A DNA stretch of 42,678 nt from a virus. Of this stretch, positions 1-42,678 are shown piece by piece. The first letter of the stretch is position 1. Each line of letters begins with the position of its first letter. The position numbers and the translations under genes were made by a program. The notes beneath the pieces are model-generated. The model was given only the letters and a program-made list of their open reading frames with translations, did no database searches and was not told the DNA's origin. The stretch covers positions 1 through 42,678 of IMG/VR virus record IMGVR_UViG_3300036852_000066. The stretch is one strand, 5' to 3'.

Positions 1-174
1 GGCATCGCGCAGGTTGGCACCGCTCAGGACGGCATCGCGCAGGTCGGCACCGCTCAGGACGGCATCGCGCAGGTCGGCACCGCGCAGGTTGGCACCGCGC
101 AGGACGGCATCGCGCAGGTCGGCACCGCGCAGGTTGGCACCGCGCAGGACGGCACCGCGCAGGACGGCACCGCT
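1..174. repeat. Tandem 15-bp repeats encoding pentapeptides
   Basis: About eleven near-identical 15-bp units (GGCAYCGCGCAGGWY with small variation) run without a gap from the window edge. On the minus strand each unit encodes one pentapeptide of the protein above. Such a low-divergence repeat is a natural place for an assembly to break, which may explain why the window starts here. Confidence 0.9.
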
Positions 175-393
175 GTTGTAGGCCCATCTGACGGCCAGCC
201 CGATCTTGACGCGTGCCGGCGTATCTTCGGCGCAGTCGATGTCGGCTACAAACTGCACGTCGCCGGACCAGCGGTTGAGGATTGGGAAACTAAGCATTGG
301 CGCGCTTCCTTTCTTTATATCGACGGTCTGTTGCTCGCTTACATTCCCTGCACTGTCGGCCGCCTGCGCCGTGGCCGCTGGCTTGGGGGTCAT
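1..393 (-). CDS. Pentapeptide-repeat protein (3' end missing)
   Basis: Reading leftward, an N-terminal region is followed by tandem A-[DNV]-L-[RS]-[GD] pentapeptides (GAVLRGANLRGADLRDA type), which in this family build a right-handed quadrilateral beta-helix. The frame is open at the window edge, so length and stop are unknown. The chosen start (391-393) overlaps the stop of the upstream gene as ATGA and has AGGA about 8 bases before it. An alternative start at 297, with AAAGGAAG upstream, would give MLSFPILNRWSG, which resembles other phage pentapeptide proteins. It is the last visible gene of the leftward operon. Family is clear from the repeats; the function is unknown. Confidence 0.85.
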   Translation of the reverse strand, partial: MTPKPAATAQAADSAGNVSEQQTVDIKKGSAPMLSFPILNRWSGDVQFVADIDCAEDTPARVKIGLAVRWAYNSGAVLRGAVLRGANLRGADLRDAVLRGANLRGADLRDAVLSGADLRDAVLSGANLRDA

Positions 394-809
394 GAGTGGG
401 TGTCCTTCGGGTGATCGGCAGCGACGGGCTGTGGTTCATCGCAGCCGCATTCGGGCCAATTGCAGTCGTCCGTTTCAGACAGGCAGCAATCATCGTGACC
501 ACGGGCGGCCTCCGGCGCGGCGGCGGCGAGGGCGGCTCGTGCGAGGTCGGCAATCAACGCGCAACGTTGCGCGGGTGTCTGCGTGCCCATCGATGCGGCC
601 AACGTGTTGATCTTCTCCAGCGCCGCGACCAGCGCGTCGTGCGCGTTCACGCAAAGGCAGATGCGGGCGGCGTTGGCGTGACGCTCGACGGCGTGCTTCT
701 CAGTAGCAAAGCGTGTTGTCGCAACCTCGTCGCCAGTGCCGCTGTCCTGTATGCGCAGCGGATCAACGTCGCTCAGTTCCCAAGGCGTCGGCGTGTGCGG
801 CTTGCTCAT
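390..809 (-). CDS. Hypothetical early/accessory phage protein, 139 aa
   Basis: The frame begins MSKPHTPTPWELSD, has an alanine-rich helical middle (VNAHDALVAALEKINTLAASM) and ends in an acidic Cys-rich tail (CCLSETDDCNWPECGC) that could bind a metal. Start and stop both overlap neighbours as ATGA, the pattern of translationally coupled genes throughout this operon. The DALVAAL stretch recurs in the next gene upstream, so the two may share an ancestor. I do not recognise a function. Confidence 0.75.
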   Translation of the reverse strand: MSKPHTPTPWELSDVDPLRIQDSGTGDEVATTRFATEKHAVERHANAARICLCVNAHDALVAALEKINTLAASMGTQTPAQRCALIADLARAALAAAAPEAARGHDDCCLSETDDCNWPECGCDEPQPVAADHPKDTHS

Positions 810-1105
810 GGCTGCACCGCAGCGAGGGCAGCGATGGCAATTTCCCGCGCTCGGCCAACCGTTTGAACGTGGAAGCCAGTGTCATCAGGCAGCAGTGTGT
901 CGGCGGTCCGCTTCAGCGCCGCGACAAGTGCGTCGTTGGCATCACGAAGCTTGCCGATAGTCACCAAGCACTCCACGCACTGCTGACGATATCCATCACG
1001 CTCGACTGCAACGCCACGGATGCTGTTCGCCACCGTGTAGAGCCCTTGGCTCTCAAAGTAGTCGTCGGCGATTGTGTTCAGCCGCTCTGTGCGGGTGTCG
1101 GGCAT
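806..1105 (-). CDS. Hypothetical phage protein, 99 aa
   Basis: Start placed at 1105, where the ATG overlaps the upstream stop as TAATG; an upstream ATG at 1129 would lie inside the previous gene. The predicted protein is helical, with two Cys (QQCVEC), the segment RDANDALVAALKRTADTLL, and an alanine-rich end. ANDALVAALKR parallels AHDALVAALEK in the next gene downstream, suggesting a duplicated helical domain. No known domain identified. Confidence 0.7.
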   Translation of the reverse strand: MPDTRTERLNTIADDYFESQGLYTVANSIRGVAVERDGYRQQCVECLVTIGKLRDANDALVAALKRTADTLLPDDTGFHVQTVGRAREIAIAALAAVQP

Positions 1106-1317
1106 TACTGCACCTCCACTACGACCCAACGCCGACAGACCGCCATCAGAGCCTCACGGCTCGGCGCTTCCATGCCTTCGTTGTAGAAGAGATTGATCGT
1201 CATCTGGGCGACACTGACGCGGCGCAGCACTTCGGCCACTTGATCCATGACACCCATGCGCGACTTGCTGGTGTCGATCCGGACGGTGATGTCGGGGTTG
1301 ATCGTCTGGCTGGTCAT
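1105..1317 (-). CDS. Hypothetical protein, first gene of leftward operon, 70 aa
   Basis: Preceded on the minus strand by AAGGAG about 10 bases before the ATG, and the first frame after the leftward promoter at 1377-1405. The sequence (MTSQTINPDITVRIDTSKSR) looks like a small alpha/beta protein with no membrane segment. Its stop overlaps the next start as TAATG. As the first gene under repressor control it is an immediate early or lysogeny-switch-linked product, but I cannot assign a role. Confidence 0.7.
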   Translation of the reverse strand: MTSQTINPDITVRIDTSKSRMGVMDQVAEVLRRVSVAQMTINLFYNEGMEAPSREALMAVCRRWVVVEVQ

Positions 1318-1376
1318 CTGTGCGGGCTCCTTAGCGGGTGGGGTTAGGCAACGGCAGGGCCGCTGTGATGGAGGGG

Positions 1377-1405
1377 AATGTAAAGCGGCGCTTTATCTGA
1401 GTCAA
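1377..1405 (-). promoter_or_regulatory. Leftward early promoter (sigma70 type)
   Basis: On the minus strand, TTGACT (1405-1400) and TACATT (1382-1377) are separated by exactly 17 bases. Operator copies lie over the -35 box and in the spacer, so repressor binding should block polymerase. It lies downstream of the terminator that ends the repressor transcript and drives 1317 leftward. Confidence 0.75.
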
Positions 1406-1416
1406 GCATTACTTTA
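1381..1416. promoter_or_regulatory. Left operator pair (two 15-bp palindromic sites)
   Basis: TAAAGCGGCGCTTTA (1381-1395) is a perfect palindrome around a single central base. TCAAGCATTACTTTA (1402-1416) is an imperfect copy. Their centres are 21 bp apart, two helical turns. The same two sequence types recur beside the Cro-like gene. Consensus TAAAGNNNNNCTTTA. Confidence 0.7.
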
Positions 1417-1426
1417 TGGGCGGAAC

Positions 1427-1460
1427 AAAAAAAGACGCCCAGTCAAAATCGCCAGGCGCC
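1427..1460 (-). terminator. Rho-independent terminator of the repressor transcript
   Basis: On the minus strand GGCGCC (1460-1455) pairs with GGCGTC (1439-1434), with extra wobble pairs inside, and seven T residues (1433-1427) follow immediately. It lies between the repressor stop (1529) and the leftward promoter, insulating the two transcripts. Bases 1461-1528 show nothing else. Confidence 0.65.
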
Positions 1461-1528
1461 ATAAGGGACGGGTAACGAATCTTAACGCTTCGGCAGTGAT
1501 TGCCGCTGACCGAACGGAATGACCGTCG

Positions 1529-1924
1529 TTACCCGATCTTGAAACGGCTTGGATCGGCGCGTTTTGCGAGGAAACTATCGATGACCGAGCTGACTGCTTC
1601 ACGTTGTTCGGAGGTCAGCAGCTTATATCGCTGTAATAGGTCCAACGTCTCATCTGTCATGGGCAAATCCTCCCTCGGCCCCTTCCCTGAAAGGAGCCAA
1701 CGAATATTAACGCCCAGCAGATCGGCGAGGTCAACATACTTATCGGGCTCACATTTGCCTGGTTTTTTAGGATTAAACCACTCGGATACGGCTTGCGGTG
1801 TTATTTCGAAGTGCTTAGCAAGCGAACTTTGTGTGACGCCTGAAGATTCGAGGGCGCGCCCTAACCGAATCTTGATCGGGTCCGGCGGGACAATCTTACT
1901 GACCTTTGCTGGCAGCTTCTTCAT
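1529..1924 (-). CDS. CI-like prophage repressor (XRE-family HTH), short form
   Basis: The N-terminal half carries an XRE helix-turn-helix (RLGRALESSGVTQSSLAKHF, then EITPQAVSEWF; about residues 20-50), followed by DLADLLGVNIRWLLSGKG, the usual end of this domain. At 131 aa it lacks the S24 peptidase half of lambda-type CI, so it should not be cleaved by RecA and induction must work differently. Start placed at 1924, with GGAGGGG directly upstream; the longer frame to 1978 would run over the operators. The C-terminal part (MTDETLDLLQRYKLLTSEQR) is helical and may mediate oligomerisation. It faces the Cro-like gene across the operator region and probably binds all five operators. Confidence 0.85.
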   Translation of the reverse strand: MKKLPAKVSKIVPPDPIKIRLGRALESSGVTQSSLAKHFEITPQAVSEWFNPKKPGKCEPDKYVDLADLLGVNIRWLLSGKGPREDLPMTDETLDLLQRYKLLTSEQREAVSSVIDSFLAKRADPSRFKIG

Positions 1925-1935
1925 CCCCTCCAGAC

Positions 1936-1997
1936 TAAAGTATGCCCTGATCCTGCCTAGTGAAGCGGCGCTTGACATGGTCTAAAGTAATGCTTTA
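1936..1997. promoter_or_regulatory. Right operator triplet between repressor and Cro-like gene
   Basis: Three related sites: TAAAGTATGCCCTGA (1936-1950, weak), TGAAGCGGCGCTTGA (1961-1975) and TAAAGTAATGCTTTA (1983-1997). Centres are 25 and 22 bp apart. The second and third match the two left-operator types, so one protein probably recognises both regions. Confidence 0.7.
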
Positions 1998-2001
1998 CCA
2001 T
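1972..2001 (+). promoter_or_regulatory. Rightward early promoter
   Basis: TTGACA (1972-1977) is followed after 18 bases by TACCAT (1996-2001). The layout mirrors the leftward promoter: an operator overlaps the -35 box and a second fills the spacer. Predicted start of transcription is near 2008, almost on the ATG at 2009. Confidence 0.6.
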
Positions 2002-2008
2002 GTTGGGC

Positions 2009-2194
2009 ATGCGTAAATCCCCCCTAGAACGCGCGATAGAAGCCGCAGGCAGCCCCGCCGAGCTGGCGCGGAAGCTGGGCATCACCGCCCAAGCAATCAG
2101 CCAATGGCGCCGTGTGCCGCCTGGGCGGGCGTTGGAAGTATCGAGCATCACCGGAGTCCCAGTCGAAGAGTTGCTGCGGGAGGGGGCGACCTGA
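2009..2194 (+). CDS. Cro-like / YdaS-type HTH regulator
   Basis: A 61-aa protein made almost entirely of one helix-turn-helix: PLERAIEAAGSPAELARKLG then ITAQAISQWRR, as in YdaS/Cro-like proteins opposite phage repressors. Start chosen at 2009 (MRKSPLERA) because the predicted transcript begins at about 2008; an ATG at 2000 lies within the -10 box. Neither start has a Shine-Dalgarno sequence, so translation may be leaderless. The stop overlaps the next ATG as TGATG. It probably competes with the repressor for the shared operators and favours lytic growth. Confidence 0.8.
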   Translation: MRKSPLERAIEAAGSPAELARKLGITAQAISQWRRVPPGRALEVSSITGVPVEELLREGAT

Positions 2195-2526
2195 TGCCCG
2201 TCTACTTCATCGCCGAAGAGGGGACCGAGCGCGTCAAGATCGGTCATGGGCAAGACCCCTGGAGCCGCCTGAACAACGTCCAGACGCGCAATGATCGGCA
2301 ACTCGTTCTGATGCGCGCCATCCAAGGCGATCGCGAGCTTGAAAAGCAGGCGCACGAGCAATTCCGGGCTCTGCATCTTGAGGGGGAATGGTTCACCTAC
2401 TCCGACGAGATGTGGTCGTTCGGCAAAACAATCGACATCGGCAAGCGCAGCAAATACCGCCCAAAGAAACAGCGCCTTGGATTTGGGCCGCCGTGTAAGG
2501 CGCCTTGGCGGATCGCAGCCGAGTAA
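2194..2526 (+). CDS. GIY-YIG-like protein (T5orf172 / MUG113 type), 110 aa
   Basis: The N-terminus MPVYFIAEEGTERVKIG matches the pattern of the T5orf172/MUG113 branch of the GIY-YIG nuclease superfamily, where a strand with YFI is followed by VKIG. An Arg-rich helix (SRLNNVQTRNDRQ) and EKQAHEQFRALHLEGEWF follow, the usual order in this domain. The start overlaps the Cro-like stop. Such genes are common in phage early regions, but the biochemical activity of this branch is largely undefined. Nuclease activity is inferred from the fold only. Confidence 0.75.
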   Translation: MPVYFIAEEGTERVKIGHGQDPWSRLNNVQTRNDRQLVLMRAIQGDRELEKQAHEQFRALHLEGEWFTYSDEMWSFGKTIDIGKRSKYRPKKQRLGFGPPCKAPWRIAAE

Positions 2527-2555
2527 CGCGCCGCATCGGCGCAGGGGAGAGGGAC

Positions 2556-2735
2556 ATGACCGCATTCAGCACCGACCTCCGTGACAGCCGCCGCCAAGCG
2601 GTTGCGCGCGACATCACGGCGGATCGGACGGACGACGGCCTGGCACCGGCGCGCATGCTGGGCTTCGCCCTGCTGTTCGCGCTCGGCATGTTGCTGGCGG
2701 GCGTTGGGGCGATCAGCATAGCGGTGTTCGGATGA
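2556..2735 (+). CDS. Small membrane protein, 59 aa
   Basis: Start at 2556, with GGAGAGGGAC directly upstream; a longer frame from 2505 would overlap the previous gene. The N-terminal half is charged (DLRDSRRQAVARD). The C-terminal half is one strong transmembrane helix (MLGFALLFALGMLLAGVGAI). The stop overlaps the next ATG. Function unknown; a role at the inner membrane early in infection is possible. Confidence 0.6.
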   Translation: MTAFSTDLRDSRRQAVARDITADRTDDGLAPARMLGFALLFALGMLLAGVGAISIAVFG

Positions 2736-2923
2736 GGCCTCCATACACCAAGCCGCGCGGCAAGATGCCGACGCCCCGTGGCCCGAAGCTGACATTTCCC
2801 GATACGATCGAGGCGCTGCCACTCAAGCCGCATGTCGAGGAGAAGGGCAGCGGCGTTGCCCGCGCCATCTCGCGCATGAACGAGCGCGATTGGTTGCTGG
2901 GCAGCTGGAGGCATGAGCCGTGA
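2732..2923 (+). CDS. Hypothetical basic protein, 63 aa
   Basis: Begins as an ATGA overlap with the preceding gene. The N-terminal part is rich in Pro, Lys and Arg (MRPPYTKPRGKMPTPRGPK), followed by SGVARAISRMNERDWLLGSW. No known domain. The overlap at both ends with same-strand genes supports it as coding. Confidence 0.6.
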   Translation: MRPPYTKPRGKMPTPRGPKLTFPDTIEALPLKPHVEEKGSGVARAISRMNERDWLLGSWRHEP

Positions 2924-3189
2924 ACCGCCGGACTTTCTGCGCCGCGCTCATGCTGGGCCTGATCGCGCTGCCAACGCCTGGATACTGCCCGCCGGCTGGT
3001 TCTGGCGCCGCGTCTGGCAGCAGCTCCAACGGCGGCGGCGCGCATGGCGAGAACGGGCGCAGCAGGCCGCAGATGGTCAGAGGTGCATTCGGCGGCCGCA
3101 AAACCCGCTGGCACGGCGTCACTCCGCAGAGCTGGTCGGACTCCCGAAATGCGCCTGAAGCCGGGCAAGTTGGCCCTGTAGGACGCTGA
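2920..3189 (+). CDS. Possible exported protein, GTG start, 89 aa
   Basis: The GTG at 2920 overlaps the previous stop (GTGA) and has GGAGG at an ideal 8-base spacing. The start MNRRTFCAALMLGLIALPTP resembles a signal peptide; the rest is rich in Gly and Ser, with little predicted structure. A second frame from ATG 2913 to 3158 (MSREPPDFLRRAHAGPDRAA) is also open and protein-like, but its ATG is too close to the same GGAGG. Which frame is used, or both, cannot be decided here. The 3' end overlaps the minus-strand gene at 3119-3328. Confidence 0.45.
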   Translation: MNRRTFCAALMLGLIALPTPGYCPPAGSGAASGSSSNGGGAHGENGRSRPQMVRGAFGGRKTRWHGVTPQSWSDSRNAPEAGQVGPVGR

Positions 3190-3328
3190 CAATGCGGGGA
3201 GACATCTCAATCGCGATCGGCTCCGCGTCATCGAAATACAGCGCGATCGCCCCGCGGTTGTCCGGCCGCAGCAGCACTTGCGACGACGTGACCTTGAGCG
3301 TGGTCAGGTCGATTGGTGTTTTCGACAT
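3119..3328 (-). CDS. Lone minus-strand gene in the rightward early region, 69 aa
   Basis: The minus-strand frame looks protein-like (SSQVLLRPDNRGAIALYFDD, then IAIEMSPRIVSVLQGQLARL), with a balanced mix of strands and a helix. GGAGG sits 5-9 bases before its ATG. The plus strand here has no convincing protein. It converges with and overlaps the end of the 2920 gene by 71 bases. No family recognised. Its orientation suggests separate expression, perhaps during lysogeny. Confidence 0.65.
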   Translation of the reverse strand: MSKTPIDLTTLKVTSSQVLLRPDNRGAIALYFDDAEPIAIEMSPRIVSVLQGQLARLQAHFGSPTSSAE

Positions 3329-3706
3329 TGGCGTCCTCCGTTCTTTCCCGAGGCAGAGGATGCCACGGCGCCGGCTTGCCCAACAGAGCGCAAGTCGGCG
3401 TCACAATTCGGCCCCCCAGGCCGAAGCTGCCGGCCGGCTCACCCGGTCCGCCGGCAGCACAGCGGCCATCGGTCCAAAGTTCCCCGCCGGTGGCCGCACT
3501 TTATCTGACGGCGCGCTCGCTACGCCCTCCCGGCTGGAGCGCGTTACCTCGGCGGAGGCGGTCTGACAATGGCCGCCTCCGCTCTCTCTGCCGCGGTAAA
3601 TGCACAAACGGGCCACGAGCGACTGCAATCGCCGCGCGCCCAATGCTCTGAACCCTTGAATGATGTAGCTGCTCACGCCCCGAAACCTACGCGAGAGCAG
3701 ATAACA
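3329..3706. other. Non-coding stretch, 378 bp
   Basis: I see no convincing gene: the frames crossing it are rich in Arg, Ala and Pro and lack start signals. It contains the strong dyad at 3552-3582 and leads into the CII-like gene, so it may hold regulatory sites. No good sigma70 promoter was found. Confidence 0.5.
3552..3582. promoter_or_regulatory. Perfect 10-bp GC-rich dyad (hairpin)
   Basis: GCGGAGGCGG (3552-3561) and CCGCCTCCGC (3573-3582) are exact inverted repeats around an 11-base spacer. No T-run follows on either strand, so it is not a standard terminator. It could be an operator or an RNA hairpin in the leader of the 3707 gene. Confidence 0.5.
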
Positions 3707-4033
3707 ATGTCTTATAGCGCGATTTCGAAAACGTTGGGCGAACGTGTATCAGCAGCATTGAATAGGCGGCTGTTCCCGAACACGAACCTGACGCGCAAGG
3801 TTTTGGCCGACGCGCTCAAGATCAGCGCGGGCACGATGGACAACCTACTCAAGGGCGAACATGACCCGAGCGGGCGCGTACTGGACAAGCTGATCGCATT
3901 CTTCCGCGACCCGTTCATCAACGAGGTGTGGGGCGGCCACAACATTCATTGCATAGACACGCGAGCGCCTGAGCGAGCCGCTGCGGTCGCGCTCGTCATT
4001 ACGGCGACGGCTGAGCTACGGAGGTTGGGGTGA
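3707..4033 (+). CDS. HTH regulator, possible CII analogue, 108 aa
   Basis: Start placed at MSYSAISKTLGERVSAALN; upstream codons in the same frame look non-coding. The segment LTRKVLADALKISAGTMDNL followed by LKGEHDPSGRVLDKL reads as a helix-turn-helix of the XRE class. The rest is mixed, with VWGGHNIHCID and an alanine-rich end. Its position, third regulator of the early rightward operon and just before replication genes, matches where CII-type activators are found, but I see no direct CII similarity. Its stop overlaps the next ATG as TGATG. Confidence 0.65.
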   Translation: MSYSAISKTLGERVSAALNRRLFPNTNLTRKVLADALKISAGTMDNLLKGEHDPSGRVLDKLIAFFRDPFINEVWGGHNIHCIDTRAPERAAAVALVITATAELRRLG

Positions 4034-4638
4034 TGGTTGCCGCAGCCCCGCTCAATCGGGCCAAGCATGGATTCCGCACGCAAGCGCTGGGCAATCGTTC
4101 GGCCGTCGACGGTTATGAACGGCAGAAGGACGACTTTTATCCAACGCCGCTGCGGGCAATCGAAGCGCTATTGAAGGCCGAGTCCTTCGAGGGCGATATT
4201 TGGGAGCCGGCCTGCGGAAATGGGGCCATTTCCAAGGTCTTAGAGGCAGCGGGACATCGAGTCGTAAGCAGCGATTTGGTTGATCGCGGATACGGCGAGA
4301 TCGGCCACGACTTCCTGATGGAATGGAAGCCGCGTGCGCCGAACATCATCACGAACCCGCCTTTCAAGCTGGCGGTGCCCTTCGTGCGGAAATCACTCGA
4401 TCTCTACAGCGGCAAGATCGCGATGCTGCTCAAGATTGCCTTTCTTGAGGGCCGTGAGCGCGCTGATCTGTTCGCCAATTCGCCGCTTGCCCGTGTCCAT
4501 GTCTTTTCGCAGCGGCTTGCATTCGTACCGGGCGGGTCATTACCCATCCGCAAGCTGGACGGCGGCGGCATGATGGCCTTCGCCTGGTTCATCTGGGAAC
4601 GCGGATACGCCGGCAAGCCAACGCTGGGGTGGCTCTAA
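4033..4638 (+). CDS. Phage DNA N6-adenine methyltransferase-like protein
   Basis: Carries the S-adenosylmethionine motif EPACGNGAI (residues 58-66) and the catalytic NPPF (108-111), the two hallmarks of N6-adenine/N4-cytosine DNA methylases. FYPTPLRAIEALL before motif I is typical of stand-alone phage methylases. At 201 aa it is compact, with little room for a target recognition domain. No restriction partner lies beside it, so it probably protects phage DNA from host restriction or affects gene timing. Start at 4033 overlaps the previous stop; a GTG just upstream is a weaker choice. Confidence 0.85.
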   Translation: MVAAAPLNRAKHGFRTQALGNRSAVDGYERQKDDFYPTPLRAIEALLKAESFEGDIWEPACGNGAISKVLEAAGHRVVSSDLVDRGYGEIGHDFLMEWKPRAPNIITNPPFKLAVPFVRKSLDLYSGKIAMLLKIAFLEGRERADLFANSPLARVHVFSQRLAFVPGGSLPIRKLDGGGMMAFAWFIWERGYAGKPTLGWL

Positions 4639-5096
4639 TGAGACGCCACGACATGGACACGATCAAGGTCCGCGCGATCCCGGTTGGTCGCGGCGGGCAC
4701 GTTACGATTGTTGACGCCGAGGACTATGAGAAATTCGCCGGCATAAAGTGGTCTGTTTCAGCGCACCGTTACGCGCATCATTATCGTGCCGGCTATTTGC
4801 ACCGGCTGATTATGTCCGCCCAGCCCGGCCAGACAATCGACCACATCAATGGCGATGGCATGGATAACCGCAGATGCAACCTGCGCATTTGCACCCAAGC
4901 ACAGAACGTCCGCAACAAGCAGGTGATTGGCATTTCATTTAACAAGCACGCCAAAAAGTGGACGGCCCAGATCAAGTTGAACGGCAAGAAAATCCACCTT
5001 GGCTGTTTTTCAAACCCCAACGACGCGATCACGGCGCGCCGTGTTGCCGAGGAATTGCACTTCGGGGAGTTCCGTTGGCGTGAGGCATCAGAATGA
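4638..5096 (+). CDS. HNH homing endonuclease with AP2 DNA-binding domain
   Basis: The HNH part is HRLIMSAQPGQTIDHINGDG with MDNRRCNLRICTQAQNVRNK after it (about residues 55-95). An AP2-like domain follows (ISFNKHAKKWTAQIKLNGKK, then IHLGCFSNPNDAITARRVAE). This HNH-AP2 order is standard for free-standing phage homing endonucleases. The start overlaps the methylase stop as TAATG, and its own stop overlaps the next gene as ATGA, so it has been absorbed into the operon without visible damage to neighbours. Confidence 0.9.
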   Translation: MRRHDMDTIKVRAIPVGRGGHVTIVDAEDYEKFAGIKWSVSAHRYAHHYRAGYLHRLIMSAQPGQTIDHINGDGMDNRRCNLRICTQAQNVRNKQVIGISFNKHAKKWTAQIKLNGKKIHLGCFSNPNDAITARRVAEELHFGEFRWREASE

Positions 5097-5287
5097 ACAG
5101 AACCGAAACTGAAACGGTCAAGGTATCGGCACCCGGATTCAATCCTATCTATCTGCATTTCACCTACAGCGATGATGGCCATCCGGTTGGCATGTGGATT
5201 TCATCGCCCGGCAAATACGCCGACCAACAACTGGGCGAACTGCTCAACGCAATCAGCGCGGCGGCAACGGCGGTGCTGGAGCGATGA
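5093..5287 (+). CDS. Hypothetical early phage protein, 64 aa
   Basis: ATGA overlap with the HNH gene. The sequence alternates strands (FNPIYLHFTYSDDGHPVGMW) and ends in a helix (QQLGELLNAISAAATAVLE). It has the look of a small conserved protein from phage replication regions, but I cannot name a family. Confidence 0.7.
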   Translation: MNRTETETVKVSAPGFNPIYLHFTYSDDGHPVGMWISSPGKYADQQLGELLNAISAAATAVLER

Positions 5288-5493
5288 AGCCGGCGCGCGG
5301 GGCGGGGCTGCCGAGGAACTGGGCTTCTTATTGGCGACAGGTGGAACATGAACGACGAGAGCGGGCGCTACATTGCCACGGAATACGGGCCGGTGTGGAA
5401 GCCGGGCAAGCCCAAAAAACGCATGACCCCAGAAGGCAGTCTCAAGAAACGCTGCCGTCAGGCATACAAGGCGTGGAAGCTCGATCATCCTGA
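5284..5493 (+). CDS. Doubtful small gene overlapping the next one
   Basis: The ATG at 5284 overlaps the previous stop as ATGA and the start MKPARGAGLPRNWASYWRQV looks protein-like. However, the frame then runs 146 bases into the gene at 5348 and becomes low-complexity. It may be a short leader, or a gene truncated by the one that follows. The 13-mer CCGGCGCGCGGGG near its start also occurs at three gene starts in the leftward operon. Confidence 0.3.
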   Translation: MKPARGAGLPRNWASYWRQVEHERRERALHCHGIRAGVEAGQAQKTHDPRRQSQETLPSGIQGVEARSS

Positions 5494-5770
5494 CGTGCCA
5501 TGCCGCATGCTGAAATACTCAGTCGGCGATTTCCAAGCTGGTGACGGGCGGCATTATGCGCTGGGCACGGTCGGCACGGGCGACATGCTGATCGGCATCT
5601 GTTCGACGTGCCTGATGGTGGAAACCAAAATCAGGGGTCGGGGACAGTCGTCGTCGCAAATCAAGATGCAAGAAGATTGGCAAGCTACAGGGAACAAATA
5701 CGCCCTCGTTTACGAGCCAATCGATCTGATCAACGCTCTCAACGATATCGTTAGAGGGCATATTTTCTAA
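5348..5770 (+). CDS. VRR-NUC-like (PD-(D/E)XK) nuclease, 140 aa
   Basis: A core with GTGDMLIGICSTCLMVETKI, then GRGQSSSQIKMQEDWQATGN, then a strand and helix (YALVYEPIDLINAL) reproduces the VRR-NUC pattern: catalytic Asp, then E-x-K, then a Gln-bearing helix. In other phages such proteins sit near replication genes and probably act on branched DNA or in recombination. AGGTGG lies just before the ATG. Its place ahead of the SpoVG-like and primase/helicase genes supports a role in DNA processing. Confidence 0.7.
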   Translation: MNDESGRYIATEYGPVWKPGKPKKRMTPEGSLKKRCRQAYKAWKLDHPDVPCRMLKYSVGDFQAGDGRHYALGTVGTGDMLIGICSTCLMVETKIRGRGQSSSQIKMQEDWQATGNKYALVYEPIDLINALNDIVRGHIF

Positions 5771-5786
5771 CAGCGGAGCTTCAGAA

Positions 5787-6065
5787 ATGAACATCCAAAT
5801 CCAAGCGTTTCGGCCCTTTACGAAAAACACCCTCAAGGGCTTTCTGACCATCGCCTATGACGGCCTCGTGCTGAAGGAATGCCCATGGCACGAGAAGGAC
5901 GGCAAAGAGTGGATTGGCTTTCCGGCACGCGAGTTCACCGGCCAAGATGGGTCGCGCAAATGGCAAAACCTGATCGAGTTCGCGCAGGGCTTTGACCGCG
6001 ACGCATGGCAGCGCGAAGCAACGGCCGCAGCCAGAAAATATCAACAGAGCCAAAGCGCCGCGTGA
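5787..6065 (+). CDS. SpoVG-like phage DNA-binding protein, 92 aa
   Basis: LKGFLTIAYDGLVLKECPWH followed by EKDGKEWIGFPAREF closely follows the pattern of SpoVG-like proteins, small beta-rich nucleic acid binders often found before phage replication proteins. The C-terminus is helical (DRDAWQREATAAARKY). It ends 7 bases before the primase-helicase start, so the two are probably co-translated. A single-strand DNA-binding or accessory replication role is inferred. Confidence 0.65.
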   Translation: MNIQIQAFRPFTKNTLKGFLTIAYDGLVLKECPWHEKDGKEWIGFPAREFTGQDGSRKWQNLIEFAQGFDRDAWQREATAAARKYQQSQSAA

Positions 6066-6072
6066 AATCCAG

Positions 6073-8142
6073 ATGGCCGATAGGCTTACATCCGCGCTCG
6101 AATGCAATGCGCTTGGGCTGTCGGTATTTCCGCTGTGGCCCAAGAGCAAGAACCCATCGATCCAGAAATGGGAGCCATATCAATTCGAGCGCGCGCCAGA
6201 GAGCCAGATAAAACGGTGGTGGGATTCCCACCCCGATTGGAACATCGCGGTCGCATGCGGCCCGGTTTCTGGCGTTCTTGTCGTTGACGTTGACGGCGAT
6301 AAGGGCGCGGCGACCCTAGCCCAACTCCAACACGATCATGGGTCGTTGCCGCCGACGTGGCGGTCTCGGACCGGCAAGGGTGAGCATATCTGGTTCAAAT
6401 ACCCGGACGGTCTCGATGTCACCAACGCGCGCGGCCAACTCAAGGGCAGCGGCATAGATATTCGAGGCGATGGAGGCTATGTAGTCGCCCCCGGCAGCCT
6501 ACACCAATCTGGCACCCAATATGATTGGCAGGATGATTGCCACCCGGAATACACGGCGCTCGCCGAAGCCCCAGGCTGGTTTATTGAGCTTCTGAAGGCC
6601 AAGCCACCTGAACGCAAGCCCTACGCGAACGGGCACCTGAACGGCTCCCATGATCGGTACGTCGATTCAGCGTTCCGTGGCGAGTTGAACGACGTGGCTG
6701 GTGCGCCGGAAGGCGAGCGCAACACAACACTGCACAAGGCGTCGATCAAACTAGCAACTCTTGTTGCCGCCGGAGAGCTTGGCGAATCCGAAGTCAAGCA
6801 TGCCCTTGCCGACGCGGCGTTATCCGCCGGACTGCCTGAGCCAGAAATAGCGGCGACCATAGAGAGCGGCTTCAAATTTGGCATCCAGCATCCGCGCGAG
6901 ATGCCTGAGCGTGAGCCTCATTTGCGGCGGGAACCGCTGCCCAAGCCGGCCGCTCAGTCCGAGCAGGCGCCGCCGGCCGAAATCCCGCTTTATCCATTAA
7001 CTATACCGGATAGTATCAGGCCTCGCCCTTGGCTGTTCGGCTACTGGCTCATGCGCGGCGCTGTGACGCTTATCGCGGCGCCTGGCGGCACCGGCAAGAC
7101 CGCGCTGGTTACTAGTGCCATCCTATCGTGCGCCACCGGGCGCGATTTGCTGGGCATCAAACCGCTACGTGAACTGACTGTCGCGTTCCTGGGTCTTGAG
7201 GAATCGTGTGAGGAAATGCATCGGCGGTTCAAGGCCGCGATGATGCAGCACGGGATAGAGCCAAAGGACTTTGAGGGCCGAGTCTATTACCTGGACGGGC
7301 GCACCTATGGGTTTAGCGCCGCCAGCATGACCAGCGACGGCAATGTAGCGATCGGCCCTGACATGGCAAAGCTGAGCGCCCTTTTGCTGACGATCGGCGC
7401 CGACATACTTGCAGCCGATCCGCTCGCCCTGGCTCACAGCGCCCCTGAGAACGACAACAACGCCATGGCGCGGGTGATCAGCTATTTCAGCGCGCTCGGG
7501 GCGACGTGCGATTGCGCCGTCCTCCTTATCCACCACACCCGCAAGGGAGCGCAGGCCGGAGACCCTGACGGTATCCGTGGCGCCGGTGCACTGATCAACC
7601 ACGCTCGCGTTGCCATTGGGCTGTCGCCACCCTCCGACGCCGACAGAGAGGCGCTTGATATCCCGGAGGAAGACGCCAAGCGCCTAGTTCGCATCGATGA
7701 CCTCAAGATGAACTACTCGGTCAAATCGACCCAGGCAAAGTGGCTTGAGCTTACCAGTGTGGGCCTAGACAACCGGACCGCCGAGTATCCATTCGGCGAT
7801 AGCGTCCAAGTGCCATTGCCTTGGGTCCCCCCGGTCAAGGCCGGCGCGTTCAGCAAGGGCATCGCCAATTTGGCACTGGATCTGATCGAGGCCGGGATCA
7901 TGGCCCCCAAGGGACCGGAGCGATACTCAGCCGCGCCGAATGCCGGCGGCCGAGCGGCTTATAAGGCCGTCCAAGGTGTTATGCGCGATCACGGCCAGCA
8001 GATGTCCGACAAAGAGGCTCGGCAGATCGTCAATGGGTGGCTCGCCTGCGACCCGCCAATCCTCAAAGAGCGCCCTTACTGGTCCGAAAACGAGAGGAAG
8101 GAAAGGATTGGTCTCTATGTCCAGAAATCAGCCCGTCCATAA
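6073..8142 (+). CDS. Bifunctional primase-polymerase / RepA-like helicase
   Basis: The N-terminal third is an archaeo-eukaryotic primase (prim-pol) domain: DVDGD at 72-76, GKGEH at 101-105 and RGDGGYVVAPGS at 131-142. The C-terminal half is a RecA-type ATPase of the RepA/AAA_25 class, with Walker A APGGTGKT at 336-343, a DILAADPLAL Walker B region and LLIHHTRKG as sensor motif. Together these prime and unwind DNA for phage replication. At 689 aa it is a normal length. Start at 6073 was chosen over a TTG at 5992 inside the previous gene. The linker carries an AT-rich inverted repeat (7000-7014). The iteron-like cluster follows directly. Confidence 0.93.
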   Translation: MADRLTSALECNALGLSVFPLWPKSKNPSIQKWEPYQFERAPESQIKRWWDSHPDWNIAVACGPVSGVLVVDVDGDKGAATLAQLQHDHGSLPPTWRSRTGKGEHIWFKYPDGLDVTNARGQLKGSGIDIRGDGGYVVAPGSLHQSGTQYDWQDDCHPEYTALAEAPGWFIELLKAKPPERKPYANGHLNGSHDRYVDSAFRGELNDVAGAPEGERNTTLHKASIKLATLVAAGELGESEVKHALADAALSAGLPEPEIAATIESGFKFGIQHPREMPEREPHLRREPLPKPAAQSEQAPPAEIPLYPLTIPDSIRPRPWLFGYWLMRGAVTLIAAPGGTGKTALVTSAILSCATGRDLLGIKPLRELTVAFLGLEESCEEMHRRFKAAMMQHGIEPKDFEGRVYYLDGRTYGFSAASMTSDGNVAIGPDMAKLSALLLTIGADILAADPLALAHSAPENDNNAMARVISYFSALGATCDCAVLLIHHTRKGAQAGDPDGIRGAGALINHARVAIGLSPPSDADREALDIPEEDAKRLVRIDDLKMNYSVKSTQAKWLELTSVGLDNRTAEYPFGDSVQVPLPWVPPVKAGAFSKGIANLALDLIEAGIMAPKGPERYSAAPNAGGRAAYKAVQGVMRDHGQQMSDKEARQIVNGWLACDPPILKERPYWSENERKERIGLYVQKSARP

Positions 8143-8441
8143 GTGCAATCTTTGGCGTTCAATGGCGCAAGCTAATGGCGCAATGGCGCGTTTGCTCCTT
8201 TGGAATACCCTAGGGAAAAACCCGTTAATGGCGCACCAGCCTTTGCTGCCGCCTAACGGCGCAGCTAAAGGCGCAGGTGCAGCCAGAAACAGTCGCGGTT
8301 TTTCACAAGGCCTGCCCCTATGCCGCGCCCCATGACCACCCCCTCGCGCAGCCCGGCGGGGAGGGATTTACACGGTGGGTTGAAATTACATGGCTGGAGT
8401 GTTAATAACCATAATCCCTATGTCTAAAGTAGAGTTAATCG
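8143..8441. other. Intergenic region after the replication gene, 299 bp
   Basis: It holds the iteron-like repeats (8160-8275) and then about 165 bp with no repeats and a locally AT-rich end (8391-8440). A frame from 8117 to 8335 crosses it, but its codons follow the repeats (NGAM, NGAA, KGAG) and it has no ribosome site, so I do not call it a gene. Confidence 0.5.
8160..8275. repeat. Iteron-like repeats, candidate replication origin
   Basis: Six copies of YAANGGCGCA occur at 8160, 8173, 8181, 8226, 8254 and 8266, all in the same orientation. The first three are tightly packed, and the second and third share two bases. Directly repeated 10-mers next to a replicative primase-helicase are the classic layout of an origin. 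The clustering is seen; the function is inferred. Confidence 0.5.
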
Positions 8442-8720
8442 ATGGCTAAGGGCAAAAAGACCGGAGGGCGCGTTGCTGGGACGCTGAACAAGGCAACGGC
8501 GGAAGTTCGCGCGCTAGCCATGGAATTTTGCCCGTCAGCGGTCGCTGAGCTGGGGAGGCTCTCCTTGGAGGCCAAAAGCGAACAAGCCCGTGTAGCGGCA
8601 ATTACGGCGCTTCTGGACCGTGCCTGCGGCAAACCAGCTCAAGCCTTAACTGATGCCGATGGCACTGGCCCGGCCGAACTGATCATCAGATGGCTGACGG
8701 GAACAGCGTCGAGATCGTAA
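8442..8720 (+). CDS. terS: Terminase small subunit-like protein, 92 aa
   Basis: The basic Gly-rich start (KGKKTGGRVAGTLNKATAEV) followed by helices (EQARVAAITALLDRACGKPA) is typical of short phage terminase small subunits, which recognise packaging sites and load the motor. It overlaps the large subunit by 31 bases. The region before it is AT-rich (TTAATAACCATAATCCC) and may hold the late promoter. Assignment rests on pattern and position. Confidence 0.75.
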   Translation: MAKGKKTGGRVAGTLNKATAEVRALAMEFCPSAVAELGRLSLEAKSEQARVAAITALLDRACGKPAQALTDADGTGPAELIIRWLTGTASRS

Positions 8721-9964
8721 TCCCCTATGCGCCGCGCGCGCAGTTCATGCCGTTCCATGACCGGCAGACGCGCTGGGGCGTGATCGTCGCCCATCGCCGG
8801 GCAGGGAAAACTGTGGCCTGCATCAATGACTTGGTCCGCGCTGCTCTCACGTCGTCTAAGCCGGATGCCAGATTTGCCTACATCGCGCCATACTTCGCCC
8901 AGGCCAAGGACATCGCCTGGGATTACCTCTGCCGCTATTCCGCAGTCATTCCAGGAACATCGTTCAATATCACGGAGTTGCGCATCGATTATCCGAATGG
9001 GTCGCGCATCCGGCTCTATGGTGCCGAGAATGCCGAACGCATGCGCGGCCTCTACCTGGATGGCGTGATCATCGACGAGCCGGCGGACATTGACCCAAGG
9101 GTATGGCCTGAAATCCTGCGCCCGGCATTGGCCGATCGGAAGGGCTGGGCGGTGTGGATCGGCACACCCAAGGGCAAGAATGCCTTCTATGAAATCTGGC
9201 TGCAGGCGCAGCGGGAGAACTGGTTCCACGCCATGCTGAAGGCCAGCGAGACTGGCTTGGTTGACCCCGAGGAGCTGATGCTTGCCCGCGGCGACATGAC
9301 CGATGACCAGTATGCGCAGGAATTCGAGTGCAGCTTCGATGCCGCGATCCTAGGCGCGTATTATGGAAAACTCATGGCGCAGGCCGACACAGACAAGCGC
9401 CTGTGCCGCGTGCCGTATGACCCGAAACTGCAGGTCTATACCGCATGGGATTTGGGCATCGGCGATCCGACCGCGATCTGGTTCTGCCAGCAACTCGGCA
9501 ACGAAGTGCGGCTGATCGACTACTACGAAACCTCTGGCGTCGGGTTAGACCACTACGTCAAGTTGTTGCGCGAGAAGGCCTACGCCTATGTGATGCATTA
9601 CCTGCCGCATGATGCCGAGGCCAAAGACATGGGAAGCGGCAAGACCAGGATCGAAACGCTGGCGAGCCTGGGGATGAAGCTGGATTCGCTCAAGGTCGTG
9701 CCGGCACAATCGATCGATGACGGCATTAACGCCGCTCGGCTGCTCATCCCGCGTTGCTGGTTCGATGCCGACAAATGCGCGCGCGGCATTGAGGCGCTGC
9801 GGCAATACAAGGCCGAGTTCGATGACAAACTGAAGACGTTGCGGAGCCGTCCGCTCCACGATTGGACGTCGCATGGCGCCGATGCCTTCCGATACCTGGC
9901 GCAGGGTCTGACCCCAGCCAAGAAGAAAGCCGAGACTGTCTACAAGCCGAAATGGGTGGTGTGA
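8690..9964 (+). CDS. terL: Terminase large subunit (packaging ATPase/nuclease)
   Basis: Walker A is AHRRAGKT (34-41) and Walker B is VIIDE (126-130), with the coupling region WIGTPKGKNAFYEIW after it. The nuclease domain starts at TAWDLGIGDPTAIWF with acidic residues D254 and D259, and ends near HGADAFRYLA. At 424 aa it is normal for headful-type podovirus terminases. It pumps DNA into the prohead through the portal at 10195. Start at 8690 lies within the end of the small subunit gene. Confidence 0.95.
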   Translation: MADGNSVEIVIPYAPRAQFMPFHDRQTRWGVIVAHRRAGKTVACINDLVRAALTSSKPDARFAYIAPYFAQAKDIAWDYLCRYSAVIPGTSFNITELRIDYPNGSRIRLYGAENAERMRGLYLDGVIIDEPADIDPRVWPEILRPALADRKGWAVWIGTPKGKNAFYEIWLQAQRENWFHAMLKASETGLVDPEELMLARGDMTDDQYAQEFECSFDAAILGAYYGKLMAQADTDKRLCRVPYDPKLQVYTAWDLGIGDPTAIWFCQQLGNEVRLIDYYETSGVGLDHYVKLLREKAYAYVMHYLPHDAEAKDMGSGKTRIETLASLGMKLDSLKVVPAQSIDDGINAARLLIPRCWFDADKCARGIEALRQYKAEFDDKLKTLRSRPLHDWTSHGADAFRYLAQGLTPAKKKAETVYKPKWVV

Positions 9965-9994
9965 TGCACGCTAGCATTCCACACCACTCTATGG

Positions 9995-10006
9995 TATTTA
10001 ACACAA
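9995..10006. repeat. 12-bp sequence TATTTAACACAA, shared with 27196-27207
   Basis: An AT-rich 12-mer in the short gap between terminase and the next gene. Its exact reverse complement lies in the gap before the 27250 gene. Both gaps separate late genes. Possibly a regulatory site; no function is shown. Confidence 0.3.
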
Positions 10007-10025
10007 GGACCACAGGGAATTAACG

Positions 10026-10217
10026 ATGTCCCAAGCCATTCTGCAAGAACTCGCGAGACTGAAACGGGCTAACGAGGCGTTGGCCGAGCGTGTGACAGCA
10101 CTCGAACAACCGGCGCCAGAGCCAGAGATTGACCCGGGCTTCATGCCTGCGGTGAAACGAGGCCCCGGCCGTCCTCGCAAGGAAGCCGCGGCCGATGGCA
10201 CGAAACCAGACGCTTGA
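10026..10217 (+). CDS. Small coiled-coil protein with AT-hook-like motif, 63 aa
   Basis: The N-terminal half is a heptad helix (ILQELARLKRANEALAERVT). The C-terminal half contains KRGPGRPRKEA, a good match to the AT-hook (GRP core flanked by basic residues) that binds the minor groove of AT-rich DNA. AGGGAA lies before the ATG and it overlaps the portal gene by 23 bases. Small proteins of this kind often sit between terminase and portal genes. A DNA-binding packaging or head role is inferred. Confidence 0.65.
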   Translation: MSQAILQELARLKRANEALAERVTALEQPAPEPEIDPGFMPAVKRGPGRPRKEAAADGTKPDA

Positions 10218-12603
10218 CGCACGCCGCGATGCCGACCTCTCGGCCATCCTGGACGAGGAAGAGCGGCAGGCGGTTTCCTACCAATCCACCGAGCTGAGCC
10301 ACGAGCGCGAGAAGGCGCTCGAGTATTTCTACGGCGAGCCTTTCGGCAATGAAGAGGACGGCCACTCGCGTGTCGTGGTGCGTGATGTGCAGGACGTGGT
10401 CGAATCGATCATGCCGGCGCTGTTGATGAAGTTCACGGCTTCCGACCAGGTCGTCGAGTTCGATCCGACAAGCCAGGAGGACGAAGAGGCCGCCAAGCAG
10501 CGTACCGAATACATGAACTACGTATTCAGCAAGGATAATCCGGGTTTCCTGCTGCTCTACACCGCGTTCAAGGACGCGCTGATGCAGAAGAACGGCGTCT
10601 GCAAGGTCTATTACGACCCGTCGGCCGGCGACGAGACGCGCACGTTGCGCGACCTGGAAGACGACGCCTATGCGGCGTTGTTGGATGATCCCGACATTGA
10701 AATCATCGCACACACTGAGCGATCACCTGACGAAACCTCGGGGGATGCTGCTGGTCCCAGCGCCTACGAGGCGGGCGGGGCTGTGAACGGAGGCGCTGGT
10801 AACCCGCTCATGGCGGACGCCTCCCAGCAGCCGGGCATGGTCCCGCCCACGATGCCAGGCGTGATGCCCGCACAGCAACAGCCGGCAACGGTGCACGACG
10901 TGAAGTATAGCAAGAAGGGCGGCAAGGTATGCATCGAGCCGGTCGCGCCGGAGGAATTCCTGATCGCCCAGCGCGCGCGCGACATCCGCAAGTCGCCATA
11001 CTGCGCCGATCGCAGGCGCAAGACGCTGTCCGATCTGATCGACGAACGGCTTTGCACGGAGGACGAGGCGCTGGCGTTGGGCGGCGACGATTCCAACATG
11101 GATTTCAACTCCGAGGCCGTGGCGCGCCGCAACGTGCAGAACCAGGGCTGGAACGATTTCAGCGACCGCGAAGGCGTGATGCGCGAGATCATGGTTACCG
11201 ACCATTACATCATGGTGGATTACGACGGCGATGGGATTGCCGAGCGCCGGCGTGTCATCACGGCCGGCTCGACCGCGAACATCCTGCTGAATGAGGAATG
11301 GGAAGGACCGCCGCCGTATGCTTGCGGCTCTCCGATCCTGGTGCCGCACCGCGTGATCGGCCAGTCGCTCGCCGACCAGGTGATGGACCTGCAGCTGATC
11401 GACTCGACGCTGCTCCGCCAGGCGCTGGACAACCTGTATCGCACGAACAATCCGCGCACGTTCCTGCGCGATGGCGTCGATATGGACGACTACTTGAACC
11501 CGCAGCCCGGCGGCAAGGTATCGACGCCCGGCAATCCGAACGAATACGTGCGCGAGGCCGTCGTGCCGTTCACGGCGCAGCACTCGTTGCCGATGCTGGA
11601 ATACCTGCGCGGCATGCGCGAGGACCGCAGCGGGGTGACGCGGTACAACCAGGGCAGCGATGCCGACAGCCTGAACAAGACCAAGGGTGGCATCCAGATC
11701 ATCACGACCCGCGCCGACATGCGCATCGACCTGATCGCGCGTATCCTGGCTGAGACGTTCGTGAAGCCGCTGTTCATGCTGATCGACCATTGCGTCACGA
11801 AGCACCAGAACAAGGCGCGCGTGATCCGCATCCGCAACAAGTGGGTGTCGGTCGATCCCAGGCAGTGGGAATCCAACTACGACATGACGATCAACGTCGG
11901 CCTGGGCACTGGCAACAAGGACCAGCAGCTTATGCACTTGCAGACCATCCTCGCGATCCAGACGCAGGCGGTGCAGATGCAAGGCGGCGTGAATGGGCCA
12001 CTGGTGACGCTGCCGAACATCTACCAGACCGTGAGCAAGCTGACGGAGAACGCCGGGTTCAAGAACCCCGAGCAGTTCTGGACCGACCCGAAGGACGCCG
12101 AGCAGATGCCGCCGCCGCCGCCAAAGCCCGATCCAGAGATGCTGAAAACCAACGCGCAGATCCAGGCGATCGAGGCGAAGACGCAGGCGGACATCCAGTC
12201 GAACCAACAGAAGACGCAGGCGCAGATACAGCTCGACCGCGAGAAGGCGATTGCCGATGTCATGTTGCAAAAGGGCAAGCAGCAGGCCGAGGTTAGCATG
12301 GCCGGCGAGCGGCAGCAGGGCGAGATGGCGATGAGCAAGGAGCGGATGAATGGCGAGGCGCAGATGAAGCGCGAGGCCGCACAGCAGGAGACGCTGGGCA
12401 AGTCCGGCGTCGATGTGAAGGCGGGGTTCGAGCAGATCATGCAAGGGATGATGCAGTTCGCGCAGGCCCAGGCGCAGGCAAACCAGATGCTCTCGCAGAA
12501 GATGGATCAGCTCGGCCAGATTATGGCGGCCGAAAAGGAAGTCGTGCGCGGGCCTGATGGCCGGGCGCAGGGCGTGAGAGTCAAGCAGCAACCGATGCAA
12601 TAG
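10195..12603 (+). CDS. Portal protein, P22-like
   Basis: At 802 aa it has the general pattern of P22-type portals: an N-terminal wing (EREKALEYFYGEPFGNEEDG), the central VEPVAPEEFLIAQRARDI-like region, and SLADQVMDLQLIDSTLLRQA with the following helix. The C-terminal 150 residues form a long Gln/Lys-rich coiled coil (QIQAIEAKTQADIQSNQQKT), resembling the barrel helices that extend into the head. Twelve copies form the DNA entry channel where the terminase docks. An insert of Gly, Ala and Pro (about 180-230) is probably a surface loop. A 625-codon open frame on the opposite strand is a shadow of its codon bias. Confidence 0.92.
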   Translation: MARNQTLDARRDADLSAILDEEERQAVSYQSTELSHEREKALEYFYGEPFGNEEDGHSRVVVRDVQDVVESIMPALLMKFTASDQVVEFDPTSQEDEEAAKQRTEYMNYVFSKDNPGFLLLYTAFKDALMQKNGVCKVYYDPSAGDETRTLRDLEDDAYAALLDDPDIEIIAHTERSPDETSGDAAGPSAYEAGGAVNGGAGNPLMADASQQPGMVPPTMPGVMPAQQQPATVHDVKYSKKGGKVCIEPVAPEEFLIAQRARDIRKSPYCADRRRKTLSDLIDERLCTEDEALALGGDDSNMDFNSEAVARRNVQNQGWNDFSDREGVMREIMVTDHYIMVDYDGDGIAERRRVITAGSTANILLNEEWEGPPPYACGSPILVPHRVIGQSLADQVMDLQLIDSTLLRQALDNLYRTNNPRTFLRDGVDMDDYLNPQPGGKVSTPGNPNEYVREAVVPFTAQHSLPMLEYLRGMREDRSGVTRYNQGSDADSLNKTKGGIQIITTRADMRIDLIARILAETFVKPLFMLIDHCVTKHQNKARVIRIRNKWVSVDPRQWESNYDMTINVGLGTGNKDQQLMHLQTILAIQTQAVQMQGGVNGPLVTLPNIYQTVSKLTENAGFKNPEQFWTDPKDAEQMPPPPPKPDPEMLKTNAQIQAIEAKTQADIQSNQQKTQAQIQLDREKAIADVMLQKGKQQAEVSMAGERQQGEMAMSKERMNGEAQMKREAAQQETLGKSGVDVKAGFEQIMQGMMQFAQAQAQANQMLSQKMDQLGQIMAAEKEVVRGPDGRAQGVRVKQQPMQ

Positions 12604-12611
12604 GTGATGTG

Positions 12612-12680
12612 ATGCCGTTGAAACGTGGAACCAGCAAGGCGACGAGGCGGGCTAAGCCGATTTATTCGCGAAATCCGTGA
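12612..12680 (+). pseudogene. Truncated DUF6496-like gene start
   Basis: A 22-codon frame reads MPLKRGTSKATRRAKPIYSR and two more residues before a stop. Its first residues parallel MPLKKGKSK of the intact small gene at 13233, and its 3' end overlaps the end of the minus-strand HNH gene. This fits a small gene broken by insertion of the HNH gene, or one of two paralogues that lost its tail. Spacing from the portal stop is normal for a real gene. Confidence 0.45.
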
Positions 12681-13228
12681 GGCGTATGCTGCATATGTTC
12701 GGTCGAATGGCAATTAGGGCAAAGTATTTCGAGATTGCTCAAGCGGTTGTTTGTGCGATCGCGATCTTTGTGATGCACGCCAAGAATTTGGATATGTTGC
12801 GAATAGCCGCATCTTTCACAAGCGGAAAGCGCGCCTCGTTTTTTCAGTTTCTTTCTTACGGTCGTAAAAGTCGCCTTCCAAATGCCGTGATGGGATTTGT
12901 TAACACAAGCTCTACTGCAGTATTTCCGTCGCTCAGACGGCGAGGCCAGAAATTCCTTATCACAATGAATGCAGCGACAAGTGACGCTGCCCTTGAGATG
13001 CATGGCCTTGTGGTAACATTTTGTAGAACAATATTTTGCTATTTTTTCATGCCATGGCGGCACGAAATATGTGGCTCCACATATGACGCATATCCGTTCA
13101 ATCCCTTCATTGGCCGTTCTCCATGCATAGCCACATTTCCGAGAGCAGTATTTGAAGGATTCCCATCTGTATTTTGGGACACTAACGTGAATGCCGCATT
13201 GACGGCACGACATCATCTTGGAGGACAT
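12662..13228 (-). CDS. HNH homing endonuclease with zinc-finger repeats, reversed orientation
   Basis: Three treble-clef-like Cys repeats (CRQC..CSRKC, CVIC..CSTKC, CIHC..CSRAC) precede an HNH domain: CERCGYSQHIQILGVHHKDR, then NRLSNLEILCPNCHSTEH. Zinc fingers would give site recognition and the HNH part would cut. It is on the opposite strand to all head genes and clearly more AT-rich than its surroundings, both signs of recent arrival. Start chosen at 13228 (MSSKMMSCRQC); a longer frame to 13264 would cover the ribosome site and start of the 13233 gene. Confidence 0.88.
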   Translation of the reverse strand: MSSKMMSCRQCGIHVSVPKYRWESFKYCSRKCGYAWRTANEGIERICVICGATYFVPPWHEKIAKYCSTKCYHKAMHLKGSVTCRCIHCDKEFLASPSERRKYCSRACVNKSHHGIWKATFTTVRKKLKKRGALSACERCGYSQHIQILGVHHKDRDRTNNRLSNLEILCPNCHSTEHMQHTPHGFRE

Positions 13229-13232
13229 TGCT

Positions 13233-13370
13233 ATGCCACTTAAAAAGGGGAAATCAAAAGTCATTCTGTCGGAGAATATATCGCGACTGCGTCAGGAGGG
13301 CAAGCCCGTGAAGCAAGCCGTGGCGATCGCCTACAGCATGCAGCGTCGGTCGAAGAAAAAGGGTAAATAG
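13233..13370 (+). CDS. DUF6496-like small phage protein, 45 aa
   Basis: MPLKKGKSKVILSENISRLR is followed by QEGKPVKQAVAIAYSMQRRS and a lysine-rich tail. This matches the DUF6496-like pattern: basic start, an N-I-x-x-L-x-x-G-x-P helix turn, and KQAVAIAY. GGAGGAC lies 6-10 bases before the ATG. The stop overlaps the GTG of the next gene (TAGTG). Such proteins are frequent near phage portal and head genes; the function is unknown. A broken relative lies at 12612. Confidence 0.75.
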   Translation: MPLKKGKSKVILSENISRLRQEGKPVKQAVAIAYSMQRRSKKKGK

Positions 13371-14869
13371 TGGCCGATACGCCATCGCCGCTGTTGAATG
13401 GCGTCAGCGGGATCACGAACGCCAACATGGGCGCGACGAAGGCCGCTCTGCTGGCGGGCAATGCCGTCATCAATTTCATCGGCGATAGCACGACGGCGCA
13501 GAACAGCACACTCCGCACCGAGGCGCCGTCGTATCAGCTTGGCCCATTGCTCGCCGCCCGCCTGCCGAGTGCGACGATCAATCGCGAGAGCTTAATCAGC
13601 ACGGCGGGCAAAAGCGTTATCGCGGAATTTGAGGCATATGACCCGGCTTTCGTGTTCAATTCCGGCACCATCGTCCTGTCGGAGCACGGCTACAGCGCCG
13701 GCACGTTCAACCATCCCACCACGACGGGCGCTTCCAGGTGGACGAAGCCGACGGGCACGTTCAATCGCTTCCGACTGTTCAGCCGGCAGACCGGATCGGG
13801 AGCTTTGGTATCCTGGTTGGATAGCACGGGCGCCAGCGGCACGGTCGGCGGTGTAGGATCATCGCCGCTCTCGACGGTCCTGGTATGTGGTGATGGCGCG
13901 ACCTGGATAGAGTTCAAGTCGAGCATTGTCAGTGCCGTGCGGTATTGGGGCGGCTACGGCTACACGAACGGTCAGAATTACATCCATTTGCTGAATGCGG
14001 GCTGGGGCGGCGCGCGTGTGGCGAACTGGATCGAGAACGTGAATTTGTTCGATCCTCGCAAGTGGCCGCCGATCGTTGTGCCGACATGCACCGAGATCAA
14101 CATCGTCATCAACGACGCGAACGATGGGCTGGCGCCTGCGACCTACCAGTCGCGCTTGGGCACGCTGATCGACGCCTGGAAGGCAGTCGGCGATGTCTAT
14201 ATCCGCACCGGCAATTGTGTCGATCCCGCGAGTTCGGCCTTCCCGAACCTGCCTGGCATCGTGGATGCCGCCATTGCAACAGCGGTGTCCAAGGGTGTTC
14301 CCGTCCTGCGCACACATTTGACGCCGAACGGCGGCGATTGGACTGCGGCGAATGCGGCGGGCAAGATGTTTGATGCCTATCACACCAATGCCCTTGGCAG
14401 TGCCGACCTCGCTGCTGCGCAGGACGAGTTCTTCAAGCAGGTGCTCGAAGGATTCACCGTTGTAACCGGCGGTGCCGGCCACGGCCACGGGCGCGGCAAG
14501 GCTGGTCATGCCCGAAAACCCAGGCGCCGCATTCTGCTGGATGACGGCCGGATATACGAGCCAGGGACCGAGGCGGAGTTCCAGGAATATATCGATCGCC
14601 TGCTGAGGGCGGCGCAGGCCCGCCAAGCGCGCCAGGAAGCCGCCCAGGAGTCGCCTGAGCCCCAACCGCGCCCGAAGCCCCGCGCTCGGAAGAAGGCCGT
14701 GGCGGCCCTTAAAACGGCCCTGCCGGCAGCGTTGCCGGATGGATTCTACACGGCCCTAGCAAATAACAGGCAACGTGTGTTAAACTCCGAGGCGATTGCG
14801 CGGGCATGGGCGAATTACCTTGCCGAAGTCGATGAGGACGAAACCGTGACCATGTTGCTGCTGTCATGA
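13370..14869 (+). CDS. SGNH/GDSL-family hydrolase with C-terminal extension
   Basis: Block I is INFIGDSTTA (catalytic Ser at about 40), the block II Gly lies in LLNAGWGGARV (about 207-217), block III Asn in INIVINDAND (about 243-252), and block V is DAYHTN (about 336-341) with the Asp-x-x-His pair. These suggest an esterase acting on acyl groups, for example deacetylation of a surface polysaccharide. After residue 370 comes a basic, His-rich linker (GHGHGRGKAGHARK) and a helical tail. GTG start overlaps the previous stop. Its place between portal and scaffold is unusual and suggests a structural or virion-associated enzyme. Confidence 0.75.
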   Translation: MADTPSPLLNGVSGITNANMGATKAALLAGNAVINFIGDSTTAQNSTLRTEAPSYQLGPLLAARLPSATINRESLISTAGKSVIAEFEAYDPAFVFNSGTIVLSEHGYSAGTFNHPTTTGASRWTKPTGTFNRFRLFSRQTGSGALVSWLDSTGASGTVGGVGSSPLSTVLVCGDGATWIEFKSSIVSAVRYWGGYGYTNGQNYIHLLNAGWGGARVANWIENVNLFDPRKWPPIVVPTCTEINIVINDANDGLAPATYQSRLGTLIDAWKAVGDVYIRTGNCVDPASSAFPNLPGIVDAAIATAVSKGVPVLRTHLTPNGGDWTAANAAGKMFDAYHTNALGSADLAAAQDEFFKQVLEGFTVVTGGAGHGHGRGKAGHARKPRRRILLDDGRIYEPGTEAEFQEYIDRLLRAAQARQARQEAAQESPEPQPRPKPRARKKAVAALKTALPAALPDGFYTALANNRQRVLNSEAIARAWANYLAEVDEDETVTMLLLS

Positions 14870-15153
14870 CCCTCGAGGAAAAGGCCAGGCGCGGGCAGGC
14901 GGCGGAACGGATTTTGAAGGACGAGGTGTACCGCGAGGCGTGGGCATCTCTCGATGCGGCTCTGATAGCGAATTGGGCGGTGACCAGCCCGGCCGATATC
15001 ACGAACCGCGAGCGTTATTTCCATCAGCTTCAGGGCCTGCGGGCCGTGAAGACCAAGCTGGAAACGTGGATCAGCGACGGCACAGCCGCCATTGCTGAAA
15101 TCGAGAGGACCAAGCAACGTGCCACTGGAACAAGACAGCCTGCCACTCCCTAG
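14866..15153 (+). CDS. Small helical protein before the scaffold gene, 95 aa
   Basis: ATGA overlap with the hydrolase gene. The sequence is almost wholly helical and charged (EEKARRGQAAERILKDEVYR, then YFHQLQGLRAVKTKLETWIS). Similar short proteins precede scaffold genes in many podoviruses, but no function is known to me. Its 3' end overlaps the scaffold start by 35 bases. Confidence 0.7.
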   Translation: MTLEEKARRGQAAERILKDEVYREAWASLDAALIANWAVTSPADITNRERYFHQLQGLRAVKTKLETWISDGTAAIAEIERTKQRATGTRQPATP

Positions 15154-16225
15154 CGGCTCCCCGCCGATCGGCCCCGATACGCCGGGCATCACGGAAGAGC
15201 AAGCCGGCGCGAAGATCGCGCAGATGCTGCGCCCGAAGACCCCGGCCAAGGGGCCGGACGGCCGTTTTCAGTCCAGCAATCCAGAGCCGTCCGTAGAGCG
15301 GCCGGAACCAGTTTCCGAACCGGATGAGTCAGCGCCGGTCGCCGATGAAGGCGACGAGGCCGCGCCTTCCGAGGAGGACATCGATCTTGACGACGGCGGC
15401 GAGACGGAGCCCACCCAGGCGCCCTCACTCGAAATGCCGGAATCTTGGGGTAAAGCGACCGAGGCTACTTGGTCGTCCTTCACTCCCGAGCAGCAGCAGT
15501 TCCTCAAGCAGCATGAGGCCAAGCGAACGCAAGGCATCATGCGCGAGGTGAACGAGCTGAAGGCCGAACGGGAGAAAGTGACGGCGGCTTCACAGGCGCT
15601 AGAACAATCGCAGCTGCAGATCGCGCAAGCCGCGGCACGGTACGCCGACAAGACCGTGCAGCAGTTCCTGTCCACGTTCGCCGACATCAAGTCGCCGGAA
15701 GACGTTGTGAAGCTATCGACGGAGAATCCAGCCCGGTATCTGCAATACGACGCCGCGCTGAAGGCCGCCCAGGCTTCCCAGCAAGAGGCCGATTATCTTG
15801 GAAACGCCCAGCGCGAGCAGACCCGCGCGAAGCTCCAGGAGTTTCGGACCGAGGAGAACAAGAAGCTGATCGAGATGATGAACCTGACCGACGAACCGAC
15901 CGCCACGGCGTTCGAGAAACAGGTCACGGGGTATCTCGGCAAGCTTGGCATCCCGATGGAACGTATTTCGCAGTACCGCGCCGACGAGCTCATCATGGCC
16001 GAGAAGGCCAGGAAGTGGGATGCGGCGGTGGCAAAGCGCGATACGGCCCGGAAGGCGGCCAATCCTCCTCCGCCAGTGCTTCGGCCTGGCGCTCCATCGG
16101 CTTCCCGTCAGTTGAACGCCCAGGCGCGTGAGAAGCAGCATCTCAGCAACTTGCGGAAAACCGGCAACGAGACGGACGCTGCGGCGGTCATCAAATCTCG
16201 GTTGTTCGGGGGCCGCAGAACCTAG
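15119..16225 (+). CDS. Scaffolding protein
   Basis: The first 130 residues are acidic, Pro/Ser/Glu-rich and probably disordered (EPVSEPDESAPVADEGDEAA). The middle is a long coiled coil (EVNELKAEREKVTAASQALE) and the C-terminus is basic. Position just before the major capsid gene and this composition are characteristic of scaffolds, which guide prohead assembly and leave before packaging. GTG at 15119 was chosen because AGAGGA lies about 8 bases upstream; the TTG at 15092 is less likely. Confidence 0.85.
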   Translation: MPLEQDSLPLPSGSPPIGPDTPGITEEQAGAKIAQMLRPKTPAKGPDGRFQSSNPEPSVERPEPVSEPDESAPVADEGDEAAPSEEDIDLDDGGETEPTQAPSLEMPESWGKATEATWSSFTPEQQQFLKQHEAKRTQGIMREVNELKAEREKVTAASQALEQSQLQIAQAAARYADKTVQQFLSTFADIKSPEDVVKLSTENPARYLQYDAALKAAQASQQEADYLGNAQREQTRAKLQEFRTEENKKLIEMMNLTDEPTATAFEKQVTGYLGKLGIPMERISQYRADELIMAEKARKWDAAVAKRDTARKAANPPPPVLRPGAPSASRQLNAQAREKQHLSNLRKTGNETDAAAVIKSRLFGGRRT

Positions 16226-16237
16226 GAGCGCACGGCT

Positions 16238-17209
16238 ATGGCCGTCCCGGCTGCAACCACCCAAACGTACCAGCAGATTGGTATCCGAGAGGACCTGTCT
16301 GACGTGATCTACGACATCTCGCCGACCGAAACGCCGGTCGTGTCGCGCATCTCGCGCGTCAAGGCGAAGAACACCAACCACGAATGGCTGACCGACGTTC
16401 TCGCCGCGGCGGCCTCGAACCGGCGAATCGAAGGTGATGACGCGACGTTCCTCACCGCCGATCCGCGTACCCGCCTCAACAACTACTGCCAGATCAGCTC
16501 GAAACCCGTTGTCGTGTCGGGCACCTCGCGTGCCGTCGATACGGCCGGCCTGGACGATGAGTTCTCGTACCAGATCGCAAAGCGCGGGCGCGAGCTGAAG
16601 CGCGACATCGAGTTCGCCGTCACGCAGAACCAAGCGAGTTCGGCCGGCGGCGCCGGCACCGCTCGTTCGTCGGCGTCGATGGAGAGCTGGATTGCTTCGA
16701 ACCGCACCAGCGTCGGCTCCGGCACGGCGCAGACCACGCCCGGATTCTCGTCCGGCACCGTGGCGGCGCCGACCGATTCGACTGTGACCGGCACCGTTGC
16801 CGAAGCGCAGTTGAAGGTCGTGATCCGCGAATGCTGGTCGGTTGGCGGCCAGCCCACAATGATCGTGGTCGGCGCGGCGACCAAGCAGAAGCTCTCGGGC
16901 TTCTCGGGCATCGCCACGCAGTACCGCGAGAACAGCGGCGTCAAGCAGGCCACCATCCTGGCGGCGGCTGCGGTGTACGTCTCCGACTTCGGCGAGTTCA
17001 GGATCGTGCCTGACCGTTTCAGCCGCGACCGTACGCTGCTCGGCCTCGACATGGAGTACTGGGCGCTTGCCGAACTGCGCGGCATGACCACGCAGGAGCT
17101 GGCGAAGACCGGCGATTCCGACAAGAAGCAGCTGATCACCGAGTGGACGCTTGAGGCCCGCAACGAGAAGGCAAACTTCAAGATCACCGACATCAACCCG
17201 GCCCTGTAG
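16238..17209 (+). CDS. Major capsid protein, SU10-like (DUF5309 type)
   Basis: The start (TTQTYQQIGIREDLSDVIYD, then SPTETPVVSRI), the segment YCQISSKPVVVSGTSRAVDT and the motif YQIAKRGRELKRDIEFAVTQ match the SU10 major head protein group, an HK97-fold family. The later part (VYVSDFGEFRIVPDRFSRDR) is the usual P-domain strand. Length 323 aa is normal for the family. It follows the scaffold gene and is followed by a terminator, as expected for the most abundant product. Confidence 0.93.
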   Translation: MAVPAATTQTYQQIGIREDLSDVIYDISPTETPVVSRISRVKAKNTNHEWLTDVLAAAASNRRIEGDDATFLTADPRTRLNNYCQISSKPVVVSGTSRAVDTAGLDDEFSYQIAKRGRELKRDIEFAVTQNQASSAGGAGTARSSASMESWIASNRTSVGSGTAQTTPGFSSGTVAAPTDSTVTGTVAEAQLKVVIRECWSVGGQPTMIVVGAATKQKLSGFSGIATQYRENSGVKQATILAAAAVYVSDFGEFRIVPDRFSRDRTLLGLDMEYWALAELRGMTTQELAKTGDSDKKQLITEWTLEARNEKANFKITDINPAL

Positions 17210-17216
17210 GCCGTGC

Positions 17217-17248
17217 GGGCGGGGGCCTTAAAACCTCCGCCCGGTTTT
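17217..17248 (+). terminator. Hairpin with short T-run after the capsid gene
   Basis: GGGCGGGGG (17217-17225) pairs with CCTCCGCCC (17234-17242), with one wobble, around CCTTAAAA, and GGTTTT follows. It probably lowers transcription of downstream genes relative to capsid rather than stopping it, since no clear promoter follows. Confidence 0.65.
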
Positions 17249-17263
17249 CTGAGGACCAGGCAG

Positions 17264-17593
17264 ATGAGACGTCTCCTAAACTATGACCCGATCACCGGCC
17301 TTACGCTCTGGCACGAATACGATCCGCTGACCAAGGACACCCACATCCACACGACGTATTCACATGAGCAGACCGATGCTGTGCTGGATATGAACCATCG
17401 CATGGCAAACCATGACGACGGCTATGACAGCACGAAGAGCTGGCGGCGCGTGGCCGAAATCCCGATGAGCGTCCTGCATTGGTTCATGGTCAATAAGGGC
17501 ATCGACCTGATCCGCTGCGATTCCAAGACACTAAAGCGCATTATGAACGACAGCGACTGGCGCAAGCTGCGCACGGCGCACTGGCGCGTCTGA
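17264..17593 (+). CDS. Conserved podovirus protein downstream of capsid, 109 aa
   Basis: RRLLNYDPITGLTLWHEYDP, then a central VAEIPMSVLHWFMVNKGIDL and a C-terminal LNDxxYRxLRT-like segment (MNDSDWRKLRTAHWRV) follow a pattern found next to capsid genes in many podoviruses. A structural or head-completion role is likely but not established. Start at 17264, after GAGGACCAGGCAG. Confidence 0.7.
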   Translation: MRRLLNYDPITGLTLWHEYDPLTKDTHIHTTYSHEQTDAVLDMNHRMANHDDGYDSTKSWRRVAEIPMSVLHWFMVNKGIDLIRCDSKTLKRIMNDSDWRKLRTAHWRV

Positions 17594-17597
17594 CCGG

Positions 17598-18950
17598 ATG
17601 ACACCGCAAGAAATCTTCGCGCTCTACGAGGCCGGCAACTTCAACGAGGCCATGCGGGCCGCGTCTGATCGCTTGAACGATCATCCGACCGACCCGGAGA
17701 CGCTGTTCTTGGTCGGGCAGATTTACCTGAAATCACAGCGCCATGGCCTGGCTTATAATTTCTATGAGAGGATCGCGCAGCTTGAGCCGTCGAATGCGAA
17801 CGCCTGGAACAACATGGGCCACGCGATGCATGGCATGCAGCGGTACCGGAAGGCATCGCATTGCTTCGTGCGATCGCTGGAAGCGGGCGGCGATCGCTTC
17901 GCGCCCTATAACAACCTCATCCTGATGCATCAAAACCTGGGCGACACGGAGCGCGCGAAGTCGCTGTTCCGCATGGCGCACTGGCTGGCCGAGAACGACA
18001 ACGATCTGGCCGATTGCACAGGCAACGTCTCGCTGTCGCTGCTGGCAACGCGGCAATGGGCGACCGGCTGGGATGCCTATGAGCACCTAATCCGCCCGGA
18101 CAAGCTCAGGAAGGAAGTCGAGTATGAGCCGGACTTACCGCGATGGGATGGCTCACCTGGCGGTGAGGTTGTCGTTTACGGAGAGCAGGGGCTCGGAGAG
18201 GAGTTCCTGTTCGCATCCTGCATCCCCGATGCCATGCGCGACGTGTCGGTCATCATGGATGCCGACCCGCGACTTGCATCGCTGTTCCGCCGGTCGTTCG
18301 GTTGCACGGTCTACGGCACTCGCTTCAACGTCAAGCGCCCGTGGCTAAAGCATCATCGGCCAAAGGCCAAGTGCGCCATCGGCAGTCTCGCAAGGTTCTA
18401 TCGCCGCGATGAGCGAAGTTTCCCGCGTCAGCCGTATCTAAAGCCAGATCCCGAGAAACGCGCGATGGCCCGTGCGCTGCTGAGCCAGTGGCCGGGCCGC
18501 AAGATCGGGCTGGCTTGGACTGGCGGCAAGCGCCATACCCGCGAGGCCGACAGGAGCCTGACGATTGAGCAGCTGGAGCCGATCCTCAGCATTCCCGGTT
18601 GTACATTTGTCAGTTTGCAGTACAATGGAGATTACTATGAAGCCCCGGACCAGCGGATCAGGCATCTCCCGATCTTCACGCAAAGCAAGGACTACGGAGA
18701 CACGGCAGCTCTCGTGTGCGAGCTGGACATGGTCGTTTCCGTTACGACGGCGGTTGCATTCCTTGCTGCCGCCGTTGGGACTCCCGGACATGTGCTTGTC
18801 CCACGATTCCCAACATGGCACTGGCCGCGTCATGGTGATTTTCCATGGGCCGTTCTTTCTCTTCACCGACGCATCGGAGACGATTGGACCTCCGTCATCT
18901 CGGAAGTCAGGCAGGCGCTCATGCATTCGCAACGAGAGGCCGCGCAATGA
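17598..18950 (+). CDS. TPR-domain glycosyltransferase (FlbA/OGT-like architecture)
   Basis: Residues 1-150 are tetratricopeptide repeats (for example EALFLVGQ-like, NANAWNNMGHAMHGMQRYRK). Residues 195-440 are a GT-B-type domain: VVVYGEQGLGEEFLFASCIP, RKIGLAWTGGKR and LDMVVSVTTAVAFLAAAVGT are the nucleotide-sugar binding signatures shared with bacterial TPR glycosyltransferases such as FlbA, which is linked to flagellin glycosylation. TPRs usually bind the protein acceptor. It starts 4 bases after the previous gene and opens the sugar block inside the morphogenesis operon. The protein acceptor is inferred, not seen; an envelope acceptor is also possible. Confidence 0.85.
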   Translation: MTPQEIFALYEAGNFNEAMRAASDRLNDHPTDPETLFLVGQIYLKSQRHGLAYNFYERIAQLEPSNANAWNNMGHAMHGMQRYRKASHCFVRSLEAGGDRFAPYNNLILMHQNLGDTERAKSLFRMAHWLAENDNDLADCTGNVSLSLLATRQWATGWDAYEHLIRPDKLRKEVEYEPDLPRWDGSPGGEVVVYGEQGLGEEFLFASCIPDAMRDVSVIMDADPRLASLFRRSFGCTVYGTRFNVKRPWLKHHRPKAKCAIGSLARFYRRDERSFPRQPYLKPDPEKRAMARALLSQWPGRKIGLAWTGGKRHTREADRSLTIEQLEPILSIPGCTFVSLQYNGDYYEAPDQRIRHLPIFTQSKDYGDTAALVCELDMVVSVTTAVAFLAAAVGTPGHVLVPRFPTWHWPRHGDFPWAVLSLHRRIGDDWTSVISEVRQALMHSQREAAQ

Positions 18951-19699
18951 ACACTGAAGCCCTGATCACCGAGGCCCGCAAATACGTCAAGGCCACGCCG
19001 AGCGACGGCGTCCGGCGCAACATCCAGATCCGCGCCAAGAATGCCGGCGACCTTGAGGACGACATTACGCTGGCGTGCTGGACGTTCCTCACGCACGAGC
19101 CGGGCACCCGTAACGACTACGAGGCGATGCTGCCGCACTGGAAGGATCAGGTTAAGCGGACCAACCCGAGCGCCGCTTGGCTGGTCACGCGGCAGCCTGA
19201 CGGCAATATGTTCCACCGCGCCATGTCGATGTGCGCGCACGTTCATTCGTCGCTGTTCACCGTGCCGACCGTGTTCCTGGATGTTGACGCGTTTCCGAAC
19301 TGCGATCTGGCGGAGATGATCGGCAAGGTGAAGGACGTCGGGCTGACCGTGCGCGATATGCCCGGCCTGATGCCGGTCAATGAAGGTGTGATCATCGCGC
19401 GGCCGTCCGAGGCCACCAAGGCGTTCTTCATGGCCTATGTGGCGACATTCGAGGCGCTGCAAGGTTTCCTGAGTGATGCTGACTGGCGTTGGTTCGGAGG
19501 GCAACTGGCGCTGAATGCGCTGCACGACAGCATCGTGGGACCATCGGTGCGATATCTGCCTTGCGCACAGTATAACTTCTCGCCGGATACTGAGGCTGAC
19601 ATGGAGCCGGCGGTGCTGGACACGAAAACGATCCTTCACCTGAAGGGACCCCGCAAGCAGCTGTTCGAGCGCGTGAAGGCCTATCAGAATGCGCGTTAG
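18947..19699 (+). CDS. Glycosyltransferase, GT-A fold with DxD motif
   Basis: TVPTVFLDVDAFPNCDLAEM carries the metal-binding D-V-D (112-114) at the end of a hydrophobic strand, as in GT8-like and related enzymes. It is followed by GLMPVNEGVIIARPSEATKA, the usual acceptor-loop region, and LALNALHDSI. At 250 aa it is a single domain with no membrane segment, so it works in the cytoplasm. ATGA overlap with the TPR enzyme suggests coordinated production. Confidence 0.75.
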   Translation: MNTEALITEARKYVKATPSDGVRRNIQIRAKNAGDLEDDITLACWTFLTHEPGTRNDYEAMLPHWKDQVKRTNPSAAWLVTRQPDGNMFHRAMSMCAHVHSSLFTVPTVFLDVDAFPNCDLAEMIGKVKDVGLTVRDMPGLMPVNEGVIIARPSEATKAFFMAYVATFEALQGFLSDADWRWFGGQLALNALHDSIVGPSVRYLPCAQYNFSPDTEADMEPAVLDTKTILHLKGPRKQLFERVKAYQNAR

Positions 19700-20441
19700 C
19701 GTCATAGGCGCCGGCCGCTGGGCTTCGGTCTATCGCGGCCTGCTGAGCGCGCACGAGCTGACGGACTTCAACCCGGAGGCTGCGATCGTCGTGAACCGCG
19801 CCGCGCATCACGAGAGCAGCGCCGCGAAGATGCTGGAGGCCGGCATCCCGACGCTGGTCGAGAAGCCATTCGCGCTGTCGGTCGCGGGCGTGCAACGGCT
19901 GGATCAGCTGGCCTACGCCGGCAAAGTCTATCTGGCGGCGGCGCACGTGCTGAAGTTCAACGAGCATCTGGACGACTTCGCGGCTAATCTAAGTCTGTCG
20001 GCAAATAAGCCGCACTACGCCAGCATCACCTGGACCGACCCGAAGGAGGGCGGGCACTATGATCCGACGCTGCCGCTCGTGACCGACATCATGCCTCACG
20101 TCGCCAGCATCATCGACACGCTGTTTCCCGGTCCTCCGCCGGTACTGGAGGGCTGGTCTAACTTCGGTGGCGACTTCCGGTTCATGGTCGGCCACCTGTG
20201 CGTTGACGTGCATATGGAGCGCGATGCGGACGAGCGGAAGCGCGTCGTCGAAGTGGCCTGCGGGCGCACAGTGCATCGGCTAGACTTCACGAGCAACCCG
20301 ACCGACCACAACCCGCTGTCGCGCCTGATCGAGAAGTTCCTGGAGGGCGCTGCTGGCGGCCACAAGGACCATCGGCTCGACACGCGGCTGGCCTTCATGG
20401 CGGCGGGGCTGACGGAGCGGTGTTTGGAGAAGTGCGGATGA
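19689..20441 (+). CDS. Gfo/Idh/MocA-family sugar oxidoreductase, short
   Basis: The N-terminal Rossmann motif VIGAGRWASVY (5-15) binds NAD(P), and PTLVEKPFALSV contains the EKP signature at 58-60 with its catalytic Lys. The C-terminal beta-sheet domain is present but short: 250 aa compared with the usual 330-380. HxxDIMPHVASIID (TDIMPHVASIIDTLF) matches the region that carries the family His. It probably oxidises or reduces a nucleotide-sugar. It overlaps the previous gene by 11 bases and the next by 4. Confidence 0.8.
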   Translation: MRVSVIGAGRWASVYRGLLSAHELTDFNPEAAIVVNRAAHHESSAAKMLEAGIPTLVEKPFALSVAGVQRLDQLAYAGKVYLAAAHVLKFNEHLDDFAANLSLSANKPHYASITWTDPKEGGHYDPTLPLVTDIMPHVASIIDTLFPGPPPVLEGWSNFGGDFRFMVGHLCVDVHMERDADERKRVVEVACGRTVHRLDFTSNPTDHNPLSRLIEKFLEGAAGGHKDHRLDTRLAFMAAGLTERCLEKCG

Positions 20442-21730
20442 TCAGTATGCAGCAAGGCACGTGCCCGTATTTGCCATCTCGCCACGATGCCGCCCCCGGC
20501 CCGCTGACGCATTGCCAAATCTGCGGCAGCGCAGACCTGTTCGAGATCATCGACCTCGGCCATCAGCCGCTGTGCGATTCGCTGCTGACCAAGGAGCAGC
20601 TACAGCAGCCCGAGATGACATATCCGCTGGCGCTGAATATGTGCCGCGCGTGCGGGCTGGCGCAGCTTAGCTACATCGTGTCGGGCAAACTGGTCTATTA
20701 TCCTGACTATCCGTACCGCTCCGGCATCTCGGCGCCGCTGCGGGACTATCAGCGAGCCTTTGCGGCGGATGTGGTGGCGAAGCTGGGGACGCCGCGCGAT
20801 TCGTTCGTGGTGGACATCGGGAGCAATGATGGCACGCTGCTAAGCGGTTTTAAGGCGCTTGGGATGCATGAGTTGGGCGTTGAGCCCACGCGCATCGCAA
20901 ACATCGCGAACGCTGATGGTATTGAGACATGGCAACGTTGCTTCAACGAGCAAGCCGCGCGAGAAATCCGGAACGACTGCGGCCCTGCCGCCGTCATTAC
21001 CGCCACCAACGTCTTCGCCCACATGGCCGACCTTGGCGAAGTGATGCGCGGCATAGAGGCCTTGCTCGCCCCGGACGGCGTGTTCATCACGGAATCGCAC
21101 TACCTGCTGGACGTGTTGGAGAAGAACCAGTTCGACACGATTTACCATGAGCATATCCGCACATACTCGCTGCGGTCGCTGTGCGCGCTGTTCGAGCAAT
21201 ACGGGATGGAGGTGTTTGATGTGCAGAGAGCCGAACGATACGGAGGAAATGTTCGGGCCTACGTGGCTCGCAAGGGAGCGCGCCAAGTTAGCGGAGCCGT
21301 CGTTAGTCTGCTTACATACGAAGCAAATGCGGGCCTTTTTGAAGGCGCTCGATGGGCCTCATGGCGGACCAGAATCTACAATCAGCGCAGCATGTTCATG
21401 CACTGGCTACGCAACGCTCGCTCGAATGGAGCCACAACAGTCGTCGGCAAATCCTGCCCCGGCCGGTCGTCCACGCTGCTGAATTATTACGGTGTCACTC
21501 CGGACGTAATGCCCTATCTGGCCGAGCTGCCGAACAGCCTGAAGCTCGGCATGTATCTGCCGGGCAAACATATCCCCGTGGTTGACGAGGAGCGGCTGTT
21601 TCGCGAGCAGCCGGACTACGTAGTCCTCTGCGCATGGCACTACGCGGACGTGATCATGAAGCGGCTGCGTGAGGCGGGGCTGCGGTCGAAGTTCGTCATG
21701 CCGTTGCCGACGTTTCAGGTCATCGACTAA
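20438..21730 (+). CDS. Sugar C-methyltransferase (TylCIII/NovU-like)
   Basis: Three domains in the standard order: an N-terminal zinc site (Cys 26, 29, 69, 72 in CQIC and CRAC), a class I methyltransferase core with DIGSNDGTLL (126-135) and FDTIYHEHIRTYSLRSL, and a C-terminal Rossmann-like domain with VVGKSCPGRSSTLLNYYGV. Members add a methyl group to carbon of an NDP-4-keto-deoxysugar. The 431-aa length is normal. Start at 20438 overlaps the previous stop (ATGA). With the oxidoreductase next to it, this suggests synthesis of a methyl-branched sugar, with the precursor supplied by the host. Confidence 0.88.
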   Translation: MISMQQGTCPYLPSRHDAAPGPLTHCQICGSADLFEIIDLGHQPLCDSLLTKEQLQQPEMTYPLALNMCRACGLAQLSYIVSGKLVYYPDYPYRSGISAPLRDYQRAFAADVVAKLGTPRDSFVVDIGSNDGTLLSGFKALGMHELGVEPTRIANIANADGIETWQRCFNEQAAREIRNDCGPAAVITATNVFAHMADLGEVMRGIEALLAPDGVFITESHYLLDVLEKNQFDTIYHEHIRTYSLRSLCALFEQYGMEVFDVQRAERYGGNVRAYVARKGARQVSGAVVSLLTYEANAGLFEGARWASWRTRIYNQRSMFMHWLRNARSNGATTVVGKSCPGRSSTLLNYYGVTPDVMPYLAELPNSLKLGMYLPGKHIPVVDEERLFREQPDYVVLCAWHYADVIMKRLREAGLRSKFVMPLPTFQVID

Positions 21731-22401
21731 TGGCCCTCGAACAACCTGCATTTGATGTCCTGAAATCGCTGGCCCCGTGCAGACTTTTGTCGCTCGGATA
21801 CCCAGACCTCTTGCTCACACAATCGTTCGACGTGAAAGAGGCCAAGGACTGGCAGGCCGTCGCCGCTTGGCACCATTGGGACCACGGCCCGATCTACGAC
21901 ACAGAAGCCGTGTTCCGCGAGTTCGGCATCGAGGCAGTCTATATCGACATTCATGCCAGCCGCGGTTGCGAACTGGTTTATGACCTGAATTACGATGTCG
22001 ATTGGCATGCGCCGAAGATGGACGTCGTGCTGGACGCTGGTACGACCGAGCACGTTTTCAATATCGCGCAGGCTTGGCTGACTATGCGCCGGCTGTGCCG
22101 TGTTGGCGGGCATCTCATCCACATCAATCCGATCAATGCCACCAACCACGGTTTTTGGAGCGTCAGCCCGACTGCCTACAAGGATTTCTACAGCGCATTC
22201 GGCGATACGATCCTGAAGGCGGAGATTCACGCCGGGCCGCTCGGCAAGCGCGAGATTTATGAAATGCCGATGGCGGAGAGGTTTGGCGCACCCAACAACT
22301 CCTGGTCGCTGGTGGTGGCGCAGCGCAGCGCACGAGCTGCGCAGTCGTATCCGCAACAAAGCAAATATCTCAAAAACCCGAATTTGAAAGGCGTTTTATA
22401 A
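21730..22401 (+). CDS. Class I methyltransferase-like protein, 223 aa
   Basis: CRLLSLGYPDLLLT and VDWHAPKMDVVLDAGTTEHV look like strands 1 and 4 of a methyltransferase; the following NIAQAWLTMRRLCRVGGHLI is the typical helix leading to strand 5. The glycine-rich motif I is not obvious, so it is either divergent or inactive. HINPINATNHGFWSVSPTAY resembles sugar-linked methylases found in glycan clusters. It overlaps neighbours by one base at each end. Confidence 0.6.
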   Translation: MALEQPAFDVLKSLAPCRLLSLGYPDLLLTQSFDVKEAKDWQAVAAWHHWDHGPIYDTEAVFREFGIEAVYIDIHASRGCELVYDLNYDVDWHAPKMDVVLDAGTTEHVFNIAQAWLTMRRLCRVGGHLIHINPINATNHGFWSVSPTAYKDFYSAFGDTILKAEIHAGPLGKREIYEMPMAERFGAPNNSWSLVVAQRSARAAQSYPQQSKYLKNPNLKGVL

Positions 22402-22796
22402 TGCCAAAAATCGCGTCTCTCAGAGATCGATTGTTTGAAAAAATTATCTTCGAGCCAAACTCCGGGTGTTGGTTATGGACCGGATGCGGTGATGGTCGAT
22501 ATGGGCAAATTTGGGACAAGACTACGATGAAAAAAGCCCATCGCGTGATGTGGGAATTGGGGATCGGCCCAATTCCGAACGGTATCGAAGTTTGCCATAA
22601 GTGCGACATTGGATTCTGCTGTAATCCTGATCATTTGTTTTTGGGAACTCACCAAGACAACATGATCGATATGGTGCGCAAGGGGCGCCAGACTTACGAA
22701 TACGGCCAGAACGCGAATAGATTTATTACTGGGAAATGGTGTGGCCGGTATCGTAACAAGAAATATATCCCGGCTGCGGAGCGTAGGTATGTCTGA
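22401..22796 (+). CDS. HNH endonuclease inside the sugar block
   Basis: CWLWTGCGDGRYGQIW, AHRVMWELGIGPIPNGIEVC and HKCDIGFCCNPDHLFLGTHQ form the standard short phage HNH pattern with a zinc site. The DNA is more AT-rich than on either side, with AAAAAATTATC near the start, pointing to recent insertion. It fits exactly between two genes: TAATG with the previous stop and an 8-base overlap with the next start, so neighbours are intact. Confidence 0.9.
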   Translation: MPKIASLRDRLFEKIIFEPNSGCWLWTGCGDGRYGQIWDKTTMKKAHRVMWELGIGPIPNGIEVCHKCDIGFCCNPDHLFLGTHQDNMIDMVRKGRQTYEYGQNANRFITGKWCGRYRNKKYIPAAERRYV

Positions 22797-23250
22797 TATC
22801 GATATCGATTTGGCGTTTTTGTGGGTTGATTTAAATGATCCCTGGTGGAAAACCGCCACGACCGAGATGCTGCGCTCCGCTCGCCGGCAGATGCCGAACG
22901 CCAACATCGTGCAGATGTCCGACTATGGCGCGCGTCTGCATCCGTTCGCCGACATGCTGTTCACGGCATCCATGGAATGCCCGCCGGAGACGTTGGGCGA
23001 TTTCAGGACGGTCATCATGATGGAGTATCTGAAGCAGGCCAGCCGCCCGGTCATTTATACCGGCGGTGATGTGATCTGGTGCCCGCTCGACAAGGCGGTT
23101 GGCGAGTATCGTGTGACGCCATACGGGGCAGCCGTGCATTTCAGGGGCGACCGGGACGGGATGCTCCGGTTCGCGCGGTCACTGGATGGCGGGGAACCGT
23201 TCAAGGAGCTGGCGCCAGGGCTGGACGAGATCGAGGTGGGGTATGCTTAA
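22789..23250 (+). CDS. Divergent GT-A-like protein, 153 aa
   Basis: LAFLWVDLNDPWWKTATTEM, then PNANIVQMSDYGARLHPFAD and SRPVIYTGGDVIWCPLDKAV follow the strand order of small GT-A glycosyltransferases, with GGD where DxD would be. It resembles the 18947 gene in layout but is shorter, so it may be a partner or a reduced copy. It overlaps the next gene by 8 bases. Glycosyltransferase assignment is tentative. Confidence 0.5.
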   Translation: MSDIDIDLAFLWVDLNDPWWKTATTEMLRSARRQMPNANIVQMSDYGARLHPFADMLFTASMECPPETLGDFRTVIMMEYLKQASRPVIYTGGDVIWCPLDKAVGEYRVTPYGAAVHFRGDRDGMLRFARSLDGGEPFKELAPGLDEIEVGYA

Positions 23251-23974
23251 GGTAATGATCGGTCACGATACGCGCATCCCCATACAAACCAATGTCGCGG
23301 CGAATTCGGTCTACCGTCATTCGACCGCGCCGGTCAGCATTACTCCGCTGGTGCTAAGTCAACTGCCGATCAAACGTAGAGGGCTTACAGAGTTTTCGTT
23401 TGCTCGATTTCTCACGCCATGGCTGGCAGGCTTCGATGGCCCCGCACTATTCATCGATAGCGATGTGATCGTGCGTAGCGATGTGGCCGAGTTGTTCGCG
23501 CTGTTCGACCCGAAATACGCTGTCCAGGTCTGCGACATTCACCCTCAGTTTGAGCAAACGGCGGTCATGTTATTCAACTGCGGACACCCGGACAACAAGA
23601 TGCTGACGCCTGAGTTCATCGGAACCACCGACAAGCATCTGCACCTGCTGGGCTGGACGAATTGCGGTGGCCATCTGCCCATGAATTGGAACCATTGCGC
23701 CGGTTATGCCCGCCGGCAGCCCTTGGAACGGCTGCACCTGGTGCACTACACCATGGGGTCGCCGATTTGGCCGCATACCGCTGATTGCGAGCATGCCTCA
23801 GCATGGCATGACGAACGGAAAAACATGTGCTATGTTGGGGTTAGCTGGCCTGACTTGATGGGCCAATCGGTTCATGCCGCGAGGGACCATAGCGGCAACC
23901 TAGTGCCGAAATATCGGCTGGAGGTTGCTCTTGGCACTCGACGGAACCAAGGCGGGGCTCAGGACATCGGTTAA
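23243..23974 (+). CDS. Glycosyltransferase, GT8-like
   Basis: MLKVMIGHDTRIPIQTNVAA starts the nucleotide-binding strand; EFSFARFLTPWLAGFDGPAL and FIDSDVIVRSDVAELF give the GT8 pattern, with D72-x-D74 for metal binding. HxxGxxKPW-like elements appear weakly near VHYTMGSPIWPHTADCEHAS. Length 243 aa is near the family minimum. It closes the sugar block and overlaps the adaptor gene by 44 bases. Confidence 0.75.
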   Translation: MLKVMIGHDTRIPIQTNVAANSVYRHSTAPVSITPLVLSQLPIKRRGLTEFSFARFLTPWLAGFDGPALFIDSDVIVRSDVAELFALFDPKYAVQVCDIHPQFEQTAVMLFNCGHPDNKMLTPEFIGTTDKHLHLLGWTNCGGHLPMNWNHCAGYARRQPLERLHLVHYTMGSPIWPHTADCEHASAWHDERKNMCYVGVSWPDLMGQSVHAARDHSGNLVPKYRLEVALGTRRNQGGAQDIG

Positions 23975-24551
23975 CGCCTGGACCAAGCGGGACTTCACGG
24001 ACGCTGAAATCGACGATTTCATTGTTCTGTGCGAGGCCGAAGTCAATCGCGTCATGCGCCTGCCGATGCAGGAAACCAGGGACGCGGCTTTCACTATCAA
24101 CAGCGAGTATACGGCGCTCCCAACCGGCTTCCGGGAGTTCCGCTCGCTATTCATCACCAACTCGCCCAGCCACCCGCTGAAGCCGATCAGCCCGCAGGCG
24201 GCGACTGACTATTTCGACGCGGCCACGTCCGGCACGCCGCTGGACTACATGGTGACGGGCTCCAACATCCGCGTGTTCCCGGCGCCGGATGGCACGTATA
24301 CCGCCGACATCATCTACTACGTCGGATTCGACGCGATCACGAACACCACCACGAACTGGCTGTTCGACAATCATCCCGACGTTTACCTGTGGGGCGCCCT
24401 GATGCAGACGGCGCCCTACATCGGCGATGATCCGCGCGTGTCGATCTGGCAGGGCAAATACACCGATGCCGTCAAAGCCGTGATCGATGAGGGGAACCGC
24501 ACGCGGTGGCGTGGCGGCCAGCCGATGCAGCGGATTAGGGTCAATCCGTGA
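23931..24551 (+). CDS. Head-tail adaptor protein
   Basis: The sequence (AWTKRDFTDAEIDDFIVLCE, then EYTALPTGFREFRSLFIT and LWGALMQTAPYIGDDPRVSI) matches podovirus adaptors of the SU10/P22 gp4-like type: helical hairpin, beta region, and a final helix. Twelve copies would sit under the portal. TTG at 23931 is the likely start, with GGAGG six bases upstream; the TTG at 23925 touches the GGAGG. Confidence 0.78.
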   Translation: MALDGTKAGLRTSVNAWTKRDFTDAEIDDFIVLCEAEVNRVMRLPMQETRDAAFTINSEYTALPTGFREFRSLFITNSPSHPLKPISPQAATDYFDAATSGTPLDYMVTGSNIRVFPAPDGTYTADIIYYVGFDAITNTTTNWLFDNHPDVYLWGALMQTAPYIGDDPRVSIWQGKYTDAVKAVIDEGNRTRWRGGQPMQRIRVNP

Positions 24552-25042
24552 TGACGGATCGGAACGGCATCGCTGTTTATGCAGGGCTTTTATCAGCGCA
24601 TGAAATCGAAAGATTCTGGGCAAAAATCTCCATTATGAAACCAATGGAGTGCTGGCCATGGAATGGAATAGGCAGTCGATACGGTCAGTTCTACATCAGC
24701 CGCAAGGGGCGGACGAAGAAGATCGGCAGTCATCGATTGGCTTATGTCCTGACTAAGCGTGCGCTGGAGCCTGGAGAGGTAATAAGACACTTATGTGATA
24801 ATCCACTTTGCTGCAACCCGGCACATCTAGAGCCTGGAACTCAAGCTGACAACGTAGTCGACAAAATGACCAAGGGGCGTCAGGCTTGGGGCGAGCGTCA
24901 GGGACTTTCTAAGCTGACTAATGACCAAGTTGCAGCGATCCGGCGCGCGACAGGTAAGCATCGCGACATTGCTGTAATCTTCGGAGTTCACCAAACGACC
25001 ATCTCTCGTATCAAGCGCGCGGCCACATGGAGGCAATCTTGA
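24551..25042 (+). CDS. HNH endonuclease with C-terminal HTH
   Basis: CWPWNGIGSRYGQFYISRKG, SHRLAYVLTKRALEPGEVIR and HLCDNPLCCNPAHLEPGTQA give the phage HNH motif. The tail LTNDQVAAIRRATGKHRDIA then VIFGVHQTTISRIKRAATWR is a helix-turn-helix, a common DNA-binding add-on. It lies precisely between the adaptor stop and the nozzle start, with overlaps of 1 and 4 bases. The DNA is more AT-rich than its neighbours. Confidence 0.9.
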   Translation: MTDRNGIAVYAGLLSAHEIERFWAKISIMKPMECWPWNGIGSRYGQFYISRKGRTKKIGSHRLAYVLTKRALEPGEVIRHLCDNPLCCNPAHLEPGTQADNVVDKMTKGRQAWGERQGLSKLTNDQVAAIRRATGKHRDIAVIFGVHQTTISRIKRAATWRQS

Positions 25043-26505
25043 TTCGGTTTGGTGCGTGGTTGCCGGACTTGCCAGAGCTGGAGAATCCTGGAGCATTAGA
25101 AGCTCGCAACGTTGTGCCCCTGACACAGAACAGCTACGGCCGTATCAACGACCTGGAGGAAGTCGGCACCGCGCTTACGGCCAGATGTCAGGGGGGCGGT
25201 GCGTTCCGCGGCATCGGCGGAACGGTGTTCAACACCGCAGGCGATGCGACCAAGCTCTACACTTGGGACGGTGACAGCTGGAACGACATCTCGCGCACGG
25301 CCGGCGGCGCGTATGCGGTGGCCTCGTCCGATATGTGGCAGTTCACGCAGTTCGGCGACACCGTGATCGCCGTCAACGGCACCGACGCGGCGCAGAAATT
25401 CACCATCGCATCCTCGACGAACTATGCGGCGCTTGGCGGCTCGCCGCCGGTCGGCAGGTTCGTCTGCACCATCCGCGACTTCGTGCAGATCGGGCGCATA
25501 TCGGGCGCCAAGAACCGCGTGCAATGGTCGGCGATCAACAACTCCGAAGGCTGGACGGTCGGCACAGATCAGTCCGATCTGCAGGACATCCCCGAGGGCG
25601 GCCAGGTCATGGGGATGGTGGGCGACGGCAGCGGCCAAGGGCGCGTCATCATGGAGGGGTCGGTCTATTCGCAGACCTACATCGGGTCGCCGGCGATCTT
25701 CCAGTTCGACAAGATATCCAGCCAGCTCGGCTGTTGCGCGGAGAACTCCATCGCGACCTACGAGCAATCGGTGTTCTTCCTGGCATGGGACGGGTTCCAC
25801 ATGATCGGCCCGGATCGGTCGATCTCACCAATCGGCGACCAGCAGATAGACGACTATTTCTGGGCCGATGTGAACCAGGCGTTTCTGTTCCGCGTGCAGG
25901 GCATCGTGGAGCCGCTGAACAAACGCTACATCGTCGGCTATCCGTCCAACAACTCATCGACGGGACTGATTGACAAGCTGCTGATCTATTCGTTCACGCT
26001 TGGCCGCTGGTCGCGCGCCGAAATGTCGCTCGAATACCTGATGCCGTTCCTGTCGAGCGTCGGCTATAACACCGACACGATCGATGCCGTGATCGGCAAC
26101 ACCGACGCCACGTCGTTCCTGGTTGATACCAACCAGTTCCTGGGGCTTGGCGGCGCGGCGTTGGCGGCGTTCACGCCCAACCACATCATTGCGACATTCA
26201 GCGGTGCAACTCTGGAGGCGCTTGTCGATACCACCGAGGCGCAGATAACGCCGGGCCGGCAGACGTTCGTACGCGAGGTCTGGCCGTATTGCGATGGCGG
26301 CACGCTGTCGATGTATCTGGGCACCCGCGACAAGCCGACCGACGCTGTTTCCTGGTCGAGCGAAGTTTCCATGAATACTGTCGGGTTCTGCCCGTTCCGT
26401 TCCCGCGCCAGATTCCACCGTGGGCGCGTCAAGGTTGCGGCCGGCGGCACGTGGACGCATCTCCAGGGCATCCAGCCGGTTGGGCGTGCCGAGGGCATGT
26501 ACTGA
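25039..26505 (+). CDS. Tail nozzle / stabilisation protein
   Basis: The start IRFGAWLPDLPELENPGALE, then ARNVVPL, is typical of the podovirus tail nozzle group, whose members are predicted beta-propellers. Repeated blades can be seen: TKLYTWDGDSWNDISRT, DTVIAVNGTDAAQKF, NRVQWSAINNSEGWTV and FHMIGPDRSISPIGD. It would cap the adaptor and hold DNA in the tail. A TTG at 25039 has GGAGG 5 bases upstream and overlaps the HNH stop; ATG at 25027 is the alternative. Confidence 0.8.
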   Translation: MIRFGAWLPDLPELENPGALEARNVVPLTQNSYGRINDLEEVGTALTARCQGGGAFRGIGGTVFNTAGDATKLYTWDGDSWNDISRTAGGAYAVASSDMWQFTQFGDTVIAVNGTDAAQKFTIASSTNYAALGGSPPVGRFVCTIRDFVQIGRISGAKNRVQWSAINNSEGWTVGTDQSDLQDIPEGGQVMGMVGDGSGQGRVIMEGSVYSQTYIGSPAIFQFDKISSQLGCCAENSIATYEQSVFFLAWDGFHMIGPDRSISPIGDQQIDDYFWADVNQAFLFRVQGIVEPLNKRYIVGYPSNNSSTGLIDKLLIYSFTLGRWSRAEMSLEYLMPFLSSVGYNTDTIDAVIGNTDATSFLVDTNQFLGLGGAALAAFTPNHIIATFSGATLEALVDTTEAQITPGRQTFVREVWPYCDGGTLSMYLGTRDKPTDAVSWSSEVSMNTVGFCPFRSRARFHRGRVKVAAGGTWTHLQGIQPVGRAEGMY

Positions 26506-27170
26506 TGCTGACCAGGTTGCAACTCGACGAGCCATGGCAGCACCAGACCAAGGTCAAGCTGAATTCGTGGGTTGACCAGATGTTCACGCTGGCCGGCGAT
26601 AATACGCTAACTGGCAGCAATACCTTTACCGGCGCGACCACATTCACAGCGGCGCCGACGATCACCATACCGAGCGGAACGACGGCTCTAACGCTTCAAT
26701 CAGCTACGGCTAACGCTCCAGTAATCGATATCAGCAACACCGCGACCGGAGTCACATCCACTGAAATCGGGCAGATCAATTTCAACGGCAAAGATGATGC
26801 CGGTAACGTCCAGACCTACAACTTCATCGATTCGATCATTGGTGACGCCACGAACGGCAGTGAAGACGGCACGCTCAGAGTCGTATCCGTCGTAAACGGC
26901 GCCCTTGTTGCGGTTCTTATCGTCAGGGCCGGCCTGGCGATAGGCAGTCCAGCAGGCGGCGACAAGGGGGCGGGCACGCTCAATCTGGACAATGCCCTTT
27001 ACAAAGACGGTACGCAGGTTGTGAGCGACCGCGTCACCGGCTGGGCCGCCGCCACCAACACAAAATCAAAGGCGACATTTGATACCACCACCGTGACATT
27101 GCCAAATCTCGCGGCGCGTGTCGGGCAGCTCATAGACGATCTTATTGCGCATGGCCTAATCGGCCCTTAA
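26505..27170 (+). CDS. Short tail fibre protein, paralogue of 32371
   Basis: After an N-terminal helix (LQLDEPWQHQTKVKLNSWVD) comes a Thr/Ala-rich beta region (LTGSNTFTGATTFTAAPTIT) and a domain with TEIGQINFNGKDDAGNVQTY, NGSEDGTLRVVSVVNGALVA and GLAIGSPAGGDKGAGTLNLD. The same domain, clearly alignable, lies in the fibre gene at 32371. It ends in a helix (LAARVGQLIDDLIAHGLI) that could form a trimer. TGATG overlap with the nozzle gene supports tail attachment near the nozzle. Confidence 0.7.
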   Translation: MLTRLQLDEPWQHQTKVKLNSWVDQMFTLAGDNTLTGSNTFTGATTFTAAPTITIPSGTTALTLQSATANAPVIDISNTATGVTSTEIGQINFNGKDDAGNVQTYNFIDSIIGDATNGSEDGTLRVVSVVNGALVAVLIVRAGLAIGSPAGGDKGAGTLNLDNALYKDGTQVVSDRVTGWAAATNTKSKATFDTTTVTLPNLAARVGQLIDDLIAHGLIGP

Positions 27171-27177
27171 CGGCTTT

Positions 27178-27206
27178 TTGCATTTGCCGTAGGTTTTGTG
27201 TTAAAT
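27178..27206 (+). promoter_or_regulatory. Weak late promoter candidate
   Basis: TTGCAT (27178-27183), 17 bases, TTAAAT (27201-27206) in one of the few AT-rich gaps of the late region. The gap also carries the shared 12-mer TTGTGTTAAATA (27196-27207). Both boxes are only partial matches. Confidence 0.35.
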
Positions 27207-27216
27207 AGTTGCCGGC

Positions 27217-27248
27217 GGGGACCAGCCGCCTAGACTGGAAGGGTCCCC
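27217..27248 (+). promoter_or_regulatory. Hairpin over the ribosome site of the 27250 gene
   Basis: GGGGACC (27217-27223) pairs with GGTCCCC (27242-27248) around an 18-base loop. The right arm covers part of GGAAGGG, the only ribosome site for the ATG at 27250, so folding could limit translation. Confidence 0.35.
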
Positions 27249-27249
27249 G

Positions 27250-27894
27250 ATGGGTACGCAGACAGGCCGTGGCGGCGGCGGCAGGGATGTAACGGACGGC
27301 CGCGCCCATGCCGGCGGCGGCGATCGCAACCGCGATAACGCCATGGGCGGCGGCGCCAGCACTGGCGGGGGCTTCGGTAGCCGCTCGGCCAGCGTGATCG
27401 GCAACAGATTTGGCGCTCCATCCGCCTCCGCGCAGGCTGCGGCCCAAGCCCGCAACGCTCCGACCAATTCACCATATGGCGGCCAAGGCGGCCTGAATGC
27501 CCGCCGGACAGCCAATCCCACGCCCAGCTACGACATGTCGCTCCACAACATGTTCGAGCTGAGCAAGATGATGCCCGGCGTTGGGCTACCGGCGCGCGCC
27601 GGGATGGCGATTGCCGGCTATGGACCGGACTTCCAGGGCTACCGCGGCCAGGTCAATGGCCCTGGCGACTATGACCCGCGCAATCAATTCGGGTCCACCC
27701 AGAGCCAGCTGTTCATGCCGCCGACGCAGGCGCCGCGCCCGCCGACTCCACAGGCTTTGCAAGGGCTTGGAATGGGCGGCCTCGGCAGGATCAGCCCTTA
27801 TGGGCAAGCTCCCGGCCAGCAGCTTAACTCGGGTCTTCAGGGGTACTCGACGTTCCGCCCTGGCTACCAATTCATCAACGGGCCTATCCGATGA
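27250..27894 (+). CDS. Gly-rich virion-associated hypothetical protein, 214 aa
   Basis: The first 60 residues are nearly all Gly, Arg, Asp and Ser (RGGGGRDVTDGRAHAGGGDR), then a Gln/Pro/Gly-rich low-complexity chain (PPTQAPRPPTPQALQGLGMG). One hydrophobic helix may lie at MMPGVGLPARAGMAIAGYG. No family recognised. Its place before ejection-type proteins and its flexible composition suggest a small internal head or tail protein. Confidence 0.65.
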   Translation: MGTQTGRGGGGRDVTDGRAHAGGGDRNRDNAMGGGASTGGGFGSRSASVIGNRFGAPSASAQAAAQARNAPTNSPYGGQGGLNARRTANPTPSYDMSLHNMFELSKMMPGVGLPARAGMAIAGYGPDFQGYRGQVNGPGDYDPRNQFGSTQSQLFMPPTQAPRPPTPQALQGLGMGGLGRISPYGQAPGQQLNSGLQGYSTFRPGYQFINGPIR

Positions 27895-28313
27895 TCCGCC
27901 CGATCCCAGCCGGTCACCTCAGCAGCTACTGGCCCGCCGTGCGGACGCTCCTGCAGCCGGCAATCGATAGCGGCCAGCGCGCGACTGCCGATGAGGTGCT
28001 CCAATGGCTGACCAGGGGCGATTATCAGCTTTGGGTCTGCGGCGATCCGGTCGAAATCAAGGCGGCGGCCACGACCGCGGTGACGGTCTACCCCGGCTCG
28101 AAATGGTTAACGATTGTTCACTGCGGCGGTGAGGACATGCCCTCCTGGCTAGAGGACGGCATTGAGACGCTGGAGCGTTGGGCCATCGGCTGCGGATGTG
28201 TCGGTATCGAGATCATTGGACGCCCGGAATGGGGCCGGGTGCTGCCAGGATTCGAGCCCGGCGGCGTGGTAGCGCAGAAACTGTTGATGCCTGTGAAGCA
28301 GGCGGCGGAGTGA
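27891..28313 (+). CDS. GNAT-fold-like phage protein, 140 aa
   Basis: HLSSYWPAVRTLLQPAIDSG, then YQLWVCGDPVEIKAAATTAV and PGSKWLTIVHCGGEDMPSWL, then CGCVGIEIIGRPEWGRVLPG follow the strand-helix order of GNAT-like proteins that sit among ejection genes in podoviruses (comparable in place to T7 gp13). The acetyl-CoA loop (Q/RxxGxG/A) is not clear, so the fold may be structural rather than enzymatic. ATGA overlap with the previous gene. Confidence 0.6.
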   Translation: MIRPIPAGHLSSYWPAVRTLLQPAIDSGQRATADEVLQWLTRGDYQLWVCGDPVEIKAAATTAVTVYPGSKWLTIVHCGGEDMPSWLEDGIETLERWAIGCGCVGIEIIGRPEWGRVLPGFEPGGVVAQKLLMPVKQAAE

Positions 28314-28316
28314 CAG

Positions 28317-29051
28317 ATGCCTGATGGCGGCGGCGGCGAAACGCAGAAACAGACGACCAGTTCCGCCCCATGGGCAGCGCAGGCGCCATACCTGAAAAAG
28401 CTGTTCGGCCGGGCCGAGGACCTGTACCAGCAAGGGCCGATCGAGTATTACCCCGGCGAAACGTATGCGGGTATGTCCCCGGTCAGCCAGAAGGCCCTGC
28501 AGGGAATTACCCAGCGCGGCATGGAAGGCTCTCCCCTCAACAAGGCATCCAGCGGGTATCTGCAGGACGTGCTGGGCGGGAAATACCTGAGCCAGGAAGC
28601 CCCCGGATTCCAGGCCGTCGCCAACCGGGCCAGGAGCGCCGCTGACAGCACCTACAGCGGGCTTGGCCGGTATGGCAGCGGGGCGCACGACACGGCTGTA
28701 GCCGATTCTGTGGGCAACCTGGCATATCAGAACTACGCCAGGGAACGCGGCGCGCAGGACTATGCTGCCGGGCTGGCGCCGACGATTGCCGGCCAGGATT
28801 TTGTGGATCTGAACGCCGTTAACCAGGCCGGGCAGCAATATCAAGGCGAGCTGCAGAACCAGATCAACGCCGACATGGCTCGCTACAACTTCCAGCAACA
28901 GGCGCCCTACGCCAATCTACAGGACTTCAGCAAGTTTATTAACGGGAACTACGGCGGCTCGTCGCAAACGATTGGCTCAGGTCAACAGGGCGCACCCTGG
29001 TATCAGCAGGCTCTCGGAGGCGGGTTGGCATTAGCCAGCCTGTTTGCCTAG
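28317..29051 (+). CDS. Virion structural / ejection-type protein, 244 aa
   Basis: The protein is Gln-, Gly- and Tyr-rich with many short helices: APWAAQAPYLKKLFGRAEDL, then LYQQGPIEYYPGETYAGMSP and AYQNYARERGAQDY-like segments. It ends with a hydrophobic GGGLALASLFA. This pattern is common in podovirus internal proteins coded between fibre and ejection genes. No catalytic motif is visible. Confidence 0.65.
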   Translation: MPDGGGGETQKQTTSSAPWAAQAPYLKKLFGRAEDLYQQGPIEYYPGETYAGMSPVSQKALQGITQRGMEGSPLNKASSGYLQDVLGGKYLSQEAPGFQAVANRARSAADSTYSGLGRYGSGAHDTAVADSVGNLAYQNYARERGAQDYAAGLAPTIAGQDFVDLNAVNQAGQQYQGELQNQINADMARYNFQQQAPYANLQDFSKFINGNYGGSSQTIGSGQQGAPWYQQALGGGLALASLFA

Positions 29052-29052
29052 C

Positions 29053-30306
29053 ATGGCCGGCCGTCAGCTGTTCTCCTTCCTTCCGACCGGCGATCCGACC
29101 GGCTCGCCTTATCCGTGGAAGGACACCCTGCTGGGGCTCGGCATCGGGCTGCTGGGCGGCAAGAACTGGGGCGAAGGCGCGGCCAGCGGGCTGCAATACG
29201 CCAACCAGCTGGCCAGCCAGCGGCGCGGTGAGAAACGGCAGGATACGCAGGACCAGCGCGAGGCGGAGCGGTTCAAATTCGAGACGGACGAGGCGAAGCG
29301 CAAGCAGGCCGAAGCCGAATCGATGAAGTCCGGCTACCAGGGCTGGATCGGCACGATGTTCGATGCCGACCCGTCGAACGATATCCCCGGCATGACACAG
29401 CAGCAGGCGATGTTCCTGCGCAATCTGCCGCCGGAGCAGGGGTATCAGGCGGCATCGCCGTTCATATTTCCGCCGAAAGCCAAGGACAATTGGGAAATCA
29501 AAACAGTCCGCGAAGGCAATCAAGAGGTCACGTATCGCATCAATCCGGCTACTGGTGAGCGAGAAAAACTAGGAGCCGGCGCAGCATTCGCGCCGCAGCG
29601 CCCAGAAGGATCAAACCTTAGTGTCGCGGCCCCGGTTTGGGGCCTTGATAAGGCGGGCAATCCTGTCCTTCTCCAGATGTCGCCAAGCGGAACTGCATTC
29701 CAGACAGTTCTGCCGGAAGGCGTGACGCCTGTGCGACCGAATATTTCGGTTGATACAGGGACCGGAACTGCGATGGTTTCGCCGATTACAGGAGCAGCGC
29801 AGAATGTCGTTCCTAAAGACGTGGCCGGCAAGGCTGCAGCTGAAGAAATCGGGACTGCGACAGGTAAGGTAGCCGCCGGCTTGCCGGATGCCATCGCCAA
29901 GGCAGAAGAAGCATCCGCACTCATCAACAGCTTGAAGACTGATCCTGGTCGCCTGCAAGCCACGGGCACGAGTTCATATATCCCGGCACTTGCTGGAACC
30001 GCCGCCAAGGATTTCAACGTTAAGCTTGACCAACTCAAGGGCACCGTATTCCTGCAAGCTTATTCGCAGTTGAAGGGTGGCGGAGCCATCACGGAAGTTG
30101 AAGGCAAGAAGGCTGAGCAAGCTATCGCTCGCCTTGATACAGCGCAAAGCGAAGGGGAGTTCGTCAAGGCACTGGATGAGTTGGATAGCGTTATCAAGGC
30201 CGGAATCTCTCGCATGAAGCAACGCGCCGGCGCTCCGGTCGCCACGCCAGAAGATGCCGACGGCTGGCAGGAGATCGATGGCGTCAAGATCAGGGTCAAG
30301 CCCTGA
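29053..30306 (+). CDS. Ejection-type internal virion protein, 417 aa
   Basis: An N-terminal Gly-rich hydrophobic part (LLGLGIGLLGGKNWGEGAAS) is followed by a charged coiled coil (RRGEKRQDTQDQREAERFKF), a middle beta region and helices with small residues. Podovirus pilot proteins show this mix of membrane-active and coiled-coil segments. Start at ATG 29053, just after the previous stop; TTG 29044 is less likely. Its stop overlaps the next ATG. Confidence 0.65.
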   Translation: MAGRQLFSFLPTGDPTGSPYPWKDTLLGLGIGLLGGKNWGEGAASGLQYANQLASQRRGEKRQDTQDQREAERFKFETDEAKRKQAEAESMKSGYQGWIGTMFDADPSNDIPGMTQQQAMFLRNLPPEQGYQAASPFIFPPKAKDNWEIKTVREGNQEVTYRINPATGEREKLGAGAAFAPQRPEGSNLSVAAPVWGLDKAGNPVLLQMSPSGTAFQTVLPEGVTPVRPNISVDTGTGTAMVSPITGAAQNVVPKDVAGKAAAEEIGTATGKVAAGLPDAIAKAEEASALINSLKTDPGRLQATGTSSYIPALAGTAAKDFNVKLDQLKGTVFLQAYSQLKGGGAITEVEGKKAEQAIARLDTAQSEGEFVKALDELDSVIKAGISRMKQRAGAPVATPEDADGWQEIDGVKIRVKP

Positions 30307-31691
30307 TGGCAAACTTTGAAATCCAGGGTCCTGACGGCAAGACTTACGAGATACAGGCGCCCGATATCCAGTCGGCCACGGCGGCATTCAGGAAGATGAA
30401 TATCGCTCGCCCGCCGCTGAATGAGGATGATCGCGAGACGCGCGCCACTGACCCGACGCTACAGCCTGCCGGGCTTTTCCCGTTCAGCAAGGTCAAGGGT
30501 ACTGGCGAAGTTCAGTTCGACCAGAACGCCGGATTGCTGGGGTCGATCATTAGCGGCCTGACGGCGCCAGGCGATGTTGCGACAGGCAAGCTGGACCCGA
30601 ACAGCCCGGAGGCCATCCAGCGGTCGATGGACTTCACCATGCTGGCATCGCCGATGGGTGCGGGTGTCAAGGCGGCTGAAACGACGGTTCCGGGGACGCT
30701 ACGATCGCTGCGCGTCGGCCAAGCGCCGGTTCCGACTGCCGAGCAATTGAAGGCGGCCGGCGGGGCTGGGCTCAATGCGGCGCGCGACATGGGGGTTGAT
30801 TATTCGGCCGGCGCTGTTAAATCAATGGGGGATGACCTCGTCCAAACCCTTAACGCCGATGGCTTCTTCCCAGAAGTCGCCCCCAAGACATTTTCTATAC
30901 TATCCAAAATCCAGCAAGGACCAGCCGTCGAGCCCGGCTCCGAAGCCGTTGCCAGCCTTAGCAACCTCATCACCCTCCGCAAGTCGCTTCAAAAAGCTGC
31001 TGGCGATGTTCTTAACCCCACAGAGCAGAATGCCGCCTCACGTGCAATTGACGCCGTGGACAACTTTATTGTGGCAGCTGACCCGGCGAGTGTTGTGGCT
31101 GGACCCGCTGCCGCTGCCGGACCGCTACTCAGTGAGGCACGAGGCAACTACGCCGCAGCCATGCGGTCAAACAAAGTTGCAGACGCAGCAGAGCGTGCAA
31201 AGCGTGATGCAGACGCCGCCAACTCCGGCCTTAACGTCGGAAACCGGACTCGGCAGGTCTTCAACTCCCTTCTCAAGTCAGACAAAGAGTCCCGTGGCTT
31301 CTCGAAGGACGAACTAGCCCTCATTGACGAGATGGTCGCCGGTAAGCACGGCATCAATCTCGCGCGCTGGGCTAGCAATCTCCTAGGCGGAGGCGGCGGC
31401 CTTGGTGCGCAGACAGCCGGCGCGGTTGGCGGTGCGGTTGGCGGTGCGCTTGGCGGGTTCCCTGGCATGGGCCTCGGCGCCGTGGCCGCGCCGGCTGCTG
31501 GCCTCGGGCTCAAGATGCTCGAGAACAAGCTGACGCAATCTCAAGCGCGCGCCATTGACGAGGTGATCCGAAAGCGGTCACCGCTGTACGAGAAAGCCAA
31601 GGAAACGCCGCCGATCTTGACGGGCATTAGCCCCGAGGTCCGGACGGCGATCATGCGCGCGTTGTTCATGCCGCAGGATCAGCAGCGATGA
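30306..31691 (+). CDS. Ejection-type internal virion protein, 461 aa
   Basis: Starts ANFEIQGPDGKTYEIQAPDI, a short beta module seen at the front of many phage internal proteins. Ala-rich helices follow, and a Gly-rich, strongly hydrophobic stretch (AVGGAVGGALGGFPGMGLGA, about 375-400) that could cross or disturb a membrane. This favours a DNA-ejection role. Its 3' end overlaps the convergent HNH gene by 13 bases, so the HNH insertion may have changed the last residues. Confidence 0.65.
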   Translation: MANFEIQGPDGKTYEIQAPDIQSATAAFRKMNIARPPLNEDDRETRATDPTLQPAGLFPFSKVKGTGEVQFDQNAGLLGSIISGLTAPGDVATGKLDPNSPEAIQRSMDFTMLASPMGAGVKAAETTVPGTLRSLRVGQAPVPTAEQLKAAGGAGLNAARDMGVDYSAGAVKSMGDDLVQTLNADGFFPEVAPKTFSILSKIQQGPAVEPGSEAVASLSNLITLRKSLQKAAGDVLNPTEQNAASRAIDAVDNFIVAADPASVVAGPAAAAGPLLSEARGNYAAAMRSNKVADAAERAKRDADAANSGLNVGNRTRQVFNSLLKSDKESRGFSKDELALIDEMVAGKHGINLARWASNLLGGGGGLGAQTAGAVGGAVGGALGGFPGMGLGAVAAPAAGLGLKMLENKLTQSQARAIDEVIRKRSPLYEKAKETPPILTGISPEVRTAIMRALFMPQDQQR

Positions 31692-32323
31692 GGGCGCGGA
31701 CCGAATGCCACGGGCTCAGTAAGCGTTCGCTCGATCGGCCATTTGTTGGTCACGTAGCGCGCATAGGCTGTGTGGTATGGGATGCGATATTGCCGCGCCC
31801 ACATGGCAAGTGTAGCGGTTTTCCCCATGAATTCGACGTTGAGCGAGGATCGGCGGTTGTTGGCTTGCTCTGTCTTGGTCGCCCACGTGCAGTTCTCTTT
31901 GCTGTATGGGCCATCGTTGTCTCTGCGCTCAAGAGTATGGCTATCGCTTGGCCGCGGCGACATATCACGAACAAACTGGGCCAAGTCCGTTCGCCACTCG
32001 TCACAGACAGAAATTCCCCTCTGGCCGTAACGGTCATACGACTTGTTTTGTGGGTTGTGGCATCGGTCAATCATGCCAGACCAAACGCTGTAGAGGGGAT
32101 GGTTCCAGAACCCATGGGTTGCAGTGGCCTTCCCGTTTGCTCTGGATGCCTCACTTTTCCGACAACCGCAAGATTTGGCATTGCCGGTCGTTATGGACGA
32201 CGACCGACACCAAAATTCGGTGCCACATTTGCATTTGCAAAGCCAGTAGTACCGCTCGCCGCGCTTCTCAAAAGTCGCGGTAACAGTGATTCGCTCGAAT
32301 GTCAGCCCGGTCAGGTCTTTCAT
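31679..32323 (-). CDS. HNH-type endonuclease with zinc motif, reversed orientation
   Basis: MKDLTGLTFERITVTATFEK, then YYWLCKCKCGTEFWCRSSSI and SCGCRKSEASRAN give an N-terminal zinc region. HGFWNHPLYSVWSGMIDRCH, YDRYGQRGISVCDEW and LERRDNDGPYSKENCTWATK are the signature of a common phage HNH-like family, with NNRRSSLNVEFMGKTATLAM as a DNA-binding end. It lies against the direction of the late genes, between an ejection gene and a fibre gene. Start 32323 was chosen over 32377, which would overlap the next gene. Confidence 0.88.
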   Translation of the reverse strand: MKDLTGLTFERITVTATFEKRGERYYWLCKCKCGTEFWCRSSSITTGNAKSCGCRKSEASRANGKATATHGFWNHPLYSVWSGMIDRCHNPQNKSYDRYGQRGISVCDEWRTDLAQFVRDMSPRPSDSHTLERRDNDGPYSKENCTWATKTEQANNRRSSLNVEFMGKTATLAMWARQYRIPYHTAYARYVTNKWPIERTLTEPVAFGPRPHRC

Positions 32324-32370
32324 AAAACGCACAGTATCACTAGTGGTGCTGTAATGGCAATAGGTGTGTA

Positions 32371-33630
32371 ATGGCACTTGGCATAAAAGGCTGGTCAGCC
32401 ACGCCGATCAGCAATTCATCGGTCGATGGCATTGCAATTAACGAAAACTGTCCATACGCCAACATGAATGATGGTATGAGAGCGGTCATGGCGGCCGTTC
32501 GCTTAGAGGTCGCCGACCTTGGCGCCAGTGTCGCCGCCGCAGCCACACCCGACATCAGCATTGACGGCCAGGTCCACACCGTGACAGGCGCGACTACCAT
32601 CACGGGCTGGGCGACCGCCGTTACCGGCCTCGGTCGCACCGTCTGGTACGAGACAGCCACGCCACACACCAACAGCTCCGCCTTGAAGTGCCCCGGCGGC
32701 GCGAACTTTACGAGCGCGAAGGGTGACGTCATCAAATGGCGCTCGTTCGGTGCCGGGAATTGGGCGAGCGAAGGCTACCAGCTGGCGAGCGGGGCGCCAC
32801 TGGCGCCGCTTACTCTTACCTCCGCCGCCGCCGGCACGCTGCTGACCCTTACCAGCACGGAGGCCGGTGCCGCCGATGGCCCTGTCATTGATATCTTCCG
32901 TGACTCTGCCAGCCCAGCTGTGAACGACGAACTAGGGCAGATCAATTTCAGCGGCCGGAGCAGTACCGCCGTCAAGCGCACACTGGGGTCGCTGGACCTC
33001 ATCTATCTTGATCCGACCAATGCCAGCGAAGATGGCAATATGCGATTGTTGCCGATGGTGGCGGGCGCGCAGGTCGCCGCGCTTCAGGCGTCGAATGGTG
33101 TAAACATCGGCAGCCCGGCCGCGTTCAAGGGTACCGGCGCCCTGAACGCCGAGGCGGGTGTTTATATCGCCGGGCACGGCACTGTCGCGCAGGTCGTGAG
33201 CGATACCGAGGCCACCTACATGACACTCGGGACGATCCTGCCGGCAGACGATACTATTCCGCAGAATACTGAGGGCGACGAAATATTGTCAGTCGCCATC
33301 ACGCCAACCAACGCAAGTTCGATTTTACGGTTTCAAGTGCATCTGAATGTCTGCGGGGCAACCGGAGCGACAATCTCTGCCGCCTTGTTTGTCGATAGCA
33401 CAGCCAATGCGCTGACGGCTGCCGCCAGAGCCATCAATTCATCAACTGTGATGGAAAATTTAGATTTCTTGTTCGAAGTTTCGGCGGCCAGCACGTCAGC
33501 AAGAACATACAAAATCCGCGCCGGAGCGGCGACGGCGACCGATGGCAAGCTCAACGGAGACAACACCGCGCGTTGGTTTAGCGGCGTTGCCATCAGTTCG
33601 CTCGTGGTGACCGAAGTGTTGCCGCAGTAG
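32371..33630 (+). CDS. Tail fibre protein, 419 aa
   Basis: An N-terminal helical segment (NENCPYANMNDGMRAVMAAV) is followed by a beta domain and by the module shared with 26505 (NDELGQINFSGRSSTAVKRT, NASEDGNMRLLPMVAGAQVA, GVNIGSPAAFKGTGALNAEA). The last 150 residues form a separate beta-rich domain (ILSVAITPTNASSILRFQVH), likely the receptor-binding tip. It differs from its paralogue mainly at both ends, as expected for host-range modules. Confidence 0.75.
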   Translation: MALGIKGWSATPISNSSVDGIAINENCPYANMNDGMRAVMAAVRLEVADLGASVAAAATPDISIDGQVHTVTGATTITGWATAVTGLGRTVWYETATPHTNSSALKCPGGANFTSAKGDVIKWRSFGAGNWASEGYQLASGAPLAPLTLTSAAAGTLLTLTSTEAGAADGPVIDIFRDSASPAVNDELGQINFSGRSSTAVKRTLGSLDLIYLDPTNASEDGNMRLLPMVAGAQVAALQASNGVNIGSPAAFKGTGALNAEAGVYIAGHGTVAQVVSDTEATYMTLGTILPADDTIPQNTEGDEILSVAITPTNASSILRFQVHLNVCGATGATISAALFVDSTANALTAAARAINSSTVMENLDFLFEVSAASTSARTYKIRAGAATATDGKLNGDNTARWFSGVAISSLVVTEVLPQ

Positions 33631-33641
33631 GGCTAGGGACA

Positions 33642-34850
33642 ATGGTAACCGCCCCCACAGGCTACGGCGTGAATGACGACACCGCGATATTGCAGCGGCT
33701 GATAAACGACGCCGTGGGTGGGGGCGACATCCTGCTGTCCGGCAAGTACCGCACGACCGCGCCGCTGCTGCTGAATACCGACAACGTGCGGCTGGTCGGC
33801 CCGGCGACGATCCTGCGGGACTTTGCCAGCGGCCCCACGGTCTGCATTGGTAAGCCAGGGGCCTATCGGAATACCGGCAACGGCGTGATGGGTGTCACGT
33901 TCCTGCGCACTGCCGTGACGCTCGCCAGCAGCGACGTGGCACACATCAAGGCCACGGCCTGCGACGTGCTCTACCTGGACGACATCCGCGGCTATGACGT
34001 GATCGAGGGCATCCACCTGTATGGCGGCAACTCCATCTGGATGGACCGGATCAACCTCAGCGGCGACTACAGCCACGGCGCGCGGTTCGGCATCAGGGCC
34101 AGCAAGGTCACGACGCCCGACACCGCCGAGCTGGTGACATCGGTCAGTCTCAGCAAGGCGTGGATATCGGGCCCGCGCGTTGCCGGGTTCGCCTACCCGC
34201 TGTGGGTCGAGGCGGCGGAAAACTGGTCGGTGTCCGACAGCTACTTCGGGCAAGGCAAATTCTACAGCGTGCGAATCGAAGGCGCGGATCATATTATCGA
34301 CCTGCGGTTTGACAGCACATACGTCGATGCCGCCGACAAGCTGAGCGGGGCGGGCGATGGCGTCTATCTGAGTGGCGCCAACATCAGGAACGTGAAGTTC
34401 TCCGGCTGCCCGATCAAGGGGCAGGACGGCGACGGCAGGCACGGCATCAACGCGCCAAGCTTGATTGACGGGCTGGTGGTTGATGAATCCTGCCGCATCG
34501 AGGGCTGGGTCGATACGCCGATTGCCTACCCCGGCATGGTGTCTGCAGCATCTCAGCAGGATGGTTTGGCGTGGATTGGCCGCAGCGGGGTTGATCGCAT
34601 GCCAGTGATTCTGGCGCGGCCGGAGAGCGCGCCGGTGAACTATCTGGAAGTCATCAATGCCAATGCCGGAAGTCCGGTGCGAGTCGTTGGTTCCGGCGCG
34701 GACGTGCATGTCGATATTGCACTCCAGCCGAAGGGCTCGGGCCGGGTGTGGGCTGGCCCATATACCACACATGCCGACGTAGCAATCGTTGGATGTATCG
34801 AGTTAAAGGATTCCACAGGCGTCGTAAGAAAGGTGGCTGTAATCGCATGA
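33642..34850 (+). CDS. Tailspike with right-handed beta-helix (pectate-lyase-like)
   Basis: The start GYGVNDDTAILQRLINDAVG then DILLSGKYRTTAPLLLNTDN and VRLVGPATI is the standard cap of pectate-lyase-like beta-helices. Short repeats follow (IEGIHLYGGNSIWMDRINLS, then FYSVRIEGADHIIDLRFDST). It lacks a long N-terminal anchor, so it probably joins the fibre at 32371. Such spikes cut or bind host polysaccharide. The active site cannot be told from sequence. Confidence 0.75.
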   Translation: MVTAPTGYGVNDDTAILQRLINDAVGGGDILLSGKYRTTAPLLLNTDNVRLVGPATILRDFASGPTVCIGKPGAYRNTGNGVMGVTFLRTAVTLASSDVAHIKATACDVLYLDDIRGYDVIEGIHLYGGNSIWMDRINLSGDYSHGARFGIRASKVTTPDTAELVTSVSLSKAWISGPRVAGFAYPLWVEAAENWSVSDSYFGQGKFYSVRIEGADHIIDLRFDSTYVDAADKLSGAGDGVYLSGANIRNVKFSGCPIKGQDGDGRHGINAPSLIDGLVVDESCRIEGWVDTPIAYPGMVSAASQQDGLAWIGRSGVDRMPVILARPESAPVNYLEVINANAGSPVRVVGSGADVHVDIALQPKGSGRVWAGPYTTHADVAIVGCIELKDSTGVVRKVAVIA

Positions 34851-34950
34851 GAAGCACTTCTTCGGCATCTTCAAGCGTCAGCTCGTTCTCAAGCGCGAAC
34901 TCTGCAACGTCAGTCGGGCTCAGATGTGGGGGGAACGATTTGTGCGGCAT
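34654..34950 (-). CDS. Doubtful antisense gene over the tailspike end
   Basis: From ATG 34950 the minus frame begins MPHKSFPPHLSPTDVAEFAL and continues ENELTLEDAEEVLLMRL, which looks protein-like and is the only sensible frame in 34851-34985. It then runs 197 bases antisense to the tailspike, where it becomes Arg/Pro-rich. It could be a remnant gene whose true end is lost. Confidence 0.3.
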   Translation of the reverse strand: MPHKSFPPHLSPTDVAEFALENELTLEDAEEVLLMRLQPPFLRRLWNPLTRYIQRLLRRHVWYMGQPTPGPSPSAGVQYRHARPRRNQRLAPDFRHWH

Positions 34951-34985
34951 GCCTGCATTCAATCCCACAACCCACAGGTGAGTCA

Positions 34986-35132
34986 ATGACCCGCTTCATT
35001 ATCCCGCCATCGAAACGAGTGCAAGCCAAACCCACCCGGCCAAAGCCGAAGCGCCCGGCCTACCCGGACCAGCGGGAGGCGCTGGCGGATGGGCTGAGGC
35101 GATATCCGAGCAAGTCCAAGCCGAGGCGATGA
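34986..35132 (+). CDS. Small basic protein, 48 aa
   Basis: MTRFIIPPSKRVQAKPTRPK and the rest are rich in Lys, Arg and Pro, with no predicted fold. ATGA-type overlap with the next gene supports it. Possibly a DNA- or RNA-binding peptide. Confidence 0.5.
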   Translation: MTRFIIPPSKRVQAKPTRPKPKRPAYPDQREALADGLRRYPSKSKPRR

Positions 35133-35326
35133 TGGGCGATCGATATATCCAGCGCCATGACCACGAATGGGTCCACATGGGCCGAAAGCGTAAGCATTTG
35201 ATCAAGTGTTGCGATTGCGGGCTAGTTCATCTGATGGAGTTCAAAGTCAGCGGCTCAAAGCTGTCTTGGGCCGCGACCAGGCTGAAGCGCAACACGGCAG
35301 CAGTGCGAAGGAGAAAACGCAAATGA
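35129..35326 (+). CDS. Small zinc-ribbon-like protein, paralogue of 41184
   Basis: HLIKCCDCGLVHLMEFKV with a basic Arg/Lys tail. The minus-strand gene at 41184-41342 has HLMKCCDCNLVHRMNFRI in the same place. Both are followed or preceded by the YGLLISFPDQS gene, so they belong to a duplicated pair. The Cys-Cys-x-Cys plus His could hold a metal. Function unknown. Confidence 0.7.
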   Translation: MMGDRYIQRHDHEWVHMGRKRKHLIKCCDCGLVHLMEFKVSGSKLSWAATRLKRNTAAVRRRKRK

Positions 35327-35580
35327 GCTACGGACTGCTGATTTCGTTCCCGGACCAAAGCGAGTCGTTTGTGCATGGGTGGGAAGCTGGTGCGCTCTAT
35401 CGCCAGATGCAGGCCGAGCTTGGACTGATTGAAACGATGATCCACACGGAGAACAAGGAGATCGTCACGCGCATCTGCGGAAGCCTGTCTTGGGCAGTTG
35501 AATTTGAGGCAACCGAGTTTGCCGAGTGGACCAAGGCAACATTGTCCAGATCGCGGCGGCCGGCGCTGCACATCGTTTAA
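35323..35580 (+). CDS. Conserved hypothetical protein, paralogue of 41339, 85 aa
   Basis: SYGLLISFPDQSESFVHGWE, then IETMIHTENKEIVTRICGSL. The minus-strand gene at 41339-41626 is about two-thirds identical by eye through the same stretch. ATGA overlap with the previous gene. This reads as a single small alpha/beta domain; no known family comes to mind. Confidence 0.75.
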   Translation: MSYGLLISFPDQSESFVHGWEAGALYRQMQAELGLIETMIHTENKEIVTRICGSLSWAVEFEATEFAEWTKATLSRSRRPALHIV

Positions 35581-35596
35581 CTACGGAGGGCTGACC

Positions 35597-35938
35597 ATGC
35601 TTACGAGGGCCATCGTTTTACTTGCGCTGTGCTTGGGGCTCGGCGCGCCGGCTTGGGGGGACAGCTGCCCGGACCTGGCGAAGGCGAAAACCGGCATTCC
35701 GGCGAACTGGCCGGATGCTGTGTACGTCATCTACACCGGGCCGGATAGTGATGCGATCGAGAGCGGGCTGCGGAAGATCGGCGGGAAAGTCGATGAGGCC
35801 GATCGGGCTTTCGTCGTGATCACCAGGCCGAGCTGGAAATTCGTGCGCATCGTCGGCTTCGTTGACGGTTGCTACGAGGATTTTCTCGACGTGTCGCGCG
35901 ACCGCCTCGACGCATGGTTGGCCGGGTTGGCTGGATGA
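35597..35938 (+). CDS. Exported protein with signal peptide, 113 aa
   Basis: MLTRAIVLLALCLGLGAPAW followed by GDSCPD is a clear signal peptide with a cleavage site near AWG-D. The mature part has two Cys (SCPD and GCYEDF) that could form a disulfide in the periplasm. GGAGG lies 7-11 bases before the ATG. It precedes holin-like genes, so a role in lysis or envelope interaction is possible, but it matches no endolysin pattern. Confidence 0.65.
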   Translation: MLTRAIVLLALCLGLGAPAWGDSCPDLAKAKTGIPANWPDAVYVIYTGPDSDAIESGLRKIGGKVDEADRAFVVITRPSWKFVRIVGFVDGCYEDFLDVSRDRLDAWLAGLAG

Positions 35939-36222
35939 CCGATCATGGCGAGGCCGCATATGAGATCGCCAACGCCGCCATGGAGCGGATGGACGTGCAC
36001 GAGAAGCTATGCGGCGAACGCTATGCGCAGATCGTCGCCAACCAAGCCATCAGCGCGCAGGACCGAACAGTGTTGCGCGAATTGCTCAGCAGCAAGTTCG
36101 AGAAGCTGTACGGCTTCCTGTGGAAGATCGCGTTTGCCGTCATCGGCACGCTCTTTACCGCACTGGCCGGCATCATCGTTTGGCTGCTCAATAACTCGGT
36201 TGTCTGGAGACAGCCTTACTAA
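35935..36222 (+). CDS. XhlA-like holin-associated membrane protein, 95 aa
   Basis: A helical N-terminal part (AAMERMDVHEKLCGERYAQI) is followed by one C-terminal transmembrane helix (LWKIAFAVIGTLFTALAGII) and a short end. This layout, coiled coil then single anchor, is that of XhlA/hemolysin-like proteins that work with holins in other phages. ATGA overlap with the exported protein. Confidence 0.6.
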   Translation: MTDHGEAAYEIANAAMERMDVHEKLCGERYAQIVANQAISAQDRTVLRELLSSKFEKLYGFLWKIAFAVIGTLFTALAGIIVWLLNNSVVWRQPY

Positions 36223-36261
36223 CCGCGCCGCGTCGGATACGCGGAACTGAGATAGGAGGTC

Positions 36262-36438
36262 ATGATGACCTGGAACAAAGCAGCGATTGCGGCGTTGGGG
36301 CCAGCCCTGACGACGATCTTGCTGACATTCGATACTCGATATGGCTGGAACTTCGGCCCCGAGTTTTGGGGCGCGGTCCTGTTCGTCGCGTTCGGCGCGG
36401 CAGGCTACTTCATCCCCAACGCGGAGGCGAAACTATGA
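36262..36438 (+). CDS. Small holin-like membrane protein, 58 aa
   Basis: MMTWNKAAIAALGPALTTIL, then LTFDTRYGWNFGPEFWGAVL and FVAFGAAGYFIPN give two hydrophobic segments separated by a short polar loop. AGGAGG lies 2-7 bases before the first ATG of ATGATG. Its stop overlaps the next ATG as ATGATG. Size and position suit a holin, but other small membrane roles are possible. Confidence 0.6.
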   Translation: MMTWNKAAIAALGPALTTILLTFDTRYGWNFGPEFWGAVLFVAFGAAGYFIPNAEAKL

Positions 36439-36812
36439 TGCGGTTTCTCGCTATCGCCGCCATCGGTCTATTGCTGACCGCCTGCGGCACAACGTTTCCT
36501 GAGAAGGCATACAAGGTTGGCCAGTCCTACGAGTTGAGCCAGCAGGCCGCCATCGGCTACATGGAGGTCGCCCAGCCATCGGCCGAAGTTACGGGCAAGA
36601 TCAAGAACGCGAACGACAAGGCGGCGCCGATGGTCAAGCAGGTGCTGAATTGCGCCAAGAGCCTGGTGGCCGGCGAAACGTCGCCGGAAGCCGCGGCGCT
36701 CGGCCTTGATACCGATACTGCCCTCGCTGCCCAGGAAGAGGTTTGCGAGGATCTGCTGTCCAAGGCGCTGTTGCTGTTGCAGGCGCTCGATACCACCGTG
36801 AAGGAGTCCTAG
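36435..36812 (+). CDS. Outer-membrane-type lipoprotein, 125 aa
   Basis: MMRFLAIAAIGLLLTACGTT carries a lipobox (LTAC, Cys17), so the mature protein is lipid-anchored. The rest is helical (AIGYMEVAQPSAEVTGKIKN, then KALLLLQALDTTVKE). Phage lipoproteins in this place can be spanin outer subunits or exclusion proteins; it is longer and less Pro-rich than typical outer spanins. No inner spanin is evident. Confidence 0.7.
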   Translation: MMRFLAIAAIGLLLTACGTTFPEKAYKVGQSYELSQQAAIGYMEVAQPSAEVTGKIKNANDKAAPMVKQVLNCAKSLVAGETSPEAAALGLDTDTALAAQEEVCEDLLSKALLLLQALDTTVKES

Positions 36813-36814
36813 TC

Positions 36815-37090
36815 ATGCCCATCGCAGCATTGCTCCCCATGATCGGTCAGTTGCTCGTTCAGGCGGTCGGTCTGTTCGGCAGCGACAATGACAAGCTGGA
36901 GAAGATCGCCAACATTGCGTCCGGCGCGCTCGGTCGCCTGCCGGGTCTGATCGATGCCGTCCAGAACCTGTTCGACGGCGATTCCGGCAAGCAGCTAACG
37001 GTCGCCGACTTCGACACCCTGATTGCCAAGATCGACGCCAATACGTCGCGGATCGATCAGTTGAACGAAGAGGCGAAGGCGCGCGAATGA
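36815..37090 (+). CDS. Hypothetical late protein with hydrophobic start, 91 aa
   Basis: AAGGAG precedes the ATG. PIAALLPMIGQLLVQAVGLF is hydrophobic, then the chain is helical with acidic residues (SRIDQLNEEAKAR). It could be a membrane-active small protein or a small structural protein. No family recognised. ATGA overlap with the next gene. Confidence 0.6.
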   Translation: MPIAALLPMIGQLLVQAVGLFGSDNDKLEKIANIASGALGRLPGLIDAVQNLFDGDSGKQLTVADFDTLIAKIDANTSRIDQLNEEAKARE

Positions 37091-37209
37091 TCCTCACCGG
37101 CCGCAACAAATCCGACCTGCTCTGCCTCTGGTGGCTGTTCTGCCTGCGCGTGCTGCCGTGGATCGCGCTCGGGCTGGCGGCGTGGTGCGGATGGGAGCAT
37201 TGGCGATGA
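37087..37209 (+). CDS. Tiny membrane protein, 40 aa
   Basis: MILTGRNKSDLLCLWWLFCL then RVLPWIALGLAAWCGWEHW: one Trp/Cys/Leu-rich transmembrane helix. Both ends overlap neighbours (ATGA), which supports a real gene despite its size. Confidence 0.5.
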   Translation: MILTGRNKSDLLCLWWLFCLRVLPWIALGLAAWCGWEHWR

Positions 37210-37391
37210 AACCGCACAGCAAGCCCGGCCGCGGCGGCGAGGAAACCGGGATCAGCCAGCGTCGTGGCCAGATCGAGGCCCAGCGCCTGCGGGCCGCCAT
37301 GGCAACCGTGCTGGCCCAGGAATGGGGCGAATACCGCCCGACCGTCCAAACGGCCTTTGACGCCCTCCTGCGGGCCATGGAGGGGCAATGA
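37206..37391 (+). CDS. Small helical protein, 61 aa
   Basis: The start KPHSKPGRGGEETGISQRRG is basic and flexible, followed by helices (AAMATVLAQEWGEYRPTVQT). Overlaps both neighbours by 4 bases. No family recognised. Confidence 0.5.
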   Translation: MKPHSKPGRGGEETGISQRRGQIEAQRLRAAMATVLAQEWGEYRPTVQTAFDALLRAMEGQ

Positions 37392-37480
37392 GCCTGGATC
37401 TATGGCAGCGGCTCACGTGGTTCGGCATCTTGTTTCCGGCCGCGCCCATCCTGGCGCTGATCCTGTGGGCGGTGTGGTGA
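37388..37480 (+). CDS. Tiny membrane protein, 30 aa
   Basis: MSLDLWQRLTWFGILFPAAP then ILALILWAVW: a single hydrophobic helix of about 20 residues. ATGA overlap with the previous gene and GTGA overlap with the next. Confidence 0.45.
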   Translation: MSLDLWQRLTWFGILFPAAPILALILWAVW

Positions 37481-37590
37481 CGATTAGGATCGGCGCGTTC
37501 ACGATCAGCGGCATCACGCCCGCCAGGCTTCCGTGGTGGCGCGCCTGGGCTGCGGGGCGGGGGCGGAGGGTGTTTGTTGTGGGCCGATGA
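37477..37590 (+). CDS. Tiny basic protein, GTG start, 37 aa
   Basis: TIRIGAFTISGITPARLPWW then RAWAAGRGRRVFVVG. GTG overlaps the previous stop. It is the last rightward frame before attP. Evidence is only the overlap pattern. Confidence 0.35.
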   Translation: MTIRIGAFTISGITPARLPWWRAWAAGRGRRVFVVGR

Positions 37591-37591
37591 G

Positions 37592-37603
37592 GTTCATATG
37601 AAC
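37592..37603. promoter_or_regulatory. Perfect 12-bp palindrome near attP
   Basis: GTTCATATGAAC lies between the last late gene and the att core. GTTCA also occurs at 37786-37812 at the end of the integrase gene. It may be a binding site for integrase arms or the excisionase-like protein. Confidence 0.35.
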
Positions 37604-37657
37604 ACCAGGGAAACTGTGTCCCGAAACCGCGTGCACTTGTGATATCAATGGCTTGAA

Positions 37658-37702
37658 TGGTCGGAGTGAGAGGATTCGAACCTCCGGCCCCTGCGTCCCG
37701 AA
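37658..37702 (-). other. attP: attP core: 3' half of tRNA-Pro (CGG)
   Basis: On the minus strand the sequence runs from the anticodon loop (TTCGGGA) through CGCAG, a five-base variable loop, a complete T-arm (GGAGGTTCGAATCCTCT), the acceptor strand CACTCCG, then A and CCA. The bases before the loop do not form the 5' anticodon strand, so it is not a full tRNA. Identity with a host tRNA 3' end beside an integrase is the usual form of a phage attachment site, which rebuilds the tRNA on integration. Phage genes lie on both sides, so this should be attP. Confidence 0.8.
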
Positions 37703-37728
37703 CACCGTAACCTTCGCGGAAGTGCCTG

Positions 37729-38784
37729 TTATTTGCGGTCTTTTGCGGACACTTGACGGGCGTTTCCGGTCACTGTTGCACTCTTGTTCACGGTCGCGTG
37801 TTCACTTTGAACAAAAGAGAACTGTGCTAGGGCGTCCGTCGCATCTTGCAGATATTCCGGGCTGTGCTTCGCATAGACCCGTTCCGTCACGTCGGTGGAC
37901 GAGTGGCCCAGCTGCAAGCTGATCTGCCGCATGGGGACGCCGCGCTCGGCCATCCAGGTGGCGGCGGTGTGGCGCAGGGTGTGGGGCGTCACGTCCTCGA
38001 GCTCGGCGCGGACGCATGCCGCAGCAAAAGCGCGCTTCACGGTCTTGACCTTGCGCCGGCCCCAACTGACGACATAGACCGCACCCGGGTTTTTAGCCTC
38101 ATGGGCGGCCTCCAGCGCAGATCGTAGCTCGGGCGTCATCTTGACCAGAGGGCGGCCCTTGTGAGTCCTGGCGCGGCCCAGCGGGTTGAAATTAATTAGC
38201 CCCCGATCCCACAGGATTTGTTCCCATGTCAGATCCAGGATTGCCCCCGGCCGGGCTCCGGTGTGCAGGGCGATCATCACATAGAGTTTGAGGTGCGGCT
38301 GGTCGCACGCGGCCACTAGGCGCGCGGCTTCGTCATGGGACAGCCAACGGTCGCGGGGCTCCCCATTGGGCGGCATCCAGATGAACGGGGCCTTGGTCAG
38401 CCAGTTGATGCGCTCGCAATGGATCAGGGCGGCGCGGAGGATTCCCATCTCGGTGTGAATGGTCTTGACCGCAGCGCCGCGGGCCTTGGGGTAGGTCTCG
38501 CAGGCTTTCTGGTCGATCGCCGCCGGGGACATGGAGCCGAAGTGCCGGGACAGTGCAGGGCGGGGAATGACCTGGGGCCTGGCCTCGTAATAGGCGGCGA
38601 GGCAGTCGGCGACCGTGACCAACTTCGGCCGCGCTGGTTCCTTGATTTTGGCTAGGAGCGCGGCGAATTTCCTCTGGGCCTCGTCGGCGTCTCTTGTATG
38701 GAGCGAATTGCGTCTTGGACGGCCGTTCTCCCGCCAGTAGACGCACCAAATCCTTCGATAGCAGACAAGCTGGTAGTCTCGCAT
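37729..38784 (-). CDS. int: Tyrosine integrase
   Basis: Catalytic residues appear in order: R178 in HTGARPG, H268 and R271 in HTLRHT, H294 in LGHSS, and the nucleophile Y304 in RVYAKH. The N-terminal part (RIWCVYWRENGRPRRNSLHT) is the arm-binding-like domain and a core-binding domain follows. 351 aa is normal. It points toward the att core just downstream, the standard layout. It overlaps the excisionase-like gene by 133 bases in another frame, so the two are tightly coupled. Confidence 0.95.
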   Translation of the reverse strand: MRDYQLVCYRRIWCVYWRENGRPRRNSLHTRDADEAQRKFAALLAKIKEPARPKLVTVADCLAAYYEARPQVIPRPALSRHFGSMSPAAIDQKACETYPKARGAAVKTIHTEMGILRAALIHCERINWLTKAPFIWMPPNGEPRDRWLSHDEAARLVAACDQPHLKLYVMIALHTGARPGAILDLTWEQILWDRGLINFNPLGRARTHKGRPLVKMTPELRSALEAAHEAKNPGAVYVVSWGRRKVKTVKRAFAAACVRAELEDVTPHTLRHTAATWMAERGVPMRQISLQLGHSSTDVTERVYAKHSPEYLQDATDALAQFSFVQSEHATVNKSATVTGNARQVSAKDRK

Positions 38785-38942
38785 GCCCCCGCCTCAAACC
38801 GTTCAACGACTTGTTCGCTGATTCGGATCAACTTACCCCCGAGCTTGAAATGTGCCAAGCGCCCGGACGTGATCAGCCGCCGAATGTGGCGGGCCGAACA
38901 ATGCCATCGCTCGGCAAGCATCTCAGGGGTGAAGCTGGTCAT
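38652..38942 (-). CDS. Excisionase-like HTH protein (MerR/AlpA class)
   Basis: SFTPEMLAERWHCSARHIRR, then LITSGRLAHFKLGGKLIRIS is a winged helix-turn-helix of the excisionase/HTH_17 type. The C-terminal 45 residues come from DNA that also encodes the integrase start, and may be a non-essential tail. Start at 38942 overlaps the previous stop (ATGA). Next to integrase it probably directs excision, and may also regulate the operon. Confidence 0.75.
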   Translation of the reverse strand: MTSFTPEMLAERWHCSARHIRRLITSGRLAHFKLGGKLIRISEQVVERFEAGACETTSLSAIEGFGASTGGRTAVQDAIRSIQETPTRPRGNSPRS

Positions 38943-39214
38943 TTGGCCTCCCAAAACCGACATGCCTTATCCTTGGCGCGGATGTCCGTTGCGGCTCCAT
39001 GCGTACGGTTCGGGTTCTTGCCGCACTTCTGATGCGATCTGCCGCGCCCCTCAGAGTTGCGACCATGGATGCGATGTTTGCAAGTCCCGCATGTCTCGCC
39101 GGCCGGCCCGGTCCCTGGCGGCGCCGCCCAACCGCGTGGCACCGTCGTCTTGCGCTTGAGCAGCGCGTAGGCTTCCGCCTCGGTCAGTTCGTTGCCGAAT
39201 ATGTCGCGCATCAC
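38939..39214 (-). CDS. Small zinc-binding protein, 91 aa
   Basis: MMRDIFGNELTEAEAYALLK leads to a Cys cluster (CGTCKHRIHG, then HQKCGKNPNRTHG and CRFWEAK), a likely four-Cys zinc site. Such proteins are frequent in phage accessory regions; the target is unknown. ATGA overlaps on both sides. Confidence 0.65.
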   Translation of the reverse strand: MMRDIFGNELTEAEAYALLKRKTTVPRGWAAPPGTGPAGETCGTCKHRIHGRNSEGRGRSHQKCGKNPNRTHGAATDIRAKDKACRFWEAK

Positions 39215-39474
39215 GTCCCTCGTTTCGTGTCGCCCAATGGCTCACGTTGCGCGGCCCTATCGCGACGGGCGCGGATGGCGGCTGCGATCTCAGGCAGCAG
39301 CACGGTCGTCATTCGCAGGTTCAAGTCAACACTTGCATCAAACGACGTCGCGTCGGCATTCCCGCTTTGGCACGCCAGCACGCGGGCACATTCGGCCTCA
39401 ACGATCTTCGCGCACGCCTCATTCTCTGCGGCGACTGCTGCTGCGATCCGTGCCGCACACTCAAGTTCGGTCAT
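39211..39474 (-). CDS. Ala-rich helical hypothetical protein, 87 aa
   Basis: ELECAARIAAAVAAENEACA, then KIVEAECARVLACQSGNADA: a helical protein with several Cys. AIRARRDRAAQREPLGD forms a basic end. Similar small proteins occur in phage early operons, with no known role. Confidence 0.65.
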   Translation of the reverse strand: MTELECAARIAAAVAAENEACAKIVEAECARVLACQSGNADATSFDASVDLNLRMTTVLLPEIAAAIRARRDRAAQREPLGDTKRGT

Positions 39475-39848
39475 GATTCCAATTCCTTCCGGCGCTCAGC
39501 AAACCAGCAGCCAAGGTGGCAATAGCGGCCAGCGTCCAGCCTGTCGTATGCTTGGCCAATCTCAATTGGCTGATTGCAGAAGCAACACGTCTCCAGCGGC
39601 TCGGACGCGACCACAGGGATGTCGGCATACTTGGCAATCCGCTTCAATTCACCCCGCTCAGCGTCGAGGCGGCGCAGGAGGGTGTCGACAATTTCCAGGA
39701 ACCGTGTGGCAAAGCCTGATGCCGCATACGGTGTGATCGCGCTGGGGTTGTCGCGCCAGATTTCGGCTATGGTCGTCCACGCCGCAATGTCGGCGTCGGT
39801 AACAGCACGCAGATCCGCTCCGGCGCGCGGGGTTTGGTTATTGGACAC
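39471..39848 (-). CDS. Zinc-binding hypothetical protein with TPRAGA start, 125 aa
   Basis: MSNNQTPRAGADLRAVTDAD shares the TPRAG segment with the genes at 40957 and 41339. The C-terminal part has CCFCNQPIEIGQAYDRLDAG then RYCHLGCWFAE, a likely zinc knuckle. The 5' end overlaps the HNH gene by 11 bases. Confidence 0.65.
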   Translation of the reverse strand: MSNNQTPRAGADLRAVTDADIAAWTTIAEIWRDNPSAITPYAASGFATRFLEIVDTLLRRLDAERGELKRIAKYADIPVVASEPLETCCFCNQPIEIGQAYDRLDAGRYCHLGCWFAERRKELES

Positions 39849-40263
39849 GCGACCCCTCCATTTTGATTCGATAGCGGGTTACAGCCTGTTGACGGCAGAT
39901 GCGACACTCGCGTTTACCTGCCGTATTTATGTATGTGTTGGAGGGACTAAACTCGTGACCACGCCCGCAATGTGTCTGCGTTGCAGACGCGCGGCGGTTT
40001 CTGTTCTGCTCAAGGTAAGTAGCCCACCGGCAGTTACCCGGCTCGTAGTCGCCATCGTTGTTGATGCGATCCAGTGTCGTGCCCTTCGGTCGCGGCCCCA
40101 TATCCGATAGGAAGGTCCTGAAGTCGTTCCACCGCGCGCAGACCTTGATGCCGCGGGCACCGTAATCGCGGTACTCCTTGCGGTTCTTGTTGGTGCACCG
40201 CTTCCTCATCTCCTTCCACGAGTTGTATTCTCTCGGGTTGGAGATTTCCGCCCAGCATGTCAT
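39838..40263 (-). CDS. HNH endonuclease in the leftward operon
   Basis: SNPREYNSWKEMRKRCTNKN, YRDYGARGIKVCARWNDFRT, LDRINNDGDYEPGNCRWATY and EQNRNRR match the same HNH-like family as the gene at 31679. The C-terminal CGRGHEFSPSNTYINTAGKR then ECRICRQQ adds a zinc site. Its ATG directly follows TAG of the next gene upstream, as in the other junctions of this cluster. Confidence 0.9.
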   Translation of the reverse strand: MTCWAEISNPREYNSWKEMRKRCTNKNRKEYRDYGARGIKVCARWNDFRTFLSDMGPRPKGTTLDRINNDGDYEPGNCRWATYLEQNRNRRASATQTHCGRGHEFSPSNTYINTAGKRECRICRQQAVTRYRIKMEGSRVQ

Positions 40264-40286
40264 CTACTTCTCCCCCGGCTGCGCGG
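40261..40286. repeat. Gene-junction repeat, copy 1
   Basis: CATCTACTTCTCCCCCGGCT and following GCGCGG. On the minus strand this reads as the last codons QPGEK, TAG, then ATG of the next gene, with the ribosome site GGGGGAG inside the codons. Confidence 0.8.
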
Positions 40287-40497
40287 GCTTCCAGTCGATC
40301 ACTTCATCGTAACGGACGGTCACAGCATCTCCGCGCGATTCGGACCAAATGACAGGTGTATTATCGACCACGGCCACGATCTTTTTTCGGGCTCTGACCT
40401 GTTTGACCTTAAGCCACAAGCATTCACCTAACCGGCAGACTTTGATGAACGACCCGACAGGCGGCCCTGGCGTTAGCTGAATCGGCTCGTCACTCAT
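40264..40497 (-). CDS. Hypothetical protein, paralogue of right-edge gene, 77 aa
   Basis: LKVKQVRARKKIVAVVDNTP, then VTVRYDEVIDWKPAQPGEK. The partial gene at 42521 gives KVERVLANKMIIAAIDNDPI then RIDYDEVIDWRPAQPGE, clearly the same family. It looks like a small beta-barrel domain. The end PAQPGEK is shared by several neighbours because it encodes the ribosome site of the next gene. Confidence 0.7.
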   Translation of the reverse strand: MSDEPIQLTPGPPVGSFIKVCRLGECLWLKVKQVRARKKIVAVVDNTPVIWSESRGDAVTVRYDEVIDWKPAQPGEK

Positions 40498-40519
40498 CTA
40501 CTTCTCCACCGGCTGCACC
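40495..40519. repeat. Gene-junction repeat, copy 2
   Basis: CATCTACTTCTCCACCGGCT and following GCACC; encodes QPVEK, TAG, ATG on the minus strand. It has one change in the C-run and one in the end compared with copy 1. Confidence 0.75.
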
Positions 40520-40704
40520 TCAAGGCATTCGGACTTCGGCCAGTGGTAGAACATCAACGGCAAGGCCGCAGGCCATATAGCAACAAACGCCAACGTTTCG
40601 ACCATTGACGCTTTGCGCACATCCTCACATCGTTCGCCTGCCAAGCCGATCACGTTGCCAGCGAACAGACAACCAATCAGCCAGTATCCTGCTACGTATC
40701 GCAT
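40498..40704 (-). CDS. Small membrane protein, 68 aa
   Basis: RYVAGYWLIGCLFAGNVIGL is one hydrophobic segment and VETLAFVAIWPAALPLMFYH a second, with a charged loop between (GERCEDVRKAS). The end EVQPVEK holds the ribosome site of the next gene. No family recognised. Confidence 0.65.
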   Translation of the reverse strand: MRYVAGYWLIGCLFAGNVIGLAGERCEDVRKASMVETLAFVAIWPAALPLMFYHWPKSECLEVQPVEK

Positions 40705-40727
40705 CTACTTCTCCCCCGGCTGCGCGG
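40702..40727. repeat. Gene-junction repeat, copy 3
   Basis: Identical to copy 1 over 26 bases. On the minus strand it encodes AQPGEK, TAG and the ATG of the membrane protein at 40704. Confidence 0.8.
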
Positions 40728-40956
40728 TTGCCTCTGCCGGGGCGGCCGGCGGGTCAGGCGCGAAGTCAAGAAAACAGAATGCAATCATTTCCCTTGGCAG
40801 CTTCATGCCGTCCCACTTCACACCCACGCATTGAGGAGGCTGTCGGGGCCCGCTTGAAAGCACGGTGCCAACCCTGTAGCGCGTCTGCGGAAAGGTCTCG
40901 CGGCGCGCCTGCTCGCTCAGAATGACGCGGGTCCCCGGCTCGGGCTTATTCAGCAT
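40705..40956 (-). CDS. Hypothetical protein, 83 aa
   Basis: LNKPEPGTRVILSEQARRET, then VGTVLSSGPRQPPQCVGVKW reads as a small SH3-like beta-barrel, a common type in phage accessory genes. The end is Pro/Ala-rich and finishes TAQPGEK. Function unknown. Confidence 0.65.
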   Translation of the reverse strand: MLNKPEPGTRVILSEQARRETFPQTRYRVGTVLSSGPRQPPQCVGVKWDGMKLPREMIAFCFLDFAPDPPAAPAEATAQPGEK

Positions 40957-40980
40957 CTACTTCTCCCCCGTCGTCTGCGC
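40954..40980. repeat. Gene-junction repeat, copy 4
   Basis: CATCTACTTCTCCCCC then GTCGTCTGCGCG; encodes QTTGEK, TAG, ATG on the minus strand. It contains a short insertion relative to copy 1 (GTCGTC), which also appears in altered form in copy 5. Confidence 0.75.
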
Positions 40981-41187
40981 GAGGATGGCGGCGGCGCGGC
41001 GGTTCCATGCGGCGCGCGATAGATACTCTGCCTCTTGACCGTCTTCGATCGCAGGCCCGCTGGACCAGCAGTTCATGCATGAGACATAGACACCGCGGCC
41101 GGGACCTCCGGTTAATGTCATCTGGCGTGTGTCACCGCAAAACGGGCAAGCCAGCAGCTCCGCTCCGGCGCGCGGGGTGTCGGTCAT
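40957..41187 (-). CDS. Lar-like zinc protein (restriction alleviation family), 76 aa
   Basis: ELLACPFCGDTRQMTLTGGP, then VYVSCMNCWSSGPAIEDGQE and AEYLSRAAWNRRAA follow the Lar-like layout: CPFCG, a second C-x-x-C, then an Ala-Trp-Asn-Arg-Arg helix. Lar proteins relieve type I restriction in some systems, but most phage members are untested. The start MTDTPRAGAELL holds the shared TPRAGA segment. Confidence 0.75.
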   Translation of the reverse strand: MTDTPRAGAELLACPFCGDTRQMTLTGGPGRGVYVSCMNCWSSGPAIEDGQEAEYLSRAAWNRRAAAILAQTTGEK

Positions 41188-41342
41188 TGTTTTCTCCATG
41201 CTTGGATTTCGACGCGGCCTTCCTGGATGCGAAAGTTCATACGATGCACCAAGTTACAATCGCAGCATTTCATCAGATGACCTCGCATCTTCGGCCGGAA
41301 CCACTCGCCATCCTTGATCTTGGTGAAACGCGGCTTTTTCAT
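41184..41342 (-). CDS. Small zinc-ribbon-like protein, paralogue of 35129, 52 aa
   Basis: KKPRFTKIKDGEWFRPKMRG, then HLMKCCDCNLVHRMNFRI. The Cys and His spacing equals that of the plus-strand gene at 35129. Start at 41342 overlaps the previous stop (ATGA); a longer frame to 41396 is not needed. Confidence 0.7.
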   Translation of the reverse strand: MKKPRFTKIKDGEWFRPKMRGHLMKCCDCNLVHRMNFRIQEGRVEIQAWRKQ

Positions 41343-41626
41343 CCGACCACCGATAACTTGGGCTTGCCTGCGCGCGTCAGGACGGCATTTGTCCACTCCG
41401 AGAAATCGGTCTCGGTAAACTCGACTTGCCAGCCGAGCGACCCGCAGCAGCGCGTGACGACCTCTTTGTTGGCGGTATGTATGGTTGCCTCGATTGGCCC
41501 AAGCTCAACCTGCATGCGCTGGTAGATCACGCCCGCTTCCCAGCCATGCACGAAACTGTCGCTCTGATCGGGGAATGAGATCAGGAGGCCATAGCCGGCG
41601 CGCGGGGTGGCGGGGGATTGGGTCAT
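41339..41626 (-). CDS. Conserved hypothetical protein, paralogue of 35323, 95 aa
   Basis: TPRAGYGLLISFPDQSDSFV, then IEATIHTANKEVVTRCCGSL. It has an extra TPRAG-bearing start compared with its plus-strand paralogue, which begins directly at SYGLLISF. This suggests the start was added from the operon's shared sequence. It overlaps both neighbours by 4 bases. Confidence 0.75.
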   Translation of the reverse strand: MTQSPATPRAGYGLLISFPDQSDSFVHGWEAGVIYQRMQVELGPIEATIHTANKEVVTRCCGSLGWQVEFTETDFSEWTNAVLTRAGKPKLSVVG

Positions 41627-42528
41627 GCTGTCATCCTCATGTGTCTGGTCTTAAACGATGGGTCATAGTCCTCGAACTTGCAGGATTTCCACGCGCGCCA
41701 ATTGACCCACCGCTTTACCTGCTTGAGCAATTGCGGCGTCCAGTCGTGGCGCGGATGCGGCTCTTTCACCAGCGCATTGAGTTTGAGGAAGGGCTGGGCG
41801 TATGGCTCGCCGCCCCAGGCGATCACATTCTTGATGCGATCCATGCACACGTCGAACGGCTCATGACCGATCATCGTGTAGACCTGCTTCTTGCGTGGGT
41901 TCACGTCGGCGAGAACCTTGAATGCGCGCCTTACCGCCTCGCCTTCGGATTGTTCATCGAATCCAAAACGCCATGGCCCCTTAAGCACGGGCTTCCAGCG
42001 CCGGAACACTTCATCATCGAAGTAGGCGGGCTCAAACCCAGAGTTTGCATCTAGCAGCGGGACGCCGGTTGTCTTGTAGCGATCGACAATGTGTTGCTGA
42101 TATTTCGCTGAGAGTTGTGACAGGTTATTATCGCAGAGGACCGGCCGCACCGGAAAGTCTGGAAACTCTGAAAATTCCTTGCCCTCCATCTTCGGCACGA
42201 TGCAATACCAGCATCCGACCGGGCAGCCACGGCTTGCGAAGGTCGCCATCGGGTTGTGCCGCGCCACCGCGTCGGGATAGTCGCCCGGAATCTCAATCTC
42301 CTTGGCGCCACGGATGACGCGCTTCATTGGGATTTCCGCAATGTCGGCCAGATAGTCTCGGCGCGTGAACACGCCGGGGCCGCCGGCAACGACATGGCAT
42401 CCGAGCGTGCGGTAGTATTCCGCGATCTTGCGCGCCTCTGGGAGCCGCCACGTAAAGGCAACGGAGATAAAGGCGCGATCGGATTCCCGCCAATGTGCCA
42501 CGCCCTTAACCCATTCGCCCTTATCCAT
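41623..42528 (-). CDS. Radical SAM protein with B12-binding-like N-terminus
   Basis: ASRGCPVGCWYC (Cys 102, 106, 109) is a C-x3-C-x2-C site for a 4Fe-4S cluster that splits S-adenosylmethionine. Before it, FISVAFTWRLPEARKIAEYY then LGCHVVAGGPGVF resembles the B12-binding-type N-terminal domain of many radical SAM enzymes, without a clear DxHxxG. After it, PVLCDNNLSQLSAKYQQHIV and LDANSGFEPAYFDDEVFRRW belong to the barrel. 301 aa is short. The substrate is unknown; tRNA, DNA base or small-molecule modification are all possible. ATGA overlap with the 41339 gene shows it belongs to the operon. Confidence 0.85.
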   Translation of the reverse strand: MDKGEWVKGVAHWRESDRAFISVAFTWRLPEARKIAEYYRTLGCHVVAGGPGVFTRRDYLADIAEIPMKRVIRGAKEIEIPGDYPDAVARHNPMATFASRGCPVGCWYCIVPKMEGKEFSEFPDFPVRPVLCDNNLSQLSAKYQQHIVDRYKTTGVPLLDANSGFEPAYFDDEVFRRWKPVLKGPWRFGFDEQSEGEAVRRAFKVLADVNPRKKQVYTMIGHEPFDVCMDRIKNVIAWGGEPYAQPFLKLNALVKEPHPRHDWTPQLLKQVKRWVNWRAWKSCKFEDYDPSFKTRHMRMTA

Positions 42529-42678
42529 CTGTCGTCTCCCCCGGCTGCGCGGGCCTCCAATCTATTACTTCATCATAATCAATTCTCACCGGATGGCCCT
42601 TGGTGTAGGGCCACAGGATTGGATCATTGTCGATCGCCGCAATGATCATCTTGTTAGCCAGAACACGCTCGACCTTGA
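42521..42678 (-). CDS. Partial gene at right edge, paralogue of 40264
   Basis: Open at the window edge. VERVLANKMIIAAIDNDPIL, then HPVRIDYDEVIDWRPAQPGE. It lines up with the second half of the 40264 protein, including YDEVIDW and the AQPGE end. It overlaps the radical SAM gene by 8 bases, whose ribosome site lies inside its last codons. Confidence 0.65.
   Translation of the reverse strand, partial: KVERVLANKMIIAAIDNDPILWPYTKGHPVRIDYDEVIDWRPAQPGETTDG
42526..42552. repeat. Gene-junction repeat, copy 5
   Basis: CATCTGTCGTCTCCCCCGGC and following TGCGCGG. It keeps the CTCCCCCGGCTGCGCGG core, but the stop has moved downstream so that the genes overlap by 8 bases rather than abut. Confidence 0.7.

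Follow-up and report, generated by a model that had tools for sequence, protein, structure and literature searches.

The window analyzed here is a whole stretch of 42,678 nucleotides, comprising the virus record IMGVR_UViG_3300036852_000066. Within it, positions 17598-23974 hold eight intact, overlapping late genes on the plus strand, with the capsid gene on one side and the adaptor gene on the other. The features of the region are as follows:

16238..17209, plus strand: major capsid protein (MCP), HK97 fold, with Pa223 and SU10 relatives (phrog_1328, E 2e-94); proposed acceptor
16700..16798, plus strand: Thr/Ser-rich MCP loop NRTSVGSGTAQTTPGFSSGTVAAPTDSTVTGTV, between the spine helix and A-domain helix; candidate glycosylation site
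17213..17593, plus strand: small protein p3982 (phrog_3982, E 1.9e-18)
17598..18950, plus strand: TPR-GT, about five TPRs and a GT-B transferase domain; conserved anchor of the cassette
18947..19699, plus strand: distant GT8-like (GT-A, DxD) protein, with relatives in five other loci
19689..20441, plus strand: Gfo/Idh/MocA sugar oxidoreductase (E 5e-9; EKP and D-x3-H motifs)
20438..21730, plus strand: sugar 3-C/5-C-methyltransferase (Methyltransf_13, _23, _14)
21730..22401, plus strand: second methyltransferase-like protein, with relatives in the cassettes of loci L040 and L064
22401..22796, plus strand: HNH_3 endonuclease, inside the block (E 1.6e-14)
22789..23250, plus strand: short divergent GT-A-like protein with a GGD motif (153 aa; link probability 40%)
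23243..23974, plus strand: GT8-like glycosyltransferase with a FIDSD motif, which accompanies the TPR-GT in phage and bacterial loci
23925..24551, plus strand: adaptor protein of the SU10 type, which bounds the cassette on the right (PF24175, E 4.3e-30)

That this block is real and far beyond chance is confirmed by the full-length match of its C-methyltransferase (E 4e-78) and by the hundreds of relatives of its TPR-GT, the best of which are syntenic. The seven glycan genes named in the first-pass annotation are all present as intact plus-strand ORFs; what its list lacked is the HNH_3 endonuclease within the block. This homing-type gene, with a GC content of 47% compared to 60.5% for the genome, is a probable mobile intruder. 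The likely true starts of the seven genes are the overlap starts (17598, 18947, 19689, 20438, 21730, 22789, and 23243), four of which fall inside the longer ORFs listed for the window. A megablast search of the block against phage records returned no match.

The TPR glycosyltransferase

The AF2 model of the TPR-GT (pLDDT 94) consists of five TPRs and a GT-B fold, and an N-terminal TPR domain joined to a C-terminal GT-B domain in one protein was found by domain search, in the model, and by structure comparison. Among the top Foldseek matches, the whole model is nearest to OGT/SPINDLY. Its GT half, carrying a GLGD-type motif, aligns to 3tov (Z 17.8), WaaF (Z 16.9), and the protein O-heptosyltransferase TibC (Z 16.3). 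When searched by sequence against solved transferases, this half gave no match, and the PDB sequence matches of the protein are confined to the TPRs. There is also no match to Pfam Glyco_transf_9 (PF01075), and the GT9 likeness is one of fold only. The TPR-GT resembles two groups of known enzymes. In O-GlcNAc transferase/SPINDLY (GT41) and bacterial XcOGT, a TPR superhelix is likewise joined to a GT-B fold; however, the structure of the phage GT half is nearer to that of GT9 enzymes. The GT9 heptosyltransferases and the TibC/Aah protein O-heptosyltransferases are structurally alike in the GT half, including the GLGD-type motif, whereas the phage protein has added TPRs.

The third point of comparison is FlmG of Caulobacter, which combines TPRs with GT-B in a cytoplasmic enzyme and relies on its TPR domain to O-glycosylate flagellin (PMC7591256). 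Both proteins are soluble, with an N-terminal TPR half and a C-terminal GT-B half, and they are likened here by architecture, not by direct sequence comparison. FlmG acts on a self-assembling surface protein, and the proposed phage client is likewise self-assembling. In contrast to FlmG, the phage TPR-GT is shorter (450 vs. 596 aa) and sits with capsid genes, in a block that contains no pseudaminic acid genes.

Enzymes downstream of the TPR-GT

The genes downstream of the TPR-GT form a hypervariable tail that encodes methyltransferases, GT8-like and GT9 transferases, and sugar enzymes. In the relatives, the products of the block other than the TPR-GT are sugar transferases, methyltransferases, an aminotransferase, a HAD phosphatase, and enzymes of the radical SAM type. 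The three proteins of the window that had been annotated as further glycosyltransferases are unequally backed. The best founded is the GT8-like protein at 23243, in which D72 and D74 (the DxD motif) are invariant in 13 sequences and whose family profile matches WbbM (1.3e-4) and GT8 (0.0032), which points to a GT8 fold; against Pfam PF01501, the protein itself scores 15.4 bits, below the cut-off of 24.3. This partner occurs in 46 of the 99 phage loci that have the TPR-GT vs. none of the 74 that lack it, and also in 35 of 71 bacterial TPR-GT loci, typically within ~40 bp. The protein at 18947 is more distant: its DxD is invariant in six relatives, one relative matches PF03407 at 0.011, and hhalign gives 76% probability for the GT8 family. 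The weakly linked GT-A-like protein at 22789 may be a remnant.

The sugar C-methyltransferase, on the other hand, can be called from a full-length family match. PF08421, PF13489, and PF08484 all score above the cut-off, giving the zinc-binding, SAM, and C-terminal domains together, and D-mycarose 3-C-methyltransferase aligns with the protein from end to end. Matches to the MycC/TcaB9 sugar 3-C-methyltransferases are full-length as well (E 4e-78 to 2e-70), and the alignment shows that the catalytic Tyr, His, Tyr, Glu, and His of TcaB9 are kept. Unlike MycC and TcaB9, the window enzyme is encoded in a phage late operon and paired with a Gfo/Idh/MocA reductase, which matches PF01408 and has EKP at residue 58 and DIMPH at residue 133. 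Neither member of this pair has a relative in the other cassettes, so that the pair is unique to the window. The block contains neither a 2,3-dehydratase gene nor any other gene for dTDP-sugars, and the substrate must therefore come from the host.

Distribution of the TPR-GT in phages

IMG/VR contains at least 571 stretches with a relative of the TPR-GT. Of the 80 best viral matches, 76 have the gene order MCP, p3982, TPR-GT, adaptor, and the other four contigs end too near the TPR-GT to show the order; p3982 sits between the MCP and the TPR-GT in 88 of 89 loci. On the 79-row capsid tree, the presence of the TPR-GT changes only three times, which indicates that it is inherited with the capsid lineage. 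Throughout a large group of uncultured podoviruses, the TPR-GT thus resides in the MCP-p3982-adaptor interval as a trait of the lineage. This does not agree with the earlier description of the block as inserted and as not a standard module; only the downstream sugar enzymes vary. The search for the block in related podoviruses, which had been suggested as a check, thus recovered the TPR-GT in the same place and not the Gfo/Idh/MocA and C-methyltransferase genes. It should be added that the TPR-GT family was reached only by an alignment query; when viral contigs were scanned for patterns taken only from the window's C-methyltransferase, TPR-GT, adaptor, and second methyltransferase, no relatives were obtained.

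The capsid protein and its Thr-rich loop

The MCP matches 9ny2, the structure of the Pa223 capsid (Z 26.0). A “TTPG”-type loop with the motif [ST][TVS]P, picked after inspection of the data, is present in 34 of 43 capsid proteins from loci with the TPR-GT vs. 3 of 36 from loci without it. The loop is again present in a TPR-GT-bearing subclade nested in a clade lacking the enzyme, which makes one independent regain. The association is confounded by lineage, with at most 2-3 independent changes, and the independent-contrast test comprised only two pairs, a number at which significance is unreachable. Whole-protein Ser/Thr content was also tried as a marker of the client. It shows no difference between the two sets of loci for the capsid protein and the adaptor; the local Ser/Thr density of p3982 rises weakly in loci with the TPR-GT (p 0.03), and scaffold and portal show the opposite. 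For these reasons, Ser/Thr content was dropped as a client test.

Proposed function and alternative explanations

It is proposed that the block is probably a cytoplasmic protein O-glycosylation cassette modifying the phage's own virion, with the major capsid protein as the most likely target. The scheme draws on the intact genes and their families, the fold, the placement beside the capsid gene throughout the lineage, the company of the GT8-like partner, the Thr-rich capsid loop, and the precedent of FlmG, together with the flagellin genes found close to some bacterial relatives. Modification would take place ahead of assembly or in its course. The client would be gripped by the TPR half of the enzyme, and the GT-B half would add the first sugar to Ser/Thr. 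Next, the GT8-like protein, perhaps together with the one encoded at 18947, would lengthen the glycan, and the methyltransferases would cap it. In the window phage, a host nucleotide-keto-sugar would be turned into a methyl-branched sugar through the joint action of the C-methyltransferase and the Gfo/Idh/MocA reductase. The enzymatic activity, the donor sugar, and the acceptor protein and site are putative in this scheme, and the benefit may be, e.g., shielding or altered adsorption or stability. If the scheme is correct, a virion protein of some kind is the probable client; the capsid loop itself can be named only tentatively, and p3982 and the adaptor are equally plausible as clients. The earlier view that a TPR glycosyltransferase belongs to a late glycan module linked to the capsid is borne out, as is the call of a sugar C-methyltransferase. 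Of the two targets it offered, virion proteins appear more likely and the host surface less so.

One alternative is that the TPR-GT serves mainly as a capsid-assembly chaperone, or is catalytically dead here, and that the downstream enzymes are cargo. The TPR domain, the invariant position among head genes, the HNH intrusion, and the short GT-A-like remnant would be consistent with this. The activity of the window copy is in fact uncertain because its residue 201 is Glu, in place of the Asp found in 64 of 65 relatives, and because it departs from them at other sites as well. However, the GT half is strongly conserved over the 65 relatives (Q197, G198, G200, G304, and G310 are invariant), Glu at 201 is also found in 3 of 68 bacterial copies, and the other block genes are intact, with the catalytic residues of the C-methyltransferase kept. 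We regard this explanation as unlikely.

It is also improbable that the TPR-GT modifies a host protein, such as flagellin or pilin, in a lysogen or at a late stage of infection, e.g., as a block to superinfection. The phage encodes an integrase and could be temperate, and in 4 of 12 genomes with flagellin genes, the bacterial relatives are encoded close to them, a proximity that, by analogy, would match what FlmG biology predicts. However, the TPR-GT is strictly linked to the capsid gene, even between deeply diverged capsids, and not to the integrase/lysogeny region. The late-operon position and the capsid loop association also argue against a host client.

Very unlikely is a conversion of the host envelope, in which altered O-antigen or capsule would prevent re-adsorption of progeny or rivals. 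Envelope glycan loci commonly hold GT8, GT9, Gfo/Idh/MocA, and C-methyltransferase families, which favors this possibility. On the other hand, a membrane protein of strong hydrophobicity, a flippase, and a lipid-linked transferase are all missing from the block (as judged by hydropathy only), the client-binding TPR domain of the anchor enzyme suits a protein acceptor, and the capsid linkage is constant. Finally, DNA hypermodification against restriction is hardly credible and was rejected: phage transferases can glycosylate DNA (Pyle 2024, cited in PMC12619734), but no hydroxymethyl-pyrimidine synthase, dioxygenase, or modified-base gene is present among the window genes scanned, the genes are late, and the TPR and GT-B combination resembles protein transferases.

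Returning to virion glycosylation, a broader model can be put forward with reserve: this widespread uncultured podovirus lineage might glycosylate its shells by a cytoplasmic TPR O-glycosyltransferase of the flagellin type, inherited with the capsid gene, with the TTPG loop as acceptor and a hypervariable cassette re-tailoring the glycan from phage to phage. If this is true, capsid glycosylation would be passed down within a large group of environmental phages and would not be a mycobacteriophage curiosity, and glycan chemistry would be its fast-evolving part, a form of capsid surface variation. The model would also bear on the persistence and adsorption of phage particles and would offer a tool for cytoplasmic protein O-glycosylation. 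It would further supply a concrete candidate for the acceptor site, and a set of soluble enzyme, client, and cassette that lends itself to rebuilding in a laboratory strain.

Counterparts in described phages

In mycobacteriophage virions, according to the account in PMC12619734, glycans are carried by capsid and tail tube subunits at the C-terminus (Freeman 2023). The putative system considered here differs from that account in its podovirus TPR-GT, the proposed internal loop, and the variable tailoring cassette. Searches of the open-access literature yielded no account of a capsid operon with a TPR-GT in any phage, an absence that is weak evidence. Among annotated phage records, the TPR-GT was found in this position only in one metagenome-derived genome; the matches in Rhizobium phage RHph_X2_30 and MW202713 were rejected as further cases since they lie in other genomic contexts. 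The metagenome-assembled MW202512 (Podoviridae sp., Manatee Spring), whose annotated capsid protein was not detected by the capsid profile of this analysis, differs from the window in having no Gfo/Idh/MocA or C-methyltransferase gene. It resembles the window in having, in this order, a capsid gene, a TPR protein, an endonuclease, an FkbM methyltransferase, a “galT-like” GT8 relative, and an adaptor.

Organization of the glycan-modification block

The notable feature here is a lineage-wide glycosyltransferase with TPR repeats (TPR-GT), linked to the capsid gene and followed by a hypervariable glycan-tailoring cassette, of which the window is one elaborate example. The main landmarks of the region are:

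17213-17593, small protein p3982 (phrog_3982), left neighbour of the block
17598-18950, plus strand, TPR-GT
17598-23974, plus strand, whole block
23925-24551, plus strand, SU10-type adaptor

The interval from p3982 to the adaptor holds eight intact genes, all on the plus strand, with overlaps at the junctions within the block, mostly of 1 to 11 bases. The first-pass annotation's observation of a glycan-modification block in the morphogenesis operon stands. The TPR-GT, 4 bases downstream of p3982, is followed by a distant GT8-like DxD protein, a Gfo/Idh/MocA oxidoreductase, a sugar C-methyltransferase, a second methyltransferase, an HNH endonuclease, a short GT-A-like protein, and a GT8-like protein. 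The EKP and D-x3-H motifs are kept in the oxidoreductase. The full length of the C-methyltransferase can be matched to D-mycarose 3-C-methyltransferase, and the aligned Tyr, His, Tyr, Glu, and His residues, reported as catalytic in TcaB9, are all kept. The HNH gene of the block has a GC content of 47% vs 60.5% for the genome, and the remaining block genes are closer to the phage average. Three free-standing HNH_3 endonucleases are found in the window (22401-22796, 24548-25042, and 4629-5096); the two in the late region, at 47% and 52% GC, lie well under that average.

The window is an IMG/VR virus record of 42,678 bases. Profile matches assign its head genes to the LUZ24/phiM5/SU10 type (portal, phrog_1216, 4e-145; capsid protein, phrog_1328, 2e-94; adaptor, SU10 type, 4e-30), and the capsid model matched the Pa223 capsid at Z 26.0 and SU10 at Z about 21. 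A tyrosine integrase gene (37729-38784, minus strand) suggests that the phage is temperate. Tandem repeats of 15 bases, right at the window's edge (1-200), are compatible with a minus-strand pentapeptide-repeat protein.

Linkage of TPR-GT to the capsid lineage

Searching viral contigs with the TPR-GT alignment gave at least 571 relatives. Of the 80 best, 76 have the capsid gene immediately upstream; the remaining four are on contigs that begin within about 1.1 kb of the TPR-GT gene. Over all loci, 88 of 89 share the order capsid, p3982, TPR-GT; the median distance from the capsid gene is 379 bases. Recruitment by similarity of the capsid alone gave 97 loci, of which 22 have TPR-GT, 56 lack it, and 19 are cut off. 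On a capsid tree of 79 rows, built with the loop columns (see below) left out, three changes are needed to account for the presence of TPR-GT. Given this synteny and the few changes, TPR-GT is inherited along the capsid lineage, and the proposal that it was inserted in the window phage is not upheld. The earlier interpretation, sugar synthesis and attachment by an unusual module, was right in kind, but its novelty was misplaced, since the capsid-linked TPR-GT is lineage-wide.

Among annotated phage records, TPR-GT occurs in the capsid setting only in MW202512, a metagenome-assembled podovirus; it is absent from the inspected cultured relatives phiM5, Venkman, ppBeUSDA76-2, and Octadecabacter DB virus 2. 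In phiM5 (L023), the neighbouring slot, between capsid and p3982, is occupied by a GDSL/SGNH hydrolase (7728-9038) reported in the virion proteome, which makes this region a general insertion site. In five loci (L267, L268, and L269 (6148-7085), and L266 and L287), the capsid gene is in two ORFs or lacks its 5' part, with extra sequence within the match; an intron or insertion within the gene is possible. Two contigs binned as Nitrospiraceae and Thiotrichaceae (L114, L159) carry TPR-GT alongside the adaptor and stabilization genes of a phage; they are likely phage or prophage and a possible host lead.

Variable tail of the cassette

The distance from TPR-GT to the adaptor ranges from overlap to 6,368 bases (4,975 in the window). 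Clustering of tail genes and Pfam scans gave small methyltransferases (31 and 12 loci), GT8-like (19), GT9 (15), and FkbM methyltransferase (10) families, together with DegT aminotransferase, HAD phosphatase, and radical SAM proteins. None of the other cassettes compared by tail gene clustering has the Gfo/Idh/MocA or C-methyltransferase gene.

Fold, proposed mechanism, and candidate acceptor

In the predicted TPR-GT structure (pLDDT 94), about five TPRs are joined to a GT-B domain; whole-chain structural matches are SPINDLY and XcOGT, and for the GT half the best alignments are to GT9 and TibC. The layout is the same as that of Caulobacter FlmG, a cytoplasmic enzyme whose TPR domain serves in the O-glycosylation of flagellin (PMC7591256). 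By this analogy, the client of the phage enzyme would be a virion protein, which it would hold while adding the first sugar.

A candidate acceptor is the capsid loop between the spine helix and the A-domain helix (NRTSVGSGTAQTTPGFSSGTVAAPTDSTVTGTV in the window). In the 80% non-redundant set, mean Ser/Thr in the loop is 11.2 with TPR-GT vs 8.0 without. The motif [ST][TVS]P, picked post hoc in a lineage-structured set, occurs in 34/43 with TPR-GT vs 3/36 without (Fisher 1.4e-10). Only two independent pairs fall on well-supported branches of the capsid tree, both usually in the same direction. One of the TPR-GT changes is a TPR-GT-bearing subclade nested within a clade lacking it; a scan of this subclade's relatives showed TTP in the loop of the nested loci and none in the closest relatives without TPR-GT. 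This pattern is suggestive, though not proof.

At position 201, in a conserved GLGD-type motif, the window enzyme has Glu vs Asp in 64/65 viral relatives; among 68 bacterial relatives, 62 have Asp and three Glu. By analogy with GT9 enzymes, this Asp may act as the catalytic base. Further departures are found at positions 166, 222, 291, 367, and 393. The window enzyme may be slower, altered in donor, or inactive.

GT8-like partner and bacterial relatives

The GT8-like family is present in 46/99 loci with TPR-GT vs 0/74 without, the absence being less well tested far upstream of terminase, which few of the latter reach. It occurs in 30 of the 38 TPR-GT loci spanning terminase to adaptor, adjoining TPR-GT or upstream of terminase. 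In bacteria, the flank examined has a GT8-like gene in 35/71 TPR-GT loci, mostly no more than about 100 bases from a TPR-GT. Of 12 flagellin-bearing genomes, 4 have flagellin genes at about 1.5 to 8 kb from a TPR-GT array. The bacterial TPR-GTs (loci L111-L181) are often grouped, 2 to 7 genes together, and many are from uncultured Betaproteobacteria.
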